A stretch of 64,000 nt of DNA from Bacteroidales bacterium (GTDB lineage: Bacteria > Bacteroidota > Bacteroidia > Bacteroidales > UBA3824): positions 62,001 to 126,000 of the forward strand of contig JAEERW010000003.1 in assembly GCA_016286055.1 (NCBI GenBank), written 5' to 3'. This document shows positions 1 through 64,000 of the stretch, piece by piece. Below the pieces are notes generated by a model. The model was not told the DNA's origin. It saw only the letters and a program-made list of their open reading frames with translations, and searched no databases. Each line of letters opens with the position of its first letter. Position 1 is the stretch's first letter. A program made the position numbers and the translations under genes.

Positions 1-1122
1 ACCGCCTTGGATAGAAGCACCTACTGCTACTACCTCGTCGGGGTTAACACCCTTAGAAGGTTTTCTGCCGAAGAATTGTTCTACCTCAGCTTGAACAGCG
101 GGGATACGAGAGCTACCGCCTACGAGGATAACCTCGTTGATATCGCTTGCCTGCATACCTGCGTCTTTAAGAGCCTGACGGCAGGGTTCGATACAAGCCT
201 TGATAAGGTCGTCGCAGAGCTGTTCAAATTTAGCACGGCTGAGGGTCATTACCAAGTGCTTTGGAACGCCGTTTACAGGCATAATGTAGGGCAAGTTGAT
301 TTCTGTTGTGGTAGAGCTTGAAAGTTCGATTTTGGCTTTCTCAGCAGCCTCTTTCAAACGTTGAAGAGCCATCGGATCTTTGCGAAGGTCAACGCCGTTC
401 TCTTTCTGGAACTCGTCGGCCATCCAGTCGATAATCTTGTGGTCGAAGTCGTCGCCGCCAAGGTGTGTGTCGCCGTTGGTAGATTTAACCTCGAATACGC
501 CGTCGCCAAGTTCAAGGATTGAAATATCGAATGTACCGCCACCAAGGTCGAATACTGCGATTTTCATATCTTTGCCGCCTTTGTCCAAGCCGTAAGCGAG
601 CGATGCAGCAGTAGGTTCGTTGATGATACGGCGAACTTTCAAGCCTGCAATTTCGCCAGCCTCTTTGGTAGCCTGACGTTGCGAGTCGGAGAAGTATGCG
701 GGAACTGTGATAACAGCCTCGGTAACTTCCTGACCGAGATAGTCTTCGGCGGTTTTTTTCATTTTTTGAAGAATCATAGCCGAAATCTCCTGAGGAGTGT
801 ACTGGCGGTCGTTGATTTTAACACGGGGAGTGTTGTTTTCGCCACGTACTACCTGATAGGGTACACGCTCTACTTCCTTGGTTACTTGGTCGTAGGTTTC
901 GCCCATGAAACGTTTGATTGAGTAAACAGTGTTGTTAGGGTTGGTGATGGCCTGACGTTTAGCGGGGTCGCCCACTTTGCGTTCGCCGTTGTCCAAAAAA
1001 GCTACTATTGAAGGAGTAGTTCTTTTACCTTCTGAGTTGGCAATTACTACTGGTTCGTTGCCTTCCATGACCGATACACATGAGTTTGTTGTACCTAAGT
1101 CGATTCCTATTATCTTTGACAT
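1..1122 (-). CDS. dnaK: Molecular chaperone DnaK (Hsp70), N-terminal part
   Basis: ATP-dependent cytoplasmic chaperone that binds unfolded proteins with DnaJ and GrpE. The 374 codons seen cover most of the nucleotide-binding domain; the rest lies beyond the left window edge. The protein starts [16 protein letters not shown], which contains the first phosphate loop (GIDLGTTNS, residues about 6-14). The second phosphate motif LGGGTFDIS is near residue 194 and the adenosine motif VGGSSRIP near residue 340. The start ATG (complement of 1120-1122) is the only sensible one because the family begins at this point. The upstream region holds a series of TGRCA motifs that may mediate heat-shock control. 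Identification is secure; it is partial only because of the window. Confidence 0.98.
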
Positions 1123-1257
1123 TGTGTTTATGTTTTAATTTTCGTTTTTAAATTATTAATTACGTTTACCCATTAATCAATCATTATGCCGTATTTGACG
1201 GTGTCAGTGTCGTTTTATATATGTAACATTTTGAATAACAATGATTTAAATATTTTT

Positions 1258-1361
1258 TGGCACATTTTGGCATACTGACATAGGCGGTTGAATTATTAAA
1301 AAATTACTGCAATTTTGGCAGTTTTGGTGACATTATACTGACAGTGTGTGACATTGTGGCA
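1258..1361. promoter_or_regulatory. Cluster of TGRCA motifs upstream of dnaK
   Basis: In the 437-base gap between dnaK and the CstA gene, the plus strand carries TGGCA or TGACA at 1258, 1268, 1276, 1316, 1328, 1339, 1349 and 1357. Steps of 8-12 bases suggest helically phased sites for a regulator of dnaK. No CIRCE element is seen. The regulator and function are inferred. Confidence 0.4.
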
Positions 1362-1372
1362 TATTTATTTTT

Positions 1373-1400
1373 GTAGAGACGTGCCATGGCGCGTCTCTAC
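1373..1400. repeat. Dispersed palindrome, copy 1
   Basis: 28-base palindrome with arms GTAGAGACG and CGTCTCTAC around the centre TGCCATGGCG. It is identical to the copy at 22557-22584. It could fold as a strong hairpin between the divergent dnaK and CstA genes. Confidence 0.9.
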
Positions 1401-1458
1401 AATATAATAAATATATGGCGCGTCTCTACAATATAATAAATATATGGCGCGTCTCCAC
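1401..1458. repeat. Tandem 29-base units made from half of the palindrome
   Basis: Two direct 29-base units (1401-1429 and 1430-1458) follow the palindrome. Each contains an AT spacer ending ATATATGGCG and then the right arm CGTCTCTAC (CGTCTCCAC in the second). They look like partial duplications of the element's right half. Confidence 0.85.
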
Positions 1459-1525
1459 AATACAATATATAATATAAGGTTGAAAAAAAATTTCAAAAAA
1501 AAGAATAACTAATCGTCAAGGTTGC

Positions 1526-1533
1526 TATATTTG
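1526..1533 (+). promoter_or_regulatory. Promoter -7 box for the CstA gene
   Basis: TATATTTG matches the Bacteroidetes -7 consensus TAnnTTTG exactly and lies 26 bases before the ATG at 1560. A TTTG -33 box at the usual spacing is not evident. Confidence 0.5.
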
Positions 1534-1559
1534 CAGTTGACTTCAAAAACACAAAAACG

Positions 1560-2987
1560 ATGGTTACATTCTGTATTGCGCTGCTCCTGCTGGTATTGGG
1601 CTATTTGCTTTACGGCAAAGTGGCGGAGCGCGTTATCAAGCCCGACAGCAAGGCGCAGACTCCTGCATACGCCAAAAACGACGGTGTGGACTATATCCCT
1701 ATGCCCACGTGGAAAATTTTTATGATCCAGTTTCTTAACATCGCCGGTCTCGGACCTATCTTTGGTGCTATACTCGGAGCGCAGTTTGGTCCGGCGGCGT
1801 ATATATGGATTGTGGTGGGCTGCATATTTATAGGTGCTTTTCACGACTATTTTTCGGGTATGATTTCGCTTCGTGAAGGTGGTGCCAACTTGCCTGAAAT
1901 TATCGGCAAATATCTTGGCAACACTACTAAAACTGTTATGCGAATTTTCTCAGTGGTGTTGCTTGTACTTGTAGGAGTGGTGTTTGTAAGTCAACCTGCG
2001 GGTCTTCTCGACAAGATAACTCCCGACTGGATGAACAATACTTTTTGGATAATTGTGATATTTGCCTACTATCTTGTGGCAACGCTTCTGCCTATCGACA
2101 AGGTGATTGGCAAGGTGTATCCTCTGTTTGCTTTCGCATTGATTTTTATGGCTGTGGGAGTGCTGTTTATGATTTTTTGGAACGGTATCGATCTGCCCGA
2201 AATCACCGACGGATTGTCTAATTGCCATCCAAACAAGGAGACCACACCTATATTTCCTATAATGTGCATCACTATAGCCTGCGGCGCAATCTCAGGTTTT
2301 CACGCCACACAGAGTCCGCTTATGGCTCGTTGTCTCAAAAACGAGAATCTCGGACGCAAGGTGTTTTATGGTGCTATGATTCTCGAAGGTATTATCGCTA
2401 TGATTTGGGCTGCTGCCGCCATTTGGTATTATAAAGAAAAAGGATATGGCGAATCGCAGGCATCAATTGTTTATTTTATTACCGAAACATGGATGGGCAA
2501 GATTGGTAGCATATTGGCTATGCTTGGAGTTGTGTTTGCCCCGATAACAAGTGGCGACACCGCTCTACGTAGCGCAAGGCTTATACTTGCCGACTTTTTT
2601 AAAATGGATCAGAGCAAAATATCAAAACGCTTGCTTATCAGCGTTCCCGTATTTATTGCTACTGCCTTGATTATAGTGTATAGTTTAAGCGATGCTGCCG
2701 GATTTAACATTATCTGGCGTTATTTTGGATGGAGCAACCAGGCCCTGAGCGTGTTTACATTGTGGGCAATCACTGTTTATATGGTAATCACCAAAAAACC
2801 GTGGATAATGGCATTTTTGCCTGCGCTGTTTATGACAATGGTGTGCGCCACATATCTTCTGCTCGCTCCCGAATGTCTGCATTTAGATCATACGATAAGT
2901 TATATCGTGGGCGGAGTGGTTACAGTAGCGTTCGCAATAGGATTCTTTATTTGGAAAGGGAAAAGGAAAGAAACAATTAACAATTGA
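1560..2987 (+). CDS. cstA: CstA family carbon starvation / peptide transporter
   Basis: Polytopic inner-membrane protein of the carbon starvation protein A family, whose characterised members take up peptides or pyruvate. At 475 residues it is of the short type, compared with about 700 in Escherichia coli CstA. It has numerous hydrophobic segments, starting with residues 2-17. Family-typical stretches include FLNIAGLGPIFGAI (near residue 60), HDYFSGMISLREGG (near 95) and SGFHATQSPLMARC (near 245). The start at 1560 sits 26 bases after a TATATTTG -7 box, and the first helix begins right after Met. It stands alone on the plus strand and ends in an AT-rich spacer repeat. The substrate in this organism is unknown. 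Confidence 0.92.
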   Translation: MVTFCIALLLLVLGYLLYGKVAERVIKPDSKAQTPAYAKNDGVDYIPMPTWKIFMIQFLNIAGLGPIFGAILGAQFGPAAYIWIVVGCIFIGAFHDYFSGMISLREGGANLPEIIGKYLGNTTKTVMRIFSVVLLVLVGVVFVSQPAGLLDKITPDWMNNTFWIIVIFAYYLVATLLPIDKVIGKVYPLFAFALIFMAVGVLFMIFWNGIDLPEITDGLSNCHPNKETTPIFPIMCITIACGAISGFHATQSPLMARCLKNENLGRKVFYGAMILEGIIAMIWAAAAIWYYKEKGYGESQASIVYFITETWMGKIGSILAMLGVVFAPITSGDTALRSARLILADFFKMDQSKISKRLLISVPVFIATALIIVYSLSDAAGFNIIWRYFGWSNQALSVFTLWAITVYMVITKKPWIMAFLPALFMTMVCATYLLLAPECLHLDHTISYIVGGVVTVAFAIGFFIWKGKRKETINN

Positions 2988-3052
2988 CAATTAACAATTG
3001 ACAATTCTAATTATGAATTATGAATTATGAATTATGAATTATGAATTTTGAA
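2974..3052. repeat. ATTGACAATT / ATGAATT tandem spacer
   Basis: Low-complexity stretch made first of AACAATTGACAATT-type units and then of five or six ATTATGA units. It separates the convergent CstA and SiaB-like genes. The same kind of spacer recurs between prophage genes. Confidence 0.85.
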
Positions 3053-3682
3053 TTAAAGAATCTCTTCTTCGTCTTGTCGGCATATTTCTACCTTTAATAT
3101 AAAGTAGTCGGTGCCGTTGACAGGGATAAAGAGGTATTCGAGTTTGCCGTCGGTTTTGCGGGCTATGTCGATAAGACCGAGACCCGCACCGCCACGGTCG
3201 GAGATTGTTCCCTCGCGCAGTTGCTTTTTGTACATAGCGTTGAGTTCTTCCTTGGTGGCGTTGTTAACACATTCGAGAGCAGAGGTAAGACGTTCAATGT
3301 CGTTGCGGTTTACCTTGTTTGCGGTCATTATATAGTATATGCCATCTTTGCGACCGAGCATAAACAATCCGTTGACAAGACTGAACTCTGTTTGAAACTC
3401 GGTACTATGTTTCTGCATATTCTGCAAAATCTCCACGAGCGAGTGATGCACACGTCGGCGAACTTGTTTCTGTTCGTTGGAGGTTTCCATCTCCTCCTCG
3501 TTCTTTTCGGTGAACATCTTTACCACCTGATGGGTAAACTGCCCTATGTAAACAACAGATATACCGTTCTCTATGAGCTCGTCGTAAAGGGCGAGCACGT
3601 TATGCATAAAGTTTTTGTCGAGTTCCATTGAAGGAGTCTTTGCGCTCATAATCGTTGTGTTGATATTTAAAAATTTCTGCAA
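3053..3682 (-). CDS. SiaB-like kinase protein (GHKL ATPase fold)
   Basis: A 209-residue soluble protein with a histidine-kinase-like ATPase domain. The N-box is SLVEILQNMQKHS (near residues 82-94) and the ATP-lid glycine motif is GGAGLGLIDIARK (near 160-172). The layout fits the SiaB family (DUF6272), whose Pseudomonas member phosphorylates the small protein SiaC in a partner-switching pathway. No SiaC-like gene is visible here, but a STAS protein lies about 1.7 kb away at 5392. An alternative in-frame start is the second Met (MSAKTPSMELD, residue 13). It converges on the CstA gene and shares orientation with the MerR-like and peptidase genes. The role is inferred from the family. Confidence 0.75.
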   Translation of the reverse strand: MQKFLNINTTIMSAKTPSMELDKNFMHNVLALYDELIENGISVVYIGQFTHQVVKMFTEKNEEEMETSNEQKQVRRRVHHSLVEILQNMQKHSTEFQTEFSLVNGLFMLGRKDGIYYIMTANKVNRNDIERLTSALECVNNATKEELNAMYKKQLREGTISDRGGAGLGLIDIARKTDGKLEYLFIPVNGTDYFILKVEICRQDEEEIL

Positions 3683-3796
3683 TGCAATTTAAGAAAAAAA
3701 TAGATTGCTGTCAAGAGTTTTTTATAAAAAAAAATAAAAAACCTATAATCTTTATGCAATAAACGTGCTAAAAGCGGTTCTCCCGGGAAAATAATT

Positions 3797-4159
3797 TTAC
3801 TTTTCTTGCTTTTCGATGGTTTCGAGGCTGTCTTTAAGGTCTACAATCATGGCGCGAATGTTTTTCAACGACTTGATTACCTCAAAGTTGGCATCGCTCT
3901 TGTCGGAGTTGTTTTTGAGGTGCTGTTTTGCGCCTTCGAGAGTCATTCCGCGCTCTTTTACCAAGTGATAGATCTTGTGAAAGTTTTCGATGTCTTTGGG
4001 AGTGAAGAGACGGTTTCCCTTAGCGTTTTTCTGGGGTTTGATGATGTGAAACTCTTTTTCCCAATACCTTATGAGCGAGGTGTTTACGTCAAACATTTTG
4101 GCCACTTCGCCGATTGTGTAAAACAATTTTCCGTTTTTTTCAGTTTCTTCTATTTCCAT
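3797..4159 (-). CDS. MerR-type HTH transcriptional regulator
   Basis: A 120-residue protein with an N-terminal MerR winged helix-turn-helix: YTIGEVAKMFDVNTSLIRYWEKEF (residues about 15-38) followed by the wing and second helices (GNRLFTPKDIENFHKIYHL). The C-terminus (residues about 90-120) is a short coiled segment like the dimerisation helix of the family. There is no cysteine-rich effector domain, so metal or redox sensing is not indicated. It lies 28 bases downstream of the M23 peptidase gene, so the two may be co-transcribed. The regulator's target is unknown. Confidence 0.88.
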   Translation of the reverse strand: MEIEETEKNGKLFYTIGEVAKMFDVNTSLIRYWEKEFHIIKPQKNAKGNRLFTPKDIENFHKIYHLVKERGMTLEGAKQHLKNNSDKSDANFEVIKSLKNIRAMIVDLKDSLETIEKQEK

Positions 4160-4187
4160 GGTTTTCAGATTTTTGATAATATGTTTG

Positions 4188-5135
4188 TTAGTCGAGGCAA
4201 AGGCCTCCGTTGTTAGCCATCATTATGAGTTTGTGGTATGTTTCGGGATCGGTGTCCTCGAAAAAGAAGTCTATCGGGTTGATAGCCTTGCCGTTGTAGT
4301 TGATTTGGTAATGCAGGTGAGCGGTAAGCGACTTGCCAGAGTTGCCCACAAAACCGATAGTTTCGCCGCGTTTAATCTTTTTGCCAGTGCGCACCACATA
4401 GTCGCTGAGGTGCGAGTAGGTGGTTTTAAAACCGTTTTTGTGGTCGATAATCACCATTACACCGTGGTCGCGTTTTTCGCCCACGTATTCCACAGTGCCA
4501 GCTGCGGTGGCAACCACCACGGTACCCTTGGGAGCGGCAAAGTCGATTCCCTTGTGCACTTGCGGAGTCTTGTAAATGGGGTCGAGTTTTTTTCCGTAGC
4601 CATAGGCGAGGTATTGAAGATTATTGTTTTCCAACGGCATCACCGATGGAATATATTTTAAACTGTCGGTTTGCTTTTCAAGAATTGCAAAGAGGTTGTT
4701 TACAGTGCTGTCCTCGTTGTGAAGCATAGCGGCAACGTTGTTTGTGGTTTTGGTATAGTGAGCGGCAATTTCACTTGCTCCCAAACTATCGTAGTTGTAT
4801 TCGAGCGAATCATCGTCAACGGGTGGCGCTGTGCTGAAAATAGCGCGATATATTTCGCGGTCACGGTCTTGGAGGTCGCTCAATACGATAGAGGTTTGGC
4901 TGTAACGTTCGTTGAGTTGGTCGTAAACCTGACGGAGCATTTCGTTTTCGCGTTCGGTTTTGCGTTGACTAGGGGTTTTAATGGTGTATGAAATAGTGAT
5001 AAAAACCACAAAGCCAATGCTCAAAGCAGCAAACAGCTGAGTGATTATAGATATTATTATTTTTTTGCCTTTTTTCTTGTCCGTTTCCTCAAAAGAGAGC
5101 GAATCGGGGTCGAATGTGTATTTATCGTCTGACAT
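4188..5135 (-). CDS. M23 family metallopeptidase, membrane anchored
   Basis: A 315-residue protein predicted to cut peptidoglycan cross-links or serve as a divisome-type activator in the periplasm. Residues about 28-50 form one transmembrane helix after a charged cytoplasmic start, residues 60-180 are largely helical, and the C-terminal M23 (LytM) domain has HKGIDFAAPKGT (HxxxD zinc ligands) and HLHYQI (HxH). Both zinc motifs are complete, so it is probably active. I take the start at 5135 (MSDDKYTFD) because an upstream Met ten codons earlier adds an unlikely sequence and the family begins this way. It is followed after 28 bases by the MerR-like gene. Confidence 0.9.
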   Translation of the reverse strand: MSDDKYTFDPDSLSFEETDKKKGKKIIISIITQLFAALSIGFVVFITISYTIKTPSQRKTERENEMLRQVYDQLNERYSQTSIVLSDLQDRDREIYRAIFSTAPPVDDDSLEYNYDSLGASEIAAHYTKTTNNVAAMLHNEDSTVNNLFAILEKQTDSLKYIPSVMPLENNNLQYLAYGYGKKLDPIYKTPQVHKGIDFAAPKGTVVVATAAGTVEYVGEKRDHGVMVIIDHKNGFKTTYSHLSDYVVRTGKKIKRGETIGFVGNSGKSLTAHLHYQINYNGKAINPIDFFFEDTDPETYHKLIMMANNGGLCLD

Positions 5136-5310
5136 AATAAAACAAATAATTTGTCCACGCTGCAAATTTAGTCGTTATTTTTGATTTAATTTAAAAAAAA
5201 CAAAAAAAAATAACAAATATAAAATGCTGAATATTAAGCATTTAGTATAAAATTAGAAAAAAGTTACAAATAAAAGCGTAAAAAAAGTATACGGCGACGA
5301 TTTTTTTTCG

Positions 5311-5318
5311 TATCTTTA
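5311..5318 (+). promoter_or_regulatory. Possible -7 box of the chemosensory operon
   Basis: TATCTTTA differs by one base from TAnnTTTG and lies about 75 bases before the STAS gene, in an otherwise AT-rich gap (5136-5391). No clear TTTG -33 box is seen, so this is tentative. Confidence 0.3.
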
Positions 5319-5391
5319 ACGGGAAAAAAAGAAATGCCTTTAGAGGGTATTTTGGCATAAAAAATGCAAACTATTTTACATATAACCACAA

Positions 5392-5730
5392 TTGGCAAAT
5401 ATGGATATTAAGTTAAAAATCAACGATGTAAAGAACCACAGGTGCGAATACGACATCATTGGCGAGATTTCTGTGCAGAATGTACAAACCATAATGGATG
5501 AGTTTTCCAAAACTCTTCCCGACTGTACCGACCTTACCATCAACCTAAAAAAGACCGAAGGATTCGACACTGCGGCGTTTCAGTTGTTCTATTCAGTAAA
5601 GAACAGTTTTGTGCGCGACAAAAAGCAGCTTAAAGTAACGTGCGAACTCAACGACGAGACAACTTTGCTACTCTCTCACTGTGGCATCAACGATCTTGCA
5701 TCGGTACTTAGTATCCCTACAACGGCATAA
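5392..5730 (+). CDS. STAS domain protein (anti-sigma antagonist type)
   Basis: A 112-residue single-domain STAS protein. The phosphorylation loop of the family (DSxGLxxL in SpoIIAA) appears as FDTAAFQLF, so Thr60 after Asp59 is a candidate phosphosite. It opens the chemosensory operon, 58 bases before cheY. STAS proteins in such operons either scaffold signalling complexes or report through partner switching; the SiaB-like kinase at 3053-3682 is a possible partner (inference). A second Met four codons in (5401) is an equally good start. The domain call is good; the role is uncertain. Confidence 0.75.
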   Translation: MANMDIKLKINDVKNHRCEYDIIGEISVQNVQTIMDEFSKTLPDCTDLTINLKKTEGFDTAAFQLFYSVKNSFVRDKKQLKVTCELNDETTLLLSHCGINDLASVLSIPTTA

Positions 5731-5788
5731 TATTGTTTTCAAACTACAGATATTCAAATTAGTAAATAAAAATTAATAACTTATATAA

Positions 5789-6154
5789 ATGGCAAAAACA
5801 ATACTGATAGTAGACGATTCTGAAAGTATTAGAGAAGTCGTCAACTTTACATTGCAGAATGCAGGCTTCGAGGTGTTTGCTGCAGGCAACGGTATCGAGG
5901 CGCAACAGTACTTGGACGGCAGAAACATCGACCTGGTGATCACCGACCTCCACATGCCCGAAATGGACGGTATAGACCTTATCAAGTATATCCGTGCTAC
6001 TTCAAACTACAACCGTGTGCCAATTCTGTTCCTCACCACAGAATCGCAGTTGGCTAAGAAGATAGAGGCTAAGGACGCAGGAGCTACAGGCTGGATTATT
6101 AAGCCATTCGTACCTGCCAAGCTGCTCGCCGCTATAAGCAAGGTTATAAGGTAG
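5789..6154 (+). CDS. cheY: CheY-like response regulator
   Basis: A stand-alone receiver domain of 121 residues. The acid pocket is Asp9-Asp10, the phosphoacceptor Asp53 (VITDLHMPEMDG), the switch Thr83/Thr84, and the invariant Lys105 (IIKPF). All residues needed for phosphotransfer from CheA are present. It lies directly before cheA. Without flagellar genes nearby its output could be gliding, pili or another process rather than a flagellar motor. Confidence 0.93.
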   Translation: MAKTILIVDDSESIREVVNFTLQNAGFEVFAAGNGIEAQQYLDGRNIDLVITDLHMPEMDGIDLIKYIRATSNYNRVPILFLTTESQLAKKIEAKDAGATGWIIKPFVPAKLLAAISKVIR

Positions 6155-6211
6155 CGGCATCACTTATCACACCTTATATATTATAATAATAACCCGAACA
6201 GAATTCGACAG

Positions 6212-8263
6212 ATGGACAACTTTCAGAGCAAATTTTTAGAAGAGGCGGGCGACCTTATCAATCAGCTCGAACAAGCCCTGCTTACGCTTGAGCAAGACAC
6301 CCAGAATCCGGAACTTGTTGACTCGATTTTCAGGATTATGCACTCGCTCAAAGGTGGTGGCGGTATGTTCGGGTTCGAAAACATCTCCAACTACACCCAC
6401 AAGATGGAGAATATGTACGACCTCGTAAGGCAGAAAAAACTGAAAGTAACTCGCGAGATGCTTGACGTTACATTTGAATCTGCTGACCACATCACCAGCA
6501 TGCTCAACGACGACGGCTCCAAAGCTGCCGAAATTGCTGCAAACGAGGCTATCCTTAACAAACGTATCGATGCTATTCTCAACGGTGATTCCGAAGTAGT
6601 GGGGGCTCCTGTTACCATTGCAGCTAACGAGCCAGCAGCTGACGGCGTACATACTTTTTACATTAAGGTTAAACCCTATGAGCGCATACAACAAAACGGC
6701 ACAAACCCATTCTTTTTAATCGACGAGCTATCTGGTCTAGGTAAAAACAAGGTCAATATATTTTACTCTAGCATTCCCGACTTCGAAAACTTTGTATTTG
6801 ACGAAACTTACATCTGGTGGGAGATGATTCTCGCTACCGACAAAGGCGAGGATGCTATCAAAGACGTTTTCATTTTTGTGGAAGACGACTGCGAAGTTAA
6901 CATACAGAATATTGCAGATGCCGACATTTTCCCGATGGAAGGCATTGAGCCACTGTTGGTTTGCCGTCACGATTTCCCATTCGACCTTGATAAAATTAAA
7001 TCGCTCGCACAAGCCATCACAGCCCTCGAAAAGGCAAAACAAGAAAAAGCTGCCAAAGAGGCCGACGCCGGCGACGAGCACATAAAGAAATTTACCAAAG
7101 AATCATCTATTTCGGGCATACGTGTAGCATCTGAAAAAATAGACCAGCTTATGAACCTAGTGAGTGAGCTTATCACCACACAGGCGGGTCTAAACCTTTA
7201 TGCCGACAACCATAAGGACAACGAACTTACACGCATTACCGAAAGTCTTGAAAACATAAGCCGCCAATTGCGCGACACAGCATTCAGCATAACCCTTATA
7301 CCTATCGACTACCTTGTGGTGCGTTTCCGCCGCCTAGTGCGCGACCTTTCGCGAGAAGTGGGCAAAGAGATAGAATTCGACGCTCGCGGTGCAGAAACAG
7401 AGCTTGACAAAACCCTTATCGAGGGCATCTCTGAACCGCTTATGCACATACTTCGCAACAGTATCGACCACGGTATCGAAACCGCCGAAGAACGCACCGC
7501 AAAGGGCAAACCTGCGCAAGGCAAAATTATATTGCAAGCATATTACAGTGGTAGCCAAGTAGTTATAGCAGTTACCGATGATGGCAAAGGAATGGATCTT
7601 CAAAAAATCAGAAACAAAGCCATTGACCGTGGACTCATCAATGCCGATGAGCAACTCTCCGAAAAAGAGATTCTCGACCTTATATTCTTGCCCGGATTCT
7701 CCACATCCGAAAAAGTTACCAACATCAGCGGACGTGGCGTGGGAATGGACGTGGTAAAACGCAAAATTTCAGACATCCGCGGCACAGTGTCGGTATCAAC
7801 CGAAAAAGACGAAGGTACCACCATCACCATCAAACTGCCTCTTACCCTGAGCATCATTGACGGTATGTTGGTTCGTATCGCAAACACCGACTACATAATT
7901 CCGCTCTCGGTAATCGACACCATTTTTGCTGTGGAACACACCAAGATAGAAAAATCGTTCAACAACATAATAAACATAGAAGGAGTTCAGTACCCATTCT
8001 ACTACCTACGCGACGAGTTCCAGATAGAAGGCGAAAAACCCGAGCGCGAGGAGATAATTATGGTAAAGTACGACGACAAGAAGATAGGCATAGTGGTAGA
8101 CCACATCACAGGTGAGTATCAAGCAGTATTGAAACCGCTTGGCAAACTATACCGCCAGCAAGACGTATTCTCAGGAGCGTCAATACTCGGCGACGGCACT
8201 GTGGCACTCGTGCTCGACACACACAAAGTGATAAACCAGTTTACAAAATATAACGACAACTAA
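6212..8263 (+). CDS. cheA: Chemotaxis histidine kinase CheA
   Basis: A 683-residue kinase that autophosphorylates on a His in its Hpt domain and passes the phosphate to CheY and CheB. Domains in order: Hpt (His44 in RIMHSLKGGGGMFGF), a linker region of about residues 130-290 that may hold the regulator-binding domain, dimerisation helices (about 300-370), GHKL ATPase (N-box HILRNSIDHGIE near 412, DDGKGMD near 455, GRGVGMDVVKRKI near 507) and a C-terminal CheW-like domain (about 545-683). All catalytic motifs are intact. The cheW gene follows after 20 bases. Length is within the usual CheA range. Confidence 0.97.
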   Translation: MDNFQSKFLEEAGDLINQLEQALLTLEQDTQNPELVDSIFRIMHSLKGGGGMFGFENISNYTHKMENMYDLVRQKKLKVTREMLDVTFESADHITSMLNDDGSKAAEIAANEAILNKRIDAILNGDSEVVGAPVTIAANEPAADGVHTFYIKVKPYERIQQNGTNPFFLIDELSGLGKNKVNIFYSSIPDFENFVFDETYIWWEMILATDKGEDAIKDVFIFVEDDCEVNIQNIADADIFPMEGIEPLLVCRHDFPFDLDKIKSLAQAITALEKAKQEKAAKEADAGDEHIKKFTKESSISGIRVASEKIDQLMNLVSELITTQAGLNLYADNHKDNELTRITESLENISRQLRDTAFSITLIPIDYLVVRFRRLVRDLSREVGKEIEFDARGAETELDKTLIEGISEPLMHILRNSIDHGIETAEERTAKGKPAQGKIILQAYYSGSQVVIAVTDDGKGMDLQKIRNKAIDRGLINADEQLSEKEILDLIFLPGFSTSEKVTNISGRGVGMDVVKRKISDIRGTVSVSTEKDEGTTITIKLPLTLSIIDGMLVRIANTDYIIPLSVIDTIFAVEHTKIEKSFNNIINIEGVQYPFYYLRDEFQIEGEKPEREEIIMVKYDDKKIGIVVDHITGEYQAVLKPLGKLYRQQDVFSGASILGDGTVALVLDTHKVINQFTKYNDN

Positions 8264-8283
8264 CGATAAACACATATAAGCTT

Positions 8284-8793
8284 ATGGATCAGGAAATAGA
8301 CTCTTTCATATCGTTCAAACTCGGCGAAGAGTATTTTGCAATCAGCGTTTCGCAGGTGCTCAACATACTCCAGCTCGTGCAGATCACCAAAGTTCCCACC
8401 GCCCCAGACTATATGAAGGGCGTTATCAACCTTCGCGGAACAGTGCTGCCGATTATCGACATACGCATGAAGTTCGGCATGGATCCGATTCAGTACCAGC
8501 GCGACACCGTGATCCTTGTGCTCAACGTAGTAATTGAGAACGAGAAAGTTGATGCCGGCATACTCGTTGACTCCGTTAAGGAAGTATTTGAAATAAAGAA
8601 AGAAGAGATTATGCCGCCTCCAGGTATCGGCTCTAAATACAAGTCGAAATTTATCGAAGGCATCTACAAAATGTCGGACGAGCGCTTTGTTATGCTCTTG
8701 GACATTGACAAAATATTCTCTTCGGATGAAGTGGTAATGTTAAAAGAAACCATCGACAGCGAAGAATCTTCTAACGCAAAGGAAATCGAATAA
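8284..8793 (+). CDS. cheW: Chemotaxis adaptor CheW
   Basis: A 169-residue adaptor that couples CheA to receptors. It has the CheW fold with typical stretches FKLGEEYFAISVSQVLNI (residues about 9-26), APDYMKGVINLRGTVLPIIDIR (about 40-61) and a C-terminal half ending ERFVMLLDIDKIFS. The tail after residue 148 is acidic. It is followed five bases later by cheR, which suggests translational coupling. Confidence 0.96.
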   Translation: MDQEIDSFISFKLGEEYFAISVSQVLNILQLVQITKVPTAPDYMKGVINLRGTVLPIIDIRMKFGMDPIQYQRDTVILVLNVVIENEKVDAGILVDSVKEVFEIKKEEIMPPPGIGSKYKSKFIEGIYKMSDERFVMLLDIDKIFSSDEVVMLKETIDSEESSNAKEIE

Positions 8794-8797
8794 CCGC

Positions 8798-9652
8798 ATG
8801 CAGAGTATAACGTCCACCTCATATTACGACGCCAGATTATCGAGCAAAGATTTTGCAAGGCTAAGCGACTTTATTTACAGTCGTTACGGCATAAAGATGC
8901 CCGAAGCTAAGCACATAATGCTTCAAAGCCGTCTTCAAAAAAGACTGAGAGCATTGCAGATACCCGATTTTTCGCAGTACGTAGACTTTGTTTTCTCGCC
9001 TGCGGGTGTCGACGAAATTGTTCATATGATGGACGTGGTATCTACCAACAAAACCGACTTTTTCAGAGAGGCTCAACATTTCGATTTCTTAACGCAGATA
9101 GTGCTACCCGAATTATACGAAAAAGAGCGCCAGCCTATGATCAAATTGTGGAGCGCAGGCTGCTCATCGGGCGAAGAACCTTACACCCTCGCAATGGTGA
9201 TTTCTGAATATATCTCAAAACACCGTGGATGCGATTTCTCTATACTCGGTAGCGACCTGAGCACCATTGTGCTCGAAAAAGCAGTTACCGCTATCTATCC
9301 CGAAGACCGAGTAGACATTATTCCACTCGACCTGAAGAAAAAATACCTGCTGCGAAGCAAAGACCGCACAAAACCCACCGTGAGAATTGTGCCAGAGCTT
9401 AGAGCTAGAACCTCTTTTATGCGTCTCAACTTTATGGACGAGGCGTACAATGCTCCGTCGAACTTCGATATCATTTTTTGCCGTAATGTGCTGATATATT
9501 TCGATAGGCAGACTCAGGAAAAAGTTATAAACAAACTTTGTCGGCATCTTCGTCCGGGAGGTTATTTCTTCCTCGGACACTCAGAATCGGTAACCGGCAT
9601 CAACGTCCCCTTACAACAGATAAAGCCTACAGTTTTTAAACTGATTAATTAA
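8798..9652 (+). CDS. cheR: Chemoreceptor methyltransferase CheR
   Basis: A 284-residue S-adenosylmethionine-dependent methyltransferase that methylates receptor glutamates. The N-terminal alpha domain (about residues 10-90) is followed by the Rossmann domain with WSAGCSSGEEPYTLAM (near residue 115), SDLSTIVLEKA (near 150) and DIIFCRNVLIYFD (near 226), all characteristic of CheR. The presence of cheR, cheB and cheD implies a methylated receptor somewhere in the genome, although no classical one is in this window. It begins five bases after cheW. Confidence 0.96.
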   Translation: MQSITSTSYYDARLSSKDFARLSDFIYSRYGIKMPEAKHIMLQSRLQKRLRALQIPDFSQYVDFVFSPAGVDEIVHMMDVVSTNKTDFFREAQHFDFLTQIVLPELYEKERQPMIKLWSAGCSSGEEPYTLAMVISEYISKHRGCDFSILGSDLSTIVLEKAVTAIYPEDRVDIIPLDLKKKYLLRSKDRTKPTVRIVPELRARTSFMRLNFMDEAYNAPSNFDIIFCRNVLIYFDRQTQEKVINKLCRHLRPGGYFFLGHSESVTGINVPLQQIKPTVFKLIN

Positions 9653-9662
9653 TATTGTGAAA

Positions 9663-10568
9663 ATGAATCAAAACGAATCTCTAATAACCGATGAAATCTT
9701 GCTCGAAGAGCTCAGCAAGAGAATAGAACGCTACAAAAGCGCTTTAGAAAACACCAGCTCATACAACAAGCAATTGTTGGAACTCAACAAGAAGCTGTCT
9801 GAGTCGGAGGCTATGAAGAGCCACTTCATCTCAAACATCACCAACGAGATTATCAACCCCTTCGCCTCTATTCTCGGACTGGCCAAGAGCATCACCGAAT
9901 GTGCCGACGAAAGTCCCGAAAAAATGAAACGCATGGCGGCAATGATACACCGCGAGGCGTTCAACCTCGACTTCCAGTTCAAAAACATATTTGCCGCAGC
10001 CGAAATTGAGGCGGGAGAAATTCAGCCCATAGTATCGGTGGTAAACATCGACGAGATGCTCAACGGACTTATGCAGCAGTATTCGCGTGAAATAGCAATG
10101 CGCAAACTTACCGCTTCGCTCGAAAAAGAGAACGACGACGGCACTGTGTTGCTATTCAAAACCGACGGCGATAAACTTACAGTGGTGCTCTCCAACCTTA
10201 TCTGCAACGCTATCAACTTTAACCGTCAGGGCAAAAAACTTATTGTAAGATACGGACTCACAGCCGACAACCAACTAAAAATCAGCGTTATCGATGAAGG
10301 CCTCGGTATATCCGAAGAAAACCGCAAGATAATATTCGACCGCTTCAAACGATTGGACAACGGCATCAACTCTATAAACCGCGGCCACGGCCTCGGACTC
10401 TCAATCAACAAGGCATACATCGACCTTCTCGAAGGCAAACTACTTGTTGAAAGCAAAGAAAACGAAGGATCGACATTTACTGTTGTGTTGCCCGAATCGC
10501 AAGTTTCGAGCAATGATTACTCAGAAGAAGGAAACGAAGTATTTTTCGGCGACGAAGAGATATTCTAG
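9663..10568 (+). CDS. Histidine-kinase-like ATPase lacking the phosphoacceptor His
   Basis: A 301-residue soluble protein shaped like the core of a sensor kinase: an N-terminal coiled coil (about residues 10-52), a dimerisation region and a GHKL ATPase domain. The helix that should read like F-x-x-x-x-S-H-E-I-R-T-P reads FISNITNEIINPF, so Asn (about residue 61) replaces the His. The ATPase domain looks intact: LSNLICNAINF (N-box), DEGLGISEE and RGHGLGLSI. I place the start at the ATG at 9663; a GTG at 9657 is in frame. It sits between cheR and cheD and may act as an ATP-binding regulatory pseudokinase or use another acceptor. Confidence 0.8.
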   Translation: MNQNESLITDEILLEELSKRIERYKSALENTSSYNKQLLELNKKLSESEAMKSHFISNITNEIINPFASILGLAKSITECADESPEKMKRMAAMIHREAFNLDFQFKNIFAAAEIEAGEIQPIVSVVNIDEMLNGLMQQYSREIAMRKLTASLEKENDDGTVLLFKTDGDKLTVVLSNLICNAINFNRQGKKLIVRYGLTADNQLKISVIDEGLGISEENRKIIFDRFKRLDNGINSINRGHGLGLSINKAYIDLLEGKLLVESKENEGSTFTVVLPESQVSSNDYSEEGNEVFFGDEEIF

Positions 10569-10588
10569 CCCGCCACAAACATCAGACT

Positions 10589-12135
<1,547 letters not shown>

Positions 12136-12201
12136 AATTTTGGTATTTGGTATTTAAGTTGTATTATTGCATAAAATTAGACAACGATAATTATAATTGA
12201 A

Positions 12202-12573
12202 ATGAGCAATTGTAAAGTACTTATAGCCGACGATGTATTTGCAAACCAGTTTCTCTTGGCATCTATGTTAGAGGAGCTTTCGGTTGGCTTTAAGACTGTG
12301 TCGAATGGAAAGGAAGTTCTCGACGAGCTACCAAACGACAAATACGACATTATTTTTATGGATATTGAGATGCCTGTAATGAACGGTATTGAGGCAACAA
12401 AACAGATAAAAAACGACTTTCGATACAAAGGGATTCCGGTAATTGCTCTTACCGCCCACGATATCGACGAGTTTCAAGTTCAGTTTACCGAAGCCCATTT
12501 CGACAGCATTGTAGAAAAGCCATTCACAATTGACTCTATATCGCAAGTACTCGCAAAATTCAACTTTCAATAA
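12202..12573 (+). CDS. Second CheY-like receiver protein
   Basis: A 123-residue stand-alone receiver with Asp10-Asp11, phosphoacceptor Asp54 (IIFMDIEMPVMNG), a conserved Thr in IALTAHD and Lys in VEKPF. It differs clearly from the first CheY and resembles receivers that follow hybrid kinases. It is encoded eight bases before the PAS/GAF membrane protein, so the two probably work together. It may be a phosphate sink or a second output of CheA. Confidence 0.9.
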   Translation: MSNCKVLIADDVFANQFLLASMLEELSVGFKTVSNGKEVLDELPNDKYDIIFMDIEMPVMNGIEATKQIKNDFRYKGIPVIALTAHDIDEFQVQFTEAHFDSIVEKPFTIDSISQVLAKFNFQ

Positions 12574-12581
12574 AAAAGAAT

Positions 12582-14864
12582 ATGAAAACCGACACCCGAC
12601 ATAACTCAGCTTATTCATACGCTCTGATGGGATTCCTTATCGGAGCCGGACTCGTGGCTATTATAGTCTTTCTTGGTCTGGTATTTGGCAACAGACCCGT
12701 ATCCTTTGAAATGCTTGTAGTATTTTTCAAAGAAAATCCGTCTATGTGGGTAACGCTCTTGCTGCCGATTGCAATCGGTGGATTCGGGTATTATATCGGA
12801 AACGAATTTTATCGAAAAACCAACGACCTCCGTCAGGATATTCACAACGAGCAACAGAAATCGCGTCAGATTTTCGACTTCGTAGAAAAAATTCGTCTCG
12901 GACAAACCGACGCTGATTACGAAATCCGCGAAGGTGACGAAATCGGCAAGGCTCTTATCAACCTCCGCGACGAGCTAAAACGTAGCAAGGCCGAGGAGGA
13001 CGCCCGTAAAAACGAGGACCAACAGCGCCACTGGATCACCGAAGGTATCGCCAAATTCGGTGCTATCCTTCGTGAAAACATCGGCGACCTCGAAAAACTT
13101 TCTAACGAGGTTATTATGAACCTTGTAAAATATGTCAACGCTCAGCAAGCTGGATTCTTTATCCTTGTGGACAACAACGGTGAAAAATACTTCAACATGA
13201 CAGCTTCCTACGCCTACGGCCGTACCAAGTATCCCGACAAAAGAATTGAATGGGGCGAGGGGTTAGTGGGCGAGTGCGCCATTGAGAAAAAGACAATATT
13301 TGTTCCCGAAGCCGCAAGAGATTATGTGAAAATTACTTCGGGTCTCGGCAAGGCTAATCCGCGTACATTGGTTATTGTCCCCTTGAAATTCAACGACGAA
13401 ATTTACGGTGTGGTAGAGATAGCTTCGTTCATTGTCTACCAGCCATTTGAAATAGAGTTTATAGAGCGTGTGGCAGAGTCAATTGCCTCCACCATATCAA
13501 ACGTAAATATCAACCTCCGTACAGCACGACTCCTTAAAGAATCGCAGGAACAAGCTGAGATAATGGCCCGCCAAGAGGAGGAGATGCGCAAAAATATGGA
13601 CGCCCTCAAACATATGCAGACCGAGGCAGCAAAACAAAGTGAACAGTTCGTAAGTTTCACCAACTCGGTAAACCACACCATGATACGTGCCGAGTATAGC
13701 GTTGAAGGATACCTCCTTTATGCTAACTCTAAATTCCTCAGCAAACTTGGATACGCATCTGCCACCGAAATCGAGGGCAAACATATCTCTATGTTTATCA
13801 GCGACAAAGACAAGGCGTGGTTCAACGAACTTTGGCAAAATCTCGCCATCGGTGGCAAGCACTTCGAGGGCGATATGAAACACGTTACCAAATCGGGTAC
13901 AGATGTGTGGACAATGGCGACGTATGTTAGCGTGCGCGACCACAACCGTCGACCTGTAAAGATATTGTTCCTCGGTATAGATATCACCGACTCAAAGAAA
14001 CAGAGCCTCGATTACAAGGGTCAGATCGACGCACTAGACCGCTCAACAATGAAGGCAGAATACGCTCCCGACGGACGTGTTTTGGAAATGAACCACAAAC
14101 TGTCGGATGTTCTTCAATTCACCCCCGAAGAACTCAGCAAACGCACCATATTCAACTTTCTTACAGCATCCGACCTCGACGAGTTTAAGATTATTTGGAA
14201 AAACATTATCAACGGCGTGCCTTTCGAAGGTCGTCATAAATGGTTTACCAAAACAGGTGAGGAGCGTTGGTTTCAAGGTACTTACACTGTTGTGCACGAT
14301 ATGTACGGCGAACCTGCCAAAATCGTATTCATCGGTAACGATATCACTGACCAGATACGCATTGAGGAAAAGAGCCGCGAACAAACCGAACTTCTACGCG
14401 AACAAGAACAAAAACTGCAGCAAAACAAGGTGGAACTCACCAAGAAACTCAAAGAAACTCGCGAGGAGATGAAGATGCAGTTCCGCGAAGTAGAGATTGT
14501 GAAAGAGTTGAGCGACAAGACTCTCGCTGGTATGTTAGACGCAGTTGTAACTATCAATCAAGACAACAAGATCACATTCTTCAACCGTGCCGCCGAAGAA
14601 CTTTGGGGCATTCAGCGCGATGCTATTATCGGCAAAGATGTATCGTCACTTTTGCCCACCGACACAGTTACTGCTAACGAAAACTATCTCGGCAACTTCT
14701 TTAAGGCTAACGACACATCACTTGTTGCTCGTCGTACAGAGGTGTTTATCCTTGAAAAGGATGGAACACGTACCAACGTGCTTGCTACCCTCTCCGAAGC
14801 TTCCACTGGTGAACGCTACACTCTTACCGCATTTATCCAGAAGATTGAGGTTGAGTTGTTCTAA
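12582..14864 (+). CDS. Membrane GAF/PAS sensor protein without kinase or MCP domain
   Basis: A 760-residue protein ending the chemosensory operon. Two transmembrane helices (about residues 14-37 and 48-66) precede a HAMP-like segment (about 70-135), a GAF domain (about 165-305), a coiled coil with EEEMRKNMDALKHMQTEAA (about 325-350), two PAS domains (about 360-470 and 485-595), a second coiled coil (about 600-650) and a final PAS (about 655-760). Neither a methyl-accepting signalling hairpin nor an ATPase is present. The glutamate-rich coiled coils could serve as methylation or CheA/CheW contact sites, which would make this an unorthodox receptor (inference). It is followed by a strong terminator. 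Confidence 0.8.
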   Translation: MKTDTRHNSAYSYALMGFLIGAGLVAIIVFLGLVFGNRPVSFEMLVVFFKENPSMWVTLLLPIAIGGFGYYIGNEFYRKTNDLRQDIHNEQQKSRQIFDFVEKIRLGQTDADYEIREGDEIGKALINLRDELKRSKAEEDARKNEDQQRHWITEGIAKFGAILRENIGDLEKLSNEVIMNLVKYVNAQQAGFFILVDNNGEKYFNMTASYAYGRTKYPDKRIEWGEGLVGECAIEKKTIFVPEAARDYVKITSGLGKANPRTLVIVPLKFNDEIYGVVEIASFIVYQPFEIEFIERVAESIASTISNVNINLRTARLLKESQEQAEIMARQEEEMRKNMDALKHMQTEAAKQSEQFVSFTNSVNHTMIRAEYSVEGYLLYANSKFLSKLGYASATEIEGKHISMFISDKDKAWFNELWQNLAIGGKHFEGDMKHVTKSGTDVWTMATYVSVRDHNRRPVKILFLGIDITDSKKQSLDYKGQIDALDRSTMKAEYAPDGRVLEMNHKLSDVLQFTPEELSKRTIFNFLTASDLDEFKIIWKNIINGVPFEGRHKWFTKTGEERWFQGTYTVVHDMYGEPAKIVFIGNDITDQIRIEEKSREQTELLREQEQKLQQNKVELTKKLKETREEMKMQFREVEIVKELSDKTLAGMLDAVVTINQDNKITFFNRAAEELWGIQRDAIIGKDVSSLLPTDTVTANENYLGNFFKANDTSLVARRTEVFILEKDGTRTNVLATLSEASTGERYTLTAFIQKIEVELF

Positions 14865-14887
14865 GGCTTAACGATACTATACTATTA

Positions 14888-14933
14888 GCGGAAACATAAA
14901 TTATTTAAAAAAAATTTATGTTTCCGCTTTACT
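14888..14933 (+). terminator. Intrinsic terminator of the chemosensory operon
   Basis: A 15-bp perfect stem (GCGGAAACATAAATT at 14888-14902 with its complement at 14913-14927) is followed by TTTACTTTT, 24 bases after the last stop codon. Confidence 0.9.
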
Positions 14934-15046
14934 TTTATCCAAAATTATGCTATATTGTATTATGATAATTAGTCCTTATTGATTTTTATATAAGCCTATT
15001 TATCAATACTTTACACTAATATTATAATTTTAAAACACCTAATATT

Positions 15047-17233
15047 ATGGATACTATATTTTGGCTTGTTCCTGCGGCGTCGCTGCTTGCGCTGTCGTTT
15101 GCCTTCATCTTCTTTAAACAGATGATGAAAGAAGACGAGGGAACAGATTTGATGAAAAAAATTGCGCTCCATGTTCGCAAAGGCGCAATGGCCTACCTCA
15201 AACAGCAGTACAAGGTAGTAACAATCGTTTTTGTGGTTTTGGCTGCCATTTTTGCCGTGATGTCGGTGTTCGACTTGCAAAACGGCTGGGTTTGGTTTGC
15301 ATTCCTTACGGGCGGATTCTTCTCGGGTCTTGCCGGATTTTTTGGAATGAAAACAGCCACATACGCATCGGCTCGCACTGCCAACGCTGCACGAAAAAGT
15401 CTCAACAGCGGACTTAAAGTTGCCTTCCGCTCTGGTGCGGTTATGGGCTTAACCGTGGTGGGTCTTGCATTGTTTGATGTAGCAGTTTGGTTTTTGGTGC
15501 TCGACTACTTTATCCCTGCCGAAAATCACCTTGTAATTATCACCACCACAATGCTTACCTTTGGTATGGGTGCGTCCACACAGGCTCTGTTTGCTCGTGT
15601 GGGCGGTGGTATCTACACCAAAGCCGCCGATGTGGGTGCCGACCTCGTAGGCAAAACCGAATACAATATTCCCGAAGACGACCCCCGCAACCCCGCCACC
15701 ATTGCCGACAATGTGGGCGATAATGTGGGCGACGTAGCCGGTATGGGTGCCGACCTTTACGAATCGTACGCAGGCAGTATCTTGGCTACCATGGCGTTAG
15801 GTGCATCGGCATTTGCCACATCGGCAGTGGAAGGTATGCAGATAAAGGCGGTGCTTGCTCCGTCAATTATTGCCGCTGTGGGCGTGGTGCTCTCTATTCT
15901 TGGCATTTTCATAGTAAAAACCGACGAGGATGCCGGCATGAAAAAACTTCTTGCAGCCCTCAGCCGTGGTACAAACACAAGTGCAGTGCTTATTGCTGCC
16001 GCCACATTCTTGATACTCTGGGGTTTAGGTATCGAAAACTGGATTGGAATATCATTCTCAGTAGTATGCGGTTTGTTGGCTGGTGTAATTATCGGTAAAT
16101 CAACCGAATACTATACTTCGCAAAGTTACCGTCCCACACAAAAAGTGGCAGAAAGCAGCGAAACTGGTCCTGCTACGGTAATTATTTCAGGTCTTGGTCT
16201 CGGTATGACATCCACCGCCATCCCCGTTGTAACTGTGGGCGTGGCAATTGTGATGGCATTTCTCTGCGCTATCAACTTCGACATTCAGAATATCCTCACA
16301 CCTGCCAACCTTAGCCTCGGTCTTTACGGCATAGGCATTGCCGCTGTGGGTATGCTCTCAACTCTCGGAATCACCCTTGCCACCGACGCATACGGACCTA
16401 TTGCCGACAACGCTGGTGGAAACGCCGAAATGAGTGGTCTTGAACCCGAAGTGCGCAAACGTACCGACGCACTCGATGCTCTTGGCAACACCACAGCCGC
16501 CACCGGAAAAGGTTTTGCCATTGGTAGTGCGGCTCTTACCGCTCTTGCACTTTTGGCATCGTATGTGGAAGAAATTAAGATGGCATTAATGCGCGTTGGC
16601 GAGGCTCTGCCCAATGGTGTAGAGGCTGCACGTGCCACATTAGTTGACTTTATGAACGCTTACAACGTTAACCTTATGAACCCGATAGTGCTTGTGGGCG
16701 TGTTTATCGGTGCAATGATGGCATTCCTGTTCTGTGGATTTACTATGAACGCCGTGGGACGTGCCGCTCAAAAGATGGTTGAGGAAGTTCGCCGTCAGTT
16801 TTCGCAAATCAAGGGTATTCTTGAAGGCAAAGCCGACCCCGACTATGAGCGTTGTGTGGCAATATCTACCAAAGGCGCTCAGCACGAGATGCTTTTGCCG
16901 TCGCTTTTAGCAATTATAGTTCCCATTGCAGTTGGATTGTTGCTCGGTGTGGCAGGCGTACTTGGATTGCTCATTGGCGGATTAAGTTGCGGATTTGTGC
17001 TTGCAGTATTTATGGCAAATGCCGGCGGTGCGTGGGACAATGCCAAAAAATATGTTGAAGAAGGCAATTTTGGTGGTAAAGGTTCCGACTGTCACAAAGC
17101 CACCGTTGTGGGCGACACCGTAGGCGACCCGTTTAAAGACACCTCCGGTCCTTCGCTTAATATCCTTATCAAACTTATGTCGATGGTATCGGTAGTAATG
17201 GCAGGTTTGACAGTGGCTTGCTCGCTGTTTTAG
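15047..17233 (+). CDS. hppA: Membrane-bound ion-pumping pyrophosphatase
   Basis: A 728-residue polytopic enzyme that couples pyrophosphate hydrolysis to H+ (or Na+) export across the inner membrane. The signature region DVGADLVGKTEYNIPEDD (from about residue 198) runs into NPATIADNVGDNVGDVAGMG, which supplies the Mg-pyrophosphate ligands. A second acidic site is DNAGGNAEMSGLE (near 463) and a third GDTVGDPFKDTSGPSLN (near 690). The GNTTAATGKG motif (near 480) has Ala rather than Lys at the position that marks potassium-dependent enzymes. Ion specificity cannot be fixed from sequence reading alone. It stands alone between two terminators. Confidence 0.96.
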   Translation: MDTIFWLVPAASLLALSFAFIFFKQMMKEDEGTDLMKKIALHVRKGAMAYLKQQYKVVTIVFVVLAAIFAVMSVFDLQNGWVWFAFLTGGFFSGLAGFFGMKTATYASARTANAARKSLNSGLKVAFRSGAVMGLTVVGLALFDVAVWFLVLDYFIPAENHLVIITTTMLTFGMGASTQALFARVGGGIYTKAADVGADLVGKTEYNIPEDDPRNPATIADNVGDNVGDVAGMGADLYESYAGSILATMALGASAFATSAVEGMQIKAVLAPSIIAAVGVVLSILGIFIVKTDEDAGMKKLLAALSRGTNTSAVLIAAATFLILWGLGIENWIGISFSVVCGLLAGVIIGKSTEYYTSQSYRPTQKVAESSETGPATVIISGLGLGMTSTAIPVVTVGVAIVMAFLCAINFDIQNILTPANLSLGLYGIGIAAVGMLSTLGITLATDAYGPIADNAGGNAEMSGLEPEVRKRTDALDALGNTTAATGKGFAIGSAALTALALLASYVEEIKMALMRVGEALPNGVEAARATLVDFMNAYNVNLMNPIVLVGVFIGAMMAFLFCGFTMNAVGRAAQKMVEEVRRQFSQIKGILEGKADPDYERCVAISTKGAQHEMLLPSLLAIIVPIAVGLLLGVAGVLGLLIGGLSCGFVLAVFMANAGGAWDNAKKYVEEGNFGGKGSDCHKATVVGDTVGDPFKDTSGPSLNILIKLMSMVSVVMAGLTVACSLF

Positions 17234-17253
17234 AGATTTCTAACCAATAGTAT

Positions 17254-17291
17254 AAAATACGTTTCTGAGATATTCAGGAACGTATTTTTTT
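17254..17291 (+). terminator. Terminator after hppA
   Basis: Stem AAAATACGTTTCTGA (17254-17268) pairs with TCAGGAACGTATTTT (17274-17288) with one G-U pair and is followed by a T run. Confidence 0.88.
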
Positions 17292-17422
17292 ATGGAATAA
17301 TTTTCTTAAAAAATCTTAAATTTTTTTCACTTTTCCATTTCATTTTCCACTCATCGCTGCAACTATATAAAGGACTTTTTATTTATTTTTTTTAAATAAC
17401 AACAATTAAAACAATTATTACA

Positions 17423-20400
17423 ATGAAAAGAAAAAATTTTAAAACACATTCAGGAGGGGGTATGCATAGTCTTCTCCTTTCTTTTTTTGTAGCCATGGCA
17501 ATGGTATTCTGCTCAGCTGGTGGGGCATGGGCGAAGGATGTTCCAGTAGATGCCCTCTATGCTGTATTTGACGCATCAACAGGGACATTGACTTTTAAAA
17601 AATGTAAAGTTAAAAATGAATCCGGAGCATATGCCGCTGATAAAGTGTTTATGCTTTGGGATAATAGTAATGGTGGCACCGGAACGCATGACTACACCAA
17701 AAACAAAAAGTCTTTGAAAGAGAAAATCAAAAAAATCGAAATTGTCAATTCTATGGATATAGAAGCGTTCAACGCACTCGACGGCGGCACCTTAACTGTT
17801 AATAAATTATTTAATGATCTACCAAACCTTGTAACAATTAATAACATAAATAATTTAGACCTCAGCAATGTTACTGATTTGAGTGAGTGGTTTAGAGGTT
17901 GTTCCTCATTGCAAAGTATTACTACACTGACAGAGTGTCTATCTAATGCGAAAAAGATTACAACTGTTTCAAATATGTTTAACGGTTGCTCCAGACTCGA
18001 AGAGTTAGACCTTACCACCTTAGATGTTTCTAAAGTTACTACATTCTCTTATATGTTTAATTCATGCTCGAAATTGAGGAATATTAAAGGTTTAGGTAGT
18101 TGGCAGAATTCAAAAGCGACAACTCTGCACATGATGTTCTCAGGATGTGCCAGCCTTACTTATATTGATTTGCATGGATTTAACACATCTAATGTAACGT
18201 CTATGTATGCTATGTTTAGCATGTCTGGAACTACTCCAAAACTTAAAGCAATATATGTCGGTCCAAATTGGAATACAGACAAAGTTGAATCCTCAAATTA
18301 TATGTTTGAAAACTGTAAAGGGTTACGTAACTTTGTATCAAATAGTATTGATAAAACACATGCCAATACAGGCAGTAATGGATATCTCAAGTTAGTGTCC
18401 GCAGAAGGGGGTAGAACTCCTTACGCTACAACTTCATATGTAAATTACAGCGGTTCTCAACGATCACTTGATTTTTTCTACGATAACAAGTGCGGTACCA
18501 GTTCCTACTATTATATTATTGCTGATGGAGATGAACCCCCAAATTGGGTGGAAGAAGAGTCTAAGATAGTTTCAGTAGATTTTACAAATTCTTTTTCCTA
18601 TTACCAGCCCACATCTTGTTACGGTTGGTTTAAAAATTTTACCGCTTTAGAAACAGTTTACGATTTTTGTAACTTGAACACATACCGTTTAGAAACTATG
18701 GCATATATGTTTTACGGGTGTACTTCACTGTCATATATATATCTAAATAAAGATTTTGATATATGGGATTTGCCTTGTACTAATTATGATTATATGTTTT
18801 ATAATTGCAACCATTTTTATGGTATAAAAGCGTCCTCAAACTCAAAAACATATAGTCAATTGAGATTAGAGTCTTGCACTATGGCGCATATGTTCGACGG
18901 TTGCAGTTTTTTAAAAATGGAAGCAATGCCTATTTATCAATCTACATTTAATAAGGTTACTGACCTAAGCTATACGTTCTCCAACTGTACATGGTTGAAG
19001 GGTAGTATATCAATAAATATAGATAATACAGTAACTAATATGACCGGTATGTTTAAAGGCTGCACAGGGATTACAAGCGTATCTATCAACAAACTAACAC
19101 CTACCTATTCCAAAACATCGTTTACATCGCCGCTTAATTGTAATTCGATGTTTGATGGTTGCAGTGATTTAACATCGGTCTACTATGACTGTTATGATGC
19201 CTCGCTGTCGAATTCAGCATCTATGTTCTCAGGCTGCACGTCGCTTACTAAAATATATGTATAATTGAATACTGCTGGCAATCCGAACACTGTACAATTA
19301 AAAGTTAGTAATGCTACTAATTCAAATAATATGTTCGATAATTGCCCCAAACTATTAGGATATAAAGGCACAAAGGTTACTACCACAGATAAAACATACG
19401 CTCGCATAGACCAAGGCAAATCGGCCCCCGGATACTTCTCACCATTTAATTCCAAAATAACTTATATTCTCAACGACGGTAGTTTTACCGGTACTGTTAA
19501 GAACGAATACACTGTGTTAGATGAGTCTTATACAATTCCTTCTCCGTCGTATAGCAATTCTAATTATATATGCGCCTGGACAGCCACAGGTGCAAAAAAT
19601 ATAACGACGCCAACCCCTTCCATCACTATTTACAAAGGCACTTGTGGTGATATTGAACTTACCGCACATTGGAAACTCGATATTGCTAAGGCTACCGTAA
19701 AACTCTCCTCAGACACTTATACTGGCGAAATAATACCGCTAATAGTAACATATAATAATGGTAAAACCCTTAAAGAGGGTACCGACTTTACTGCTAACAA
19801 AACTGTACAAAGCGTAGGCAATAATCCACTTACACTAACAGGTATAGGTGATTATTGTTCTACAAAAATTGTATCGTTAAATGTAAAGAGAGCCCCCATT
19901 ACCGTTACCATTGCCAACAAGACCAAAGTTTACGGAGATCCCGACCCTGTGTTTACCTACACTCTTAATCCTAAACCTTTCGGCAGTGATAAAATCGAAG
20001 GCACACTTACCCGTAGCTCCGGCGAAAATGTAGGTACATACACCATTTCAAACCAATCTGGTTTTTCTCATTCAAACTATGTTGTTACTATTCAAGAAGG
20101 TACGTTTACAATTACTAAACAACCGCTCAACTCTATCAATATTGTTTTAGAATCCGATGTGGTTGTAATCGAAAACGGCGACAATGCTGAGCCAACGGTA
20201 GCAGTATACAACGGCAATAATGAGATACCCCAAACGGAATACACTGTAACCTACACCAACAACGATGCGGCTGGTACTGGTAAGGTAACAGTTGCGCCTT
20301 CCGACAACAGCAACTACGCTTTTGATGCTATTGAAAAGGAGTTCTCTATCTACAATAGTGACGACGTATTTTCAATTACCTACAAGAATCAATCAGAAGA

Positions 20401-21571
20401 GACTGTAGGCGTTGTATACACACCCAAAAACGCCCCCACAACTATGCCACAGGGTCTTGTTAAGGGCTATACAGTAGAACATGTATACACCGACAAAGAT
20501 TTTAACACTGAATATGATTTTGATGCCGATGTAACCTCAAATCTCACACTTTATGTTGAATTGCAGGTTAACTCACATACTATTACTTATAAAGTAGACG
20601 GTGAAGAATACAAAACTGTTTCCGCCGACTATGATGACGATATAACCATTGAACCTGCTCCTGATGATAAAGCTGGTTATAAATTCTCCGGCTGGAAAAT
20701 TATCGGTTATAGCGCACTCCCCTCTAAAATGCCCGATAGCGACATTGAAGTTTACGGTAATTTTATACCAAACAAGCATACCTTTACGCTCTCTTACACC
20801 GACCCCAGTGGCGAAGCAAAAACCAAAACCGAAACTGTAGATGTAGGTACAAATCTTTCGACCATCCTGCCCAAGTATACCGGCTATGTGTTTGTGCCCT
20901 CTGGAAATATGCCGACCACAATGCCCGATGAAGATGTTACTATAAATGGCGTATACGAACTTGGTAAATATACTCTTACCTATATGCTTAACGATGAGGT
21001 ATATAAAAAGCAAACTGAAGTGGTATATGGCACAAAAATCACTGCTCTTGCTGCTCCAAAAGCTAAAACCGGACATACTTTCTCAGGTTGGGAAGGCGAG
21101 CCTAAAACTATGCCCGATCACGATGTAGTGGTGCGTGGTTCTCTTAAAGCCAACGAACACACTATTACTTATATGATTGACGGCGAGGTTTATAAAACTG
21201 TGAAAGTTTCGTATGGTTCTTCTATTAGTACTCCCTCTAAACCTTATAAATCAGGATATACATTCTCAGGTTGGAGCGAGATACCCGAAACTATGCCCGA
21301 TAAAGATTTAATAATTACAGGGTCGTATACCAAAAACGGCAAAACCCCCGTTTCAACACTTCCCGAAACTGCAGATGCCGCCAAAGTATGGAGCTACAAT
21401 GGTACTATCTACATCGAAACTCGCCCCGACACCAAATACACAATCACCGACATCAATGGTCGCATTTTAACAACTTCAACAACAAAATCAACTCACGACG
21501 AAATCAATATTAATCAATCAGGTATTTTGATTGTAATAATTGGTAACCAAACATTTAAGGTTATGAATTAA
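17423..21571 (+). pseudogene. BspA-like DUF285-repeat surface protein, interrupted by one in-frame stop
   Basis: Read through, this is one 1382-codon gene split by TAA at 19262-19264 with no frame change. The first half has a signal peptide (cleavage likely after AWA, about residue 38) and a long run of DUF285 leucine-rich-like repeats of the form MFxGCSxLxxLDL. The second half starts with the rest of the last repeat (SNNMFDNCPKLLGYKGT, ending SAPGYF), an MBG-type domain (about residues 820-900, VYGDPDPVFTYTL), several InlB-type B repeats each ending GW plus MPD (about 1050-1300) and a C-terminal segment (about 1315-1382, ending IVIIGNQTFKVMN) resembling type IX secretion sorting domains. The downstream half lacks a signal peptide and a good start (TTG), so as sequenced the product is truncated before its sorting domain. 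It has no partner genes. Confidence 0.85.
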
Positions 21572-21596
21572 TAGATGATTTCTCAATAAAAACAAA

Positions 21597-21628
21597 ACGT
21601 CCGAAGAGAGGTCTTCGGGCGTTTTTTT
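21597..21628. terminator. Bidirectional terminator
   Basis: Stem ACGTCCGAAGA / TCTTCGGGCGT with a T run on the plus side and an A run on the other side. It serves the BspA-like gene and, on the minus strand, the CapA gene. Confidence 0.85.
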
Positions 21629-22541
21629 ATTCCTTCACCATCGGCATATTCCCCTTTATCTCCACCCCAACAGCCTTTGCCGAAATGGAATCTTTTGTAA
21701 ACCTCACTACTGCCATTTGGGCTTTGCGACCTTCGGGGTTGGATTGGTCAAAAACAAAATTGCCAAGACTATAAAACACAGGTACTTTGCCGATGGTGTC
21801 CATTTTTTGTATCACGTGGGGATGATGACCAATAATCAAATCTGATCCCGCAGACACCAATTCGGCAGCGGCGTAACGCTGCGTAAGCGATGGCGTGGAG
21901 ATAAATTCTGTGCCCCAATGAAGTATTACAACTGTATAATAATCAGGATTTTGTATTTTAAATTTGCGGATTTCTTTGGCAAGGATTGAACAGTCGGCTT
22001 GATTGATGTCGGGAGTGTTTTCGATGTTTTGCCAATTTTCTACACGCAGGGGACACGAATTAAAGAGGGCTACGTTAATACCGTTTTTGTGAATAAGGGT
22101 AGGAGAGAGTCGTTCTTTGAGAGTTAAGCCATAGCCCACGGTGGCAATGCCAACAGATTTAAGATGGTGGACGGTGCTTTGCAATCCTTGGCGACCTTGA
22201 TCCATAGTGTGATTGTTGGCAAGTGCGCAATGTGTTACACCGGCTTGTTTAAGACCTTCGGCACATTTGGCATCTGCTCGGAAAATATACTTTTTGTTTA
22301 CTGGCGAGGCTATGTCGGTAATGGGACATTCAAGGTTTATTACCACATAATCGGCATTATTAAAATGGTGTGAAACACCTTTAAAAAGGTCTTTCACACC
22401 GTTTTTTTCTATTACTGGTTTTACTCCGCGGTCGAGTAGCACATCGCCGGTAAAGACTATGGTTATGTTATCGTTGTGGCTGCCACCGCAGGATAACAAA
22501 AATATGGATAATATTGCTAATATCAGATATTTGCGGGACAT
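21627..22541 (-). CDS. CapA family lipoprotein (poly-gamma-glutamate type phosphoesterase)
   Basis: A 304-residue exported lipoprotein with lipobox FLLSC (Cys about residue 18). It has the calcineurin-like CapA fold: FTGDVLLDRG (metal ligand Asp), INLECPIT, LANNHTMDQG, LHWGTEF and GHHPHVIQ. Members of this family take part in surface polyglutamate or related polymer handling, but many are stand-alone and of unknown substrate. No capB or capC gene is nearby. It converges with the BspA-like gene on a shared terminator. Confidence 0.9.
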   Translation of the reverse strand: MSRKYLILAILSIFLLSCGGSHNDNITIVFTGDVLLDRGVKPVIEKNGVKDLFKGVSHHFNNADYVVINLECPITDIASPVNKKYIFRADAKCAEGLKQAGVTHCALANNHTMDQGRQGLQSTVHHLKSVGIATVGYGLTLKERLSPTLIHKNGINVALFNSCPLRVENWQNIENTPDINQADCSILAKEIRKFKIQNPDYYTVVILHWGTEFISTPSLTQRYAAAELVSAGSDLIIGHHPHVIQKMDTIGKVPVFYSLGNFVFDQSNPEGRKAQMAVVRFTKDSISAKAVGVEIKGNMPMVKE

Positions 22542-22556
22542 AAAATTTAATCATTA

Positions 22557-22584
22557 GTAGAGACGTGCCATGGCGCGTCTCTAC
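22557..22584. repeat. Dispersed palindrome, copy 2
   Basis: Identical in sequence to copy 1 near dnaK, with centre TGCCATGGCG. It lies between the DUF3160 and CapA genes, 13 bases after the DUF3160 stop. Confidence 0.9.
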
Positions 22585-22597
22585 AACAGATATACAA

Positions 22598-25135
22598 TTA
22601 GCAACCTGAACTATAAAGGAAGCCTTCGTTGATTATAGTTTTGTCGTCGGTCATAAGAGGTGTAAACCAAGCGGGTTGCGAAGGTGCTTTTTCGTTGTCG
22701 ATCATCTTTTGCCATTCTTCGTCGGTGAGACGGTTGTCCATAGGACGAACAAATTCGAAGTAACTAAATGTAGCACCGCGAGTTATGTAAGTTTTGCCGT
22801 TGATTTGCACAAGGGCGTAAATCACATTCGGATTGCCGGTGGCCTCGTAGAGAATGCCGTTTTTGTTGCATCCGTCCACATTACGGGTAAACACGTCGCA
22901 AACCACAGCCACACGTTTGTCGGCACCTTTTACAAAACCCCAAGAATCAGGAGTTTCGGCATCGGGATTGAGCACCGAAAGTGTAAAGTATTCCATACTA
23001 CTACCCATTGTGCGGATAGTGTTGAAATCTTCGGTTGTGAGTTGCTCGCCGTTGAGTTCTTTTTGGGTAACATCAATACAGAACTGAATTTTTTCAGTCA
23101 ATTGCTCATTTTTGCTACGAAGGTCGGCAGTGAGCATATTGTTGGCATCGAGAATGTTAGAAAGGTGCTTAACCGACTCTTTTAGTTTGTTCCAGAAAAT
23201 AAGATTGGGCTCAACAAAACCCACGAGAATAGGTTCGGGAAGCATATCGTCGCCACCACATTCTGCCATCATAGGTTGCTCGGCATAGAGCACGGCATCG
23301 TGTTTGAGTTCTGCCCACGAAGCAAGCGCGGTGTTGAGGTTGCGCAATTGATATGCAGGCGATTTCATAAAGTCGGGATAATTCTTGTCGGTTTTTTGAA
23401 GTGCTGTTAGCGATTCAATCCATTTGTTGTAACTTGTTGAGTTCCAACCGTCAAAATTATTAAACAGACCTTTCATCTTAGTACGTGTTTGTCCATATTC
23501 GCTCCAACTTTTTGAGTCGGTGCAGAAAGTATCCAAAAGTGCTGTGGCAGCCTTTATGCCAAAAGCATCAAACACGTCCAAACCTTTGGGATAAGCGCGT
23601 TCGGCGTTAGGCTGAGGGTCGCCCATATTGCCGAGCACCTCGTTGTCGGGTTCGTAACGCTGAGGCATAAAGTTGAGTTTGTCGGGACAAAAGATTTCTA
23701 CTTTGGGAGTTATTCGGTTGGCTGTCTTGAATTTTTCTTGTACCCAACCCACAATCTGAGCGCGTTTGTCGCCCTTTACAAGTTCCGAAAGGTCGGCTTT
23801 GGGGAATTTTTCGGCAATATAATCAGCCATTTCGATAATAGCCACATTGTCGGGTACGCCCATAAGGAATGTAATCATATTGTAAACATTCAAGCACTCT
23901 TCTTTGGTGGCTTGATCCAATCCGTTGTAAACGCTTGCCATAGCAATAGCGCGGTTAACGGCACGTTCGTCGTCCATAGGGAAGAATGCAGTTTGAAGCC
24001 ACATCATACATTTAAAATAAGCCTTAGATTTATCGGAACGGGTGTAGTGTCCGCGCGGCTTAAACATTGTGTAATACATCGGTGCCGAGGCTTGCAACAA
24101 AGGCGAACGGTCGTCTTGCAACTGATCGATGGCTGCAAGTTCCTTATTAAAAAGGTCTTTGTAGTTTTGCGGAACAGTTACGTTTTTGTTTTTGAGCAAT
24201 TTGATACCCACAGCGTAAAATGTGGCAACAAAATCGGCTAAATCTTTGGCATTCTGCATATCAGCACCGGCGGCAGATGTATTTTCGTAACGCATTGCTC
24301 CGGCGTGCATAGAATTCATAAAATGGTCGAGATTGTTGGTAAACTCGTTGTTTTCCAATGTTTTAAGCACGTAGCCAAAATACATGTGATATGCCTGCAA
24401 AAATAGGTCGGTAGTGATAAAACTTGGCATTACCTTGTAGTCGTTGTCTTCGTAAATTTGAAACAACTGCTCCTCTTTCGACGGCTCAAAAGCAATGTTG
24501 TAACGGCTCAGAAGTGTGGCAAGTTTTTTCGACATTGTCTTATTTCCGCTAACTTGATAACGGTTGATGGCAAGGGCAAGGTTGTTGAAATTAAGACCGT
24601 TATCATTGAGAGTGTTGTTCTTTTCAAACTCTGCCATCTTAGCCGAAACGCGGTCTACAAACTTTTGCTCCTCGGATGTGAGTTGAACAGATTTGAGTGC
24701 TTTTTCGTAATCGTCGTTCCACAGTTGAGCGTATTTATCAAACTGTTGTTCAGCCTTTTCGTAATACCAATCGGTGCGACCGTAGAAAAACAAACAAAGG
24801 TGTGTATCTCTAAACCAAAAACCGTGCAATGCATACGGATATGCCTTGTAGATATAAAGTTGCTGATAGGTAAGGTTGTCGAGATTCATATTGTAGTCGA
24901 TCTTTTCGGGCAACTTTTGTTCCGACAAGAAAAACTCAGAATCATCGATAAAAACCGAAGGGTCTACTTTAATAGTAGACGGCGGAATGGGTTGATAATC
25001 TGATGGGTCAGATGGGGTGATTTCGGTTGTGGCGGTAGAATCAGAATTTCCGCCTTGATTTTGACTGCCTCCTCCGCACGAAGCCAGCGTTATGGCAGCA
25101 AATCCTAATGAGATAATTTTATTAATGTGTTTCAT
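22598..25135 (-). CDS. DUF3160 lipoprotein with degenerate YARHG domain
   Basis: An 845-residue outer-envelope lipoprotein. The signal peptide ends in the lipobox TLASC (Cys about residue 20), followed by a Gly/Ser/Asn/Thr-rich linker. Residues about 85-130 resemble the YARHG domain (LTYQQLYIYKAYPYALHG, then WYY) but the core motif is altered to YALHG. The rest (about 190-800) matches the long helical DUF3160 domain (LFQIYEDNDYKVMPSFITTD; SFMEYFTLSVLNPD-like region near the end). Its function is not known. The N-terminal linker is similar in composition to those of the lipoproteins at 28303 and 60468, which suggests a common lineage of exported proteins. Confidence 0.82.
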   Translation of the reverse strand: MKHINKIISLGFAAITLASCGGGSQNQGGNSDSTATTEITPSDPSDYQPIPPSTIKVDPSVFIDDSEFFLSEQKLPEKIDYNMNLDNLTYQQLYIYKAYPYALHGFWFRDTHLCLFFYGRTDWYYEKAEQQFDKYAQLWNDDYEKALKSVQLTSEEQKFVDRVSAKMAEFEKNNTLNDNGLNFNNLALAINRYQVSGNKTMSKKLATLLSRYNIAFEPSKEEQLFQIYEDNDYKVMPSFITTDLFLQAYHMYFGYVLKTLENNEFTNNLDHFMNSMHAGAMRYENTSAAGADMQNAKDLADFVATFYAVGIKLLKNKNVTVPQNYKDLFNKELAAIDQLQDDRSPLLQASAPMYYTMFKPRGHYTRSDKSKAYFKCMMWLQTAFFPMDDERAVNRAIAMASVYNGLDQATKEECLNVYNMITFLMGVPDNVAIIEMADYIAEKFPKADLSELVKGDKRAQIVGWVQEKFKTANRITPKVEIFCPDKLNFMPQRYEPDNEVLGNMGDPQPNAERAYPKGLDVFDAFGIKAATALLDTFCTDSKSWSEYGQTRTKMKGLFNNFDGWNSTSYNKWIESLTALQKTDKNYPDFMKSPAYQLRNLNTALASWAELKHDAVLYAEQPMMAECGGDDMLPEPILVGFVEPNLIFWNKLKESVKHLSNILDANNMLTADLRSKNEQLTEKIQFCIDVTQKELNGEQLTTEDFNTIRTMGSSMEYFTLSVLNPDAETPDSWGFVKGADKRVAVVCDVFTRNVDGCNKNGILYEATGNPNVIYALVQINGKTYITRGATFSYFEFVRPMDNRLTDEEWQKMIDNEKAPSQPAWFTPLMTDDKTIINEGFLYSSGC

Positions 25136-25187
25136 TGTTAAATGAATTATGATTATGCATTTTGGGTGTTATTATTAATCATTTATT

Positions 25188-25709
25188 TTAAAAAACGGCA
25201 GCAGTGGATGCAATTTTTTTGAGAGCAGAAATTGGAAATCCAATGTGCGAAAGCATCGATTCTAATTTGTTATGCTCTTGAAAAGGAATGGTGAGTTGAT
25301 AGGTCATCATTTCGGGTGCGTCATTGGCTGCAATGGGCTCAAACTCGTAAAACGAATCATCGGCAGGCAGATAGTCGTCGGGAAGTTTTTCGGGCTGAAC
25401 CAAGCGGATGTTATTATAATTTAAATCATTATCAACATCAGTGATATAAATAAAGCCATCGTTTGGATGAGCAATTACATCCCTGAGCGGTATCTGACGT
25501 GCAATATATTGTTGCAAAATAGGCAATGAGACTCTTGTTACAATCCATCGGTTGTAGGTATTGTCGTTGTCAACCCAATAAAAGAGGTAATCGTCGCCTT
25601 TGGGACTGACATAATGCGACAAGAATGGTCCATCATAATAAATTAAATCGGCAATACGACGAAATTTGCCGAAATCCATCTCTATCTGAAATCCTTCTAT
25701 TGTTTTCAT
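25188..25709 (-). CDS. Uncharacterised protein, possibly DUF6575
   Basis: A 173-residue soluble protein without signal or membrane segment. It has an aromatic-rich N-terminal half (GPFLSHYVSPKGDDYLFYWVD, RWIVTRVS, LPILQQYI and PLRDVI), a pattern that recalls the DUF6575 family, but I cannot confirm it. The start overlaps the stop of the upstream gene at 25706-26143 by four bases (ATGA type), so the two are translationally coupled. No function is assigned. Confidence 0.6.
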   Translation of the reverse strand: MKTIEGFQIEMDFGKFRRIADLIYYDGPFLSHYVSPKGDDYLFYWVDNDNTYNRWIVTRVSLPILQQYIARQIPLRDVIAHPNDGFIYITDVDNDLNYNNIRLVQPEKLPDDYLPADDSFYEFEPIAANDAPEMMTYQLTIPFQEHNKLESMLSHIGFPISALKKIASTAAVF

Positions 25710-26143
25710 AGTTTACGGGTAATTTTGAATGATTTGTTAAAATCGCAACCAACATATTCGTAAAGGTCGAAATGCCCATTAGGAGTAGGTGTAGTAACTT
25801 CTCCGTCGGATTGTGTCAGCACTCCTTCTGAGAGCGAATCTCCAATCGACTGCACTGCACGTGGGTTGCTTTTCTTTAATGCCAAAAAAAACTTTTCTGC
25901 TTTTGTATCCGATACAAAGCAAGATAGCGCAAGCAACGAAGTGGTTGCTTTATTGTTAGTTATGTCGCTCAACATCCTTTTGGGATTTGTCATATATTGG
26001 GGAATATGGTTTTGTGCATTTGGCAACGAAGAGGCAAAACGGCAAGCCTCCATCTTATCAATCAAATGAAGATTGGGCAATACACAGCCTTCGTTGAGCA
26101 AATGCTCTATTTCTTTTTGATATTTAAATATGTGTTGAGGCAT
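25706..26143 (-). CDS. Uncharacterised 145-residue protein
   Basis: Soluble, no recognised domain. The N-terminal part reads like a helical segment (MPQHIFKYQKEIEHLLNEG) and the middle is rich in Ala, Ser and Asn. Its stop overlaps the next gene's start by four bases, which implies that they form a two-gene unit and may act as partners. An antitoxin-like or adaptor role would be a guess. Confidence 0.6.
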   Translation of the reverse strand: MPQHIFKYQKEIEHLLNEGCVLPNLHLIDKMEACRFASSLPNAQNHIPQYMTNPKRMLSDITNNKATTSLLALSCFVSDTKAEKFFLALKKSNPRAVQSIGDSLSEGVLTQSDGEVTTPTPNGHFDLYEYVGCDFNKSFKITRKL

Positions 26144-26200
26144 ATCTTACTGCGTTTTTCAATGGCAAATTTATTTAAAGTTTTAATACTAACTTACATC

Positions 26201-27121
26201 TTACTCCTTCTCCACCTTGTATTTCAATTTTTCGGAGTGGAGGAAAAGGTAGTTGCAGATGTTGAGGGCGGTGATTTCGTCTTTGGCTATCCGCTTCTGC
26301 CCGTAGGGTTCGCCCACGGTGTAGGGAAATGATATTGTAGACGGATTACCCTTGGCATCAGTGATAATTATGCGGTAACGTTCGCCGGATTTTGAACCCC
26401 TGATTTCGGGCGCAGCAAAACGGAGTGCCGCAAGACAGTCGCCAGCCTTATTGTCTTTGCCCGTGTTGATGTTTACGATATAAAACGGCAGGGTTAAAGG
26501 TGCTTCGCCGTGATTATAGGGCAATATTTCTACAAAAGGCTTTTTGGGTTCGAGATTAAAAAACTCGGCAGCACGCATAAAAATGCCGCAGTTGTCGTTG
26601 CGGTGAATGTTTTCTAAGTCGTCGCGGAGAAAGGTGTTGTCGTGTATAAACGACAATGTGAGCATAGCCGCAAGCACACCTATAAATAAATATAGTATAA
26701 TGTTGTTTTTGGCTTTGTACGAGGCTTTTTGAGCAGCCGCGCGGGTTATCTCCTCGTCGAGACCTTCGGCGTATTTTTTTACGTCGGAATACTCTTCTAA
26801 TGGCGTAAGTTTTGCCCGCATAGACTTTATGTTGTCAGAATCGATTTCTTTTGGCTTGTAACTGAGCAATATGCCTGCAAAAAACATTGGCAACGATACA
26901 AAAAACGCTTTCATAAGGTTGTCGAATGCTGCAAACGCCACAGCCGACAATATGCAGTAACCGGCATACACCATACACAATACTTTAAGACGGCTGCGAA
27001 ACATATCGCCAAAGTTTTTTGGAAACGATGTTTTGTATTCGGCAAGCGACGACTCTATTTTTGTTATCGCATCCTGAAAATCGGTCTTTTTGGTTTCTAT
27101 ATTATTCGTCTTGTTGTTCAT
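26201..27121 (-). CDS. Unknown membrane protein, partner of the zinc-ribbon protein
   Basis: A 306-residue protein with two transmembrane helices (about residues 43-65 and 70-85) after a helical N-terminus, and one more (about 135-155), then a C-terminal soluble half that contains SGERYRIIITDAKGNPSTISFPYTVG. I place the start at MNNKTNNIE (27121) since the longer reading frame (to 27229) lies inside the upstream gene and adds an unlikely Cys/Arg-rich leader. The gene overlaps the end of the zinc-ribbon gene by 20 bases. I do not recognise the family. Confidence 0.65.
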   Translation of the reverse strand: MNNKTNNIETKKTDFQDAITKIESSLAEYKTSFPKNFGDMFRSRLKVLCMVYAGYCILSAVAFAAFDNLMKAFFVSLPMFFAGILLSYKPKEIDSDNIKSMRAKLTPLEEYSDVKKYAEGLDEEITRAAAQKASYKAKNNIILYLFIGVLAAMLTLSFIHDNTFLRDDLENIHRNDNCGIFMRAAEFFNLEPKKPFVEILPYNHGEAPLTLPFYIVNINTGKDNKAGDCLAALRFAAPEIRGSKSGERYRIIITDAKGNPSTISFPYTVGEPYGQKRIAKDEITALNICNYLFLHSEKLKYKVEKE

Positions 27122-28148
27122 AGTCTTGGTCGATGGTTTGGTTAGTTTCAAAAATGGTAAAGTTATCGTTGAGAACGTCCTCATAATAAGATTCTGCCGA
27201 TGGCAAAAACGCAAGCGGCAGCACACCAATTAAGGCAATCAACACTATTACAATGGTGAGAGTTAGCCTGTTAGACTTGCGGACTTTTTCGGCTTTTTTA
27301 AGTTCGCTGTCGAGTGTTGCCAAATATTTTGTCGCCTCGGGATTGTCGCCGTAAATAGATTTGGCAAGGCGGACGTACTTGTTGTGGTGGTTGAGTGCGG
27401 TGTAATACACTTCGTCGGCAATGGTAACAGGCGATTCAAGTTCCGACCTGCCATTTGTATAAAGGTGCAACTGCCATCTAACACCAAAAATGCCCAACGG
27501 CAAACCAAATACAAGCATACATCCGGCGGTAAGATCTGAAAACGAAAACGCCGACACAAACAGCACAATGCCCACAAACAGCATCAGCACGCCACGGTGA
27601 AATTTTAGCACGTCGATAAACGTTGGCTTGGGCGCATTGCTGAGGGCTTTGATAGTGCCGTTGATATTGTCGATAAGGGTTTTGATATTGAGGTCAGATT
27701 CTTTTTGTGCGTGGAGCACGTGTCCGCAGTGTGGACAGATATTGCTCAGGAGCGGAAAAGGTGCGCCGCAGTTTGGGCAATTGGTACGATTCTGCTCCTC
27801 TTGTGTGGTTTTGAGGTTTTCTTCGCGGATAATGTCGGCGGCGCATCCCGTTACCGATACGGGCTTAACGGTTGAGCCTTCTTTATGCTCCAACATTTGT
27901 CCGCAAAAGAGGCATTGGTCGGATATTAGCGGAATCTGTGCACCGCACGCGGGACAGTCTTTGAGCTCTTCTTTTGAAAACGATTTGAGCCTCTGCGCAT
28001 ACATATTATCCAAAAAGGCTTTGATTTCGTCGTCGGGAATACCCTCGGCACGCGCCTCTATCATAATAGTCTGACGTTCGCGGTAAGTAAGTTCGCGGTC
28101 CATCAGCGCAAGGCGTGTAAGGTCTACTATGTGTTTTGATACTGCCAT
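27102..28148 (-). CDS. Double zinc-ribbon membrane protein
   Basis: A 348-residue protein. An N-terminal helical segment (residues about 5-62, with LALMDRELTYRERQTIMIEA) resembles a short TerB-like domain; two zinc ribbons follow, CPACG...CLFCG (about 66-85) and CPNCG...CPHCG (about 124-145). Two closely spaced membrane helices lie near residues 185-230 and one near 298-318. All eight zinc-ligand cysteines are present. The gene is coupled by a 20-base overlap to the membrane protein that follows. A role as a membrane-bound scaffold is possible, but the function is unknown. Confidence 0.75.
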   Translation of the reverse strand: MAVSKHIVDLTRLALMDRELTYRERQTIMIEARAEGIPDDEIKAFLDNMYAQRLKSFSKEELKDCPACGAQIPLISDQCLFCGQMLEHKEGSTVKPVSVTGCAADIIREENLKTTQEEQNRTNCPNCGAPFPLLSNICPHCGHVLHAQKESDLNIKTLIDNINGTIKALSNAPKPTFIDVLKFHRGVLMLFVGIVLFVSAFSFSDLTAGCMLVFGLPLGIFGVRWQLHLYTNGRSELESPVTIADEVYYTALNHHNKYVRLAKSIYGDNPEATKYLATLDSELKKAEKVRKSNRLTLTIVIVLIALIGVLPLAFLPSAESYYEDVLNDNFTIFETNQTIDQDYEQQDE

Positions 28149-28269
28149 ATTAGCGTTTTTAACAAAATATTTAGGTTATAACACAGCAAAGATACAATAT
28201 ATTTTTTTCAACGCGATAGATTATATAAAAAAATTGACGCAAATTAAGAATTGGTATTTGTATTATTTA

Positions 28270-28277
28270 TAACTTTG
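28270..28277 (+). promoter_or_regulatory. -7 box of the small lipoprotein gene
   Basis: TAACTTTG fits TAnnTTTG and lies 25 bases before the ATG at 28303. TTTG at 28257 is too close to be the -33 box; the -33 element is weak. Confidence 0.45.
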
Positions 28278-28302
28278 AAAAAAAATAAAAACATACACCA
28301 TT

Positions 28303-28854
28303 ATGAAAAAACAACTCACAATCATTGCCTTAGCCGCGCTTTCATTGGCATCGTGCGGAGGTTCGCAAAAACAAAACGGCGGAAACGCTACCGATACCAC
28401 CAATGTAGAGACGCCACAATGTGACGTCTCTACAACAACAACACAACGTGTAGAATTAACCCAGGATGTTTTAAAAGACATTTGGCAGCAGGTTCACACA
28501 GGAGATGCAACAAACGAGCCCGAATACACCGCCGACTGCATAACGCTCAATCTTGTACCATTCGATGGTATTAGCAGCGCCAAGGTTTTCCGCATCGACG
28601 ACACCTCGTTTAAAGTGTTCTATATACACAACGAAGTTCCCTCCAACCCCAACGATTGGCCCGACGGTGCAGAATACTACCTATCAGAATATGTCTACAA
28701 AGACGGTAAACTCACCAAAACCACTCTGCAATCAGAATTAGACGGCACCTTCGGCATCAGCGGCGAATTTTTAAACGACACCCTCAAATTCCTCGACGCC
28801 GACGACAAGGCTACAATCTTTGTGTGGAGCGGGAAAAAGATGGAGAGGAAGTAA
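28303..28854 (+). CDS. Small lipoprotein with an in-frame palindrome
   Basis: A 183-residue exported lipoprotein: signal peptide and lipobox SLASC (Cys about residue 19), a GGSQKQNGGNATDTT linker, then a unique domain with aromatic and acidic residues. The linker includes VETPQCDVSTT, encoded exactly by the 29-base dispersed palindrome at 28405-28433. The lipoprotein at 60468-61769 carries the same residues from the same element, and both share the start MKKQ and a similar linker. No family is recognised for the mature domain. It is preceded by a -7 box at 28270. Confidence 0.8.
   Translation: MKKQLTIIALAALSLASCGGSQKQNGGNATDTTNVETPQCDVSTTTTQRVELTQDVLKDIWQQVHTGDATNEPEYTADCITLNLVPFDGISSAKVFRIDDTSFKVFYIHNEVPSNPNDWPDGAEYYLSEYVYKDGKLTKTTLQSELDGTFGISGEFLNDTLKFLDADDKATIFVWSGKKMERK
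28405..28433. repeat. Dispersed palindrome, copy 3 (inside a gene)
   Basis: 29 bases, arms GTAGAGACG/CGTCTCTAC with centre CCACAATGTGA, within the lipoprotein linker. It is the exact reverse complement of the copy at 61636-61664. Confidence 0.9.
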
Positions 28855-28873
28855 GATAAGCCGTATTGGTCAG

Positions 28874-30295
28874 TTAAACTATCTCAAACAAATCATCTAG
28901 CGTTACAGCAAAACGTATTGATTTTGAATATACTCCGTCGGCTAAGCCTTTGGTGGTAATAAATATAGGCTGAATGGCAAATTTATCCGACTTGGTGTAT
29001 AGTTGGAATGCCTCCGCACGGTGCATTACTTTTTCGTATTCTGATTTGGTTATCAGATATTTAGATGCAGAATATTTAATTTCGCAAATATTGATAATTC
29101 TATCGGCACGTTCCAAAATTAAATCTATTTGAGCATCGGGCAGTCGGCACGAATAATATTCGCACGACATATAATCTATATGCAACTTTCTCTTAATCTG
29201 ATTGATATGAGCCATTGCAATTTTTTCAAAACATAATCCGAGCCAAGAATTTATTTCGCTGCTCATCAAGTGATTTGTAAAAAAATGAGGGTCTACCGAG
29301 TTTTTGGTTACAAACCTTAGATAAAACGCCGTATAAAAATCTGTAAGTTGATAAATGCCGTTTTTAGCACTTATCTTGGCGTTTTTCACGTTGTAAAACC
29401 TAAGGAAATCGCAGTTTAGTAAGTCGTTGAGTTTATCGGAAAGGTGTCCGTTGTCTTTACTGCCGAGTTGTTTAGATATTTCGTCGCGGGTCATTCCCGA
29501 AGAATTTTTTGCGAGAATTTTTATAATATCAATGTAAGAATCAGGCGATGAAAACAGTGTTTTAAACAATCTTGTAAACTCGCGCCTTAATTCGCCGTCT
29601 AACGAAAAAAACAGAATATCAATGTTTTGAACAAGACTGTATTTGCCGTTCAGTAATCCCAAATAGTATGGAATCCCACCCAACACCATATAGGCTTGAA
29701 GGTACGACAAATCGTCCCAAATAATATCTTGCGCCACAAGAAACTTTTTGGCCTCACCCAAGCAAAACGGGTGAAGATGAATTTCGTGTGTAATGCGGTT
29801 GTGCAGCCCGCCTTTTGAATCTATTATGTTTTTAATCATCCACGATGTTGCCGAGCCGCATACAATCAGTTTAAAATTATCCTGTTTAGATGCCCAACTA
29901 TTCCAAAAATACCCCAACGCCTCCACAAGCGCAGAGCCTTTGTAATCAAGGCAAGGCAGTTCGTCGATAAACATTATACACGGTTGATTGTCGGTAATTT
30001 TCGCTTGCAACATCTTTCGTATTTCAGAAAAAGCATCCATCCAATTCTGAGGCAATTTTTGCGGCGTGTATCCGTAATAATCAAAAGCATCTTTGAGGGC
30101 GGCAAATTGAACGTTTTTTTTACCATCGATAATCCCTGTAAACGAAAATGCAAAATTGTTTCCAAACAATTGGTCAATAAGGTAGGTTTTCCCTACCCTA
30201 CGCCGTCCAAAAACAGCAATAAACTCTGACTTAGAAGAGTTTATATACTGTTTCAACAATTCAGTCTCGGTTTCTCTGCCAATAATTTCCTTCAT
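28874..30295 (-). CDS. AAA ATPase with DUF234-type C-terminus
   Basis: A 473-residue ATPase of the archaeal-type ATP-binding family common in Bacteroidetes. Walker A is FGRRRVGKTYLI (near residue 30), Walker B is CIMFIDELPCLD (near 105), and an arginine-containing region GSATSWM follows. The middle has a winged-helix region (GMTRDEISKQLGSKDNGHLSDKL) and the C-terminus a DUF234/PD-(D/E)XK-like segment (QIDLILERADRIINICEIKYS, with D and E-x-K). It may be a DNA-processing or defence-type protein, but its role is unknown. It is the last host gene before the prophage. Confidence 0.85.
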   Translation of the reverse strand: MKEIIGRETETELLKQYINSSKSEFIAVFGRRRVGKTYLIDQLFGNNFAFSFTGIIDGKKNVQFAALKDAFDYYGYTPQKLPQNWMDAFSEIRKMLQAKITDNQPCIMFIDELPCLDYKGSALVEALGYFWNSWASKQDNFKLIVCGSATSWMIKNIIDSKGGLHNRITHEIHLHPFCLGEAKKFLVAQDIIWDDLSYLQAYMVLGGIPYYLGLLNGKYSLVQNIDILFFSLDGELRREFTRLFKTLFSSPDSYIDIIKILAKNSSGMTRDEISKQLGSKDNGHLSDKLNDLLNCDFLRFYNVKNAKISAKNGIYQLTDFYTAFYLRFVTKNSVDPHFFTNHLMSSEINSWLGLCFEKIAMAHINQIKRKLHIDYMSCEYYSCRLPDAQIDLILERADRIINICEIKYSASKYLITKSEYEKVMHRAEAFQLYTKSDKFAIQPIFITTKGLADGVYSKSIRFAVTLDDLFEIV

Positions 30296-30349
30296 AATGA
30301 TTCAAAAATTTACGCCCAAAATTACAAAAAAAATCCATTCCACCAAAAG

Positions 30350-30446
30350 AAAACGGGCGGAATCGACGATTTTTTTAGCGATTTCGCCCAAATTGATAAC
30401 AAAACGGGCGGAATCGATGTTTTTTTTTAGCGATTCCGCCCGTTTT
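30350..30446. repeat. Pair of related hairpins in host DNA beside the prophage
   Basis: The 16-base sequence AAAACGGGCGGAATCG occurs at 30350-30365 and 30401-30416. The second copy is followed by its exact inverse (30431-30446) across a short loop; the first is followed by an imperfect inverse near 30379-30390. T runs in the loops suggest terminators or a repeat element. Confidence 0.8.
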
Positions 30447-30520
30447 GTGGTTTTATATCAAACCCATTAGCCATTACGCCAACGGCACAAAGAAAGAGGC
30501 TCTGATGAAATGGACGGGTA

Positions 30521-30525
30521 TGTAA
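30521..30525. repeat. Left target-site duplication TGTAA
   Basis: Five bases directly outside the left prophage end; the same TGTAA lies outside the right end at 59130-59134. A 5-bp duplication is typical of Mu-type transposition. Confidence 0.8.
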
Positions 30526-30630
30526 TTTAGTATATTACCCCCCCGAATACCAAACCTACATCTCCACAATCTCATAACCAACTGAAATCGACATATTTAC
30601 TCGCTTTTGTGGCATAAATCAAAACCTACA
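30526..30630. other. Left prophage end (attL) with putative transposase sites
   Basis: Inverted terminal segment 30526-30539 followed by AAACCTACA at 30552-30560 and again at 30622-30630. The first site lies 27-35 bases from the end, exactly as on the right side. Confidence 0.8.
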
Positions 30631-30724
30631 AAAAGTTGGTTTTGGTTGGATTTTGGTTGGATTTTGAGAGGAAAATGGAGGGGATTGTTTAAGATCTGTT
30701 TAATTTCCCTTTAATATTGCTTAC

Positions 30725-30748
30725 AGCCGTTTAAAAACGGCTTTTTTT
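30725..30748 (+). terminator. Intrinsic terminator near the left prophage end
   Basis: AGCCGTTT / AAACGGCT stem followed by seven T. It would stop plus-strand transcription entering from the host side before the repressor region. Confidence 0.75.
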
Positions 30749-30811
30749 GTGTCTAAACAGGTGGCCGATGGAGCACACGACATCAGCCGATTTTTTGACA
30801 AAATATGCAAA

Positions 30812-30846
30812 TGGGGTTACAATGGGGTTACAAATGGGGTTACATT
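30812..30846. repeat. Three direct copies of ATGGGGTTAC
   Basis: ATGGGGTTAC occurs three times at 11-12 base spacing in the 300 bases between the left end and the repressor stop. Regular spacing suggests a protein-binding array such as internal transposase or host-factor sites. The remainder of 30632-30998 shows nothing else recognisable. Confidence 0.65.
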
Positions 30847-30998
30847 TTTAACACTTTTTTCGACACATTAAACACCCTCTAAACACTTATTTTTTCAAGA
30901 ATCACCCAAAAATAAAAGAGAATCTACCCCCCTTGCACGCTGCGTTTTTTTGCGAAAAAGACCCGTTATTTTTATTTAAAATGCTTATATACTGAGTT

Positions 30999-31388
30999 TT
31001 AACCATTATTAATGCGGTTTTTTAGATTTTTGACCTCCAATTCAAGCCGTGCTATCTCCAATGCCTGTTCCTTTATAATGCCTTTAAGAGTATTTAGAGC
31101 GGCGTTTTCTGTGTTTAAGGGTGGCGCATCTGACGGCTCGGTGGGGTTATCGGTCTTCAACATCGAACCTTCGCCGGTTAAAAGCCATTCTGCCGAAATA
31201 CCGTATTTAATTACAATATTCTGTATTGGAATCACACCAACATTACTGCGCCCCTTGGTTATTTCGGTCATAAGTGAAGTACTAATGTCTAAATTCAAGG
31301 CTATTTCCTTCTTATCTTGGGCTCTTTTTTCTTTAATAAGCCAAGATACTGTATCTAAAAACCGCATTGTAATATCATTTGAAGCCAT
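30999..31388 (-). CDS. Prophage repressor (XRE-type HTH)
   Basis: A 129-residue regulator, transcribed away from the early genes like Mu c. The helix-turn-helix spans about residues 8-65 (DTVSWLIKEKRAQDKKEIALNLDISTSLMTEITKGRSNVG, then GISAEWLLTGEGSML, which is typical of CI/C-type phage repressors). The C-terminus (about 95-125) is a coiled coil suited to dimerisation (TLKGIIKEQALEIARLELEVKNLK). There is no LexA-type peptidase domain, so induction must work another way. Its -7 box (TATTTTTG on the minus strand, 31415-31422) adjoins the palindromes that probably serve as operators. Confidence 0.88.
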   Translation of the reverse strand: MASNDITMRFLDTVSWLIKEKRAQDKKEIALNLDISTSLMTEITKGRSNVGVIPIQNIVIKYGISAEWLLTGEGSMLKTDNPTEPSDAPPLNTENAALNTLKGIIKEQALEIARLELEVKNLKNRINNG

Positions 31389-31391
31389 AAA

Positions 31392-31476
31392 TACAAAATT
31401 TTGTAAAATAATTGCAAAAATATTTGGTAGTTATTACAGATTTCTGTAATATTGCACCGTTTTCGATACCGAAAAC
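31392..31476. promoter_or_regulatory. Repressor/early operator-promoter region
   Basis: Three inverted repeats occur between the divergent genes: TACAAAATTTTGTA (31392-31405), ATTACAGA-TT-TCTGTAAT (31433-31450) and GTTTTCG-ATAC-CGAAAAC (31459-31476). A rightward promoter TTTG (31423-31426), 20 bases, TAATATTG (31447-31454) is overlapped by the second repeat; the leftward -7 box TATTTTTG lies at 31415-31422. This fits repression of the early operon by the neighbouring gene. Confidence 0.6.
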
Positions 31477-31519
31477 AGCGCACTAATATAATAAATAAAT
31501 AGACAAAAGCAATACCAGT

Positions 31520-31822
31520 ATGAAAAAAATTGAAATCAACATCAAGTACCCTTACAAAAAGTACTTCGCTTTTAAGTCGTTGCGCAGCAATGTTGAGATG
31601 GTGTTCCCAAAATTGGAGATAGGCGACAATGACTCTGTAATCAGCACCATCAACCGTATCGATGATATTATGCACAATACAGAGTACTACAAGCGCGGCG
31701 ATATGCACTGCCGCTTTGATTGTGCTTACCATTGGCAGCAACTGCCTGATAGATTTCAAGCTGAAAGAATTGAGATCCAGAGCATCACCGGCAAGGAAGT
31801 AGGAACTATCACAATCAAATAA
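31520..31822 (+). CDS. Early prophage protein, unknown
   Basis: A 100-residue protein, first in the rightward early operon, eight bases before the next gene. It starts with a basic strand (MKKIEINIKYPYKKYFAFK) and ends with a beta-rich segment (AERIEIQSITGKEVGTITIK). I see no known domain. Its position suggests a small regulatory role like Mu ner. Confidence 0.65.
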   Translation: MKKIEINIKYPYKKYFAFKSLRSNVEMVFPKLEIGDNDSVISTINRIDDIMHNTEYYKRGDMHCRFDCAYHWQQLPDRFQAERIEIQSITGKEVGTITIK

Positions 31823-31830
31823 TCAAAGCA

Positions 31831-32208
31831 ATGGAAACAAAACGAGAAATAATGTTGCCGCATGGCGCACTTGCAAAGCTGACTTCCGCTCTCAAAGTTA
31901 GCGAGCCAACGGCAAGAAAAGCCCTCAGGTTTCAAGAGGGAGGCAACCCCGACGAGATGACTCTTGCTCGCAAAATCCGCTACAATGCTGTAAGGCAGTT
32001 TGGCGGACTCGACACTGGCGCAGCCAATATGGAGAAAAAAGGCGACATCTGTTTTTGGGACTATCCCAACGGCGCACGTCTCGCAATCAACATCCGCAGC
32101 GGGTTTGTTACCATCACTTACGAGGGTAAGGTAATAGATACCGCCGACAGCATCACAACAAAAGAAATCTACGACTGGCAACTCAAAGCCGAAAATTTAA
32201 GAGCGTAA
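31831..32208 (+). CDS. Early prophage protein with HTH-like N-terminus
   Basis: A 125-residue protein. Residues about 10-35 (HGALAKLTSALKVSEPTARKALRFQ) look like a helix-turn-helix, and residues about 70-125 form a beta-rich tail. It lies two bases before the transposase gene. It may be a Ner-like or transposition accessory DNA-binding protein; the evidence is positional plus the HTH-like stretch. Confidence 0.65.
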   Translation: METKREIMLPHGALAKLTSALKVSEPTARKALRFQEGGNPDEMTLARKIRYNAVRQFGGLDTGAANMEKKGDICFWDYPNGARLAINIRSGFVTITYEGKVIDTADSITTKEIYDWQLKAENLRA

Positions 32209-32210
32209 CA

Positions 32211-34139
32211 ATGGAATATTCGGGCAAGATATTATGTGCAACACACGCGGAACTTGCGGCGGTATTAACCGATAGCAACATCAAGGCTATGCGCAGCCGT
32301 GGCGTATTACAGCAAGTGCGCCGCGCCTGCCCGGGTTATGCCGCGCTGTTTGCCGTTGACACTCTGCCCGAAAAGTACAAGAAACAAGTTTTAGCCATTT
32401 ATCCTATGCCCGACAAAGAGATACAGAGCAATTTTGCCATTGTGCCCGACTGCGAGGCGGTGAGGTTTTTCGACACCTTTATATTAGACGACGGCAGGCA
32501 TCTGCCCGAACCCAAGCGCAACGAGCTTGCCAACAATGCCGCCATACTCAACGCTCTTGGCAGGATGCTTGAACAGTCGGACACGTTAAACCTAAAAATA
32601 GGTCGCAAGGTGATAAACCGCACCGACTTTTGGCAACGTGCAGCGCAGCACCTTCAAACCATTTCAGAAAACCATTCGTTGCCACGCAACGCTCGTATGC
32701 TTCAACGTAAATTCAACGATTACCGCGAAAACGGCTACACCGCGCTAATTGGCAGCAAGTGGGGCAACGGCAACGCCGCCAAGGTAAAAGACGACCTTTC
32801 GATCAGCACCCTCACACAGTTGCTTGCCATAAGCAACAACCTCAACAACGCACAGGTGGCAGCCGCTTACAACCAATACGCCGCCGCCAACGGATGGAAG
32901 CCCATCACCGATGGCACGGTGGCATTATGGCGTACAAAAACCGACCTCACAACTTCGGCGGCAAGGCGTGGCACTTCAAACTTCTTTAACGAAAAAGCAA
33001 TGACAGTAAAGCGCAGCCGTCCATCGGCACCGTTCCTGATGTGGAGTTTAGACGGTTGGGACTGTGAGTTGCTATATCAAGACACCAAAAACGGACGCAC
33101 CACATATTACAACCGCGTAGTGTTGGAGGTGGTGTTAGACCCGGTTAACGATTATATAATAGGTTACGCCATTGGTTTGCAAGAGGATGCCGCCCTTATT
33201 ACCCGCGCCATCAAAAACGCGTTGACACATTCGCAGCAACTATTTGGCAGTATGCACCGCACCAACCAGATACAGAGCGACCATTTTGCGATGAGTGCGA
33301 TGCGTCCTGTGTATGCCGCCGTTGCCGACAAGGTAACGCCCGCACGTGTGGGCAATGCCAAGAGCAAGCCGATAGAGAGGTTTTTCAACTATTTGAACCG
33401 TACATATTGCCAGATGTGCAGCAATTGGAGCGGCTTTGGCGTTACCACCGACCCTACAAAACAGCCCAACTCAGAGGCAATGAACCTAAGGAAAAAAGGT
33501 TTTCCCGACTATGAAGGACTTGTGGCACAGATAGACGCAATGATAGCCGCCGACCGTGCCAAAAAACAGGCTGAGTTTGTGGCTATGTATGCCAACCTTG
33601 CCGACGAGCACCGATTGGAAATGCCACGCACCGAATATCTCCGCATATTTGGCGAAACCACCGGCCACACCAACCGACTTGCCGCCACAGGTCTAACGCC
33701 CACAATACTTGGCAAAAAACGCGAGTACGACTGTTTTGACATCAAGTTCCGTGAGTTGGCATTTACCGATTGGACAGTGAAATACGACCCCGACGACCTT
33801 AGAACAATATTAGCAGTTAACGAAGACAGCACACAGGCTTTTCTTTTGGAGGAGAAATACATCCAACCAATGGCACTTGCCGACCGCAAAGAGGGAGATG
33901 CCGAACAGTTGCAGCGAATCCGCGACTACAACAAAGAACTACACGACCATGTGGTAGACAACCTTGCCTATACTGCCGACAACGTGGCAAAGATTGTACG
34001 CCTGCCTCAATCATACGACGTGCTCAGCCGCCTTATGCTAACCGACAGCACCGGTGACCACAAGACCAACAAAAAGAGAGCTGCGCTATCAGCCGCATCG
34101 CCCGACCCGCCACCCGATCCCGATTATGATATGTTTTAG
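32211..34139 (+). CDS. Mu-type DDE transposase (MuA-like)
   Basis: A 642-residue integrase-fold transposase that cuts and joins the prophage ends. Catalytic acids are Asp281 (SLDGWD), Asp357 (QSDHF) and Glu389 (KPIERFFNYLN), spaced 32 residues apart as expected for D-D-E enzymes. The N-terminal 270 residues hold DNA-binding regions (for example RNARMLQRKFNDYRENG, a typical Mu-type winged region), and the tail (about 440-642) contains the core beta-barrel part and a C-terminal basic/proline segment likely to contact the MuB-like ATPase. The gene is complete. It is encoded directly after the small DNA-binding gene. Confidence 0.93.
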   Translation: MEYSGKILCATHAELAAVLTDSNIKAMRSRGVLQQVRRACPGYAALFAVDTLPEKYKKQVLAIYPMPDKEIQSNFAIVPDCEAVRFFDTFILDDGRHLPEPKRNELANNAAILNALGRMLEQSDTLNLKIGRKVINRTDFWQRAAQHLQTISENHSLPRNARMLQRKFNDYRENGYTALIGSKWGNGNAAKVKDDLSISTLTQLLAISNNLNNAQVAAAYNQYAAANGWKPITDGTVALWRTKTDLTTSAARRGTSNFFNEKAMTVKRSRPSAPFLMWSLDGWDCELLYQDTKNGRTTYYNRVVLEVVLDPVNDYIIGYAIGLQEDAALITRAIKNALTHSQQLFGSMHRTNQIQSDHFAMSAMRPVYAAVADKVTPARVGNAKSKPIERFFNYLNRTYCQMCSNWSGFGVTTDPTKQPNSEAMNLRKKGFPDYEGLVAQIDAMIAADRAKKQAEFVAMYANLADEHRLEMPRTEYLRIFGETTGHTNRLAATGLTPTILGKKREYDCFDIKFRELAFTDWTVKYDPDDLRTILAVNEDSTQAFLLEEKYIQPMALADRKEGDAEQLQRIRDYNKELHDHVVDNLAYTADNVAKIVRLPQSYDVLSRLMLTDSTGDHKTNKKRAALSAASPDPPPDPDYDMF

Positions 34140-34141
34140 GC

Positions 34142-34168
34142 AATGCATAATTCATAATTCATAATTCT
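34142..34168. repeat. ATTCATAAT spacer after the transposase gene
   Basis: Short array of GCATAATTCATAATTC units filling the gap to the MuB-like gene. Confidence 0.8.
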
Positions 34169-34236
34169 AAATACCTGTAAACGGGATTAAACAGAAATTT
34201 AAACAGTATTAAACACATATTAAAAGCAATATTAAA

Positions 34237-35079
34237 ATGGAAAATACAGAAAAAATTATCAATGCCTTGAAGCAGTTTGTAACGCTCAAAGGCAGTCAGA
34301 ACAAAGCAGCCACCGCACTCGGCATATCGGCTGCAACACTCAGCAAAATCCTCAACGGCAAAACCGACGACATTGCCGACGAAATGTGGCGCATATTGGC
34401 AGCCAAGACCGGCTCAACCGGCAAACGCCAATGGTTTACCGCTCAAACAGGCTCGTACAATCAACTGATGTTTGTATTTGCCAACGCCCAAAACGATGCG
34501 CTTGCCTGTGCCGTATGTGGCGAGGCGGGCTGTGGCAAGAGCACCGCCGCCGCCGAATACGCATCCACCCACGAAAACGTTGCGCTACTCACCTGTGCTG
34601 AGTATTGGAACAAACGCCAGTTCTTGTCGGCATTGCTGTCATCGTACGGCATAGGCAGCGACGGTCTTTCGGTGGGTGAAATGATGGACACCGCAGTGGA
34701 GAACATCAAACGTATGGAAAACCCACTTGTAATCCTCGACGAAGCCGACAAACTCTCCGACAGCGTACTCTACTTTTTTATAACCCTTTACAATCAATTA
34801 GAAGATTGCGCCGGGCTTGTGCTGATGGCCACCGACTTTTTGAAAAAGCGCATCGAAAAGGGTGTAAAGAACTGTAAGAAGGGTTACAAAGAAATCTACT
34901 CGCGCATAGGTCGCAAATTTATCTGCATACTCGCCGCCGGCAGAGAAGATGTGGCAGCCGCCTGTGCTGCCAATTCGCTAACCGACGAAAAAGAAATCAA
35001 CCGTATATACGCCGATTGTCAAGGTGATTTCCGCCGAGTAAAACGCGCTGTATGGGCAACACTTAAAAAGGCAGCTTAG
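34237..35079 (+). CDS. MuB-like AAA ATPase for target DNA capture
   Basis: A 280-residue ATPase. The N-terminal 70 residues carry a helix-turn-helix (GSQNKAATALGISAATLSKIL), as in MuB. Walker A is CGEAGCGKSTAAAEY (near residue 95), Walker B is PLVILDEADKLSD (near 164), and a sensor region follows (LVLMATDFLKKRIEKG). In Mu, MuB selects target DNA and activates the transposase. It follows the transposase gene after a spacer of about 100 bases, the expected order. Confidence 0.9.
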   Translation: MENTEKIINALKQFVTLKGSQNKAATALGISAATLSKILNGKTDDIADEMWRILAAKTGSTGKRQWFTAQTGSYNQLMFVFANAQNDALACAVCGEAGCGKSTAAAEYASTHENVALLTCAEYWNKRQFLSALLSSYGIGSDGLSVGEMMDTAVENIKRMENPLVILDEADKLSDSVLYFFITLYNQLEDCAGLVLMATDFLKKRIEKGVKNCKKGYKEIYSRIGRKFICILAAGREDVAAACAANSLTDEKEINRIYADCQGDFRRVKRAVWATLKKAA

Positions 35080-35080
35080 A

Positions 35081-35114
35081 TAATGCATAATTCATAATTC
35101 ACAATTCATAATTA
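35081..35114. repeat. ATTCATAAT spacer after the MuB-like gene
   Basis: About 34 bases of ATTCATAATTCACAATT-type units from the stop codon to the next ATG. Confidence 0.8.
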
Positions 35115-35115
35115 G

Positions 35116-35742
35116 ATGAAACGAGCATTAACAACAAACAACATCCTCGCAATGCGGTTTTACCCGGCACAGTTTGAGGGCGAGTGGCGCAAGAGTTTTG
35201 GCACGCCCGAATTGCACGGAATATGGCTTGTATATGGCGCAAGTTTCAACGGCAAAACCACATTCTGCCTACAACTTGCCAAGTATCTCACCAAGTTTGT
35301 AAACCGCGTACTGTTTAACAGCATAGAGATGGGCAACCGCTACCCCTACCAGTTGGCACTGATGCGCAACAATATGGCGGAATGTGGGCACAAGTTCCTA
35401 ACCGCCGTAAAGGAGACCCCGCAAGAGATCACCGAGCGACTATTGCGCAAACAGAGCCCCGACGTGGTAATAATCGACTCTTACAAATACTTTGAACGTC
35501 GAAGGATGGACGTTTACAAGCGTCTTGAAGACGAGTTCCCGGAGAAACTCTTCATTATCATAGCCCACGAAGACAAGAACCAACTGCCCGATGGCGCACT
35601 CGGCAAAGAGCTTTACGCCTACGCCGATGTAAAAATCCGTGTTTCGGGACGACAGGCATTTGTCAACAGCCGTCTTGGTGGCAGCTACGAACCATACACC
35701 ATCGACGAGGAGTTTGTGGAGATAGCACAGGCGGAGTTTTAA
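35116..35742 (+). CDS. RecA-fold ATPase of the early region
   Basis: A 208-residue protein with Walker A GASFNGKTTFCLQLA (near residue 40) and Walker B DVVIIDSYKYF (near 118), arranged like single-domain RecA/DnaB-type ATPases. No primase or helicase extension is present. It follows the MuB-like gene in the early operon. Classic Mu has no counterpart, so its job in replication or regulation is unclear. Confidence 0.75.
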   Translation: MKRALTTNNILAMRFYPAQFEGEWRKSFGTPELHGIWLVYGASFNGKTTFCLQLAKYLTKFVNRVLFNSIEMGNRYPYQLALMRNNMAECGHKFLTAVKETPQEITERLLRKQSPDVVIIDSYKYFERRRMDVYKRLEDEFPEKLFIIIAHEDKNQLPDGALGKELYAYADVKIRVSGRQAFVNSRLGGSYEPYTIDEEFVEIAQAEF

Positions 35743-35761
35743 CCATTAAAAACAACACATT

Positions 35762-35998
35762 ATGGCAGAAGACAAACTACAAAAGCCGCTGCACGAGATG
35801 TACGAGTTTTACACCTCAGTTTTAGAGCGTACAAACTACAATCTCAACAGTGCACTTTTTAACGAAATGTGCCAAAGACGCACAGTTTTAAGCATAAAAA
35901 TTCACATCCAACAAAGCGGCAAGAAACCCACCGAACGCGCAATATTCGACAACTATGTGATAATTGACAATGGACAATTGACAATGCACAATTCTTAA
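35762..35998 (+). CDS. Small early prophage protein
   Basis: A 78-residue protein with a helical, charged N-terminal part (KPLHEMYEFYTSVLERTNYNL). The last 14 codons are made of the ATTGACAATGG spacer repeat, so the native end may have been lost and extended by repeat DNA. Function unknown. Confidence 0.55.
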   Translation: MAEDKLQKPLHEMYEFYTSVLERTNYNLNSALFNEMCQRRTVLSIKIHIQQSGKKPTERAIFDNYVIIDNGQLTMHNS

Positions 35999-36000
35999 TT
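35960..36000. repeat. ATTGACAATGGACAATT spacer overlapping a gene end
   Basis: Repeat units run through the 3' end of the 78-residue gene and supply its stop codon. Confidence 0.75.
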
Positions 36001-36031
36001 AGTAATCAATCATTCTAAAAACATAATACCA

Positions 36032-36691
36032 ATGGAACAAACAAACATAACAATGACTGCCGCAGAACTTAAAGAGTTTGAGGCATACAAAGCTGCAAAG
36101 GCAGCACAACAGGCAAAAGAGGAACGCAAAAAGAACCTCAACACTTACAACGCCATGATCGACGAGCAAGTAAACGAAACGATCCCGGAACTGCAATCGG
36201 TAAGTGAACAATTGTCGATGGTGAAAAAGGCTATTTTCGACAATTTCCAATCGCTCTTGGATATGAAAAAAGACGTTATAAACAGAACCAAAGACGGACA
36301 GCGCAGCCACACTTTTACCAACAGCGATGGCAATTTCCGCATTATACTCGGCTACCACGTGTTAGACAACTACAAAGACACCGTGCAAGACGGTATCGAC
36401 ATGGTAAAAGAGTACATCACCAGTCTTGCCGAAAGCGACGAAACCAAATCGCTTGTAGACATGGTGCTTAAACTCCTTAGCAAAGACCAAAAAGGCAATC
36501 TGAAAGCCAGCCGCGTGTTGCAGCTCCGCCAGATAGCCGAAAAGGTAAACAACGAAAAATTCACCGAAGGCGTGGAGATCATTATGAACTCTTACGCGCC
36601 GACTCCCTCTAAAAAGTTTATTCAAGCCTTTGCCAAAAACGACAAAGACGAATGGGAAGTAATTCCATTGAGTTTAACCGATGCAAAATAA
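36032..36691 (+). CDS. DUF3164 family Mu-like early protein
   Basis: A 219-residue protein matching the DUF3164 family found in Mu-like phages. The N-terminal 60 residues form an Ala/Lys/Glu-rich coiled coil, the centre (about 95-150) reads RSHTFTNSDGNFRIILGYHVLDNYKDTV and the C-terminus has KASRVLQLRQIAEKVNNEKFTEGVEII. The function of the family is not known. It sits in the middle early operon as in other Mu-like phages. Confidence 0.75.
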   Translation: MEQTNITMTAAELKEFEAYKAAKAAQQAKEERKKNLNTYNAMIDEQVNETIPELQSVSEQLSMVKKAIFDNFQSLLDMKKDVINRTKDGQRSHTFTNSDGNFRIILGYHVLDNYKDTVQDGIDMVKEYITSLAESDETKSLVDMVLKLLSKDQKGNLKASRVLQLRQIAEKVNNEKFTEGVEIIMNSYAPTPSKKFIQAFAKNDKDEWEVIPLSLTDAK

Positions 36692-36697
36692 TCAGCC

Positions 36698-37111
36698 ATG
36701 AAAAAGCAAGAAAACGACAAGGATTTGGTTGTGCGTATGATTTGGGAATATCGCACGTGGTATGCCAAACGTGTAGGGCTGCCGGTGCAATACAGTAGCC
36801 AAAACGCCTACGTAATAGAGTATAACACAATGAAGGGCATTAAAAATATGCTCGAAGGTACTTACCGCTCAAAAAATCCAAACGTAATACCCGGCGACGA
36901 TATTATTCTCGGCATGTGGACGCGACTGTTGGAGTATCTCAAAGAGAAAAAAAACTACTACTTCACCACCGTTGGCAGCATCCACCGCAGTTACAACACC
37001 ATTGTGGCTCAAATGATGCGACACGCCGAAAAAGAAAAGTTTGCCGCCGACAAAAAGAAGGCAGACAGTATGCAAACCAAATTCAGTATCATTCAAGACA
37101 TGATGCAATGA
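36698..37111 (+). CDS. Unknown early prophage protein
   Basis: A 137-residue, basic, mainly helical protein (VVRMIWEYRTWYAKRVGLPVQ; EYLKEKKNYYFTTVGSIHRSYNTIV). The C-terminus ends in a charged coiled coil. Six bases separate it from the DUF3164 gene, so the two are co-transcribed. No family recognised. Confidence 0.65.
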   Translation: MKKQENDKDLVVRMIWEYRTWYAKRVGLPVQYSSQNAYVIEYNTMKGIKNMLEGTYRSKNPNVIPGDDIILGMWTRLLEYLKEKKNYYFTTVGSIHRSYNTIVAQMMRHAEKEKFAADKKKADSMQTKFSIIQDMMQ

Positions 37112-37150
37112 TAATTCATAATTCATAATGCACAATGCATAATTAATAAT
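37109..37150. repeat. ATTCATAAT spacer
   Basis: Mixed ATTCATAATTCATAATGC and CACAATGCATAATT units fill the whole gap between two early genes. Confidence 0.8.
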
Positions 37151-37151
37151 T

Positions 37152-37688
37152 ATGACAAAGGAAAACTCTCTAACTACCATCAAAGCCAACACGCTCCCGG
37201 CACTGCAACTGAGCAAAGAGGAATTTCTTAAAACCTTTTCGCCAGCCAAGTGCCTTCGGGCGATGGCAAAGTACAAAACACCGGTGCAGTGCTCGCTCGC
37301 CGCCGACGTGCCCACAATTGCAGCCGTGCGCAAAACCTACGGCGAGGAGTACATATCCGGCTATATAAAGTTGTGGATAATGAACCTCTACGACTTTTTT
37401 GGCAAACAGCCTTTGAACGATATGCAGTTAGACGAGGCGGCGTTTCTCTGTATCGAAGGCCGCTACTATCTCAACCTTGCCGACATCAATGCCGTGTTTA
37501 CCATCCTGAAAAAATCGGCAGCCGACATCAACCCTCAAAAGATAGTAAAAGCCTTTGAAGATTACGACATCCGCCGCGCCAAAGATTTTTACAACCACAC
37601 CCTCACCACCGACGTGCATCCAGACTATGGCACACGAACGGCGGATTTAAAGCGATTGAAAATTGGTGATTATAAGCCTAAAAAATAA
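37152..37688 (+). CDS. Unknown early protein, possibly DUF6633
   Basis: A 178-residue soluble helical protein with LSKEEFLKTFSPAKCLRAMAKYKTPVQCSLAADVPTIAAV-type sequence at its start and an aromatic centre (YISGYIKLWIMNLYDFFGKQPLN). The layout recalls DUF6633 proteins of Bacteroidetes mobile elements, which I cannot confirm. Its place before the middle promoter suggests a late early gene. Confidence 0.6.
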   Translation: MTKENSLTTIKANTLPALQLSKEEFLKTFSPAKCLRAMAKYKTPVQCSLAADVPTIAAVRKTYGEEYISGYIKLWIMNLYDFFGKQPLNDMQLDEAAFLCIEGRYYLNLADINAVFTILKKSAADINPQKIVKAFEDYDIRRAKDFYNHTLTTDVHPDYGTRTADLKRLKIGDYKPKK

Positions 37689-37697
37689 AAAAAATGT

Positions 37698-37705
37698 TAT
37701 ATTTG
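37698..37705 (+). promoter_or_regulatory. -7 box before the 75-residue gene
   Basis: TATATTTG, exact to TAnnTTTG, 20 bases before the ATG at 37726. There is no good TTTG at -33, as would fit an activator-dependent promoter. Confidence 0.5.
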
Positions 37706-37725
37706 CAACATAAAACTTTGGCGGT

Positions 37726-37953
37726 ATGGCTTACAACAAAAATAATTACCTATTACGAGTAAAAGAAGTTAACGAGACATACAAGAAATACGCTCTAAAA
37801 GGATATTTCAATGAGTATATCTACGCAAACTTCATAAAAGACCGTTTTCATATATCGCGCACCACCTTTTATAATTACCTAACAATTCCTTACGAAAGGC
37901 AGTTGAAACAGATACAAAAACGAGAGACAGCACAACAGTTGTCAATCTTTTAG
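37726..37953 (+). CDS. Small basic protein, candidate regulator
   Basis: A 75-residue basic protein with a possible HTH: KDRFHISRTTFYNYLTIPYERQ (residues about 40-61). It has its own -7 box and marks the end of the rightward early region, the position of the Mor/C activators in Mu. Its last 12 bases overlap the end of the first gene of the opposing block. The regulatory role is inferred. Confidence 0.65.
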   Translation: MAYNKNNYLLRVKEVNETYKKYALKGYFNEYIYANFIKDRFHISRTTFYNYLTIPYERQLKQIQKRETAQQLSIF

Positions 37954-38454
37954 GGTTGTTTTCAGCCGTCCTTTTTTGAGGGTGAGGGTAAATTGCTCTT
38001 TGGGAACTTCGGGATAAAGATCGTCGTCGAGTTCCGACTTATAGAGGCAGCGGAACGTGAGCAAATGGCAATAGAAAAAATCGTTTGGCTGCGGTTGCTC
38101 TTGATACAAAAGAAGTTTTCCAAAAGCCTTTCCCGGTATTTTAAGAGCATTTAAACAGCGTTTCAAAGCCGTTAAAAAATCGAAAAATCTTTCTCCGGCA
38201 TCGCGGTTGGCGGCAAAATTCTCGGTGTCGTCTTCAAATTCTTGTACGGCATAGATATACACGTAGAGATAGTCGGCAGTGTAATCAATGCTATAATCGT
38301 AAAAAACGGCAGGCAGAAAAAACTCGAACTGATCGGGTGCGGTTTCTTGACTTAGGTGCACGTCGAAGGTTTCGGGAGGTTTTACACCGAGAATATTGAA
38401 TTGAGCCGCGCGAGATTGTATGGCGGCATTGATTTCGTTAAATACCTTTTTCAT
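37942..38454 (-). CDS. Tail terminator/neck-like protein, unknown family
   Basis: About 170 residues. It has a mixed alpha/beta pattern (FFLPAVFYDYSIDYTADYLYVYIYAVQEFEDDT; CLNALKIPGKAFGKLLLY). It is encoded after the virion morphogenesis gene, where a head-tail joining or tail terminator protein would be expected. A longer start at 38463 is possible; MKKVF at 38454 gives a smaller overlap with the preceding gene. Role from position only. Confidence 0.55.
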   Translation of the reverse strand: MKKVFNEINAAIQSRAAQFNILGVKPPETFDVHLSQETAPDQFEFFLPAVFYDYSIDYTADYLYVYIYAVQEFEDDTENFAANRDAGERFFDFLTALKRCLNALKIPGKAFGKLLLYQEQPQPNDFFYCHLLTFRCLYKSELDDDLYPEVPKEQFTLTLKKGRLKTTLKD

Positions 38455-38920
38455 TGATAGCAAAGTTTAGTTCGTTGGTAATAAATTCGGTTAACAGGCG
38501 TGTAAGTTCGGCACTATCGCCCAAGAACCTACGGCGAGGCATTTTCATGTGGCGAGTGTGGGCGCGAACTGTGCGACCTTTGCGAGAATGTGCACGTACC
38601 GATTGGTCGCCATCGAAGCCGTCGTTGTGAATTTGGGCGTATGGCACATCGGTGCCAATGGTAACAGTGGCAGTGGTGGTGCTAACAATACGGATTGAGC
38701 GTTTGAGCCGTCCTGAATCTACGAGTATAGCACCCTTTTGACGTTTTTCGCCACCGCGACGATTGCGTTTGCGAGGGTCCCACGGTTCGGCTGTGGTGTC
38801 GTGCCAATTTTGACTAACAAAACGCTGTTTTGCAAAGTTGACCGCCACTGTGCCTATCTGATTGGGCAATGTGGTAAGGCATTGGCTTAATGCTTGCTCT
38901 ATTTCTTTAAATGTTACCAT
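38438..38920 (-). CDS. Phage virion morphogenesis protein (Mu gpG-like)
   Basis: A 160-residue protein of the virion morphogenesis/tail completion family. The motifs WDPRKRNRRGGEKRQKGAIL, VDSGRLKRSIRI and VPYAQIHNDGF are typical of these proteins, which link head and tail. It lies in the minus-strand block between tape measure and the neck-like gene; an ATTCATAAT spacer separates it from the tape measure gene. Confidence 0.8.
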   Translation of the reverse strand: MVTFKEIEQALSQCLTTLPNQIGTVAVNFAKQRFVSQNWHDTTAEPWDPRKRNRRGGEKRQKGAILVDSGRLKRSIRIVSTTTATVTIGTDVPYAQIHNDGFDGDQSVRAHSRKGRTVRAHTRHMKMPRRRFLGDSAELTRLLTEFITNELNFAINEKGI

Positions 38921-38926
38921 TGTTTT

Positions 38927-38975
38927 AATTCATAATGCAAAATGCATAATTCATAATTGTCAACTGTCAATTAAT
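38927..38975. repeat. ATTCATAAT spacer
   Basis: AATTCATAATGCAAAATGC and CATAATTGTCAACTGTCAATT units between tape measure and virion morphogenesis genes. Confidence 0.8.
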
Positions 38976-41172
38976 ATGACATTTCGAGGTTGCGGATGGT
39001 GCGGAGTAGCATTTGTGTAAACCATTCGTCGATGTCGGTGGCGGATTTGCCGTTGAGCCCTTGTGTGTTGCCGGCATTGATACCGCCTTTGTTGAAAGCG
39101 TCGATGTTTACAGTAATGTTTTTGATTTGTTTTGCGCTGCCTGCCACTGCATCCGCGCCGCCGAGACCCGAGGGGTCATTTTCCCCTCCGCCTGTGGTGG
39201 TTTCGCCGCTGCCAAATCCTAATACCTCCATACCTTGCTCTAAAAACGACGGTTCGCTGTCGGATTCGTCGTCGGTTTTGTCGGATTCGGTTTGTGATTT
39301 TTCAGGATCGATCATATTGAGGTTGGCTCGCATATCCTTTATAAAGTCGAAACCTTTGGCGGCAAGTCCGCCCAAACCGGGCAATTTGCTCAACAGTTCG
39401 AGCAACTGTTGTACGGGATAGAGAATAACATCGAGCAATGCCTTGCCAATTTGTTTGATACCTTCGATAAATCCGCCATTGGTAAACGCATCGCATATAC
39501 TATCCCAATAGCGTTTGATAGTCATTACCACCTGTACTATCATACCAATAGGACCAAGAACCATAAGAAGCGCAGCACCCCAACGGTCGTAAGCCTTAAC
39601 AGCGGAATACACCAAACCCACAAGTATAGCAATGGCAGCAATAATAAGTCCGATAGGGTTAGCATCCATAGCGGCATTGAGTAGCCATTGTTTAACAGTG
39701 AGCACACCAGTGGCAATGCCGTGCGCCATAGTAGCCGCCGTGGCTGCAATGGTGTTTGCCTTCATAGCGGCAAAAGCCACACCTGCGGCAATAAGAACGG
39801 GATACCATTCGGCAATAAAGTTTTTTACGCCTTTAATTGCCGGGACTATTTTGCCTGTAAGATTGGCAGCCCATTCGCCCATTTTGGTAATCACCGGCAG
39901 CATATATTGCCCCGCCTGTATAAGAAACTTTTTGATGTTGTTGGCGGCAATGCCCCATTGGTCGCGTGCGGTAAGGCTGTTGTTGTAGGCAATTTCCAAA
40001 GCATCGTCGGATTTATCAACACTATCTAAGGTGTCTTTAAACTTTTGCACATCCTGAGTCATAACGGCAAAAGCCGATGCCGATGTTTGATCAAGACCAA
40101 GCGAAGCAAGTTTTGCAGCCTTTTGTTTGTCGGAAAGACCGTCGAGTTTGCCTGCAAGGTTTTCGATAATATCACCCAACGGGCGCATATTGCCCTGTGC
40201 ATCGTAGATCTGCACGCCCATAGCCTTAAAGTTGCCGAGTAGTTTCGGGTTTGAAAGACTGTTGAATGCACCGTTTAATAGCGTTGCAGCCTCCGCAGCA
40301 CCCTGACCTTGGGCAGTAAGAAACGCAAACGCACCTGCCGTTTGTTCAAGTTTTATACCTGCATTATTTGCCACAGGCACAACCTTTGGAAGATATGCGG
40401 CAATTTCGCCCATGTTGGCAGCACCCTTTTGTAGTGTACCGAAAAGAATATCGTAAACTGCGTTGATGTCGCGACCCGATGCGTTCATAACATTAACACC
40501 GGCTTTTGCAACTGTTTCGATGTCAACAAAACCCGCCTTTGCCGCCTTTAATGTGGGGTCGAGAGCCGATAGTGCTTGGTCGGCATTGAGACCAGCGGAT
40601 ATAATTTTGTTGAATGCACCCGGAACCTCTTCTAATGGTGCCACGTTTTTAGCACCGATATTGAGCATTGTGGTGCTTAGTTTTTCGAGTTCTTGTTGAC
40701 TGAGCCCGGCAGTAACATTGATTTCTGCCATACCTTTTTGCCAATCCATAGCGGCTGATGCCGCCTTTTTGATAGTGCCGCCCACTGCCAAAGCACCTTC
40801 AACGCCAAGCACAATGGGGTTAGAGGCAAGTTTTATTGCCTTGTCGAGCATTGGAACGTTGTCGCGTAGTTCGTCAAATGCCTTTTTAGCGGAGGTTTTA
40901 ACGCCGTCAATCCGGGTTTTTAGGTCGCGCATAGCAATAAGCACACTTGCACGGCGATACGACGAATCGGTGAGGTATCGTTTTACGTTGGTAAACGCCG
41001 CCTGAGTGTTGCGATCGATTGTGGACGCAGCCTCGCGGAAACGGTTGCCCACCTCGCCGAGCGTGCGTTTCATACGCTGTGTAACCGATTCGGTATTCTT
41101 GTCGGCGTTTTTTAAGACGGCAGAATAGCGGTCTTTTAATGCAAGTAGCATTTCTATCTTAGTCTGTGCCAT
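38971..41172 (-). CDS. Tail tape measure protein
   Basis: A 733-residue TP901-type tape measure protein that sets tail length. Its N-terminal 130 residues are helical, residues about 160-420 carry the typical conserved domain (GLSQQELEKLSTTMLNIG; VNVMNASGRDINAVYDILFGTLQKG; AAEAATLLNGAFNSLSNPK), and hydrophobic helices lie near 500-560. The C-terminus is Gly/Asp-rich. By the usual rule of about 0.15 nm per residue the tail would be roughly 110 nm. It is placed apart from the other tail genes, which are on the opposite strand. Confidence 0.9.
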   Translation of the reverse strand: MAQTKIEMLLALKDRYSAVLKNADKNTESVTQRMKRTLGEVGNRFREAASTIDRNTQAAFTNVKRYLTDSSYRRASVLIAMRDLKTRIDGVKTSAKKAFDELRDNVPMLDKAIKLASNPIVLGVEGALAVGGTIKKAASAAMDWQKGMAEINVTAGLSQQELEKLSTTMLNIGAKNVAPLEEVPGAFNKIISAGLNADQALSALDPTLKAAKAGFVDIETVAKAGVNVMNASGRDINAVYDILFGTLQKGAANMGEIAAYLPKVVPVANNAGIKLEQTAGAFAFLTAQGQGAAEAATLLNGAFNSLSNPKLLGNFKAMGVQIYDAQGNMRPLGDIIENLAGKLDGLSDKQKAAKLASLGLDQTSASAFAVMTQDVQKFKDTLDSVDKSDDALEIAYNNSLTARDQWGIAANNIKKFLIQAGQYMLPVITKMGEWAANLTGKIVPAIKGVKNFIAEWYPVLIAAGVAFAAMKANTIAATAATMAHGIATGVLTVKQWLLNAAMDANPIGLIIAAIAILVGLVYSAVKAYDRWGAALLMVLGPIGMIVQVVMTIKRYWDSICDAFTNGGFIEGIKQIGKALLDVILYPVQQLLELLSKLPGLGGLAAKGFDFIKDMRANLNMIDPEKSQTESDKTDDESDSEPSFLEQGMEVLGFGSGETTTGGGENDPSGLGGADAVAGSAKQIKNITVNIDAFNKGGINAGNTQGLNGKSATDIDEWFTQMLLRTIRNLEMSY

Positions 41173-41182
41173 AGTCTAAACA

Positions 41183-41500
41183 TTATTCGTTATCGATTTT
41201 TTTTTCGAGACGTTCGAGCACCACGGCAAAGCGGTTGAGAGCGGCGGCGTTATCTTTAAGCGCAGCGGCATTTTCTTTGGCTGCCACGGTGCTTTCTTTG
41301 AGCGTGCCTGTAATTTCGACGTTAGACATCTGAATATACGAGATGTATTGGTCGCGGATTTTGATAGATTCAGCCACGGTTTCGCGGTTGCTCTTTTCGT
41401 TAGATTTGTACATTTTCCACATGGCATATCCCATCACGATAACCATAGCGGTGGGAAACCCGAAGGTGGAGAAAATGTTTATGATTTCAGTGGTTTCCAT
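41183..41500 (-). CDS. Holin-like membrane protein (UviB/BhlA type)
   Basis: A 105-residue protein with one N-terminal transmembrane helix (about residues 7-28, IFSTFGFPTAMVIVMGYAMW) and a long charged coiled coil. This layout is typical of UviB/BhlA holin-like proteins. It is encoded just upstream of the tape measure. It could instead be a coiled-coil tail accessory protein; no endolysin was found beside it. Confidence 0.55.
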   Translation of the reverse strand: METTEIINIFSTFGFPTAMVIVMGYAMWKMYKSNEKSNRETVAESIKIRDQYISYIQMSNVEITGTLKESTVAAKENAAALKDNAAALNRFAVVLERLEKKIDNE

Positions 41501-41546
41501 TTTGTATAGTGTTTTTGTTGGTTTTCAATTTGTTGGTTTGGCTGTT

Positions 41547-41575
41547 GTAGAGACGCCATAATATGACGTCTCTAC
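41547..41575. repeat. Dispersed palindrome, copy 4 (inside the prophage)
   Basis: 29 bases, same arms as the host copies, centre CCATAATATGA. It is located between the holin-like gene and the KilA-N regulatory leader, showing that the element also invades the phage genome. Confidence 0.9.
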
Positions 41576-41640
41576 GATGCCAATTGCGGCGTATTCGATT
41601 AACGCCAGAAAGGTGATGTTCCCATTTTTTTGCGATTTTA

Positions 41641-41669
41641 TTTGTTGTTAATAAATTTTTGTATATTTG
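41641..41669 (+). promoter_or_regulatory. Promoter P1 of the putative small RNA
   Basis: TTTG (41641-41644), 17 bases, TATATTTG (41662-41669). Transcription is expected to begin about 5 bases downstream, at the start of the sequence complementary to the KilA-N start region. Confidence 0.65.
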
Positions 41670-41674
41670 CGGCA

Positions 41675-41738
41675 TAATAAAACGCTTAGCGGGGTGGTTC
41701 CCGCGCACCGAGGCTTATTTGCAAGTCTCGGTTTTTTG
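41675..41738 (+). ncRNA. Putative c4-like antisense small RNA for the KilA-N gene
   Basis: About 64 nt. Its 5' end ATAATAAAACGCTT (41674-41687) is perfectly complementary to AAGCGTTTTATTAT (41769-41782), which includes the start codon of the KilA-N gene. A hairpin GCGGG/CCCGC (41689-41704) and a 10-bp terminator stem with one G-U pair (ACCGAGGCTT / AAGTCTCGGT, 41707-41732) plus six T follow. Phage P1 c4 RNA controls the ant antirepressor from the same relative position. Inferred from sequence only. Confidence 0.55.
41707..41737 (+). terminator. Terminator within the KilA-N leader
   Basis: Stem 41707-41716 with 41723-41732, six-base loop, T run to 41737. The -33 box of promoter P2 lies in its loop region. 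Confidence 0.8.
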
Positions 41739-41749
41739 TTTTATCTTTG
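41718..41749 (+). promoter_or_regulatory. Promoter P2 of the KilA-N gene
   Basis: TTTG (41718-41721), 20 bases, TATCTTTG (41742-41749); start about 25 bases before the ATG. A transcript from P2 would lack the antisense segment. Confidence 0.6.
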
Positions 41750-41780
41750 CGGTATTGTTAAACCATTAAAGCGTTTTATT

Positions 41781-42425
41781 ATGACATCAGATAATTCTAA
41801 CATTCTATCCGCCATTGTTGACGGCATTTCTATCGACTATCAGCGTGAATCAAACAACTGCCGTGTAAATCTTACCAAGATGGCTAAACCGTTTGGTAAA
41901 CAGACAGCCGATTGGTTAAGACAAGAATCGACACAAGAATACTTAACTGCCTTACAGCGTATCGTTGTGCGTCATGGGAATTCCCATAACGTTGTGCCAC
42001 TGATAGATATAAAACAAGGTGGCAATGTTGCCGAAATCGAACAAGGAACTTGGGCAACCGACTACCGTATAGCCATGCGTTTTGCTCAATGGTTAAGTCC
42101 TGAGTTTAGTATCAAGGTTGATGAGTTGCTCGTTAAGATAGTATCTGGTGAGTTAATGATAAGCGGGATCGGTGTAAAGATAGATACCAAAGGGCAAACT
42201 TGGATAAGTCGTGCGCGATTCTGTAAAGCACTTGGTGTGTCGGAACATTCGTTTAATGGTCTTATGAGTACTTACAAACAGCATTTCGCACAAATCGGCG
42301 GTTTTTGGTACGTTAGTTCCGAACTGTTTAAACTGCGTTCTGTACAACAATATATAGATAGCCGCAAAAATGAGGTAAAGAAAACTGCCCCTGATGTTAC
42401 GCAACTTTCTCTCAATTTTGAATAG
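41781..42425 (+). CDS. KilA-N domain protein (antirepressor-like)
   Basis: A 214-residue DNA-binding protein. The KilA-N domain spans about residues 15-120 (NCRVNLTKMAKPFGKQTADWLR; TDYRIAMRFAQWLSPEFSIKVDELL), and the C-terminal part (about 140-195) has a winged-helix-like SRARFCKALGVSEHSFNGL segment as in phage antirepressors. I place the start at the ATG at 41781; upstream in-frame codons lie in the structured leader. It is on the plus strand within the minus-strand late block and is AT-rich, so it was probably acquired. It may counter the repressor or regulate accessory genes. Confidence 0.85.
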   Translation: MTSDNSNILSAIVDGISIDYQRESNNCRVNLTKMAKPFGKQTADWLRQESTQEYLTALQRIVVRHGNSHNVVPLIDIKQGGNVAEIEQGTWATDYRIAMRFAQWLSPEFSIKVDELLVKIVSGELMISGIGVKIDTKGQTWISRARFCKALGVSEHSFNGLMSTYKQHFAQIGGFWYVSSELFKLRSVQQYIDSRKNEVKKTAPDVTQLSLNFE

Positions 42426-42428
42426 TTT

Positions 42429-42459
42429 TTTGTTTTTTATCATAACCTTCTTATATTTG
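42429..42459 (+). promoter_or_regulatory. Consensus promoter of the 58-residue gene
   Basis: TTTG (42429-42432), 19 bases, TATATTTG (42452-42459): a full match to the Bacteroidetes consensus, 41 bases before the ATG. Confidence 0.75.
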
Positions 42460-42500
42460 CATCGTTAAAATATTAAAGTAATATTATTAATTATACTAAT

Positions 42501-42677
42501 ATGACCACTAATCAGAATATTGCATCAGAAATAGAAAAGGCTCTTCCTCCCGAATTGCAAACAAATCAAGAAGGATTTGAACCCGGGTTGGATTTGTCTG
42601 CATCTGAAATTGAGGATGTTATTAAATTTATGCAAGAAGATTTAGGTATAACTAATCCTCTTGCTCCTATAAAATAA
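42501..42677 (+). CDS. Small acidic protein, candidate immunity protein of the MuF toxin
   Basis: A 58-residue gene too short for routine calling. It is acidic (11 Asp/Glu against 3 Lys) and has SASEIEDVIKFMQEDLG near the end. It has a full consensus promoter and its last 11 bases overlap the 3' end of the MuF gene on the other strand. Acidity, location at the toxin-domain end and separate promoter fit an immunity or antitoxin protein, but no known family is recognised. Confidence 0.55.
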   Translation: MTTNQNIASEIEKALPPELQTNQEGFEPGLDLSASEIEDVIKFMQEDLGITNPLAPIK

Positions 42678-44211
42678 TCTCCGCAAACCAAGAAGATTTA
42701 GACAATACACTTTGTGCCCATTTGTATTCTAAAAACATACACATAGGAAAGGGGTCATCTTTTGTACGATTTTTATGTTTGCTATTATCATAATAATCGT
42801 CAATGATTTTTATTGCTCTTTCGTCTGTTATATTCATTATACTCGCTCGATTTTTTGCATTAGCAATCGAAGCCCAAGCATATCCTCCTGCCTTATCTGC
42901 CAAGAAATATACTTTTGATACGCCTATCATCTTAGCGTTCGAAATTAAGAATTTCGTTATATTAGTACCTAAACCTTGTTTTTGGTACTTTTCTAATATT
43001 CTAATACTGTCAAGTTTATTAGTTATAATACCCTTATTGTCTATGTAATGAATTAACATTTTAATCGGTTCGCCGGAAATTGTTAAAGCCACTTGTTTGC
43101 TAAGAATATTTAGCGAAAACTTCTGTGAATTCTCGATATTTAATGATTTTAAATTGTCGAGGATAAAATTTTCAATTTTAGCAAAATCAATTTTCTTTAT
43201 ACAATCCATTAATAAAGGAGAAACATCTTTTTTTGTTTTAAGTTCAACCTCCCAATTTTCTGCACCTTTTAATTCTCTTTTTATTTGTGTTGATTTAATA
43301 TATCTCTTATATTCCTCATTACCTTCTTGACACGCTGCACATTGTGGATTTATCGCCAATTGTTTTGGTGTGCCATTACACCTCTGACATTGGCTCATAA
43401 AATACGGATGGCCTTTGGGGAAGATAACACCTTTTTTGCCGACGTTGACTTGAAACATGGGGGCTACTTTGCAGTGCTTTAAATCCATATCCGGCGTTTC
43501 TTTGTGGTTTTTGCCGGGCAGTTGGATAACCTCGCAGCGGCAACCCCAACCGTTTGGCGGATAGTATTTGTCCCAAAAGTCAGAATCTATGCGTTTGATT
43601 ACTCCATTAAGCGCAGCGTGTTCGGGTCGGGTGTTGGAATCCATCACGGCTTGATATTGGAGATATGGCATAGATTGGGACAGGGAAACTTGCTCAGTCC
43701 AACGCGCTGCACATTGCGAAGCGGCAACGGCGTGGTTGTATTCGGTGCGCAACCAATTGCCATTGTATTGAAGGTTCATTTTGTCAACCTCTTTTTGAAA
43801 GTCGGAGAAAGAGCGTAGTTTGCCGTCGGTATCTTTAAGGGCAAGGGTCATATCTTGCAAGATGTGAAAATCTTTTGATGCCGAAAATTGGAATACGTTT
43901 TCGGTGAGTTTGCGAAGCGTGTTGAAGTCGGGCGTATCGTAGTCTACATCTGAGAGCGATTTGCCGTAGCCTGTTGTCATAGCGGTTAACAAGGTGGTGG
44001 CAGTAGAGGCTAACAGTTCGGGGTCGTAGGTGATACGTTCGCCTTTGAATATGCGCTTGGCAAGATTGTTGACAATGCCGGAGAGCCTATTTTGTGGCGG
44101 CAGTTCTGCGTTGGCTTGGGCAGAACTGCCTAACAAAAATTTTTGTAGAGAGGTGTGGGTGTTGATTTTTGTTTGCCGGTGATGGGGACGTTGAAGGTTT
44201 GGGCAAGCCAT
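42667..44211 (-). CDS. MuF-like minor head protein with GNAT-like C-terminal extension
   Basis: Up to 514 residues. The first 300 carry the MuF/SPP1 gp7 head-morphogenesis domain (WLRTEYNHAVAASQCAARW; AALNGVIKRID; PPNGWGCRCEV) and a Cys cluster (CQRCNG, CAACQEG). The last 200 are encoded by visibly more AT-rich DNA and read like an acetyltransferase: strand MLIHYIDNKG, then YQKQGLGTNITKFLI with the acetyl-CoA motif Q-x-x-G-x-G (about residues 410-415). This fits a MuF polymorphic toxin delivered with the virion. The start is uncertain, as the frame overlaps the portal gene by 82 bases; a TTG within the overlap could be used. Confidence 0.75.
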   Translation of the reverse strand: MACPNLQRPHHRQTKINTHTSLQKFLLGSSAQANAELPPQNRLSGIVNNLAKRIFKGERITYDPELLASTATTLLTAMTTGYGKSLSDVDYDTPDFNTLRKLTENVFQFSASKDFHILQDMTLALKDTDGKLRSFSDFQKEVDKMNLQYNGNWLRTEYNHAVAASQCAARWTEQVSLSQSMPYLQYQAVMDSNTRPEHAALNGVIKRIDSDFWDKYYPPNGWGCRCEVIQLPGKNHKETPDMDLKHCKVAPMFQVNVGKKGVIFPKGHPYFMSQCQRCNGTPKQLAINPQCAACQEGNEEYKRYIKSTQIKRELKGAENWEVELKTKKDVSPLLMDCIKKIDFAKIENFILDNLKSLNIENSQKFSLNILSKQVALTISGEPIKMLIHYIDNKGIITNKLDSIRILEKYQKQGLGTNITKFLISNAKMIGVSKVYFLADKAGGYAWASIANAKNRASIMNITDERAIKIIDDYYDNSKHKNRTKDDPFPMCMFLEYKWAQSVLSKSSWFAEIIL

Positions 44212-45275
44212 TTTTCGTCAACGTCGTAGCCTTGCACAATCATTTGGTTTACGATGTTCCAGTGCTCGGTTAATGACAATTCAAACGAGGTATTGAACTG
44301 AAATTTGTCGGTTTCGGGATTAAATGGGTATTTAAACCTATTTAAAAGCGGTATTAACTGACCGTTTACAACAAATGAAATCATGCGACGGTCGGACTCG
44401 GAAAGTTTGTCGTCGAGGTTGCGTTCGTGAACTTCGGATTGCGACCGGGAACTGCCGTCGTCGGTAACCATTGTGCCGCCTGTAATGGGTTTTGATATTT
44501 CGGCATTGATACGGTCTATTTGGCTGTCGTAAACCTTGTAAGCGTCGGACCCGGCAAAAGGTGTAACGTTGATGGTGGTGCCATCGGGCAGAACTGCGCG
44601 GGCAGACTCGCCAAGTTCGGCAAGCATAGTGTCTAATTGGCGGATGTCGGCAGGCGAAGTTTGCGACGTGGTGGCTGTGATGAGCGGCATGCCAAAACGC
44701 TCGGTAAACTCAGCCCACGACTGTTGGGCGTTTCGTTTCCAAATCAATTGACCGCAGAGATTTGCCATAAGTCCGAGGTCGGAGGGCTTGCCAACTTTGA
44801 TCAACGTGTTTTGATACTCCTTTGCATTAAAGTTGATGCCTTTGTTGTCGCTAATATCGCGCTGCACAATACCGAGAGTGCCTACCACATTGCGACGCGG
44901 TATCACTTCAAAAGTCAGGTTTTTGGGGTCGGTAAGTTCTATAAGGGTAAACCCTTTGAATATGCTGTCTAAGACATAATCCAAAAAGATGAAAAACCAT
45001 TCGCCGGAAAAGAAATCGGTTTTTTCTTGGTTTACTTCGCCGGTTTTTTTGTCGATTATGGAAAAGCCATAACCCGAAGTTGCGGTTTTTCGGAGTTCTT
45101 TTTGTGCCAAGTAATGACCATCGCTGTCAAGATTGTCGTAAAGGTCTTGCAACGGGTATGAACGCGGATTAATAGGCGACTGTGCAAGGGCAAGGGCATT
45201 GCGCCATTTTTGGATGTCGGCTCTTGTTTGGTCTTTGAAGCCTGCAATTATATGTTCAAAAATACTCTGTTTCAT
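44130..45275 (-). CDS. Portal protein (DUF935, Mu gp29-like)
   Basis: A 381-residue portal protein of the DUF935 family, which forms the DNA entry ring of the head. Typical stretches are LYDNLDSDGHYLAQKELR (about residues 45-62), SIFKGFTLIEL, WAEFTERFGMPL and SKPITGGTMVTDDGSSRSQSEVH. It lies between DUF1320 and the MuF protein; the 3' end overlaps the MuF reading frame. Length agrees with the family. Confidence 0.9.
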   Translation of the reverse strand: MKQSIFEHIIAGFKDQTRADIQKWRNALALAQSPINPRSYPLQDLYDNLDSDGHYLAQKELRKTATSGYGFSIIDKKTGEVNQEKTDFFSGEWFFIFLDYVLDSIFKGFTLIELTDPKNLTFEVIPRRNVVGTLGIVQRDISDNKGINFNAKEYQNTLIKVGKPSDLGLMANLCGQLIWKRNAQQSWAEFTERFGMPLITATTSQTSPADIRQLDTMLAELGESARAVLPDGTTINVTPFAGSDAYKVYDSQIDRINAEISKPITGGTMVTDDGSSRSQSEVHERNLDDKLSESDRRMISFVVNGQLIPLLNRFKYPFNPETDKFQFNTSFELSLTEHWNIVNQMIVQGYDVDEKWLAQTFNVPITGKQKSTPTPLYKNFC

Positions 45276-45286
45276 GGCTTTAAAAA

Positions 45287-45303
45287 TTCATAATGCATAA
45301 TTG
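45287..45303. repeat. Short ATTCATAATGC spacer
   Basis: Single unit of the spacer family between the portal and DUF1320 genes. Confidence 0.7.
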
Positions 45304-45304
45304 G

Positions 45305-45724
45305 TTAATACTTGTAATTGTTTGGGGCGTATTTAGATTTGATAACAATGCGACCTTGGTATTCGTCGGGAGGCAGTTGCGGAAGTGCAGACTGCATTTT
45401 GCCCGATCCAACATCTTTGAGCCAATCAAGAGCATCTTGGTAACGAGTGGCGCGGTATTCGGGGATTTTGCGCGGAGCACGTTTTGCCCAAAGGTGATAA
45501 AGAAGGATGTCGATGGTGATCATTACAATAAAATGGTCGCGATTGTCGTCGGTGGCTGCAAAGATGGTGGCACAGTCGTATTTGCCGCCAATGTATTGAG
45601 TGATTTGGTCGGTGGCCATACGCTCAGCAAGTGCGATGGCTGACTGTTCGTCGCTGCCGTCGAGCAAGGATAAGATCTCTTGCCTTACCTGTACGTCAAA
45701 ATCGTTTTCTGTTAAGAATTTCAT
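45305..45724 (-). CDS. DUF1320 protein (Mu gp36-like)
   Basis: A 139-residue protein matching DUF1320 (MKFLTENDFDVQVRQEIL; ALAERMATDQITQYIGGKYD; DILLYHLWAKRAPRKIPEYRATRYQDALDWL), a head or neck protein of Mu-like phages. It ends in YAPNNYKY. It sits one base after the terminase gene stop, so it is co-translated in the head block. Confidence 0.85.
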   Translation of the reverse strand: MKFLTENDFDVQVRQEILSLLDGSDEQSAIALAERMATDQITQYIGGKYDCATIFAATDDNRDHFIVMITIDILLYHLWAKRAPRKIPEYRATRYQDALDWLKDVGSGKMQSALPQLPPDEYQGRIVIKSKYAPNNYKY

Positions 45725-45725
45725 A

Positions 45726-47258
45726 TTAGTACCAATGTTTACGTTGCTCCTTGCGGCTGTGCATCACCACAGGGAACGAGTTGATTTTATACATTCTATT
45801 GAGTTGCCAAATGGCAGATTCTACGGCATCGGGAGCATCGTCGTGGGCTCGGCTGCCCTTTTGAAACGATAGCATTTGGTCGATAAGCACAATGGTGCCG
45901 GGTTCGTCTTGTATCTTGTCGGAGATAATAACAAGACCACGTTCCCAAAGTGGCTGCATAGCCTCTATACGGGCAAACTTATCGCCTTTTTGTCGTTTGT
46001 CGCCAATGATAGGTATTTGAAAACCAACGGCAGCACCCTCTTTTTTAAACTCGTCTAACAAGAGGTCTTGCATAAAGTTGGCTTCCATCATAAAGCGGAC
46101 ATTTACACCGCGTGTCATTTTGTGTATGATGTAATGCCATTTTACCATTTCGGACACCGAGGTTTGAGCGGCAAACACCTTTAATATATGGTAGAAACCA
46201 TCTTCGGTGATACCCACAAGTGCAGTGGCCTTATAGTCGGCAGTGGCAGACGATTTAAAAGAAGGGTCGGTGTAGCACACAATTGCTTTGTATTGTGATA
46301 GGCGAAGTGTAGGCCCAAAAATTATGTCGGATTTGCGGAACACCGAGCCTTCTATAATGGGGTTGTTCATATATTCTTTTTGGTAAGATCGGAAGCCCAT
46401 GAACTGTTGACGCTCTTTGATTTTTTCGGGAGTCCACAGTTCAGGCCACGATGGGCGACCTTTGCTGTCGGTGATGTTTACCTTTGATACTGTTACGCTC
46501 TCGGTATCCATCATGTTTTTGAGTACAGAGTTTTTGGCAATAAGGTTGCCCACCATAATAAAGCGACCGCCATTGGCACCGAAACAACCAAAGAGAGCCT
46601 CTTTTACCCAATTGGTAAGGTCGGAAACTCGTTTTTCGTTGCGGCACAGTTCGTCGTCGTCGAGGTCGTCGATAACAATATAATCGGGACGGTTGCTTCG
46701 GTAGCGCAAGCCACGGGGACTTTGACCGCGACCAAGGGCAAAGAAAGCAATGCCGTCGGAGGTAACAAACTGTCCGTCTTGCCAATCACCGGCATTGTAT
46801 TTAGAGCCAAAATCGTAGATATAGCGGTTGTTGAATTGGAGTTCTGCCTGTAAGTCGCCAAGAAGAGTGCAGGCATTGTCTTCGGATTTGCCCACAAGCA
46901 CCATAACATTGAGTTGTCGGCGGTCTTGAATCATCAACCACATAGGAATAATAATATCCATGTAAGTGGATTTGGCGTGTCCGCGCGGCCATTGAAACAC
47001 AGCACGAAAGTCGGCATGGGCAAGAACCTTGTGCGCTGCCTGTATGTGAAATTTGGCAGGCGGGATTGTTTTGCCCGAAGCATTGTCGGTGCAATAGTGG
47101 GGGAAATAGTAAGATACAAAGAAAGCAAAATCGGATTTTGCCTTACGTATACGCGCAAGTTTTTCTGCCGTATCTTCGGATGTGTTAACCGTAGACATAG
47201 CATTGATATTGTCGCCCAATATCTTCCATCGCTTAAATGCTGCCTTTGTGTTTTCCAT
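45726..47258 (-). CDS. Terminase large subunit (Mu gp28-like)
   Basis: A 510-residue packaging motor ATPase and nuclease. Walker A-type loop QWPRGHAKST (near residue 95), Walker B DYIVIDDLDDDEL (near 200) and nuclease-type Asp motif CYTDPSFKSSATADYKA (near 325) with further acids in SRAHDDAPDAVESAIW (near 475). It follows the small subunit after five bases and ends beside DUF1320. Mu-like phages package by headful with this protein. Confidence 0.92.
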   Translation of the reverse strand: MENTKAAFKRWKILGDNINAMSTVNTSEDTAEKLARIRKAKSDFAFFVSYYFPHYCTDNASGKTIPPAKFHIQAAHKVLAHADFRAVFQWPRGHAKSTYMDIIIPMWLMIQDRRQLNVMVLVGKSEDNACTLLGDLQAELQFNNRYIYDFGSKYNAGDWQDGQFVTSDGIAFFALGRGQSPRGLRYRSNRPDYIVIDDLDDDELCRNEKRVSDLTNWVKEALFGCFGANGGRFIMVGNLIAKNSVLKNMMDTESVTVSKVNITDSKGRPSWPELWTPEKIKERQQFMGFRSYQKEYMNNPIIEGSVFRKSDIIFGPTLRLSQYKAIVCYTDPSFKSSATADYKATALVGITEDGFYHILKVFAAQTSVSEMVKWHYIIHKMTRGVNVRFMMEANFMQDLLLDEFKKEGAAVGFQIPIIGDKRQKGDKFARIEAMQPLWERGLVIISDKIQDEPGTIVLIDQMLSFQKGSRAHDDAPDAVESAIWQLNRMYKINSFPVVMHSRKEQRKHWY

Positions 47259-47263
47259 AATTG

Positions 47264-47710
47264 TTAGTTGATTGCAGTTGTAGACATTTGTTCGTTGATA
47301 AACTTGTCTTGATAGTGGTAAGTTTTTTTGAGGAAGTCGGCATCAAGGTCGGTGTCGATTTCGGCGCGTTTGGCAAGCCAACTTTGATAGGCGGTAAACA
47401 CCTCAATAATGGTGACGACGTTGGTTTGCTTGTCGAGTTTGGAGATAGAATTTGCCACCATAGCCACATCTTGCGGTCGCCATTCGCCCAGAGAGATTTT
47501 TTTGTCTAATTCCTGCAACATTTTGAGTACAAGTTGCGGACGGGTGATGGTTCGGGCGGCACGTTCTTCTTGCCAATTGTATTTTTGCGCCCATTTGCCT
47601 ATTGAGTTGGCAGACACCTCAATCTTATCTGCAATATCCTTGATGGGCATTCCTTGCAAGAATAGGATTTTGGCGAGCGATTGTTTTTGTTCACGTTCTA
47701 CTGTTTTCAT
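47264..47710 (-). CDS. Terminase small subunit (HTH, Mu gp27-like)
   Basis: A 148-residue protein with an N-terminal helix-turn-helix (SLAKILFLQGMPIKDIADKIEVSANSIGKWAQKYNW, residues about 11-46) and a helical C-terminal half. It is the first gene of the minus-strand head block and has a consensus minus-strand promoter. It should recognise the packaging site near the left end. Confidence 0.8.
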   Translation of the reverse strand: MKTVEREQKQSLAKILFLQGMPIKDIADKIEVSANSIGKWAQKYNWQEERAARTITRPQLVLKMLQELDKKISLGEWRPQDVAMVANSISKLDKQTNVVTIIEVFTAYQSWLAKRAEIDTDLDADFLKKTYHYQDKFINEQMSTTAIN

Positions 47711-47727
47711 TTTTATTGGTTTTTGTA

Positions 47728-47760
47728 CAAAAGTATCTTATAAGAGAGCCTACTGCCAAA
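47728..47760 (-). promoter_or_regulatory. Late promoter of the minus-strand head block
   Basis: On the minus strand: TTTG (complement of 47757-47760), 21 bases, TACTTTTG (complement of 47728-47735), 17 bases before the terminase small subunit ATG. Confidence 0.65.
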
Positions 47761-47806
47761 AAAACGTGCAAGGGTTGTATTGAACCGTCCGAGCGTTGTA
47801 CAGATA

Positions 47807-47838
47807 TTTGTAGAAGGGATTTTTCGCTGTTACATTTG
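47807..47838 (+). promoter_or_regulatory. Late promoter of the plus-strand block
   Basis: TTTG (47807-47810), 20 bases, TACATTTG (47831-47838), 29 bases before the protease ATG. With the opposing promoter it forms a divergent late control region. Confidence 0.65.
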
Positions 47839-47867
47839 CAAACAATCAACACAAAAAACACATAAAA

Positions 47868-48782
47868 ATGACAGTAGTACTTTGCGACAGCGAAACAGTA
47901 AACAGTTACGGATTTAAGACCGATGTAAAAGGCATCGACCTTACACGGTTTGAGAAAAACCCCGTAATGCTCTACAACCACGACCCCGAAAAAGTGATAG
48001 GCCGATGGGAAAACATTTCAGTAACCGACACCCTAACAGGACACACCATATTGATAGCCGAGCCGGTGTTTGACACCGACGATCCGTTTGCCGCCGAAAT
48101 AGAGCGAAAGGTAAACGAGGGTTTTATCAAAGGATGCTCAATGGGAATGATGGTGAAAGAAGTTTTACGAATCGACGGCGTAGACATAGCCACCAAAAGC
48201 GTATTGTTGGAAGCCTCGATTGTAAGCATACCCGCCGACGAAAATGCCCTTGTGGTATACGCCGACGAAACCAAGAAACAAAAACTCAGTATCAACGAAT
48301 TTAACAAACTCTTTTACAACATGGAAAACCAAGAAATTGAATTAAGCCAACGCAACGTAGAGTTGCAGGCACAGATTGACCAAAAAGACGAGCAAATAAA
48401 GGCTCTTACTACTCAAATTGACCAACTTAAATGCGAACTTGCCGAACGCGACTATCACGAGGCAGAAGCATTTGTAGACAAAGCCATTGCCGACGGCAAA
48501 ATTACCGGCGAGGTAAAAGACGAGGCAATGAGTTTTTACCTCTCGTTTCCGAAGGAGACAGAAAAACTGTTTGGTGCTATCAAAGCACAGAGCGGCACGG
48601 AGGGTATTGAAACCCCAACACAGAGTCTCTCGGCACAAATCAATACCGCTGCACCCATTGCGCAAACTTGGGACGAGTTAGACCACATTCCCGGTGCGCT
48701 GCGCAAACTCAAAGACGAAAACATTGAAGAGTTTAAACGTCTTTACCGCGACAAATTCCACTGTGAGTGGACACGGTTTTAA
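47868..48782 (+). CDS. Prohead protease fused to scaffold domain
   Basis: A 304-residue protein. Residues about 1-145 are an HK97/S78-type protease with catalytic His in MLYNHDPEKVIGRW, Ser in KGCSMGM and the strand EASIVSIPADENAL. Residues about 150-200 are a coiled coil (MENQEIELSQRNVELQAQIDQKDEQ-type) and the rest a scaffold-like tail. Fused protease and scaffold proteins are common in phages with small capsid operons. Head assembly role. Confidence 0.82.
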   Translation: MTVVLCDSETVNSYGFKTDVKGIDLTRFEKNPVMLYNHDPEKVIGRWENISVTDTLTGHTILIAEPVFDTDDPFAAEIERKVNEGFIKGCSMGMMVKEVLRIDGVDIATKSVLLEASIVSIPADENALVVYADETKKQKLSINEFNKLFYNMENQEIELSQRNVELQAQIDQKDEQIKALTTQIDQLKCELAERDYHEAEAFVDKAIADGKITGEVKDEAMSFYLSFPKETEKLFGAIKAQSGTEGIETPTQSLSAQINTAAPIAQTWDELDHIPGALRKLKDENIEEFKRLYRDKFHCEWTRF

Positions 48783-48812
48783 TGCAGAATGCATAATGCA
48801 CAATGCATAATC
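48781..48812. repeat. GCATAATGCACAATGC spacer
   Basis: Spacer units between the protease and capsid genes, overlapping the protease stop codon. Confidence 0.75.
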
Positions 48813-48856
48813 AATCCTTAATTAGTAATTTAATAATCTTTTAAATATAGAAAATC

Positions 48857-49642
48857 ATGGCATTAAACAAAGAAATTTGGGCAACCGACATTCAAGCATT
48901 ACTCTTGCCCGACAACAGTTTTATCACCAAAGGCACCGACTATTCAGTTTTTGCCGACAACAACAAAATACACATTCCCGTAGAGGCAGGTGAAGTAAAC
49001 ACCGAAAAAGACCGCTCGGTATTGCCCGGCACAGTGGAACAAAGCAACGACACCGAAAAGGTGATTACTATGCACCACTACACTACCGACCCTGTAAGTG
49101 TATTCAATCCCGAAGATGTGGAACTCAGTTACGACAAACGTCAGGTAATTACCAAAAAGATTGCCGACAGCCTCAACAAAAAGATGGCAGAAAGCGCATT
49201 GGAGGCACTTTTGACAATTGGCGCACAAAACGGCACGGCAAACACTTCGATTGTTACCGTATTGCGCAATGTGGCAAAAACCTTTGACCAAGGCGACTAT
49301 CCCGAAGAGGATCGTTACGTATTGCTCAACGCCGAGTCGTACTCAAAATTGCTCAAAGAACTCACCGACGCACAAACCAACGCATTTTTGGCTGTTGCCG
49401 ATGCAAAGAGCGGCGTAATAGGTCAGATCTTTGGTCTCAACATCCTCAAACGTTCATCATTTGGTAGCAACAGCACCGCTGTGGCAGTGGCTTGGCACAA
49501 ACGCGACTATATGTTTGCACTTGCACCTGTGCAAACCTACACAAGCGAAGGCGACCCCACATTCTACGGCACAGTGCTTTCGGCAAGTGCACGATTTGGT
49601 TGCTACGTGCCTGAGGCTACACAACCCGCTACCGGCGACTAA
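48857..49642 (+). CDS. Major capsid protein (HK97-fold, Mu-like)
   Basis: A 261-residue protein immediately after the protease/scaffold. It starts with a helical N-terminal arm (IWATDIQALLLPDNSFITKGTDYS) and contains an E-loop-like acidic stretch (VPGTVEQSNDTEKVITMHHYTTDPVSVFNPED region) and the spine-like KKIADSLNKKMAESALEALL. Size and position fit the capsid. The exact family is not established. Confidence 0.8.
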   Translation: MALNKEIWATDIQALLLPDNSFITKGTDYSVFADNNKIHIPVEAGEVNTEKDRSVLPGTVEQSNDTEKVITMHHYTTDPVSVFNPEDVELSYDKRQVITKKIADSLNKKMAESALEALLTIGAQNGTANTSIVTVLRNVAKTFDQGDYPEEDRYVLLNAESYSKLLKELTDAQTNAFLAVADAKSGVIGQIFGLNILKRSSFGSNSTAVAVAWHKRDYMFALAPVQTYTSEGDPTFYGTVLSASARFGCYVPEATQPATGD

Positions 49643-49696
49643 TGCACAATGCATAATTTATAATGCATAATTTATAATCATAATCAGTAATTAATT
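49641..49696. repeat. GCATAATTTATAATGC spacer
   Basis: A long spacer array from the capsid stop to the sheath ATG. Confidence 0.8.
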
Positions 49697-50971
49697 ATGG
49701 CATCACTAAAAGGAGTAAACATAAAGCGCGGCACCATAGGTGCAAGCGTAATCGACAACAAGGACGCGGTGTGCGGCTTGCTATCGTGTGGAACGGTGGT
49801 GGCTGCCAACCCCGACAAAGGCATTACAGGTGTAGAGTTTAATACAACCTATCGTCTTACCTGTATGGCCGACCTTGAAACGCTCGGCATTACCGAGAGT
49901 TACGACCAGAAATTTAGCATTTACCGCCACGTAAGCGAGTTTTACCGTATTGCAGGCGAAGGCAATGTGCTTTACCTCCGAATTTACAGCGGTACAATGT
50001 CGCAGGCATTTCCACAGGCAAAACAAATGGTTGCCGATGCCGATGGCGAAATACGCATACTCGCTATTGCAGGCGCAGAATCAGAAAGCAACGTTACAGC
50101 CACCAACGGATTGCCCAAACAGGTGTACGATTCGATACCTTTGGCACAAGAGTTTTACGATTGGACATTTGAAACCTTCCGTCCGTGTCAGGTAATTTTG
50201 GAAGGATACCGATTTAGTGCACAGTCGGCAAGCAAAGCCGCCGACCTTCGCAACCTGAAACTTACAGGCAACGTGGTGTTGGAAGCATTTAAAGTATCGG
50301 TGTGCATAGGTCAAGACTATGCCGCAGTAGACAATCTTGCAGCCGACGATGCACGCCGCTATCGTGCCGATATTGGCACAATGCTCGGATCTCTTGCTTA
50401 TCGACAGGTAAACGGCAACATTGGCGAAGTGTCGGGCGGATGTCTTACCAACGCTGCCAAAGGCGTATGGCTCAAAGCCGGACTAAGCAACCATCAAGAG
50501 ATTGCAGTATGGGACCCGCAGTTGGAACAATTAGACGAAAAAGGCTACATCTTCGGCATTCATTACGCCGGAATATCAGGTTTCTTTTGGAACAACGACT
50601 ACACCTGTACACCCGTAGTGCAAGACAAAGACGGATACTTCAACGAGTACACAATTTCGTATGGCAGAGTATTAGACAAAGCCGTGCGCGACCTCAGAAC
50701 CGCACTTTTGCCCTACGTAAAAAGTAGCATTTCAGTAGACCCCGACACCGGCAAACTACCAAAAGCCACGGCAGCATACTTTGAGGCTGTGGGCGACCAA
50801 GTGTTTGAACGTATGGTGGCCGCCGGAATAATCACCGCCGGCAAAACCACAGTAAACGCCGACAGCAACCTATTGGTGTCGCCGCGCGAGTTGGAAGTAT
50901 CGTTTGTGATAGTGCCCACCGGCTGTATCGAAGAGATCAAAGGAACAATCAACCTTAAAACTAACCTCTAA
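49697..50971 (+). CDS. Tail sheath protein (DUF2586)
   Basis: A 424-residue protein of the DUF2586 family, the sheath-like protein of Bacteroidetes myophages. Typical features are the N-terminal GVNIKRGTIGASV and the C-terminal VSPRELEVSFVIVPTGCIEEIKGTINL. With the tube protein that follows, it indicates a contractile tail. Confidence 0.82.
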   Translation: MASLKGVNIKRGTIGASVIDNKDAVCGLLSCGTVVAANPDKGITGVEFNTTYRLTCMADLETLGITESYDQKFSIYRHVSEFYRIAGEGNVLYLRIYSGTMSQAFPQAKQMVADADGEIRILAIAGAESESNVTATNGLPKQVYDSIPLAQEFYDWTFETFRPCQVILEGYRFSAQSASKAADLRNLKLTGNVVLEAFKVSVCIGQDYAAVDNLAADDARRYRADIGTMLGSLAYRQVNGNIGEVSGGCLTNAAKGVWLKAGLSNHQEIAVWDPQLEQLDEKGYIFGIHYAGISGFFWNNDYTCTPVVQDKDGYFNEYTISYGRVLDKAVRDLRTALLPYVKSSISVDPDTGKLPKATAAYFEAVGDQVFERMVAAGIITAGKTTVNADSNLLVSPRELEVSFVIVPTGCIEEIKGTINLKTNL

Positions 50972-50983
50972 TTCGTAAAAGAT

Positions 50984-51400
50984 ATGATTATAGTTAAAAA
51001 CGGACAAACCATAGGCGCAGGCGATGTGCAGATTTCGGTATTTGGCGACCTCAATATGGAAGTTACCAAACTATCGTATGGCGTAAAACAGAGCCACAAA
51101 AGCAACTATTCGCTTGGCAGTGTAAACCCTACGAGTTACAGCGTAGGCAAAAAAGAGTATTCGTGTACGCTTGGACTAAGGTTTAGTAGTATTACAAGCC
51201 TTGAAAAAGCGGCAGGCGGTTCGCTCTTAGACATCAAGCCTTTTAACATTATTGCCACATACGTAAACGAGGAAAACGAGATTGTAACCGACCGTATGTT
51301 GGTGAAATTTGCCGACCAAGGTCGCGAAATCACCACCGACAGCGAAGACGTTACACGCGAGTTTGAAATGTTTTGCCTTGGCATTGAATTTAACAAGTAA
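50984..51400 (+). CDS. Tail tube protein
   Basis: A 138-residue beta-rich protein (MIIVKNGQTIGAGDVQISVFGDLNMEVTKLSYGVKQ) encoded 12 bases after the sheath, where the tube gene is expected in contractile-tail phages. The beta pattern and size fit; the family name is not certain. Confidence 0.75.
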   Translation: MIIVKNGQTIGAGDVQISVFGDLNMEVTKLSYGVKQSHKSNYSLGSVNPTSYSVGKKEYSCTLGLRFSSITSLEKAAGGSLLDIKPFNIIATYVNEENEIVTDRMLVKFADQGREITTDSEDVTREFEMFCLGIEFNK

Positions 51401-51453
51401 TGCATAATGCACAATGCATAATGCATAATTAGTAATTCGTAATTCGTAATTAA
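51399..51453. repeat. GCATAATGCACAATGC and AATTCGTAATT spacer
   Basis: Array filling the gap between tube and chaperone genes, with both GCATAAT and TTCGTAA units. Confidence 0.8.
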
Positions 51454-51455
51454 AA

Positions 51456-51794
51456 ATGAAACCACAAGAATTAAAAGACGGCATCACCCCTGAGATGGTG
51501 AAAGCCATGAAAGAACGCTACGGCGACGACAAAGTAAAGATAGCATCATTGCCCAAAGACGAGGATGCCACCGAGTTCTTAGACGTATTGGTGCGAGTTC
51601 CCGACCGCAAGACACAAGGCGAGTTTGAAAAATGGCTCGACAAAAGTCCCGACAAAGCCAAAGAGATTCTCGTGAACGCCTGTGTGCTCACCTCAAAAGA
51701 GCAAGTAAAAGCCGACGACGGATTGTTTGCCGGAGCTATCGACGCACTTAGCAAATTGCTTGTAGTAAGAACCGCTATCATAAAAAACTGTTAA
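51456..51794 (+). CDS. Tail assembly chaperone, short form (G-like)
   Basis: A 112-residue protein (ELKDGITPEMVKAMKERYGDDKVKIASLPKDEDATEFLDVLVRVPDRKT) encoded after the tube gene, the expected place for a tail assembly chaperone. It ends at TAA 51792-51794, two codons after a slippery heptamer. A minus-one frameshift would extend it (see next feature). The family is not sure. Confidence 0.75.
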   Translation: MKPQELKDGITPEMVKAMKERYGDDKVKIASLPKDEDATEFLDVLVRVPDRKTQGEFEKWLDKSPDKAKEILVNACVLTSKEQVKADDGLFAGAIDALSKLLVVRTAIIKNC

Positions 51795-52003
51795 CGACCT
51801 GCCCGAAAATCGACGGCGGGGAATATCCAACGTTAACCGACGAAATACGCAAAGGCAACGCCCTAATGTCTCTCTACTTTCATATACCGTTTCCGGAAAA
51901 TCTTCCGGACGGTGTGTGGGTAGAAAAATTCAGGCAGATAGAATGGCTTGCCGACAAAGGACTATTAGGCGCAAAACAGCCGCAGACAGAGTATAATGCA
52001 TAA
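51782..52003 (+). CDS. Minus-one frameshift extension of the tail chaperone (GT-like)
   Basis: A slippery heptamer A-AAA-AAC (51782-51788) sits in the correct phase at the end of the short form. After a minus-one slip the frame is open from 51788 to TAA at 52001-52003, adding about 71 residues (LLTTCPKIDGGEYPTLTDEI and on). GC stem possibilities lie 13-32 bases downstream (CCCG/CGGG). Phages of this kind produce two chaperone forms by such a slip. An ATG at 51866 could start a short separate product instead. Confidence 0.7.
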   Translation, partial: KKLLTTCPKIDGGEYPTLTDEIRKGNALMSLYFHIPFPENLPDGVWVEKFRQIEWLADKGLLGAKQPQTEYNA

Positions 52004-52027
52004 ATCACAATTCATAATGCATAATTG
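51994..52027. repeat. ATAATGCATAAATCACAATTC spacer
   Basis: Spacer containing the frameshift-form stop codon and reaching the next ATG. Confidence 0.75.
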
Positions 52028-52029
52028 AG

Positions 52030-52734
52030 ATGATTACAATTGATTTAAACGAACGTTACAAAAAAGCCTTTGGTTATGTGGCAAAGGTGTCGGCAGAGGG
52101 TTTTACCAACAAAGTGGTAAGGCACAACACCGAACAGGCAGCGCATCACCTTGCGGCAAATGTGATTCATACTCAAATAGACAAAGGTCTGTTGGCTATA
52201 AGTCAGGCAAAAGGTAATTCAGTTAATAAAAGTTTCAACGGCAAGGTAGAAGTGATGGTTTATGCCGGCGACTATACCTTTGCCGACCTGAAACTAAAAT
52301 CTGCCAACGACGGCAAGGTGTACGAGTTCCGCAACAGCCTATTAACCGATGGCGAAAACGGTGTATTTGCAGCAAGTCCGATGTTGAAGTTTACTCGCGA
52401 CAAGCATATAACCACCACAGTGGTGGCTGGTAGCGACAATGTTGTAGTGGAAGATTTCGGATTAGGTCAGTGGGAAATAACAGTAGATGGTTTATTGATT
52501 GACTTAGATACGCACCAATATCCAAGCGCAAAAGTACAGACATTTAGGCAGATGTTTGAAACGCCGGATATTTTTGAAGTACTGGAATGTCAGCCGATGT
52601 TAGATTTGGGTATTACGGCGTTGTATTTCAACAAAGTAATGAACCTTTCTGTGGTTGAAGATTACCCCGATACGGTAATGTACCAATTAAAGGCGTACAG
52701 CATACAGCCGCCGGAGTTTACAATGGATAGTTAG
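52030..52734 (+). CDS. Tail protein, possibly DUF6046
   Basis: A 234-residue beta-rich protein (FNGKVEVMVYAGDYTFADLKLKSANDGKVYEFRNSLL; WEITVDGLLIDLDTHQYPSAKVQTFRQMFE) encoded between chaperone and hub genes. The layout recalls the DUF6046 tail proteins of Bacteroidetes phages but is not confirmed. It may join tube and baseplate hub. Confidence 0.65.
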   Translation: MITIDLNERYKKAFGYVAKVSAEGFTNKVVRHNTEQAAHHLAANVIHTQIDKGLLAISQAKGNSVNKSFNGKVEVMVYAGDYTFADLKLKSANDGKVYEFRNSLLTDGENGVFAASPMLKFTRDKHITTTVVAGSDNVVVEDFGLGQWEITVDGLLIDLDTHQYPSAKVQTFRQMFETPDIFEVLECQPMLDLGITALYFNKVMNLSVVEDYPDTVMYQLKAYSIQPPEFTMDS

Positions 52735-53099
52735 AACCGCCTGATGCTCGGATATTCTTTTACTACTTTCACCTCAATATCGGCAAATTCCTTGACGATT
52801 CTAACGGTAAAGTCAGGATAAGAATCCACTTCCTTAAATTCGAGGAAACCGGGATATTGGTCAACCAACTTAATCTCAATATCGGGAATGCGGTTGGTAA
52901 CGACCTTGACATCAAAATCGGCATAAGAATCAACGATTTTGAATGTACCCGAAAGTTTGACGGTTTTGCCGGAAGATTTTTTTGTAATAGTGCCGGCATC
53001 CTTGTCGAGAATGACATTTCCGAGGTCGATTTTTTGGGCGGTCGCGCTGATGGCGAACAATACGGTGGCAAACAGAGCCGATAAAACGAACTTTTTCAT
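52731..53099 (-). CDS. Secreted repeat protein, prophage moron
   Basis: A 122-residue exported protein encoded against the tail operon. It has a signal peptide (MKKFVLSALFATVLFAISATA, likely cut before QKIDLG) and then short beta-strand repeats of about 11-12 residues with a Y-P/A-x-F/I core (SYADFDVKVV, QYPGFLEFKEV, SYPDFTVRIV, EFADIEVKVV). It has its own promoter and shares four bases with the 3' end of the opposing gene. It is probably an accessory lysogeny protein in the periplasm or on the surface, such as an exclusion factor (inference). Confidence 0.75.
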   Translation of the reverse strand: MKKFVLSALFATVLFAISATAQKIDLGNVILDKDAGTITKKSSGKTVKLSGTFKIVDSYADFDVKVVTNRIPDIEIKLVDQYPGFLEFKEVDSYPDFTVRIVKEFADIEVKVVKEYPSIRRF

Positions 53100-53137
53100 A
53101 GTGTTTAAACGGTATTAAAAGGTTATTAACTACGGTG

Positions 53138-53168
53138 TAAATATACAAAAAATGTACTATTCTGCAAA
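53138..53168 (-). promoter_or_regulatory. Promoter of the secreted moron
   Basis: Minus strand: TTTG (complement of 53165-53168), 19 bases, TATATTTA (complement of 53138-53145), 38 bases before the ATG. It lies over the start of the tail hub gene. One base differs from the -7 consensus. Confidence 0.55.
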
Positions 53169-54171
53169 AGCCGAGGCAACAATCGGCAAAATAAAAATAG
53201 AGGGCATAACAGAAGCCGAGTTTGAAAGTAGCGTAGACGAAATTGGCGGCACTGCCAAAATAACGTTGCCACGCCGCTTTATCAACAAAAACGGCAAAGC
53301 ACTGTTAGATCTTATTCACACCGGCGACCGCGTAACCTTGAAACTTGGATACAATGGAAAACTTGAAACCGAGTTTACCGGCTATCTTGCCCACATCGGC
53401 GACGGTACTCCGCTTGTGTTGGAATGCGACGACGATTGGTACAAGTTTAAAAAGGCGGCACATATAACCAAAAGTTACACAAGTGTAAGCCTTAAAACAC
53501 TATTGCAAGACCTTTGTCCCGGATATGCAGTTGAGTGCGTAGACTTCACCTTTTCGGGCGGATACATTATCAAAGACGTTACGCCATACACAGTAATCAA
53601 AAAGATAAAAGAAGAGGTTGGGTTCTGTGCCAAGTTAGACGAGCAAAACAAACAAATATCTTGCTTTTGGCCATTCGATTTTAAAGGGTTTGCAAAACAT
53701 ACCTACGTATTTGGCACAAGAAACGGCACACTGTTGAAAGAGTTGCGCGACAAACGCCTTGCACCCAACATTGCATCTTGCGCACTTAAATTTATACGCA
53801 AAGAAGACCGAAAACTGCAAATAACAGGAAAGGCAAAACAGAAAAAAGGCAAGCCGATAACAGCAGTGGTAGGTTGTATGGAAGCCGATGCCGAAAAACG
53901 CACAATGAACTTTGGTTCGGACGTAACATCAGAGGCAGAACTCAAAAAGCGAATCCAAACCGAACTTGAAAACAAAAGTTTCGACGGTTACGAGGGCACA
54001 ATCACAGGATTTGGCACACCACAAACCAAACCCGGCGACACACTAAAACTTGTAGACCGCGAGAACCCGGAACGCGAAGGCGAATACCTTATTAAAAAGG
54101 TGAAAGTAAAATACTCGCAAAGCGGATTTAGACGAGAAAACGAACTTAGTTATAAAATGCATAATTCATAA
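53152..54171 (+). CDS. Baseplate hub protein (late control D-like)
   Basis: A 339-residue protein with the layout of gpD/gp27-type hub proteins: an N-terminal beta barrel domain (AEATIGKIKIEGITEAEFESSV; GDRVTLKLGYNG), a central region (VIKKIKEEVGFCAKLDEQ) and a C-terminal barrel (GFGTPQTKPGDTLKLVDRENPEREGEYLIKKVKVKYS). The last codons MHNS come from the spacer repeat. It is next to the spike gene as in other contractile tails. Confidence 0.8.
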   Translation: MYYSAKAEATIGKIKIEGITEAEFESSVDEIGGTAKITLPRRFINKNGKALLDLIHTGDRVTLKLGYNGKLETEFTGYLAHIGDGTPLVLECDDDWYKFKKAAHITKSYTSVSLKTLLQDLCPGYAVECVDFTFSGGYIIKDVTPYTVIKKIKEEVGFCAKLDEQNKQISCFWPFDFKGFAKHTYVFGTRNGTLLKELRDKRLAPNIASCALKFIRKEDRKLQITGKAKQKKGKPITAVVGCMEADAEKRTMNFGSDVTSEAELKKRIQTELENKSFDGYEGTITGFGTPQTKPGDTLKLVDRENPEREGEYLIKKVKVKYSQSGFRRENELSYKMHNS

Positions 54172-54174
54172 TTG
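54157..54174. repeat. ATGCATAATTCATAATT spacer at a gene end
   Basis: Single spacer unit that encodes the last residues and the stop of the hub gene. Confidence 0.75.
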
Positions 54175-54176
54175 AA

Positions 54177-54680
54177 ATGGCAACGGGAGATATACTTGTA
54201 AAATTGATAGAGGAAGTATTAGCCAACTACGGCAACGATGGCTTTATATGTGGCGAGGTGGTAAAGGTAGACAAAAAGAACCTCACCTGCGACATTAAGT
54301 TAGACGAAAATCTTACACTGCCGGGTTGCCGACTTAATGCCGTGGAAATGCCAAATAGCACAAACCACGTAACGGTATTCCCAAAGATTGGCAGTTATGT
54401 AAGCGGCATTGCCACTGCCGACCTTCGCGATGTGCTTATTGTAAGCATTAGCGAGGTAGAAAGCGTTGAAATCAAAGCCGACAAGGTAATAATCAACGAC
54501 CTTAAAACGCAATTGAATAAGATGAGCGCACGTATCGACGGCATTATTGATGCACTTAAAAATTGCGGTTCAAACAACTATGGAGGTGCTCTGCAAGCAA
54601 ATATTAAAAGGGCATTAGATCAATTAACCGACAAAGAAAACTTTAACACCTTGTTTGATTATGAAAGCAATCAGTCTTGA
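54177..54680 (+). CDS. Baseplate spike protein (gpV/Gp138-like)
   Basis: A 167-residue protein with an OB-fold-like N-terminal part (FICGEVVKVDKKNLTCDIKLDENLTLPGC; FPKIGSYVSGIATADLRDVLIVSISEVE) and a helical end. Size and place between hub and gp25-like gene fit the tail spike. Its 3' end overlaps the gp25-like gene by 20 bases. Confidence 0.75.
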   Translation: MATGDILVKLIEEVLANYGNDGFICGEVVKVDKKNLTCDIKLDENLTLPGCRLNAVEMPNSTNHVTVFPKIGSYVSGIATADLRDVLIVSISEVESVEIKADKVIINDLKTQLNKMSARIDGIIDALKNCGSNNYGGALQANIKRALDQLTDKENFNTLFDYESNQS

Positions 54681-54936
54681 CACCAACTACGACTTACAGG
54701 CGCAAAACGGCACATTGTTGTTGGGCATTACCGACGAGCAAAACGCCGCCTTGATAGTCAACACCGAAAAAGGCGAATGGAAAGAACATCCGCAAATGGG
54801 CGCAGGTCTCAGGCACTTGATTAAAACGCAAAACACCGACCGCGAGATAATACGTCAAGTGTCGGTGGCACTAACATTCGACGGTATCAATGCCGCCGTA
54901 ACAATCGAAAACGGAAAACTGAATATATCACTATGA
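54661..54936 (+). CDS. Baseplate wedge protein (GPW/gp25-like)
   Basis: A 91-residue protein of the gp25 family (AALIVNTEKGEWKEHPQMGAGL; REIIRQVSVALTFDGI). The ATG at 54661 is preferred over the TTG two codons upstream. It overlaps the spike gene and the next gene by a few bases, which suggests coupled translation. Confidence 0.82.
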   Translation: MKAISLDTNYDLQAQNGTLLLGITDEQNAALIVNTEKGEWKEHPQMGAGLRHLIKTQNTDREIIRQVSVALTFDGINAAVTIENGKLNISL

Positions 54937-55217
54937 ACATAACAGCGGCAGATAGGCAGACACTTTTGGACATTGCATTGCAACAATACGGCAATGCAGA
55001 GGCGGCAATGGACCTTGCCATTGCCAACGATAAAAGCATATCGCAAGACATATCGGCAGGCGAATCTATAACCCTACCCGAAACGTTGCAAAACCGCCGC
55101 ATGGTAAAATATTACGACATAAACTCAATTATGCCCGCCACTGCAATAAGCCCAAGCACAATAGTAAATGGCGGCATCAACTATATGGGCATTGAAATCG
55201 ACTTTATAGTATCATAA
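54933..55217 (+). CDS. LysM-like tail protein (gpX-like)
   Basis: A 94-residue protein with LysM-type sequence in residues 1-50 (DRQTLLDIALQQYGNAEAAMDLAIAND; GESITLPE), as in tail protein X. It overlaps the gp25-like gene by four bases and is followed by baseplate J after two bases. Confidence 0.7.
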   Translation: MNITAADRQTLLDIALQQYGNAEAAMDLAIANDKSISQDISAGESITLPETLQNRRMVKYYDINSIMPATAISPSTIVNGGINYMGIEIDFIVS

Positions 55218-55219
55218 CT

Positions 55220-56110
55220 ATGGCACGCACAGTAGACGAAATAAAAGAACAAATGGCAGAGCGTTGGATGCACAACGCCGACCTTAAAGAGTTGTACGGA
55301 TGGGAACTTGACGAAAATAACGAACCTCCCGCCTTCAATGCCTATTACTCAAAAGCGAGTATCGAAAACATCTTGCTCTACATAGTGGCATATTGCGGCT
55401 ATGTTATAGAAGTAATAACCGACAACATAAAGGCAGAAATTGAGGCAGAAATAGCCACCAAAGTACCCGGCAGTCTTCAATGGTATGTAACCAAAATCAA
55501 AGAGTTTGTGTTTATGCCATCGCTCAGTGTAGACGACCGCGACAAAGTGGTATTCGACGACAATACAGGTGAATACATTATCGACAATACTCTAAACGAC
55601 GATGCTCTAACAAAAGCCCGATTGGTAAAACACGCCGTTGCCATCGACGACAATGTAGACAGTGTGCTACTGTTAAAAGTGGCAGGCGAAAACGAAGCCA
55701 AAGCACTTGTGCCGCTGTCAGAACAGCAAGCCGAAGCCTTAAACAACTACATATCACGAATAAAATACGCCGGTGTAAAAACCAAACTGATCAACGAATC
55801 CGGCGACCTGTTTAACTGCGAGGTGGATATATGGTACGATGCCCTATATACCGAAAGCGAAGTTAAAACCGCTTGCGAAAAAGCCATCGGTACATATATC
55901 AAGAGTCTGCCGTTTAATGGCGAATACTCAAATATGGCACTTGTGGATTGTTTGCAAGGTGTAAAAGGCGTAAAAGTGGCAGAACTAACCAAAGCCGGTT
56001 ACATAATACCCAACGACGGTCGCGAGGAAAGCATTGATGCCAAAGTGCGACCCTACGCAGGATATTTTAACGTTGGTACACTCACATTAAAAATGCACTG
56101 TTATGAATAA
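55220..56110 (+). CDS. Baseplate J-like protein
   Basis: A 296-residue protein of the baseplate J family (ENILLYIVAYCGYVIEVITDNIKAEIEAEI near the N-terminus, ESGDLFNCEVDIWYDA and a C-terminal VKGVKVAELTKAGY). It forms the wedge ring of the baseplate. It overlaps the following gene by eight bases. Confidence 0.82.
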   Translation: MARTVDEIKEQMAERWMHNADLKELYGWELDENNEPPAFNAYYSKASIENILLYIVAYCGYVIEVITDNIKAEIEAEIATKVPGSLQWYVTKIKEFVFMPSLSVDDRDKVVFDDNTGEYIIDNTLNDDALTKARLVKHAVAIDDNVDSVLLLKVAGENEAKALVPLSEQQAEALNNYISRIKYAGVKTKLINESGDLFNCEVDIWYDALYTESEVKTACEKAIGTYIKSLPFNGEYSNMALVDCLQGVKGVKVAELTKAGYIIPNDGREESIDAKVRPYAGYFNVGTLTLKMHCYE

Positions 56111-56642
56111 TGCCATTTTGAGAATCGATTTTGGACGTTTGGCTGTGATGCTCTTGCCCGAAATGCTACGCCCACCGCGCATAATAGCATTGTTGGGTAT
56201 ATTGGTAAAACCATTTGCGGCATTGCTAACAACGCTTACCGATTTTCGCACCGACAAACTACAACGACTAAAATACAACGGACAGGTGTGTAAGTTGGAA
56301 TATTGTCTCAACTATCGATTTGGAAGTCGCGACAACATCAACGATTTAACCTATCCAAAGCGAATCCGCATATTAGACGGCACCGACAGCGACGGCAAAC
56401 CATACATAATATATTGTCGCGAGGTAAACGCAGTATACGATAAGCCCAAACAGCGAGGCGAACGCAACCAAATAATACTCAACCGCAGAAGTGTCAACAA
56501 TCAACGGTTTTACAACTTTATTGTGGAATGTCCGCGCGAATACCTCAGCGACAAACGTGGCGAAAATATCGAGAAAGAGTTTGCTGCCGTGGTAAACACC
56601 TACAAAACACAGGGCAAAACTTGGGAACTTAGAATTATTTAA
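56103..56642 (+). CDS. Baseplate-associated protein, unknown family
   Basis: A 179-residue protein in the place of tail protein I. It has a hydrophobic proline-rich start (MLLPEMLRPPRIIALLGILVKPFAALL) and a beta-rich C-terminal half. No motif of tail protein I is evident. Conserved position only. Confidence 0.65.
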   Translation: MNNAILRIDFGRLAVMLLPEMLRPPRIIALLGILVKPFAALLTTLTDFRTDKLQRLKYNGQVCKLEYCLNYRFGSRDNINDLTYPKRIRILDGTDSDGKPYIIYCREVNAVYDKPKQRGERNQIILNRRSVNNQRFYNFIVECPREYLSDKRGENIEKEFAAVVNTYKTQGKTWELRII

Positions 56643-56674
56643 TGCACAATTCATAATTCACAATTCATAATTGA
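56641..56674. repeat. CACAATTCATAATTCACAATTC spacer
   Basis: Spacer between the unknown baseplate gene and the collar gene. Confidence 0.8.
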
Positions 56675-56678
56675 ACCA

Positions 56679-57737
56679 ATGGAAAAAGACTTTTCAAAAC
56701 ATACGGTCTACGGCAATTTTTGCAGTATGGTCAATCGGGCATTCCCGATTGATTGCGAAACCCTTGCCGCATTGCAGTCGAACGCCAAAAAGATGGCAGC
56801 CTCGGCACTGATAGCGGGATGCAGTAGATTAATACTAACAGGTTGTAAGGAATCGGGAAGTAAACGCACCGAGGGGTATGTATTTATTGTCAACGCCGAT
56901 AATCCTCTCACCGGCGAAGTAATCTACCACCCCGAACAAACCAAAGCCGATTATTGCTACATCAAAGAAGATCCCGTGCTTGTAGAAGCCGATGGAAAGA
57001 AATATCCCGAAGCCTACGACATTCGCTACATTGTAGACGGCAGAATCGACGGCGCATGGGCATGGTCATCGTTTACTAACATTGCAGATATAAGTAATGC
57101 AGCGTTAAAAGAGGGGTTAACAGGCGTTAAAAACGATTTAAACACCAAAGACTCTGCACTTCGTACACTGATTACGCAGAAAGAAACTACACTCAATAAT
57201 ACTATCAATACAAAAGAATCTGCGCTGAATACTCTTATTGAACAAAAAACTACATCAAGTTCGGTTGCTTTTGTGCGTGGAATGATAATGATGTGGAGTG
57301 GTTCTGTACCACCATCAGGATGGGCATTGTGCGATGGTAGTAATGGGACACCAAATCTTGTCGGGAGGTTTATTCTTGGTGGTACATCCAAAGGACCTTA
57401 CTCAGATAACACGACAACCAATGGCAAACTTACCTCCGACAACAAAAAACTTTCTGTGGATAATCTACCACCTCACAACCATAATATATCTATTGCTTGG
57501 GGAGGCGAACATACACATTCTTATAAAGATACTCAATACTCTTTCGGGGAAGGTAAAGCCAAAGGTAATGATGCAAAAAAACTTCGCGACGCCACAAAAA
57601 GTGAGCTCTATCGAACAACATCTTCTGCAGGTTCTCACGGTCATACTGCCACGTGCTCCGATACAGGTAATGGCACTGTCTTTAATGTAACAACGCAAGT
57701 ACCCTACTACACACTTGCCTTTATAATGAAACTTTAA
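56679..57737 (+). CDS. Tail collar fibre protein
   Basis: A 352-residue protein. Residues about 140-185 are a coiled coil, and the C-terminus (about 203-352) is a phage tail collar domain (MMWSGSVPPSGWALCDGSN, NLVGRFILGG, LPPHNHN, VPYYTLAFIMKL). Such proteins recognise the host surface. The N-terminal part (SRLILTGCKESGSKRTEGYVFI) should attach to the baseplate. Confidence 0.88.
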   Translation: MEKDFSKHTVYGNFCSMVNRAFPIDCETLAALQSNAKKMAASALIAGCSRLILTGCKESGSKRTEGYVFIVNADNPLTGEVIYHPEQTKADYCYIKEDPVLVEADGKKYPEAYDIRYIVDGRIDGAWAWSSFTNIADISNAALKEGLTGVKNDLNTKDSALRTLITQKETTLNNTINTKESALNTLIEQKTTSSSVAFVRGMIMMWSGSVPPSGWALCDGSNGTPNLVGRFILGGTSKGPYSDNTTTNGKLTSDNKKLSVDNLPPHNHNISIAWGGEHTHSYKDTQYSFGEGKAKGNDAKKLRDATKSELYRTTSSAGSHGHTATCSDTGNGTVFNVTTQVPYYTLAFIMKL

Positions 57738-57764
57738 TAATTCACCTTATAATATATAACAACT

Positions 57765-59018
57765 ATGACAGGAACAAAAAAAGACAGGGAAGCCCTTAAA
57801 AACAGATACCGCAAGGGCATGTATCCCACCGAAAACGACTTTGCCGACGTATTTGAAAGTTACGTCCACAAAGACGACGACATTCCAATGTCGAAAGTAG
57901 TGATTACCGACGGCGACGGTAAACCAACCACACTCAGCGGCGAAATCGACAAAAAGGCCGACAAGACCACTTTGCAAACATTTATCGACGAAATCGAAAC
58001 CATCTTGCAAGTGGTGCGCAACGACAAAAACCAAATTGCCTCAACCGCCATCGACGATTTGCCTTCTCGAATCCAAGCCGCCGAAGACGACATCGACACC
58101 GCCGAAGACAACATTTCCGGACACGAAACACGCATTGCAACTCTCGAAAGTTCAAAAACTGACTACGAAGCATTCAAAGAGCGTGTCCGTGCCTTTTTGG
58201 AAGATGCCGATGCCTCCGATGCTACCATCAATCGTTGGCACGAAATTGAAACCTTTTTGCAAGGCATCACCGACACCGAAACTCTCACCGGCTTACTCAA
58301 CGACCTCAAAAACGAAATTCTCGCTGCCATCCCCTCTCCCCAATCCGGCAACTTCATTGAGTACACCACCGACTTCGACGCCATCACCGACGCACCCAAC
58401 GGCAAAATCATGCAATACTGGGGTCAAAGCAACGACAAGTACAAAAGAGGACAGTTTTATGAGAGGGTGGAAGGTGGGACTAATGTCCAAATCGGCGATT
58501 TAGTCGTAACTATTCAGGAAATTGCTTCCGCAACTGACAATGCAAATCTTTCTGTCGGCTCGATTCTCGTCCCCACACAAGAAACCGTAACTATGTATGG
58601 AAATTCCGACAATCCAACTCAGTTTACCGACACAGAAATCCCTGAGGTTGGTCACAAGATTTTCAGTGTGTGCTATCAAATTTGGAACCCTAAAACCATT
58701 TCAGAAGTTTCAGGCGGAAAACCTCCATACGCTATAAAATGCACCGACAATTACAGAAATGTTTGGTTTGGCAACCCCACTCAATTTGAAATATTCATCG
58801 ACCCGATTACTAACGAACGCTATTTGAATCGTAACTCAATTAGGTATAGCGCAATAGGAGACAACGAATTTGAAGACGATGGGAACAATCGATACGTTTT
58901 TATCAAAGAGTCAGATTATTCTGCCGTTAGTGTCAAAAAATTTTCTTTCGCCCCATCAACGCAGAATATTGAAACTTCCTCTTGGCAACACATTCACGTA
59001 GACGAGGTAATTGACTAA
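57765..59018 (+). CDS. Tail fibre-like coiled-coil protein
   Basis: A 417-residue protein with an N-terminal attachment segment (KNRYRKGMYPTENDFADVFESYVHKDD), a long coiled coil (about residues 60-130, ESSKTDYEAFKERVRAFLEDADASDA following) and a C-terminal unique domain that could be the receptor binding part. It is the last prophage gene. A terminator follows. Confidence 0.75.
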   Translation: MTGTKKDREALKNRYRKGMYPTENDFADVFESYVHKDDDIPMSKVVITDGDGKPTTLSGEIDKKADKTTLQTFIDEIETILQVVRNDKNQIASTAIDDLPSRIQAAEDDIDTAEDNISGHETRIATLESSKTDYEAFKERVRAFLEDADASDATINRWHEIETFLQGITDTETLTGLLNDLKNEILAAIPSPQSGNFIEYTTDFDAITDAPNGKIMQYWGQSNDKYKRGQFYERVEGGTNVQIGDLVVTIQEIASATDNANLSVGSILVPTQETVTMYGNSDNPTQFTDTEIPEVGHKIFSVCYQIWNPKTISEVSGGKPPYAIKCTDNYRNVWFGNPTQFEIFIDPITNERYLNRNSIRYSAIGDNEFEDDGNNRYVFIKESDYSAVSVKKFSFAPSTQNIETSSWQHIHVDEVID

Positions 59019-59036
59019 ACAATTCTCAAACTAAAC

Positions 59037-59074
59037 AAAAAAAGGCGACTATCAAATGATAATCGCCTTTTTTG
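59037..59074 (+). terminator. Terminator of the late tail block
   Basis: AAAGGCGA and TATCA pair with TGATA and TCGCCTTT with one mismatch between the arms, followed by a T run. It separates the fibre gene from the right prophage end. Confidence 0.85.
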
Positions 59075-59129
59075 TAGGATTGGTTTTGGAAATTTGTAGA
59101 TTTTGTTTTTGGGATGGTAATATAAAACT
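59073..59129. other. Right prophage end (attR) with putative transposase sites
   Basis: TGTAGGATT at 59073-59081 and TGTAGATTT at 59095-59103 (inverse of AAAYCTACA), ending in GGTAATATAAAACT. The second site is 27-35 bases from the end, the same as on the left side. Confidence 0.8.
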
Positions 59130-59134
59130 TGTAA
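59130..59134. repeat. Right target-site duplication TGTAA
   Basis: Matches the TGTAA outside the left end. Confidence 0.8.
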
Positions 59135-59142
59135 AATTTTTT

Positions 59143-59172
59143 TTTGTTAATAGATAACTTGTAATATCTTTG
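59143..59172 (+). promoter_or_regulatory. Promoter of the GH43-like gene
   Basis: TTTG (59143-59146), 18 bases, TATCTTTG (59165-59172). It lies fully outside the prophage, eight bases beyond the duplication, so the host promoter survived insertion. Confidence 0.7.
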
Positions 59173-59226
59173 CACGCAAAAGCAGAAAACAATTTTACAC
59201 TTTTTAAATTACTAATATTATTTGCA

Positions 59227-60402
59227 ATGAAAAAAAGACACTTACAAACAATTTTGGCGGCATCGCTTATGCTTTGCGTGGGATGCGCCAACAACGGTGG
59301 ACAGAATTCGCCCACAACCACTACTGCACCGCAGCCTCAGATTATTCAGCCGGGCGAACAAGCACCTTTGGCAGACGTTGGACAGAAAAATTTTGGCGGT
59401 TTCCAAAATGGCGACACCACGGGTATGGCAGCCCGTCGCAAGGCTATGATGGAGGCTATGAACAAAATCCGCACCGTGCCGTTTGACTCGCTTGCTATGA
59501 GCGACCCCTTCGTTTATCCCGACCCTGAAACCAAGACTTATTACCTCACAAGTTCGGGCGGACGTATGTACAAGAGCAAAGACCTGAAAATGTGGGAAGG
59601 TCCTTACAACATTATTGATATCAATGGCTTATGGCTCGAAAAAGCCGGTTTTGCCGCAGCTGCCGAAATTCACAAAATTGGCGACTATTACTATTACGCC
59701 GGCACTTGGAGCGACCATTCTGACCTCATTCAGCAAGTTCCCCGTCGCTACAATGTACCTCACAATCAAACATATATCCTTAGATCTAAAAATGTAGAAG
59801 GTCCTTACACATCGTTTGCCGTTACTCCCGGTTACGATTATCAACCGCGCGAATGGGACTGCATCGACGGTACTCTTTATCAAGAAAACGGAAAAACTTA
59901 TATGATTTTTGTTCACGAATGGACGCAAATCATCGACGGCACAATGGATTACATCGAACTTTCCGACGACCTCACTCACACCGTTTCTGAGCATCCTGTA
60001 ACAATGTTCCGCGCATCCGAAGCACCGTATTGCGGCGAGATGAACTCGTTGGGCGAGGCTACATTCGGACTCAAAATGCCGGGTTGGGTAACCGACGGCC
60101 CGCAGATGTTCCGCACACAAACCGGCAAACTCGGTATGCTGTGGTCAACTTGGGGCAAGGATCGTTACTTGCAGGGCATCTGTTATTCCGAATCGGGCAC
60201 AATCGCCGGACCTTGGGTTCAAGAGCCTGAGCCTTTCCTCGCCAACAATTCGGGACACGGTATGCTTTTCCGCACCTTTGAGGGCAAGTTGATCTACATC
60301 GTTCACCACGTAGAAAACGACGGCCCCCGCAAACCTCAAATGTGGGAGGCAGACGACAGCGGCGACAAACTCGTTTTGGGCAAAAGGTATATTGTGAAAT
60401 AA
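59227..60402 (+). CDS. GH43-like glycosidase lipoprotein
   Basis: A 391-residue lipoprotein with lipobox LCVGC (Cys about residue 20). The five-bladed GH43-type fold shows SDPFVYPDPETKTYYLTSS (catalytic base Asp) and WDCIDGTLYQENGKTYMIFVHEW (the pKa-setting Asp). The general-acid motif appears as VTDGPQMFRT, so Asp-Gly-Pro stands where many families have Glu. This is probably an arabinosidase- or xylosidase-like enzyme, but the substrate is unknown. The ATG at 59227 gives the proper signal peptide. It ends in a palindrome that faces the next, opposing gene. Confidence 0.82.
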   Translation: MKKRHLQTILAASLMLCVGCANNGGQNSPTTTTAPQPQIIQPGEQAPLADVGQKNFGGFQNGDTTGMAARRKAMMEAMNKIRTVPFDSLAMSDPFVYPDPETKTYYLTSSGGRMYKSKDLKMWEGPYNIIDINGLWLEKAGFAAAAEIHKIGDYYYYAGTWSDHSDLIQQVPRRYNVPHNQTYILRSKNVEGPYTSFAVTPGYDYQPREWDCIDGTLYQENGKTYMIFVHEWTQIIDGTMDYIELSDDLTHTVSEHPVTMFRASEAPYCGEMNSLGEATFGLKMPGWVTDGPQMFRTQTGKLGMLWSTWGKDRYLQGICYSESGTIAGPWVQEPEPFLANNSGHGMLFRTFEGKLIYIVHHVENDGPRKPQMWEADDSGDKLVLGKRYIVK

Positions 60403-60425
60403 GGATTATTCACCACCATAAAATT

Positions 60426-60454
60426 GTAGAGACGCCACATTGTGGCGTCTCTAC
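60426..60454. repeat. Dispersed palindrome, copy 5
   Basis: 29 bases with centre CCACATTGTGG, in the convergent gap between the GH43-like and lipoprotein genes; a T run follows, so it may act as a terminator. Confidence 0.9.
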
Positions 60455-60467
60455 GTGTTTTTTGGGG

Positions 60468-61769
60468 TTATTGTTTTACGAATTTTTCGCCGTTCCATTT
60501 GTAGTGCGATTCTAATGAACCATTGGTTAGTTCGTCATATTTGTCCCATAGGTCTTGGTCGTCAAAAAATAAGAATAATGTCAAACTTTTGGTGTAAGAA
60601 TCGTAGTTGGACGAATAATATTGAATGCCATCTTTACATTCTTGCTCTAATTCGTTGTAGAGTTCGGGGTGCTTTTCCCTTTGGTCAGGGTTTATCAATT
60701 CCGAAAGTTTGGGTACGGGTAAAAAATCCTTTATAATTTTCTTTTCCCCGTCCTTGTAGTTAAAGGAAGAAAAATCGCACGAATTTGCGCCCGCCGAAGA
60801 TTCCTGAAAAACGGAGAGAACAAAATATTCGCCCTCTTTGTTTTTGTAAGGGAAATAGTAGTCAAAATTTCCTGAATGGAAATCGGCATCTTCATCAATC
60901 GACTCTGTGCTAAACTCGTAAACAGAATCGGTATAGTGCTTGGGCAGATTGGCAAGGAATTTTTTCTCCCTCACTTCGTCGCTTTCGATGTCAAATAGGC
61001 TCAAATCCTCTTCATACGGCTTACATTCTGGGTCGCGGATGAACTTTTCGCCGTCCCAAATATAGGTGATAGAGGGAAACGAGGCTTCTTTTTCCTCATA
61101 GTATTTTTTTAAAGGAGCGGGAACATCGTATCCACCGTCCCATTCAAAGCCGTCAAAACTTGCTGTAAGTTTATGAGAATCATAATAAAAATAGTGGTAT
61201 ACATTACCCGTTGCACGTGGTTTAAGAATGTTGAAAACGTCCTTGGGGAACTTGTCGGCATTGGCGTAAAAGTCGTTGATTGTGGCTTTTGGCAACAGGC
61301 TTTTGGCTTTGGTAAGATTGCCGTCCTTATAGTTGAAATACTCGTAGCGGTAGGCACCAGGGCAGTCGCAAACTTCGTCGAAAATAACGACAACATAGTA
61401 GCCACCATTTTTGTTGGGATAACAGTGCAACCTCATCATACCGTCGCCGGGCGAGGCTTCCACAAATTCGGGGTCTTTGGCGAGTTGGTTTTGTGCGTAT
61501 TCGCTATCAAACTGATCCTCTACCATCTGTTTAGATGGATAATCATACTTTTCGGCATATTTGAGCAACACCTCGTAGGCGATGCATTGTTTGATGTCGG
61601 TATCGGCATTAGTGGAGGTTACCGTGTCGGTTGTTGTAGAGACGTCACATTGTGGCGTCTCTACCGTGGCGGTGGTGTCGGTTGCCGTGCCGCCGTTTTG
61701 ATTCTGTTGTCCGCCTCCGCACGATGCCAACAGCGCAATGGCGGGGATGATTAGGAATTGTTTTTTCAT
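60468..61769 (-). CDS. Lipoprotein of unknown function with in-frame palindrome
   Basis: A 433-residue lipoprotein (lipobox LLASC, Cys about residue 16) with linker GGGQQNQNGGTATDTTATVE. The segment VETPQCDVSTT is encoded by the palindrome at 61636-61664 in the same frame as in the 28303 lipoprotein. The mature part repeats a motif of the type YYFPYKNKEGEYFVLSVF (and an earlier copy, YPNKNGGYYVVVIF) and ends with an F/WDGEKFV-like segment (KWNGEKFVKQ). No family known. It is followed by two paralogous exported genes. Confidence 0.78.
   Translation of the reverse strand: MKKQFLIIPAIALLASCGGGQQNQNGGTATDTTATVETPQCDVSTTTDTVTSTNADTDIKQCIAYEVLLKYAEKYDYPSKQMVEDQFDSEYAQNQLAKDPEFVEASPGDGMMRLHCYPNKNGGYYVVVIFDEVCDCPGAYRYEYFNYKDGNLTKAKSLLPKATINDFYANADKFPKDVFNILKPRATGNVYHYFYYDSHKLTASFDGFEWDGGYDVPAPLKKYYEEKEASFPSITYIWDGEKFIRDPECKPYEEDLSLFDIESDEVREKKFLANLPKHYTDSVYEFSTESIDEDADFHSGNFDYYFPYKNKEGEYFVLSVFQESSAGANSCDFSSFNYKDGEKKIIKDFLPVPKLSELINPDQREKHPELYNELEQECKDGIQYYSSNYDSYTKSLTLFLFFDDQDLWDKYDELTNGSLESHYKWNGEKFVKQ
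61636..61664. repeat. Dispersed palindrome, copy 6 (inside a gene)
   Basis: 29 bases, reverse complement identical to copy 3; within the linker of the lipoprotein gene. Confidence 0.9.
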
Positions 61770-61784
61770 AATTTTATTGTTGAT

Positions 61785-62741
61785 TTATTCGTTAACAAAT
61801 TTGCCGTTTACGAAATATTCGGTGAATTCGTTATGCTCTTCGTCGGGTACGGTGAGTCCCGCTTTTGTCAATTGCTCGTCGAAATCTAAATCTTCACATT
61901 CGGGGTGCTCTTCGAGATATTTGTACAATTCGCCTTCGTATTCACGATTTTGGATGGTGGATTTGGTAACTATCTTGTAACTGCCATTGGGAAGTAGTGT
62001 AAATGTAATGGTTACGTCAATATTCTCCATACACGGCTTCTCCAAATAACTGTAAACAGAGGCATTTTCGCCGAGGCAAGGGAAATCCCGTCCCTTTTCG
62101 CTCTCAGGGTCGCTCATATACCAATCAACCCTGTCTTCCAACTGCATACGGCGGTAAATTCCAAACGTTAGCATACATTCAGGATCCAAGCCTTCACCGT
62201 CTTCGTTTGTCTGAGTGTAAACTTCTTGTGTGACATTCCAATCGAGCGGAAACCAACCGAACTTAAACGGCGGATGTTTGGGCATATCGTATGTTTCTGA
62301 GCCTGAGCCACTGGTTTCTACCGTTTTGTTGGTGAGAAAATTGTACGATTCGTTGCCGTATTTGCCGCCGATAAGCACAAAGGCATTATCTTGATAGCGG
62401 AATAGGAACACATCAGATTTTGCAGTTTGGATTCTGAGCACGCCTTTGTCGGTAACAGAAAGTTTGGAATCGCTACCTACCGGCATATCGGAATCGAGGA
62501 AAAGATTGTAGCCGCCGCCCGTCTTGCCGAAATAAAACGCGCTGCCGCTGTTGTTGCTTATGAACAAATCTTTTACGCCGTCTTTGTTGAAGTCGCCTTC
62601 GGCTTTGTTGGTTATCTCTTCGGAAGAGAGTTGTTCGGCTGTTTTGCCCGACGGCTTAAAAGTTTGGGCTTTTGCCGAAATGCCGCACGATGCCAATATC
62701 GCTATCGCGGGGATTACAATTGATAAATGTTTGATTTTCAT
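61785..62741 (-). CDS. Exported FG-GAP/VCBS-like protein
   Basis: A 318-residue protein. I start it at MKIKHLSIV (62741), which gives a signal peptide with lipobox ILASC; the longer frame lies in the neighbouring gene. A calcium-loop motif GDFNKDGVKDLFISN (about residue 48) and the C-terminus EEHPECEDLDFDEQLTKAG can be seen. It resembles VCBS/FG-GAP proteins and is partly similar to the next gene. Surface protein of unknown function. Confidence 0.72.
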   Translation of the reverse strand: MKIKHLSIVIPAIAILASCGISAKAQTFKPSGKTAEQLSSEEITNKAEGDFNKDGVKDLFISNNSGSAFYFGKTGGGYNLFLDSDMPVGSDSKLSVTDKGVLRIQTAKSDVFLFRYQDNAFVLIGGKYGNESYNFLTNKTVETSGSGSETYDMPKHPPFKFGWFPLDWNVTQEVYTQTNEDGEGLDPECMLTFGIYRRMQLEDRVDWYMSDPESEKGRDFPCLGENASVYSYLEKPCMENIDVTITFTLLPNGSYKIVTKSTIQNREYEGELYKYLEEHPECEDLDFDEQLTKAGLTVPDEEHNEFTEYFVNGKFVNE

Positions 62742-62763
62742 TATTATAATGGTTTTATAGTTT

Positions 62764-64000
62764 TTATTCTGTGGTAGTTTTTGATGTACTTTCGTCGATG
62801 TATTTGTGGAAGAATTCGTAAGAATTGCCACCGATTTGAATAGCGGAGAGTTTGGGCAATGGAAGGTTTTTAAGTTTGGCGGTGGTGGTGTAACTATCGC
62901 CTTCACATTCGTCGAAATCGCCTTTGTAAGTTTTTTCTTCAAAATTGAGCACTTCGGTGGTAGAGCCGTCTAATCCTTCATCGCAAAACAGATTTACGAT
63001 AACAAAATCGCCGTCTTGGAATTTTGCCGTGTAGTCGTAGTTTTCCCAGCCGTCGCCTTCACGACGTGTGGATATTATCATTTTGCCATTGTTGATTTTT
63101 ACCGAGGTGGTAAAACTTACGTAATCGTTGGTTTCGTGAGGATATACTTTATATTTTTTAAAAAGATTGTATTTGCCGTCGCCTGAGCCAAAATATACAG
63201 AGAAACCGTTGTTAAATGCGGCAGAATCTTGGATGCCATCGCCGTTGAGGTCGCCTGTGGCTGTGGGTGTGGGTTCCCACGAACCATTTTCTTCTGCGGG
63301 TTTGCTGAGACTTTCCTTATAAATTTTTATAGACTCAATAGTGTTATTGTCAGGTTTGCGACAAAATTCAACAACAGAGCCATCGGTTTTGATACACGAA
63401 TGGCCGTCTTCATATACAAAATCGGGAAGGTTTTCGGTTATCTCAGAATCAATATCGCTGCCTACCCCTAAATAACAGTAACCGCCACCGCACCAATATC
63501 TATAATCATAACTATTGCCTACCACAATTATCGTGTCGATTTTGCCATCGGCAGAGAGCGAGATTTTAAACTCCTTTTTGGCATTTCGGTTGAAATACAT
63601 AGTGCGCCCCATAGTGTTGATGTCGAAGCCGGCAAGTTGCGAAGGAGGAACGTCGCCTACACGAAGTTTGCCCAAGCCGTTGGTGGTAATAAGTCCTCCA
63701 CTCCAATCGGTTGTTTGGAATTCTCCTTGTTCAAAATTTTCGCCGTTGAACCTATAAAACAAACGCAAAAACGAATCACCTTGGCCTACCGACATCATAA
63801 TATCTTTGCCGTATAAACTACATCGATAGCCGTTTTGGGCAAAATCCGCCTTGGCAGCATCCAAATTTTTGTCGTCGGGATTGTAAAACCACACCGCCTC
63901 GTATTTGTTGAAATCGTCGAAAGTGGGTTTTGGCAGCAAGGTATTATCTTCTGAAATTTTTCCGTCGGCATAGTTGAAAGCCTTGAACGCCTTGGTTTCG
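62764..64000 (-). CDS. Exported FG-GAP/VCBS-like protein, partial
   Basis: The reading frame runs open to the window edge, so the N-terminus is missing (at least 411 residues seen). The calcium-loop motif GDLNGDGIQDSAAFNNGFSVYFGSG and a downstream EVLNFEEKTYKGDFDECEGD stretch resemble the preceding gene. An apparent start inside (63939, TTG) is not the true one. It forms an array with the 61785 and 60468 genes. Confidence 0.7.
   Translation of the reverse strand, partial: ETKAFKAFNYADGKISEDNTLLPKPTFDDFNKYEAVWFYNPDDKNLDAAKADFAQNGYRCSLYGKDIMMSVGQGDSFLRLFYRFNGENFEQGEFQTTDWSGGLITTNGLGKLRVGDVPPSQLAGFDINTMGRTMYFNRNAKKEFKISLSADGKIDTIIVVGNSYDYRYWCGGGYCYLGVGSDIDSEITENLPDFVYEDGHSCIKTDGSVVEFCRKPDNNTIESIKIYKESLSKPAEENGSWEPTPTATGDLNGDGIQDSAAFNNGFSVYFGSGDGKYNLFKKYKVYPHETNDYVSFTTSVKINNGKMIISTRREGDGWENYDYTAKFQDGDFVIVNLFCDEGLDGSTTEVLNFEEKTYKGDFDECEGDSYTTTAKLKNLPLPKLSAIQIGGNSYEFFHKYIDESTSKTTTE

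Follow-up and report, generated by a model that had tools for sequence, protein, structure and literature searches.

How might a KilA-N gene that is reversed relative to the late operon around it be controlled? The window, the whole 64 kb stretch of DNA analysed here (G000:C5:62001-126000), contains a Mu-like prophage whose minus strand carries the tape measure and minor head genes. The KilA-N gene and a small acidic ORF lie on the plus strand, in reversed orientation within this late operon, and KilA-N would face antisense transcription from it. The complementarity described below suggests that KilA-N is probably kept off by a short RNA that binds the start of its message. The genes of the prophage to which the text refers are the following.

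32211-34139: transposase (phrog_310 match)
34237-35079: AAA ATPase, in the MuB position of the prophage
41183-41500, minus strand: 105-aa ORF, flanking the KilA-N and 58-aa ORF pair on one side
41781-42425, plus strand: KilA-N gene, 214 aa
42501-42677, plus strand: 58-aa acidic ORF with its own promoter (match at 42429), second gene of the KilA-N cassette
42667-44211, minus strand: minor head gene, flanking the pair on the other side

A DNA search of phage records matched nothing, and a protein search matched 30 records, every one at less than 60% identity.

The KilA-N gene and its small neighbor

The 214-aa protein matches the Pfam KilA-N domain (PF04383) at 1e-17, with 64.3 bits against a cut-off of 23.8, and phrog_129, a transcriptional regulator, at 2e-18. 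All of its matches are limited to KilA-N and "transcriptional regulator" families, and "antirepressor" would be a label by analogy. The protein model has a pLDDT of 82, and among viral proteins its fold is matched best by a phage KilA-N protein; a fold search of the PDB found no solved structure with an E value of 0.001 or lower. The 58-aa ORF has no family match. Pairwise comparison identified relatives downstream of KilA-N in two other genomes, G008 (37% over 35 aa, E 4e-4) and G016 (85%), and it is possible that the ORF encodes a partner protein of KilA-N.

Anatomy of the predicted antisense RNA unit

The region immediately upstream of KilA-N, together with its start codon, contains the following elements.

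41641-41669, plus strand: promoter P1, with TTTG at 41641-41644, N17 and a perfect -7 box TATATTTG at 41662-41669
41673-41738, plus strand: predicted antisense small RNA of about 65 nt, spanning P1 to the terminator U tract
41673-41687, plus strand: antisense segment, largely unpaired in the predicted fold
41689-41704, plus strand: hairpin 1 of the predicted fold; the sequence is not conserved and a different hairpin lies at this place in G008
41707-41737, plus strand: intrinsic terminator, stem 41707-41716/41723-41732, T6 at 41732-41737
41718-41749, plus strand: promoter P2, with TTTG at 41718-41721, an N20 spacer and TATCTTTG at 41742-41749
41769-41783, plus strand: antisense target in the KilA-N leader and start codon, including the full ATG at 41781-41783

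Two promoters, two hairpins and a terminator had been described in the initial annotation, and all of them can be located in the sequence, with P1 having a short spacer. Both promoter calls follow a consensus that we take to be of the Bacteroidota type. P1-like promoters in the corresponding region of related prophages have spacers of N19-20 as against N17 in the window. The strict pattern TTTG-N18-21-TAnnTTTG has 11 matches in the window compared with a mean of 2.3 in shuffled windows; these include P2 but not P1, because the TTTG of P1 is only 17 nt from its -7 box. The fold of 41674-41742 has a predicted energy of -25.4 kcal/mol (z -3.7), and none of 200 shuffles was equally stable.

A feature that goes beyond the initial annotation is the overlap of P2 with the terminator. 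The TTTG of P2, its -33 box, lies in the terminator loop (41717-41722), its spacer is made up of the 3' arm and the U tract, and the -7 box follows. With up to 3 mismatches, the terminator/P2/leader pattern is found in 2 of 59 genomes, the one from which the window comes (the host genome) and G008. Matches to the terminator/P2 stretch elsewhere in the genus (L035, L045, L044, L026) showed no antisense layout when inspected by eye. Viral contigs searched with exact patterns of the site and of the terminator/P2 block contained neither, and in 11 distant KilA-N loci that were checked no TAnnTTTG box lies in the 140 nt preceding the ATG.

Pairing with the KilA-N start

The segment CATAATAAAACGCTT (41673-41687) is perfectly complementary to AAGCGTTTTATTATG (41769-41783) over 15 nt. 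The initial annotation had reported this perfect match over the start codon with a length of 14 nt; the match is indeed perfect and covers the ATG, but is one nucleotide longer. When both segments were dinucleotide-shuffled 5,000 times, the longest match was 13 nt and a match of 14 nt or more never arose. When the window was scanned on both strands, in 5-nt steps, for matches of the same geometry, lengths of 15 nt or more were otherwise seen only in two short-loop hairpins, at 14887 and 30399. The duplex of the window RNA with the leader has a predicted energy of -28.7 kcal/mol, and 1 of 1,000 shuffles was as good.

Possible targets were ranked among 196 ORF starts in the window (ATG, at least 50 codons) and 52 in the G008 stretch, with the four best by length listed. 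In both loci the longest perfect non-self match is the KilA-N start. In the window it is 15 nt long, and the runners-up are a U-rich match of 12 and then one of 11. By duplex energy, the ORF start at 5135 on the minus strand (-32.0) is better than KilA-N (-28.7).

The orthologous locus in the same genus

Relatives of the KilA-N protein (E 0.001) are present in 3 of the 59 genomes, namely the host genome, G016 and G008. At the class level, 4 of 395 genomes, host included, have a KilA-N at 1e-20, and in the three of four further class-level KilA-N loci that were checked by eye the window layout was not seen. Viral contigs searched with the G008 protein gave no relative. The C-terminal part of KilA-N in G016 (L011 1-1866, G016:C14) is fused to another reading frame, and the upstream RNA unit is absent there. 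G008, from the same genus, is the only other intact locus of this layout that was found. Its KilA-N is 42% identical and occupies the corresponding position in a related prophage, flanked by a minor head gene on one side and, on the other, by a 193-aa ORF followed by an ORF of the 105-aa type and the tape measure; a small acidic ORF lies downstream.

G008 keeps P1, the terminator, P2 and the pairing, although the paired letters differ. The initial annotation had made its case depend on pairing being conserved in related phages, and here it is conserved despite the changed letters. P2 is nested in the terminator as in the window (spacer N19), and the terminator stem has stayed paired despite one two-sided change and three one-sided ones. 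The G008 P1 RNA forms 26 pairs with its own leader in three stretches; the whole RNA-leader duplex is predicted at -31.5 kcal/mol, with 1 of 1,000 shuffles as good. The longest perfect run is 10 nt and falls within the leader instead of covering the ATG; runs of at least 10 nt occurred in 84 of 5,000 shuffles. Each RNA is predicted to pair better with its own leader (-18.3 and -11.3 kcal/mol) than with the swapped one (-5.9 and -4.8). RNAalifold on the window and G008 pair did not recover the long-range pairing, and a covariation statistic is not available for this layout since there are only two sequences.

Comparison with known RNA families

The C4 RNA of phages P1 and P7 (RF01695; c4-a1b1 RF03163) is similar to the window RNA in that it lies just upstream of the gene it controls, runs in the same direction and is antisense to the start that follows. 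It differs in being cut, as a cruciform of three stems, out of a longer transcript in which the a1/b1 copies and icd-ant are also present. Processing of C4 from the longer P1/P7 transcript has been attributed to RNase P (PMC5320573). In the phage P1 annotation, together with the model match, C4 is flanked by the a1/b1 and a2/b2 targets. The window RNA has two simple, separate hairpins in place of an outer stem that encloses two hairpins and an exposed a' segment. Its antisense segment is at the 5' end, it has no target copy (the second arm of the repeat occurs only at the KilA-N start), and it has a terminator and a separate P2. What it has in common with C4 is its complementarity to the start of the phage gene that follows. 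No C4 or c4-2 was found in the window at the Rfam cut-off, nor in 41600-41850 at E up to 10, whereas phage P1 RNA, used as a control, matches the C4 model at 68.8 bits. An Rfam search of the window and of ten relative loci, with matches taken at cut-off, detected a single tRNA and no regulatory RNA.

The range given for C4 in Table 1 of PMC2864571 is Proteobacteria and phages, and the relevant section of PMC5320573 names proteobacterial orders and Caudovirales. The c4-2 RNA (RF02944) belongs to the C4 clan and is present in Bacteroidia; the window unit differs from it in having neither the cruciform nor the 5' sense copy. Among 295 class genomes, c4-2 is above cut-off in two, one of them the host genome (G000:C30:40160-40236, L146, 68.8 bits), and C4-clan RNAs are therefore present in Bacteroidia. 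The other genome, G159, has six such RNAs (L145, L149-L153). At several c4-2 loci, inspection by eye showed that the RNA is preceded by what is nearly a copy of the next gene's start region.

A weak match of the window RNA to the DUF3800-I RNA (RF02969) was rejected, with 20.6 bits against a cut-off of 44.2 (E 0.49) and a downstream gene that encodes KilA-N, not DUF3800. RNA-OUT of IS10 and the plasmid antisense RNAs are short, block a start region and are encoded on the strand opposite their target. The window RNA and its target, in contrast, share the same direction and arise from an inverted repeat. Literature searches found no paper that links KilA-N to an antisense or small RNA together with Bacteroid or antirepressor and none on a c4-like antisense RNA in prophages; a search for c4-2 RNA gave unrelated matches only. 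The text available for PMC12135933, on a Bacteroides transposable phage, has no occurrence of small RNA or KilA.

Distant KilA-N loci with C4-topology RNAs

Apart from the window and G008, 28 regions upstream of KilA-N genes, some of them near-duplicates, were inspected by eye and six were picked (L001, L002, L015, L055, L063, L064). L015 is from a Prolixibacteraceae genome and the other five are viral contigs; a TAnnTTTG box lies upstream in five of the six. Each combines an outer stem resembling a terminator with an inner GGTG/CACC stem, a pair of hairpins and a segment left exposed (folds were computed for three), a topology shared with the phage P1 C4 RNA. In the six-locus consensus 9 of 19 pairs have two-sided changes, and the outer stem covaries.

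The exposed segment matches its own KilA-N start over 10, 9, 9, 11, 7 and 8 nt in L001, L002, L015, L055, L063 and L064, and shuffles did as well in 0, 5, 11, 0, 6 and 11 cases per 2,000, respectively. A sense copy near the 5' end is clear in L002, L015 and L055 (0 of 2,000 shuffles) and weak in L001, L063 and L064 (53, 131 and 610 of 2,000). When the six RNAs were compared with all six starts by longest match, the own start was best in all six rows and in five of six columns, with one column tied. By energy the own start was favored in four of six, with one tie, and L015 preferred another. An energy scan of the six without restriction on position was matched by 1 (its own terminator stem), 27, 43, 8, 22 and 64 of 100 shuffles. 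The same kind of scan over 15 KilA-N loci has little power, and only L006, L057 and L001 (the last with its own terminator stem) were matched by 2 or fewer of 100 shuffles.

Variations in layout were observed among the remaining loci. L007, which is similar with its 5' half absent and a different motif, and L003, whose match is identical to that of L015, were left out of the counts. L004, L006, L014, L057/L058 and L060 have other layouts, and of the five scanned only L006 (2/100) and L057 (0/100) stand out from shuffles. A third layout, with a long upstream RNA partly complementary to the KilA-N start region, was noticed in L006, L014, L057 and L060. No such RNA unit was seen by eye in L016 and L017.

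The RNA of L064 matches the c4-2 model weakly, at 28.7 bits (cut-off 41, E 3e-4), and the L002 and L055 stretches gave nothing C4-like in Rfam at E 10. No Rfam cut-off was reached by L001, L002 and L015 searched whole at cut-off or by the L002, L055 and L064 stretches at E 10. The KilA-N-associated C4-topology RNAs may form a divergent C4-clan branch close to c4-2. The C4-like control proposed in the initial annotation is thus supported in its core, through the antisense match to the KilA-N start, the pairing kept in G008 and the six distant loci, but not as membership of the C4 family, given the lack of a model match, of the cruciform and of a1/b1.

P1 as a possible small-RNA slot

The presence of P1 in relatives that lack KilA-N also goes beyond the initial annotation. 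A search with the 105-aa gene returned 24 loci, and 16 of these plus the window were scanned over 1.5 kb to the right. P1 is present in the corresponding region of 8 of the 17. Of the eight, the window and G008 have KilA-N, another five show different short terminated RNAs immediately after P1, and in the last (L097) the contig ends too early for classification. In L099 the end of the head gene comes next after the P1 RNA. Among 17 genus genomes, 13 have the P1 pattern of the relatives (up to 3 mismatches); this number excludes the P1 of the window and that of G008, which depart from the pattern by an insertion or deletion. The window P1 stretch aligns with G015 at 88%. The P1 RNAs found apart from KilA-N in five contigs have no non-self start-codon match longer than 10 nt among the ORF starts of their own contigs, and for a tRNA-like P1 RNA in a sixth contig (G011) the best start match is 8 nt. 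P1 seems, from these comparisons, to be older in the prophages than its link to KilA-N, and the variety of what follows it suggests fast change of small RNAs at one prophage place.

Several observations were made in passing. In L090, L091, L094, L096, L099 and L113-L133 a conserved promoter is followed by very different short terminated RNAs. Some inner sequences recur in L122, L124 and L127 with different outer stems. ARAGORN calls a tRNA-Tyr directly after a P1-like promoter at L127 1539-1615 (G011:C201), which Rfam at cut-off does not confirm, and L115 has a tRNA T-arm-like stretch behind such a promoter. To the right of the 105-aa gene in G012:C64 (L093) there is a different two-gene cassette, a 271-aa gene, which we take to be DinD/BRO-like, and a 66-aa acidic ORF, with a promoter-like sequence ahead of each.

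Proposed mechanism and alternatives

The comparisons of sequence lend good support to antisense control of KilA-N, and the unit 41641-41783 is likely to be an antisense-RNA switch for this gene. P1 would make an RNA of about 65 nt that ends at the terminator, and the KilA-N mRNA would start at P2 and so be free of the antisense segment. The 5' segment of the small RNA is predicted to pair with the KilA-N leader and start codon, which would block ribosome binding. Because P2 straddles the terminator, transcription from P1 would run into P2. Any mRNA that reads through from P1 may silence itself in cis through this pairing, according to the fold predicted for the window. Expression of KilA-N would stay low while P1 is active because of antisense pairing and P1/P2 interference, and would be released once transcription from P2 exceeds that from P1 or the small RNA disappears.

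Could the pairing act only in cis? Free RNA would then be scarce, the 5' end of the read-through transcript would hide the start codon, and the P2 mRNA alone would be translated. The predicted fold of the window transcript from P1 to KilA-N, with its 15-bp stem over the start codon, agrees with this; a strong terminator intervenes, however, and the predicted minimum-energy fold for G008 lacks the long-range pairing, so that we consider a purely cis-acting unit unlikely. It is less probable still that P1 is a general small-RNA slot with its main targets elsewhere and the KilA-N match as a by-product. In its favor, prophages that lack KilA-N do have P1-type promoters in the corresponding region with different terminated RNAs behind them, a P1-like copy elsewhere lies ahead of a tRNA-like RNA, and duplex energy ranks another ORF start of the window above KilA-N. 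Against it, the match to KilA-N exceeds all other perfect non-self matches in length in each of the two loci, and cognate pairs bind more strongly than swapped ones.

The perfect 15-bp arms on either side of P2 could also act at the DNA level, as an invertible promoter or a two-site operator, and invertible promoters are common in Bacteroidales. The arms are, however, 81 bp apart, no inverted form is present in the two copies seen, and the repeat that is perfect in the window is broken in G008, with unequal gaps, unlike a recombination site; we regard this explanation as very improbable. An ordinary terminator and promoter with complementarity arising by chance would be the least probable explanation. 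A terminator followed by a promoter does exist elsewhere in the genus, for example in L044, but the shuffle tests and the conservation argue against chance.

Within the antisense switch, a more specific picture may be proposed tentatively. The terminator would double as part of the promoter of the target, so that each P1 transcript would both supply the silencer and occlude P2, and the unit would be set in a fast-changing small-RNA slot of Bacteroidales Mu-like prophages, where different lineages hold different RNAs and only some are tied to KilA-N.

Implications

C4-like antisense control was already known; what is new here is the compact nested promoter/terminator design and the variable small-RNA slot. 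If the proposed switch is correct, C4-type antisense control of phage regulators extends to Mu-like prophages of gut Bacteroidales, in a very small architecture. Several phage KilA-N genes would then be tied to antisense RNAs directed at their start codons, and their role in lysogeny would become directly testable.
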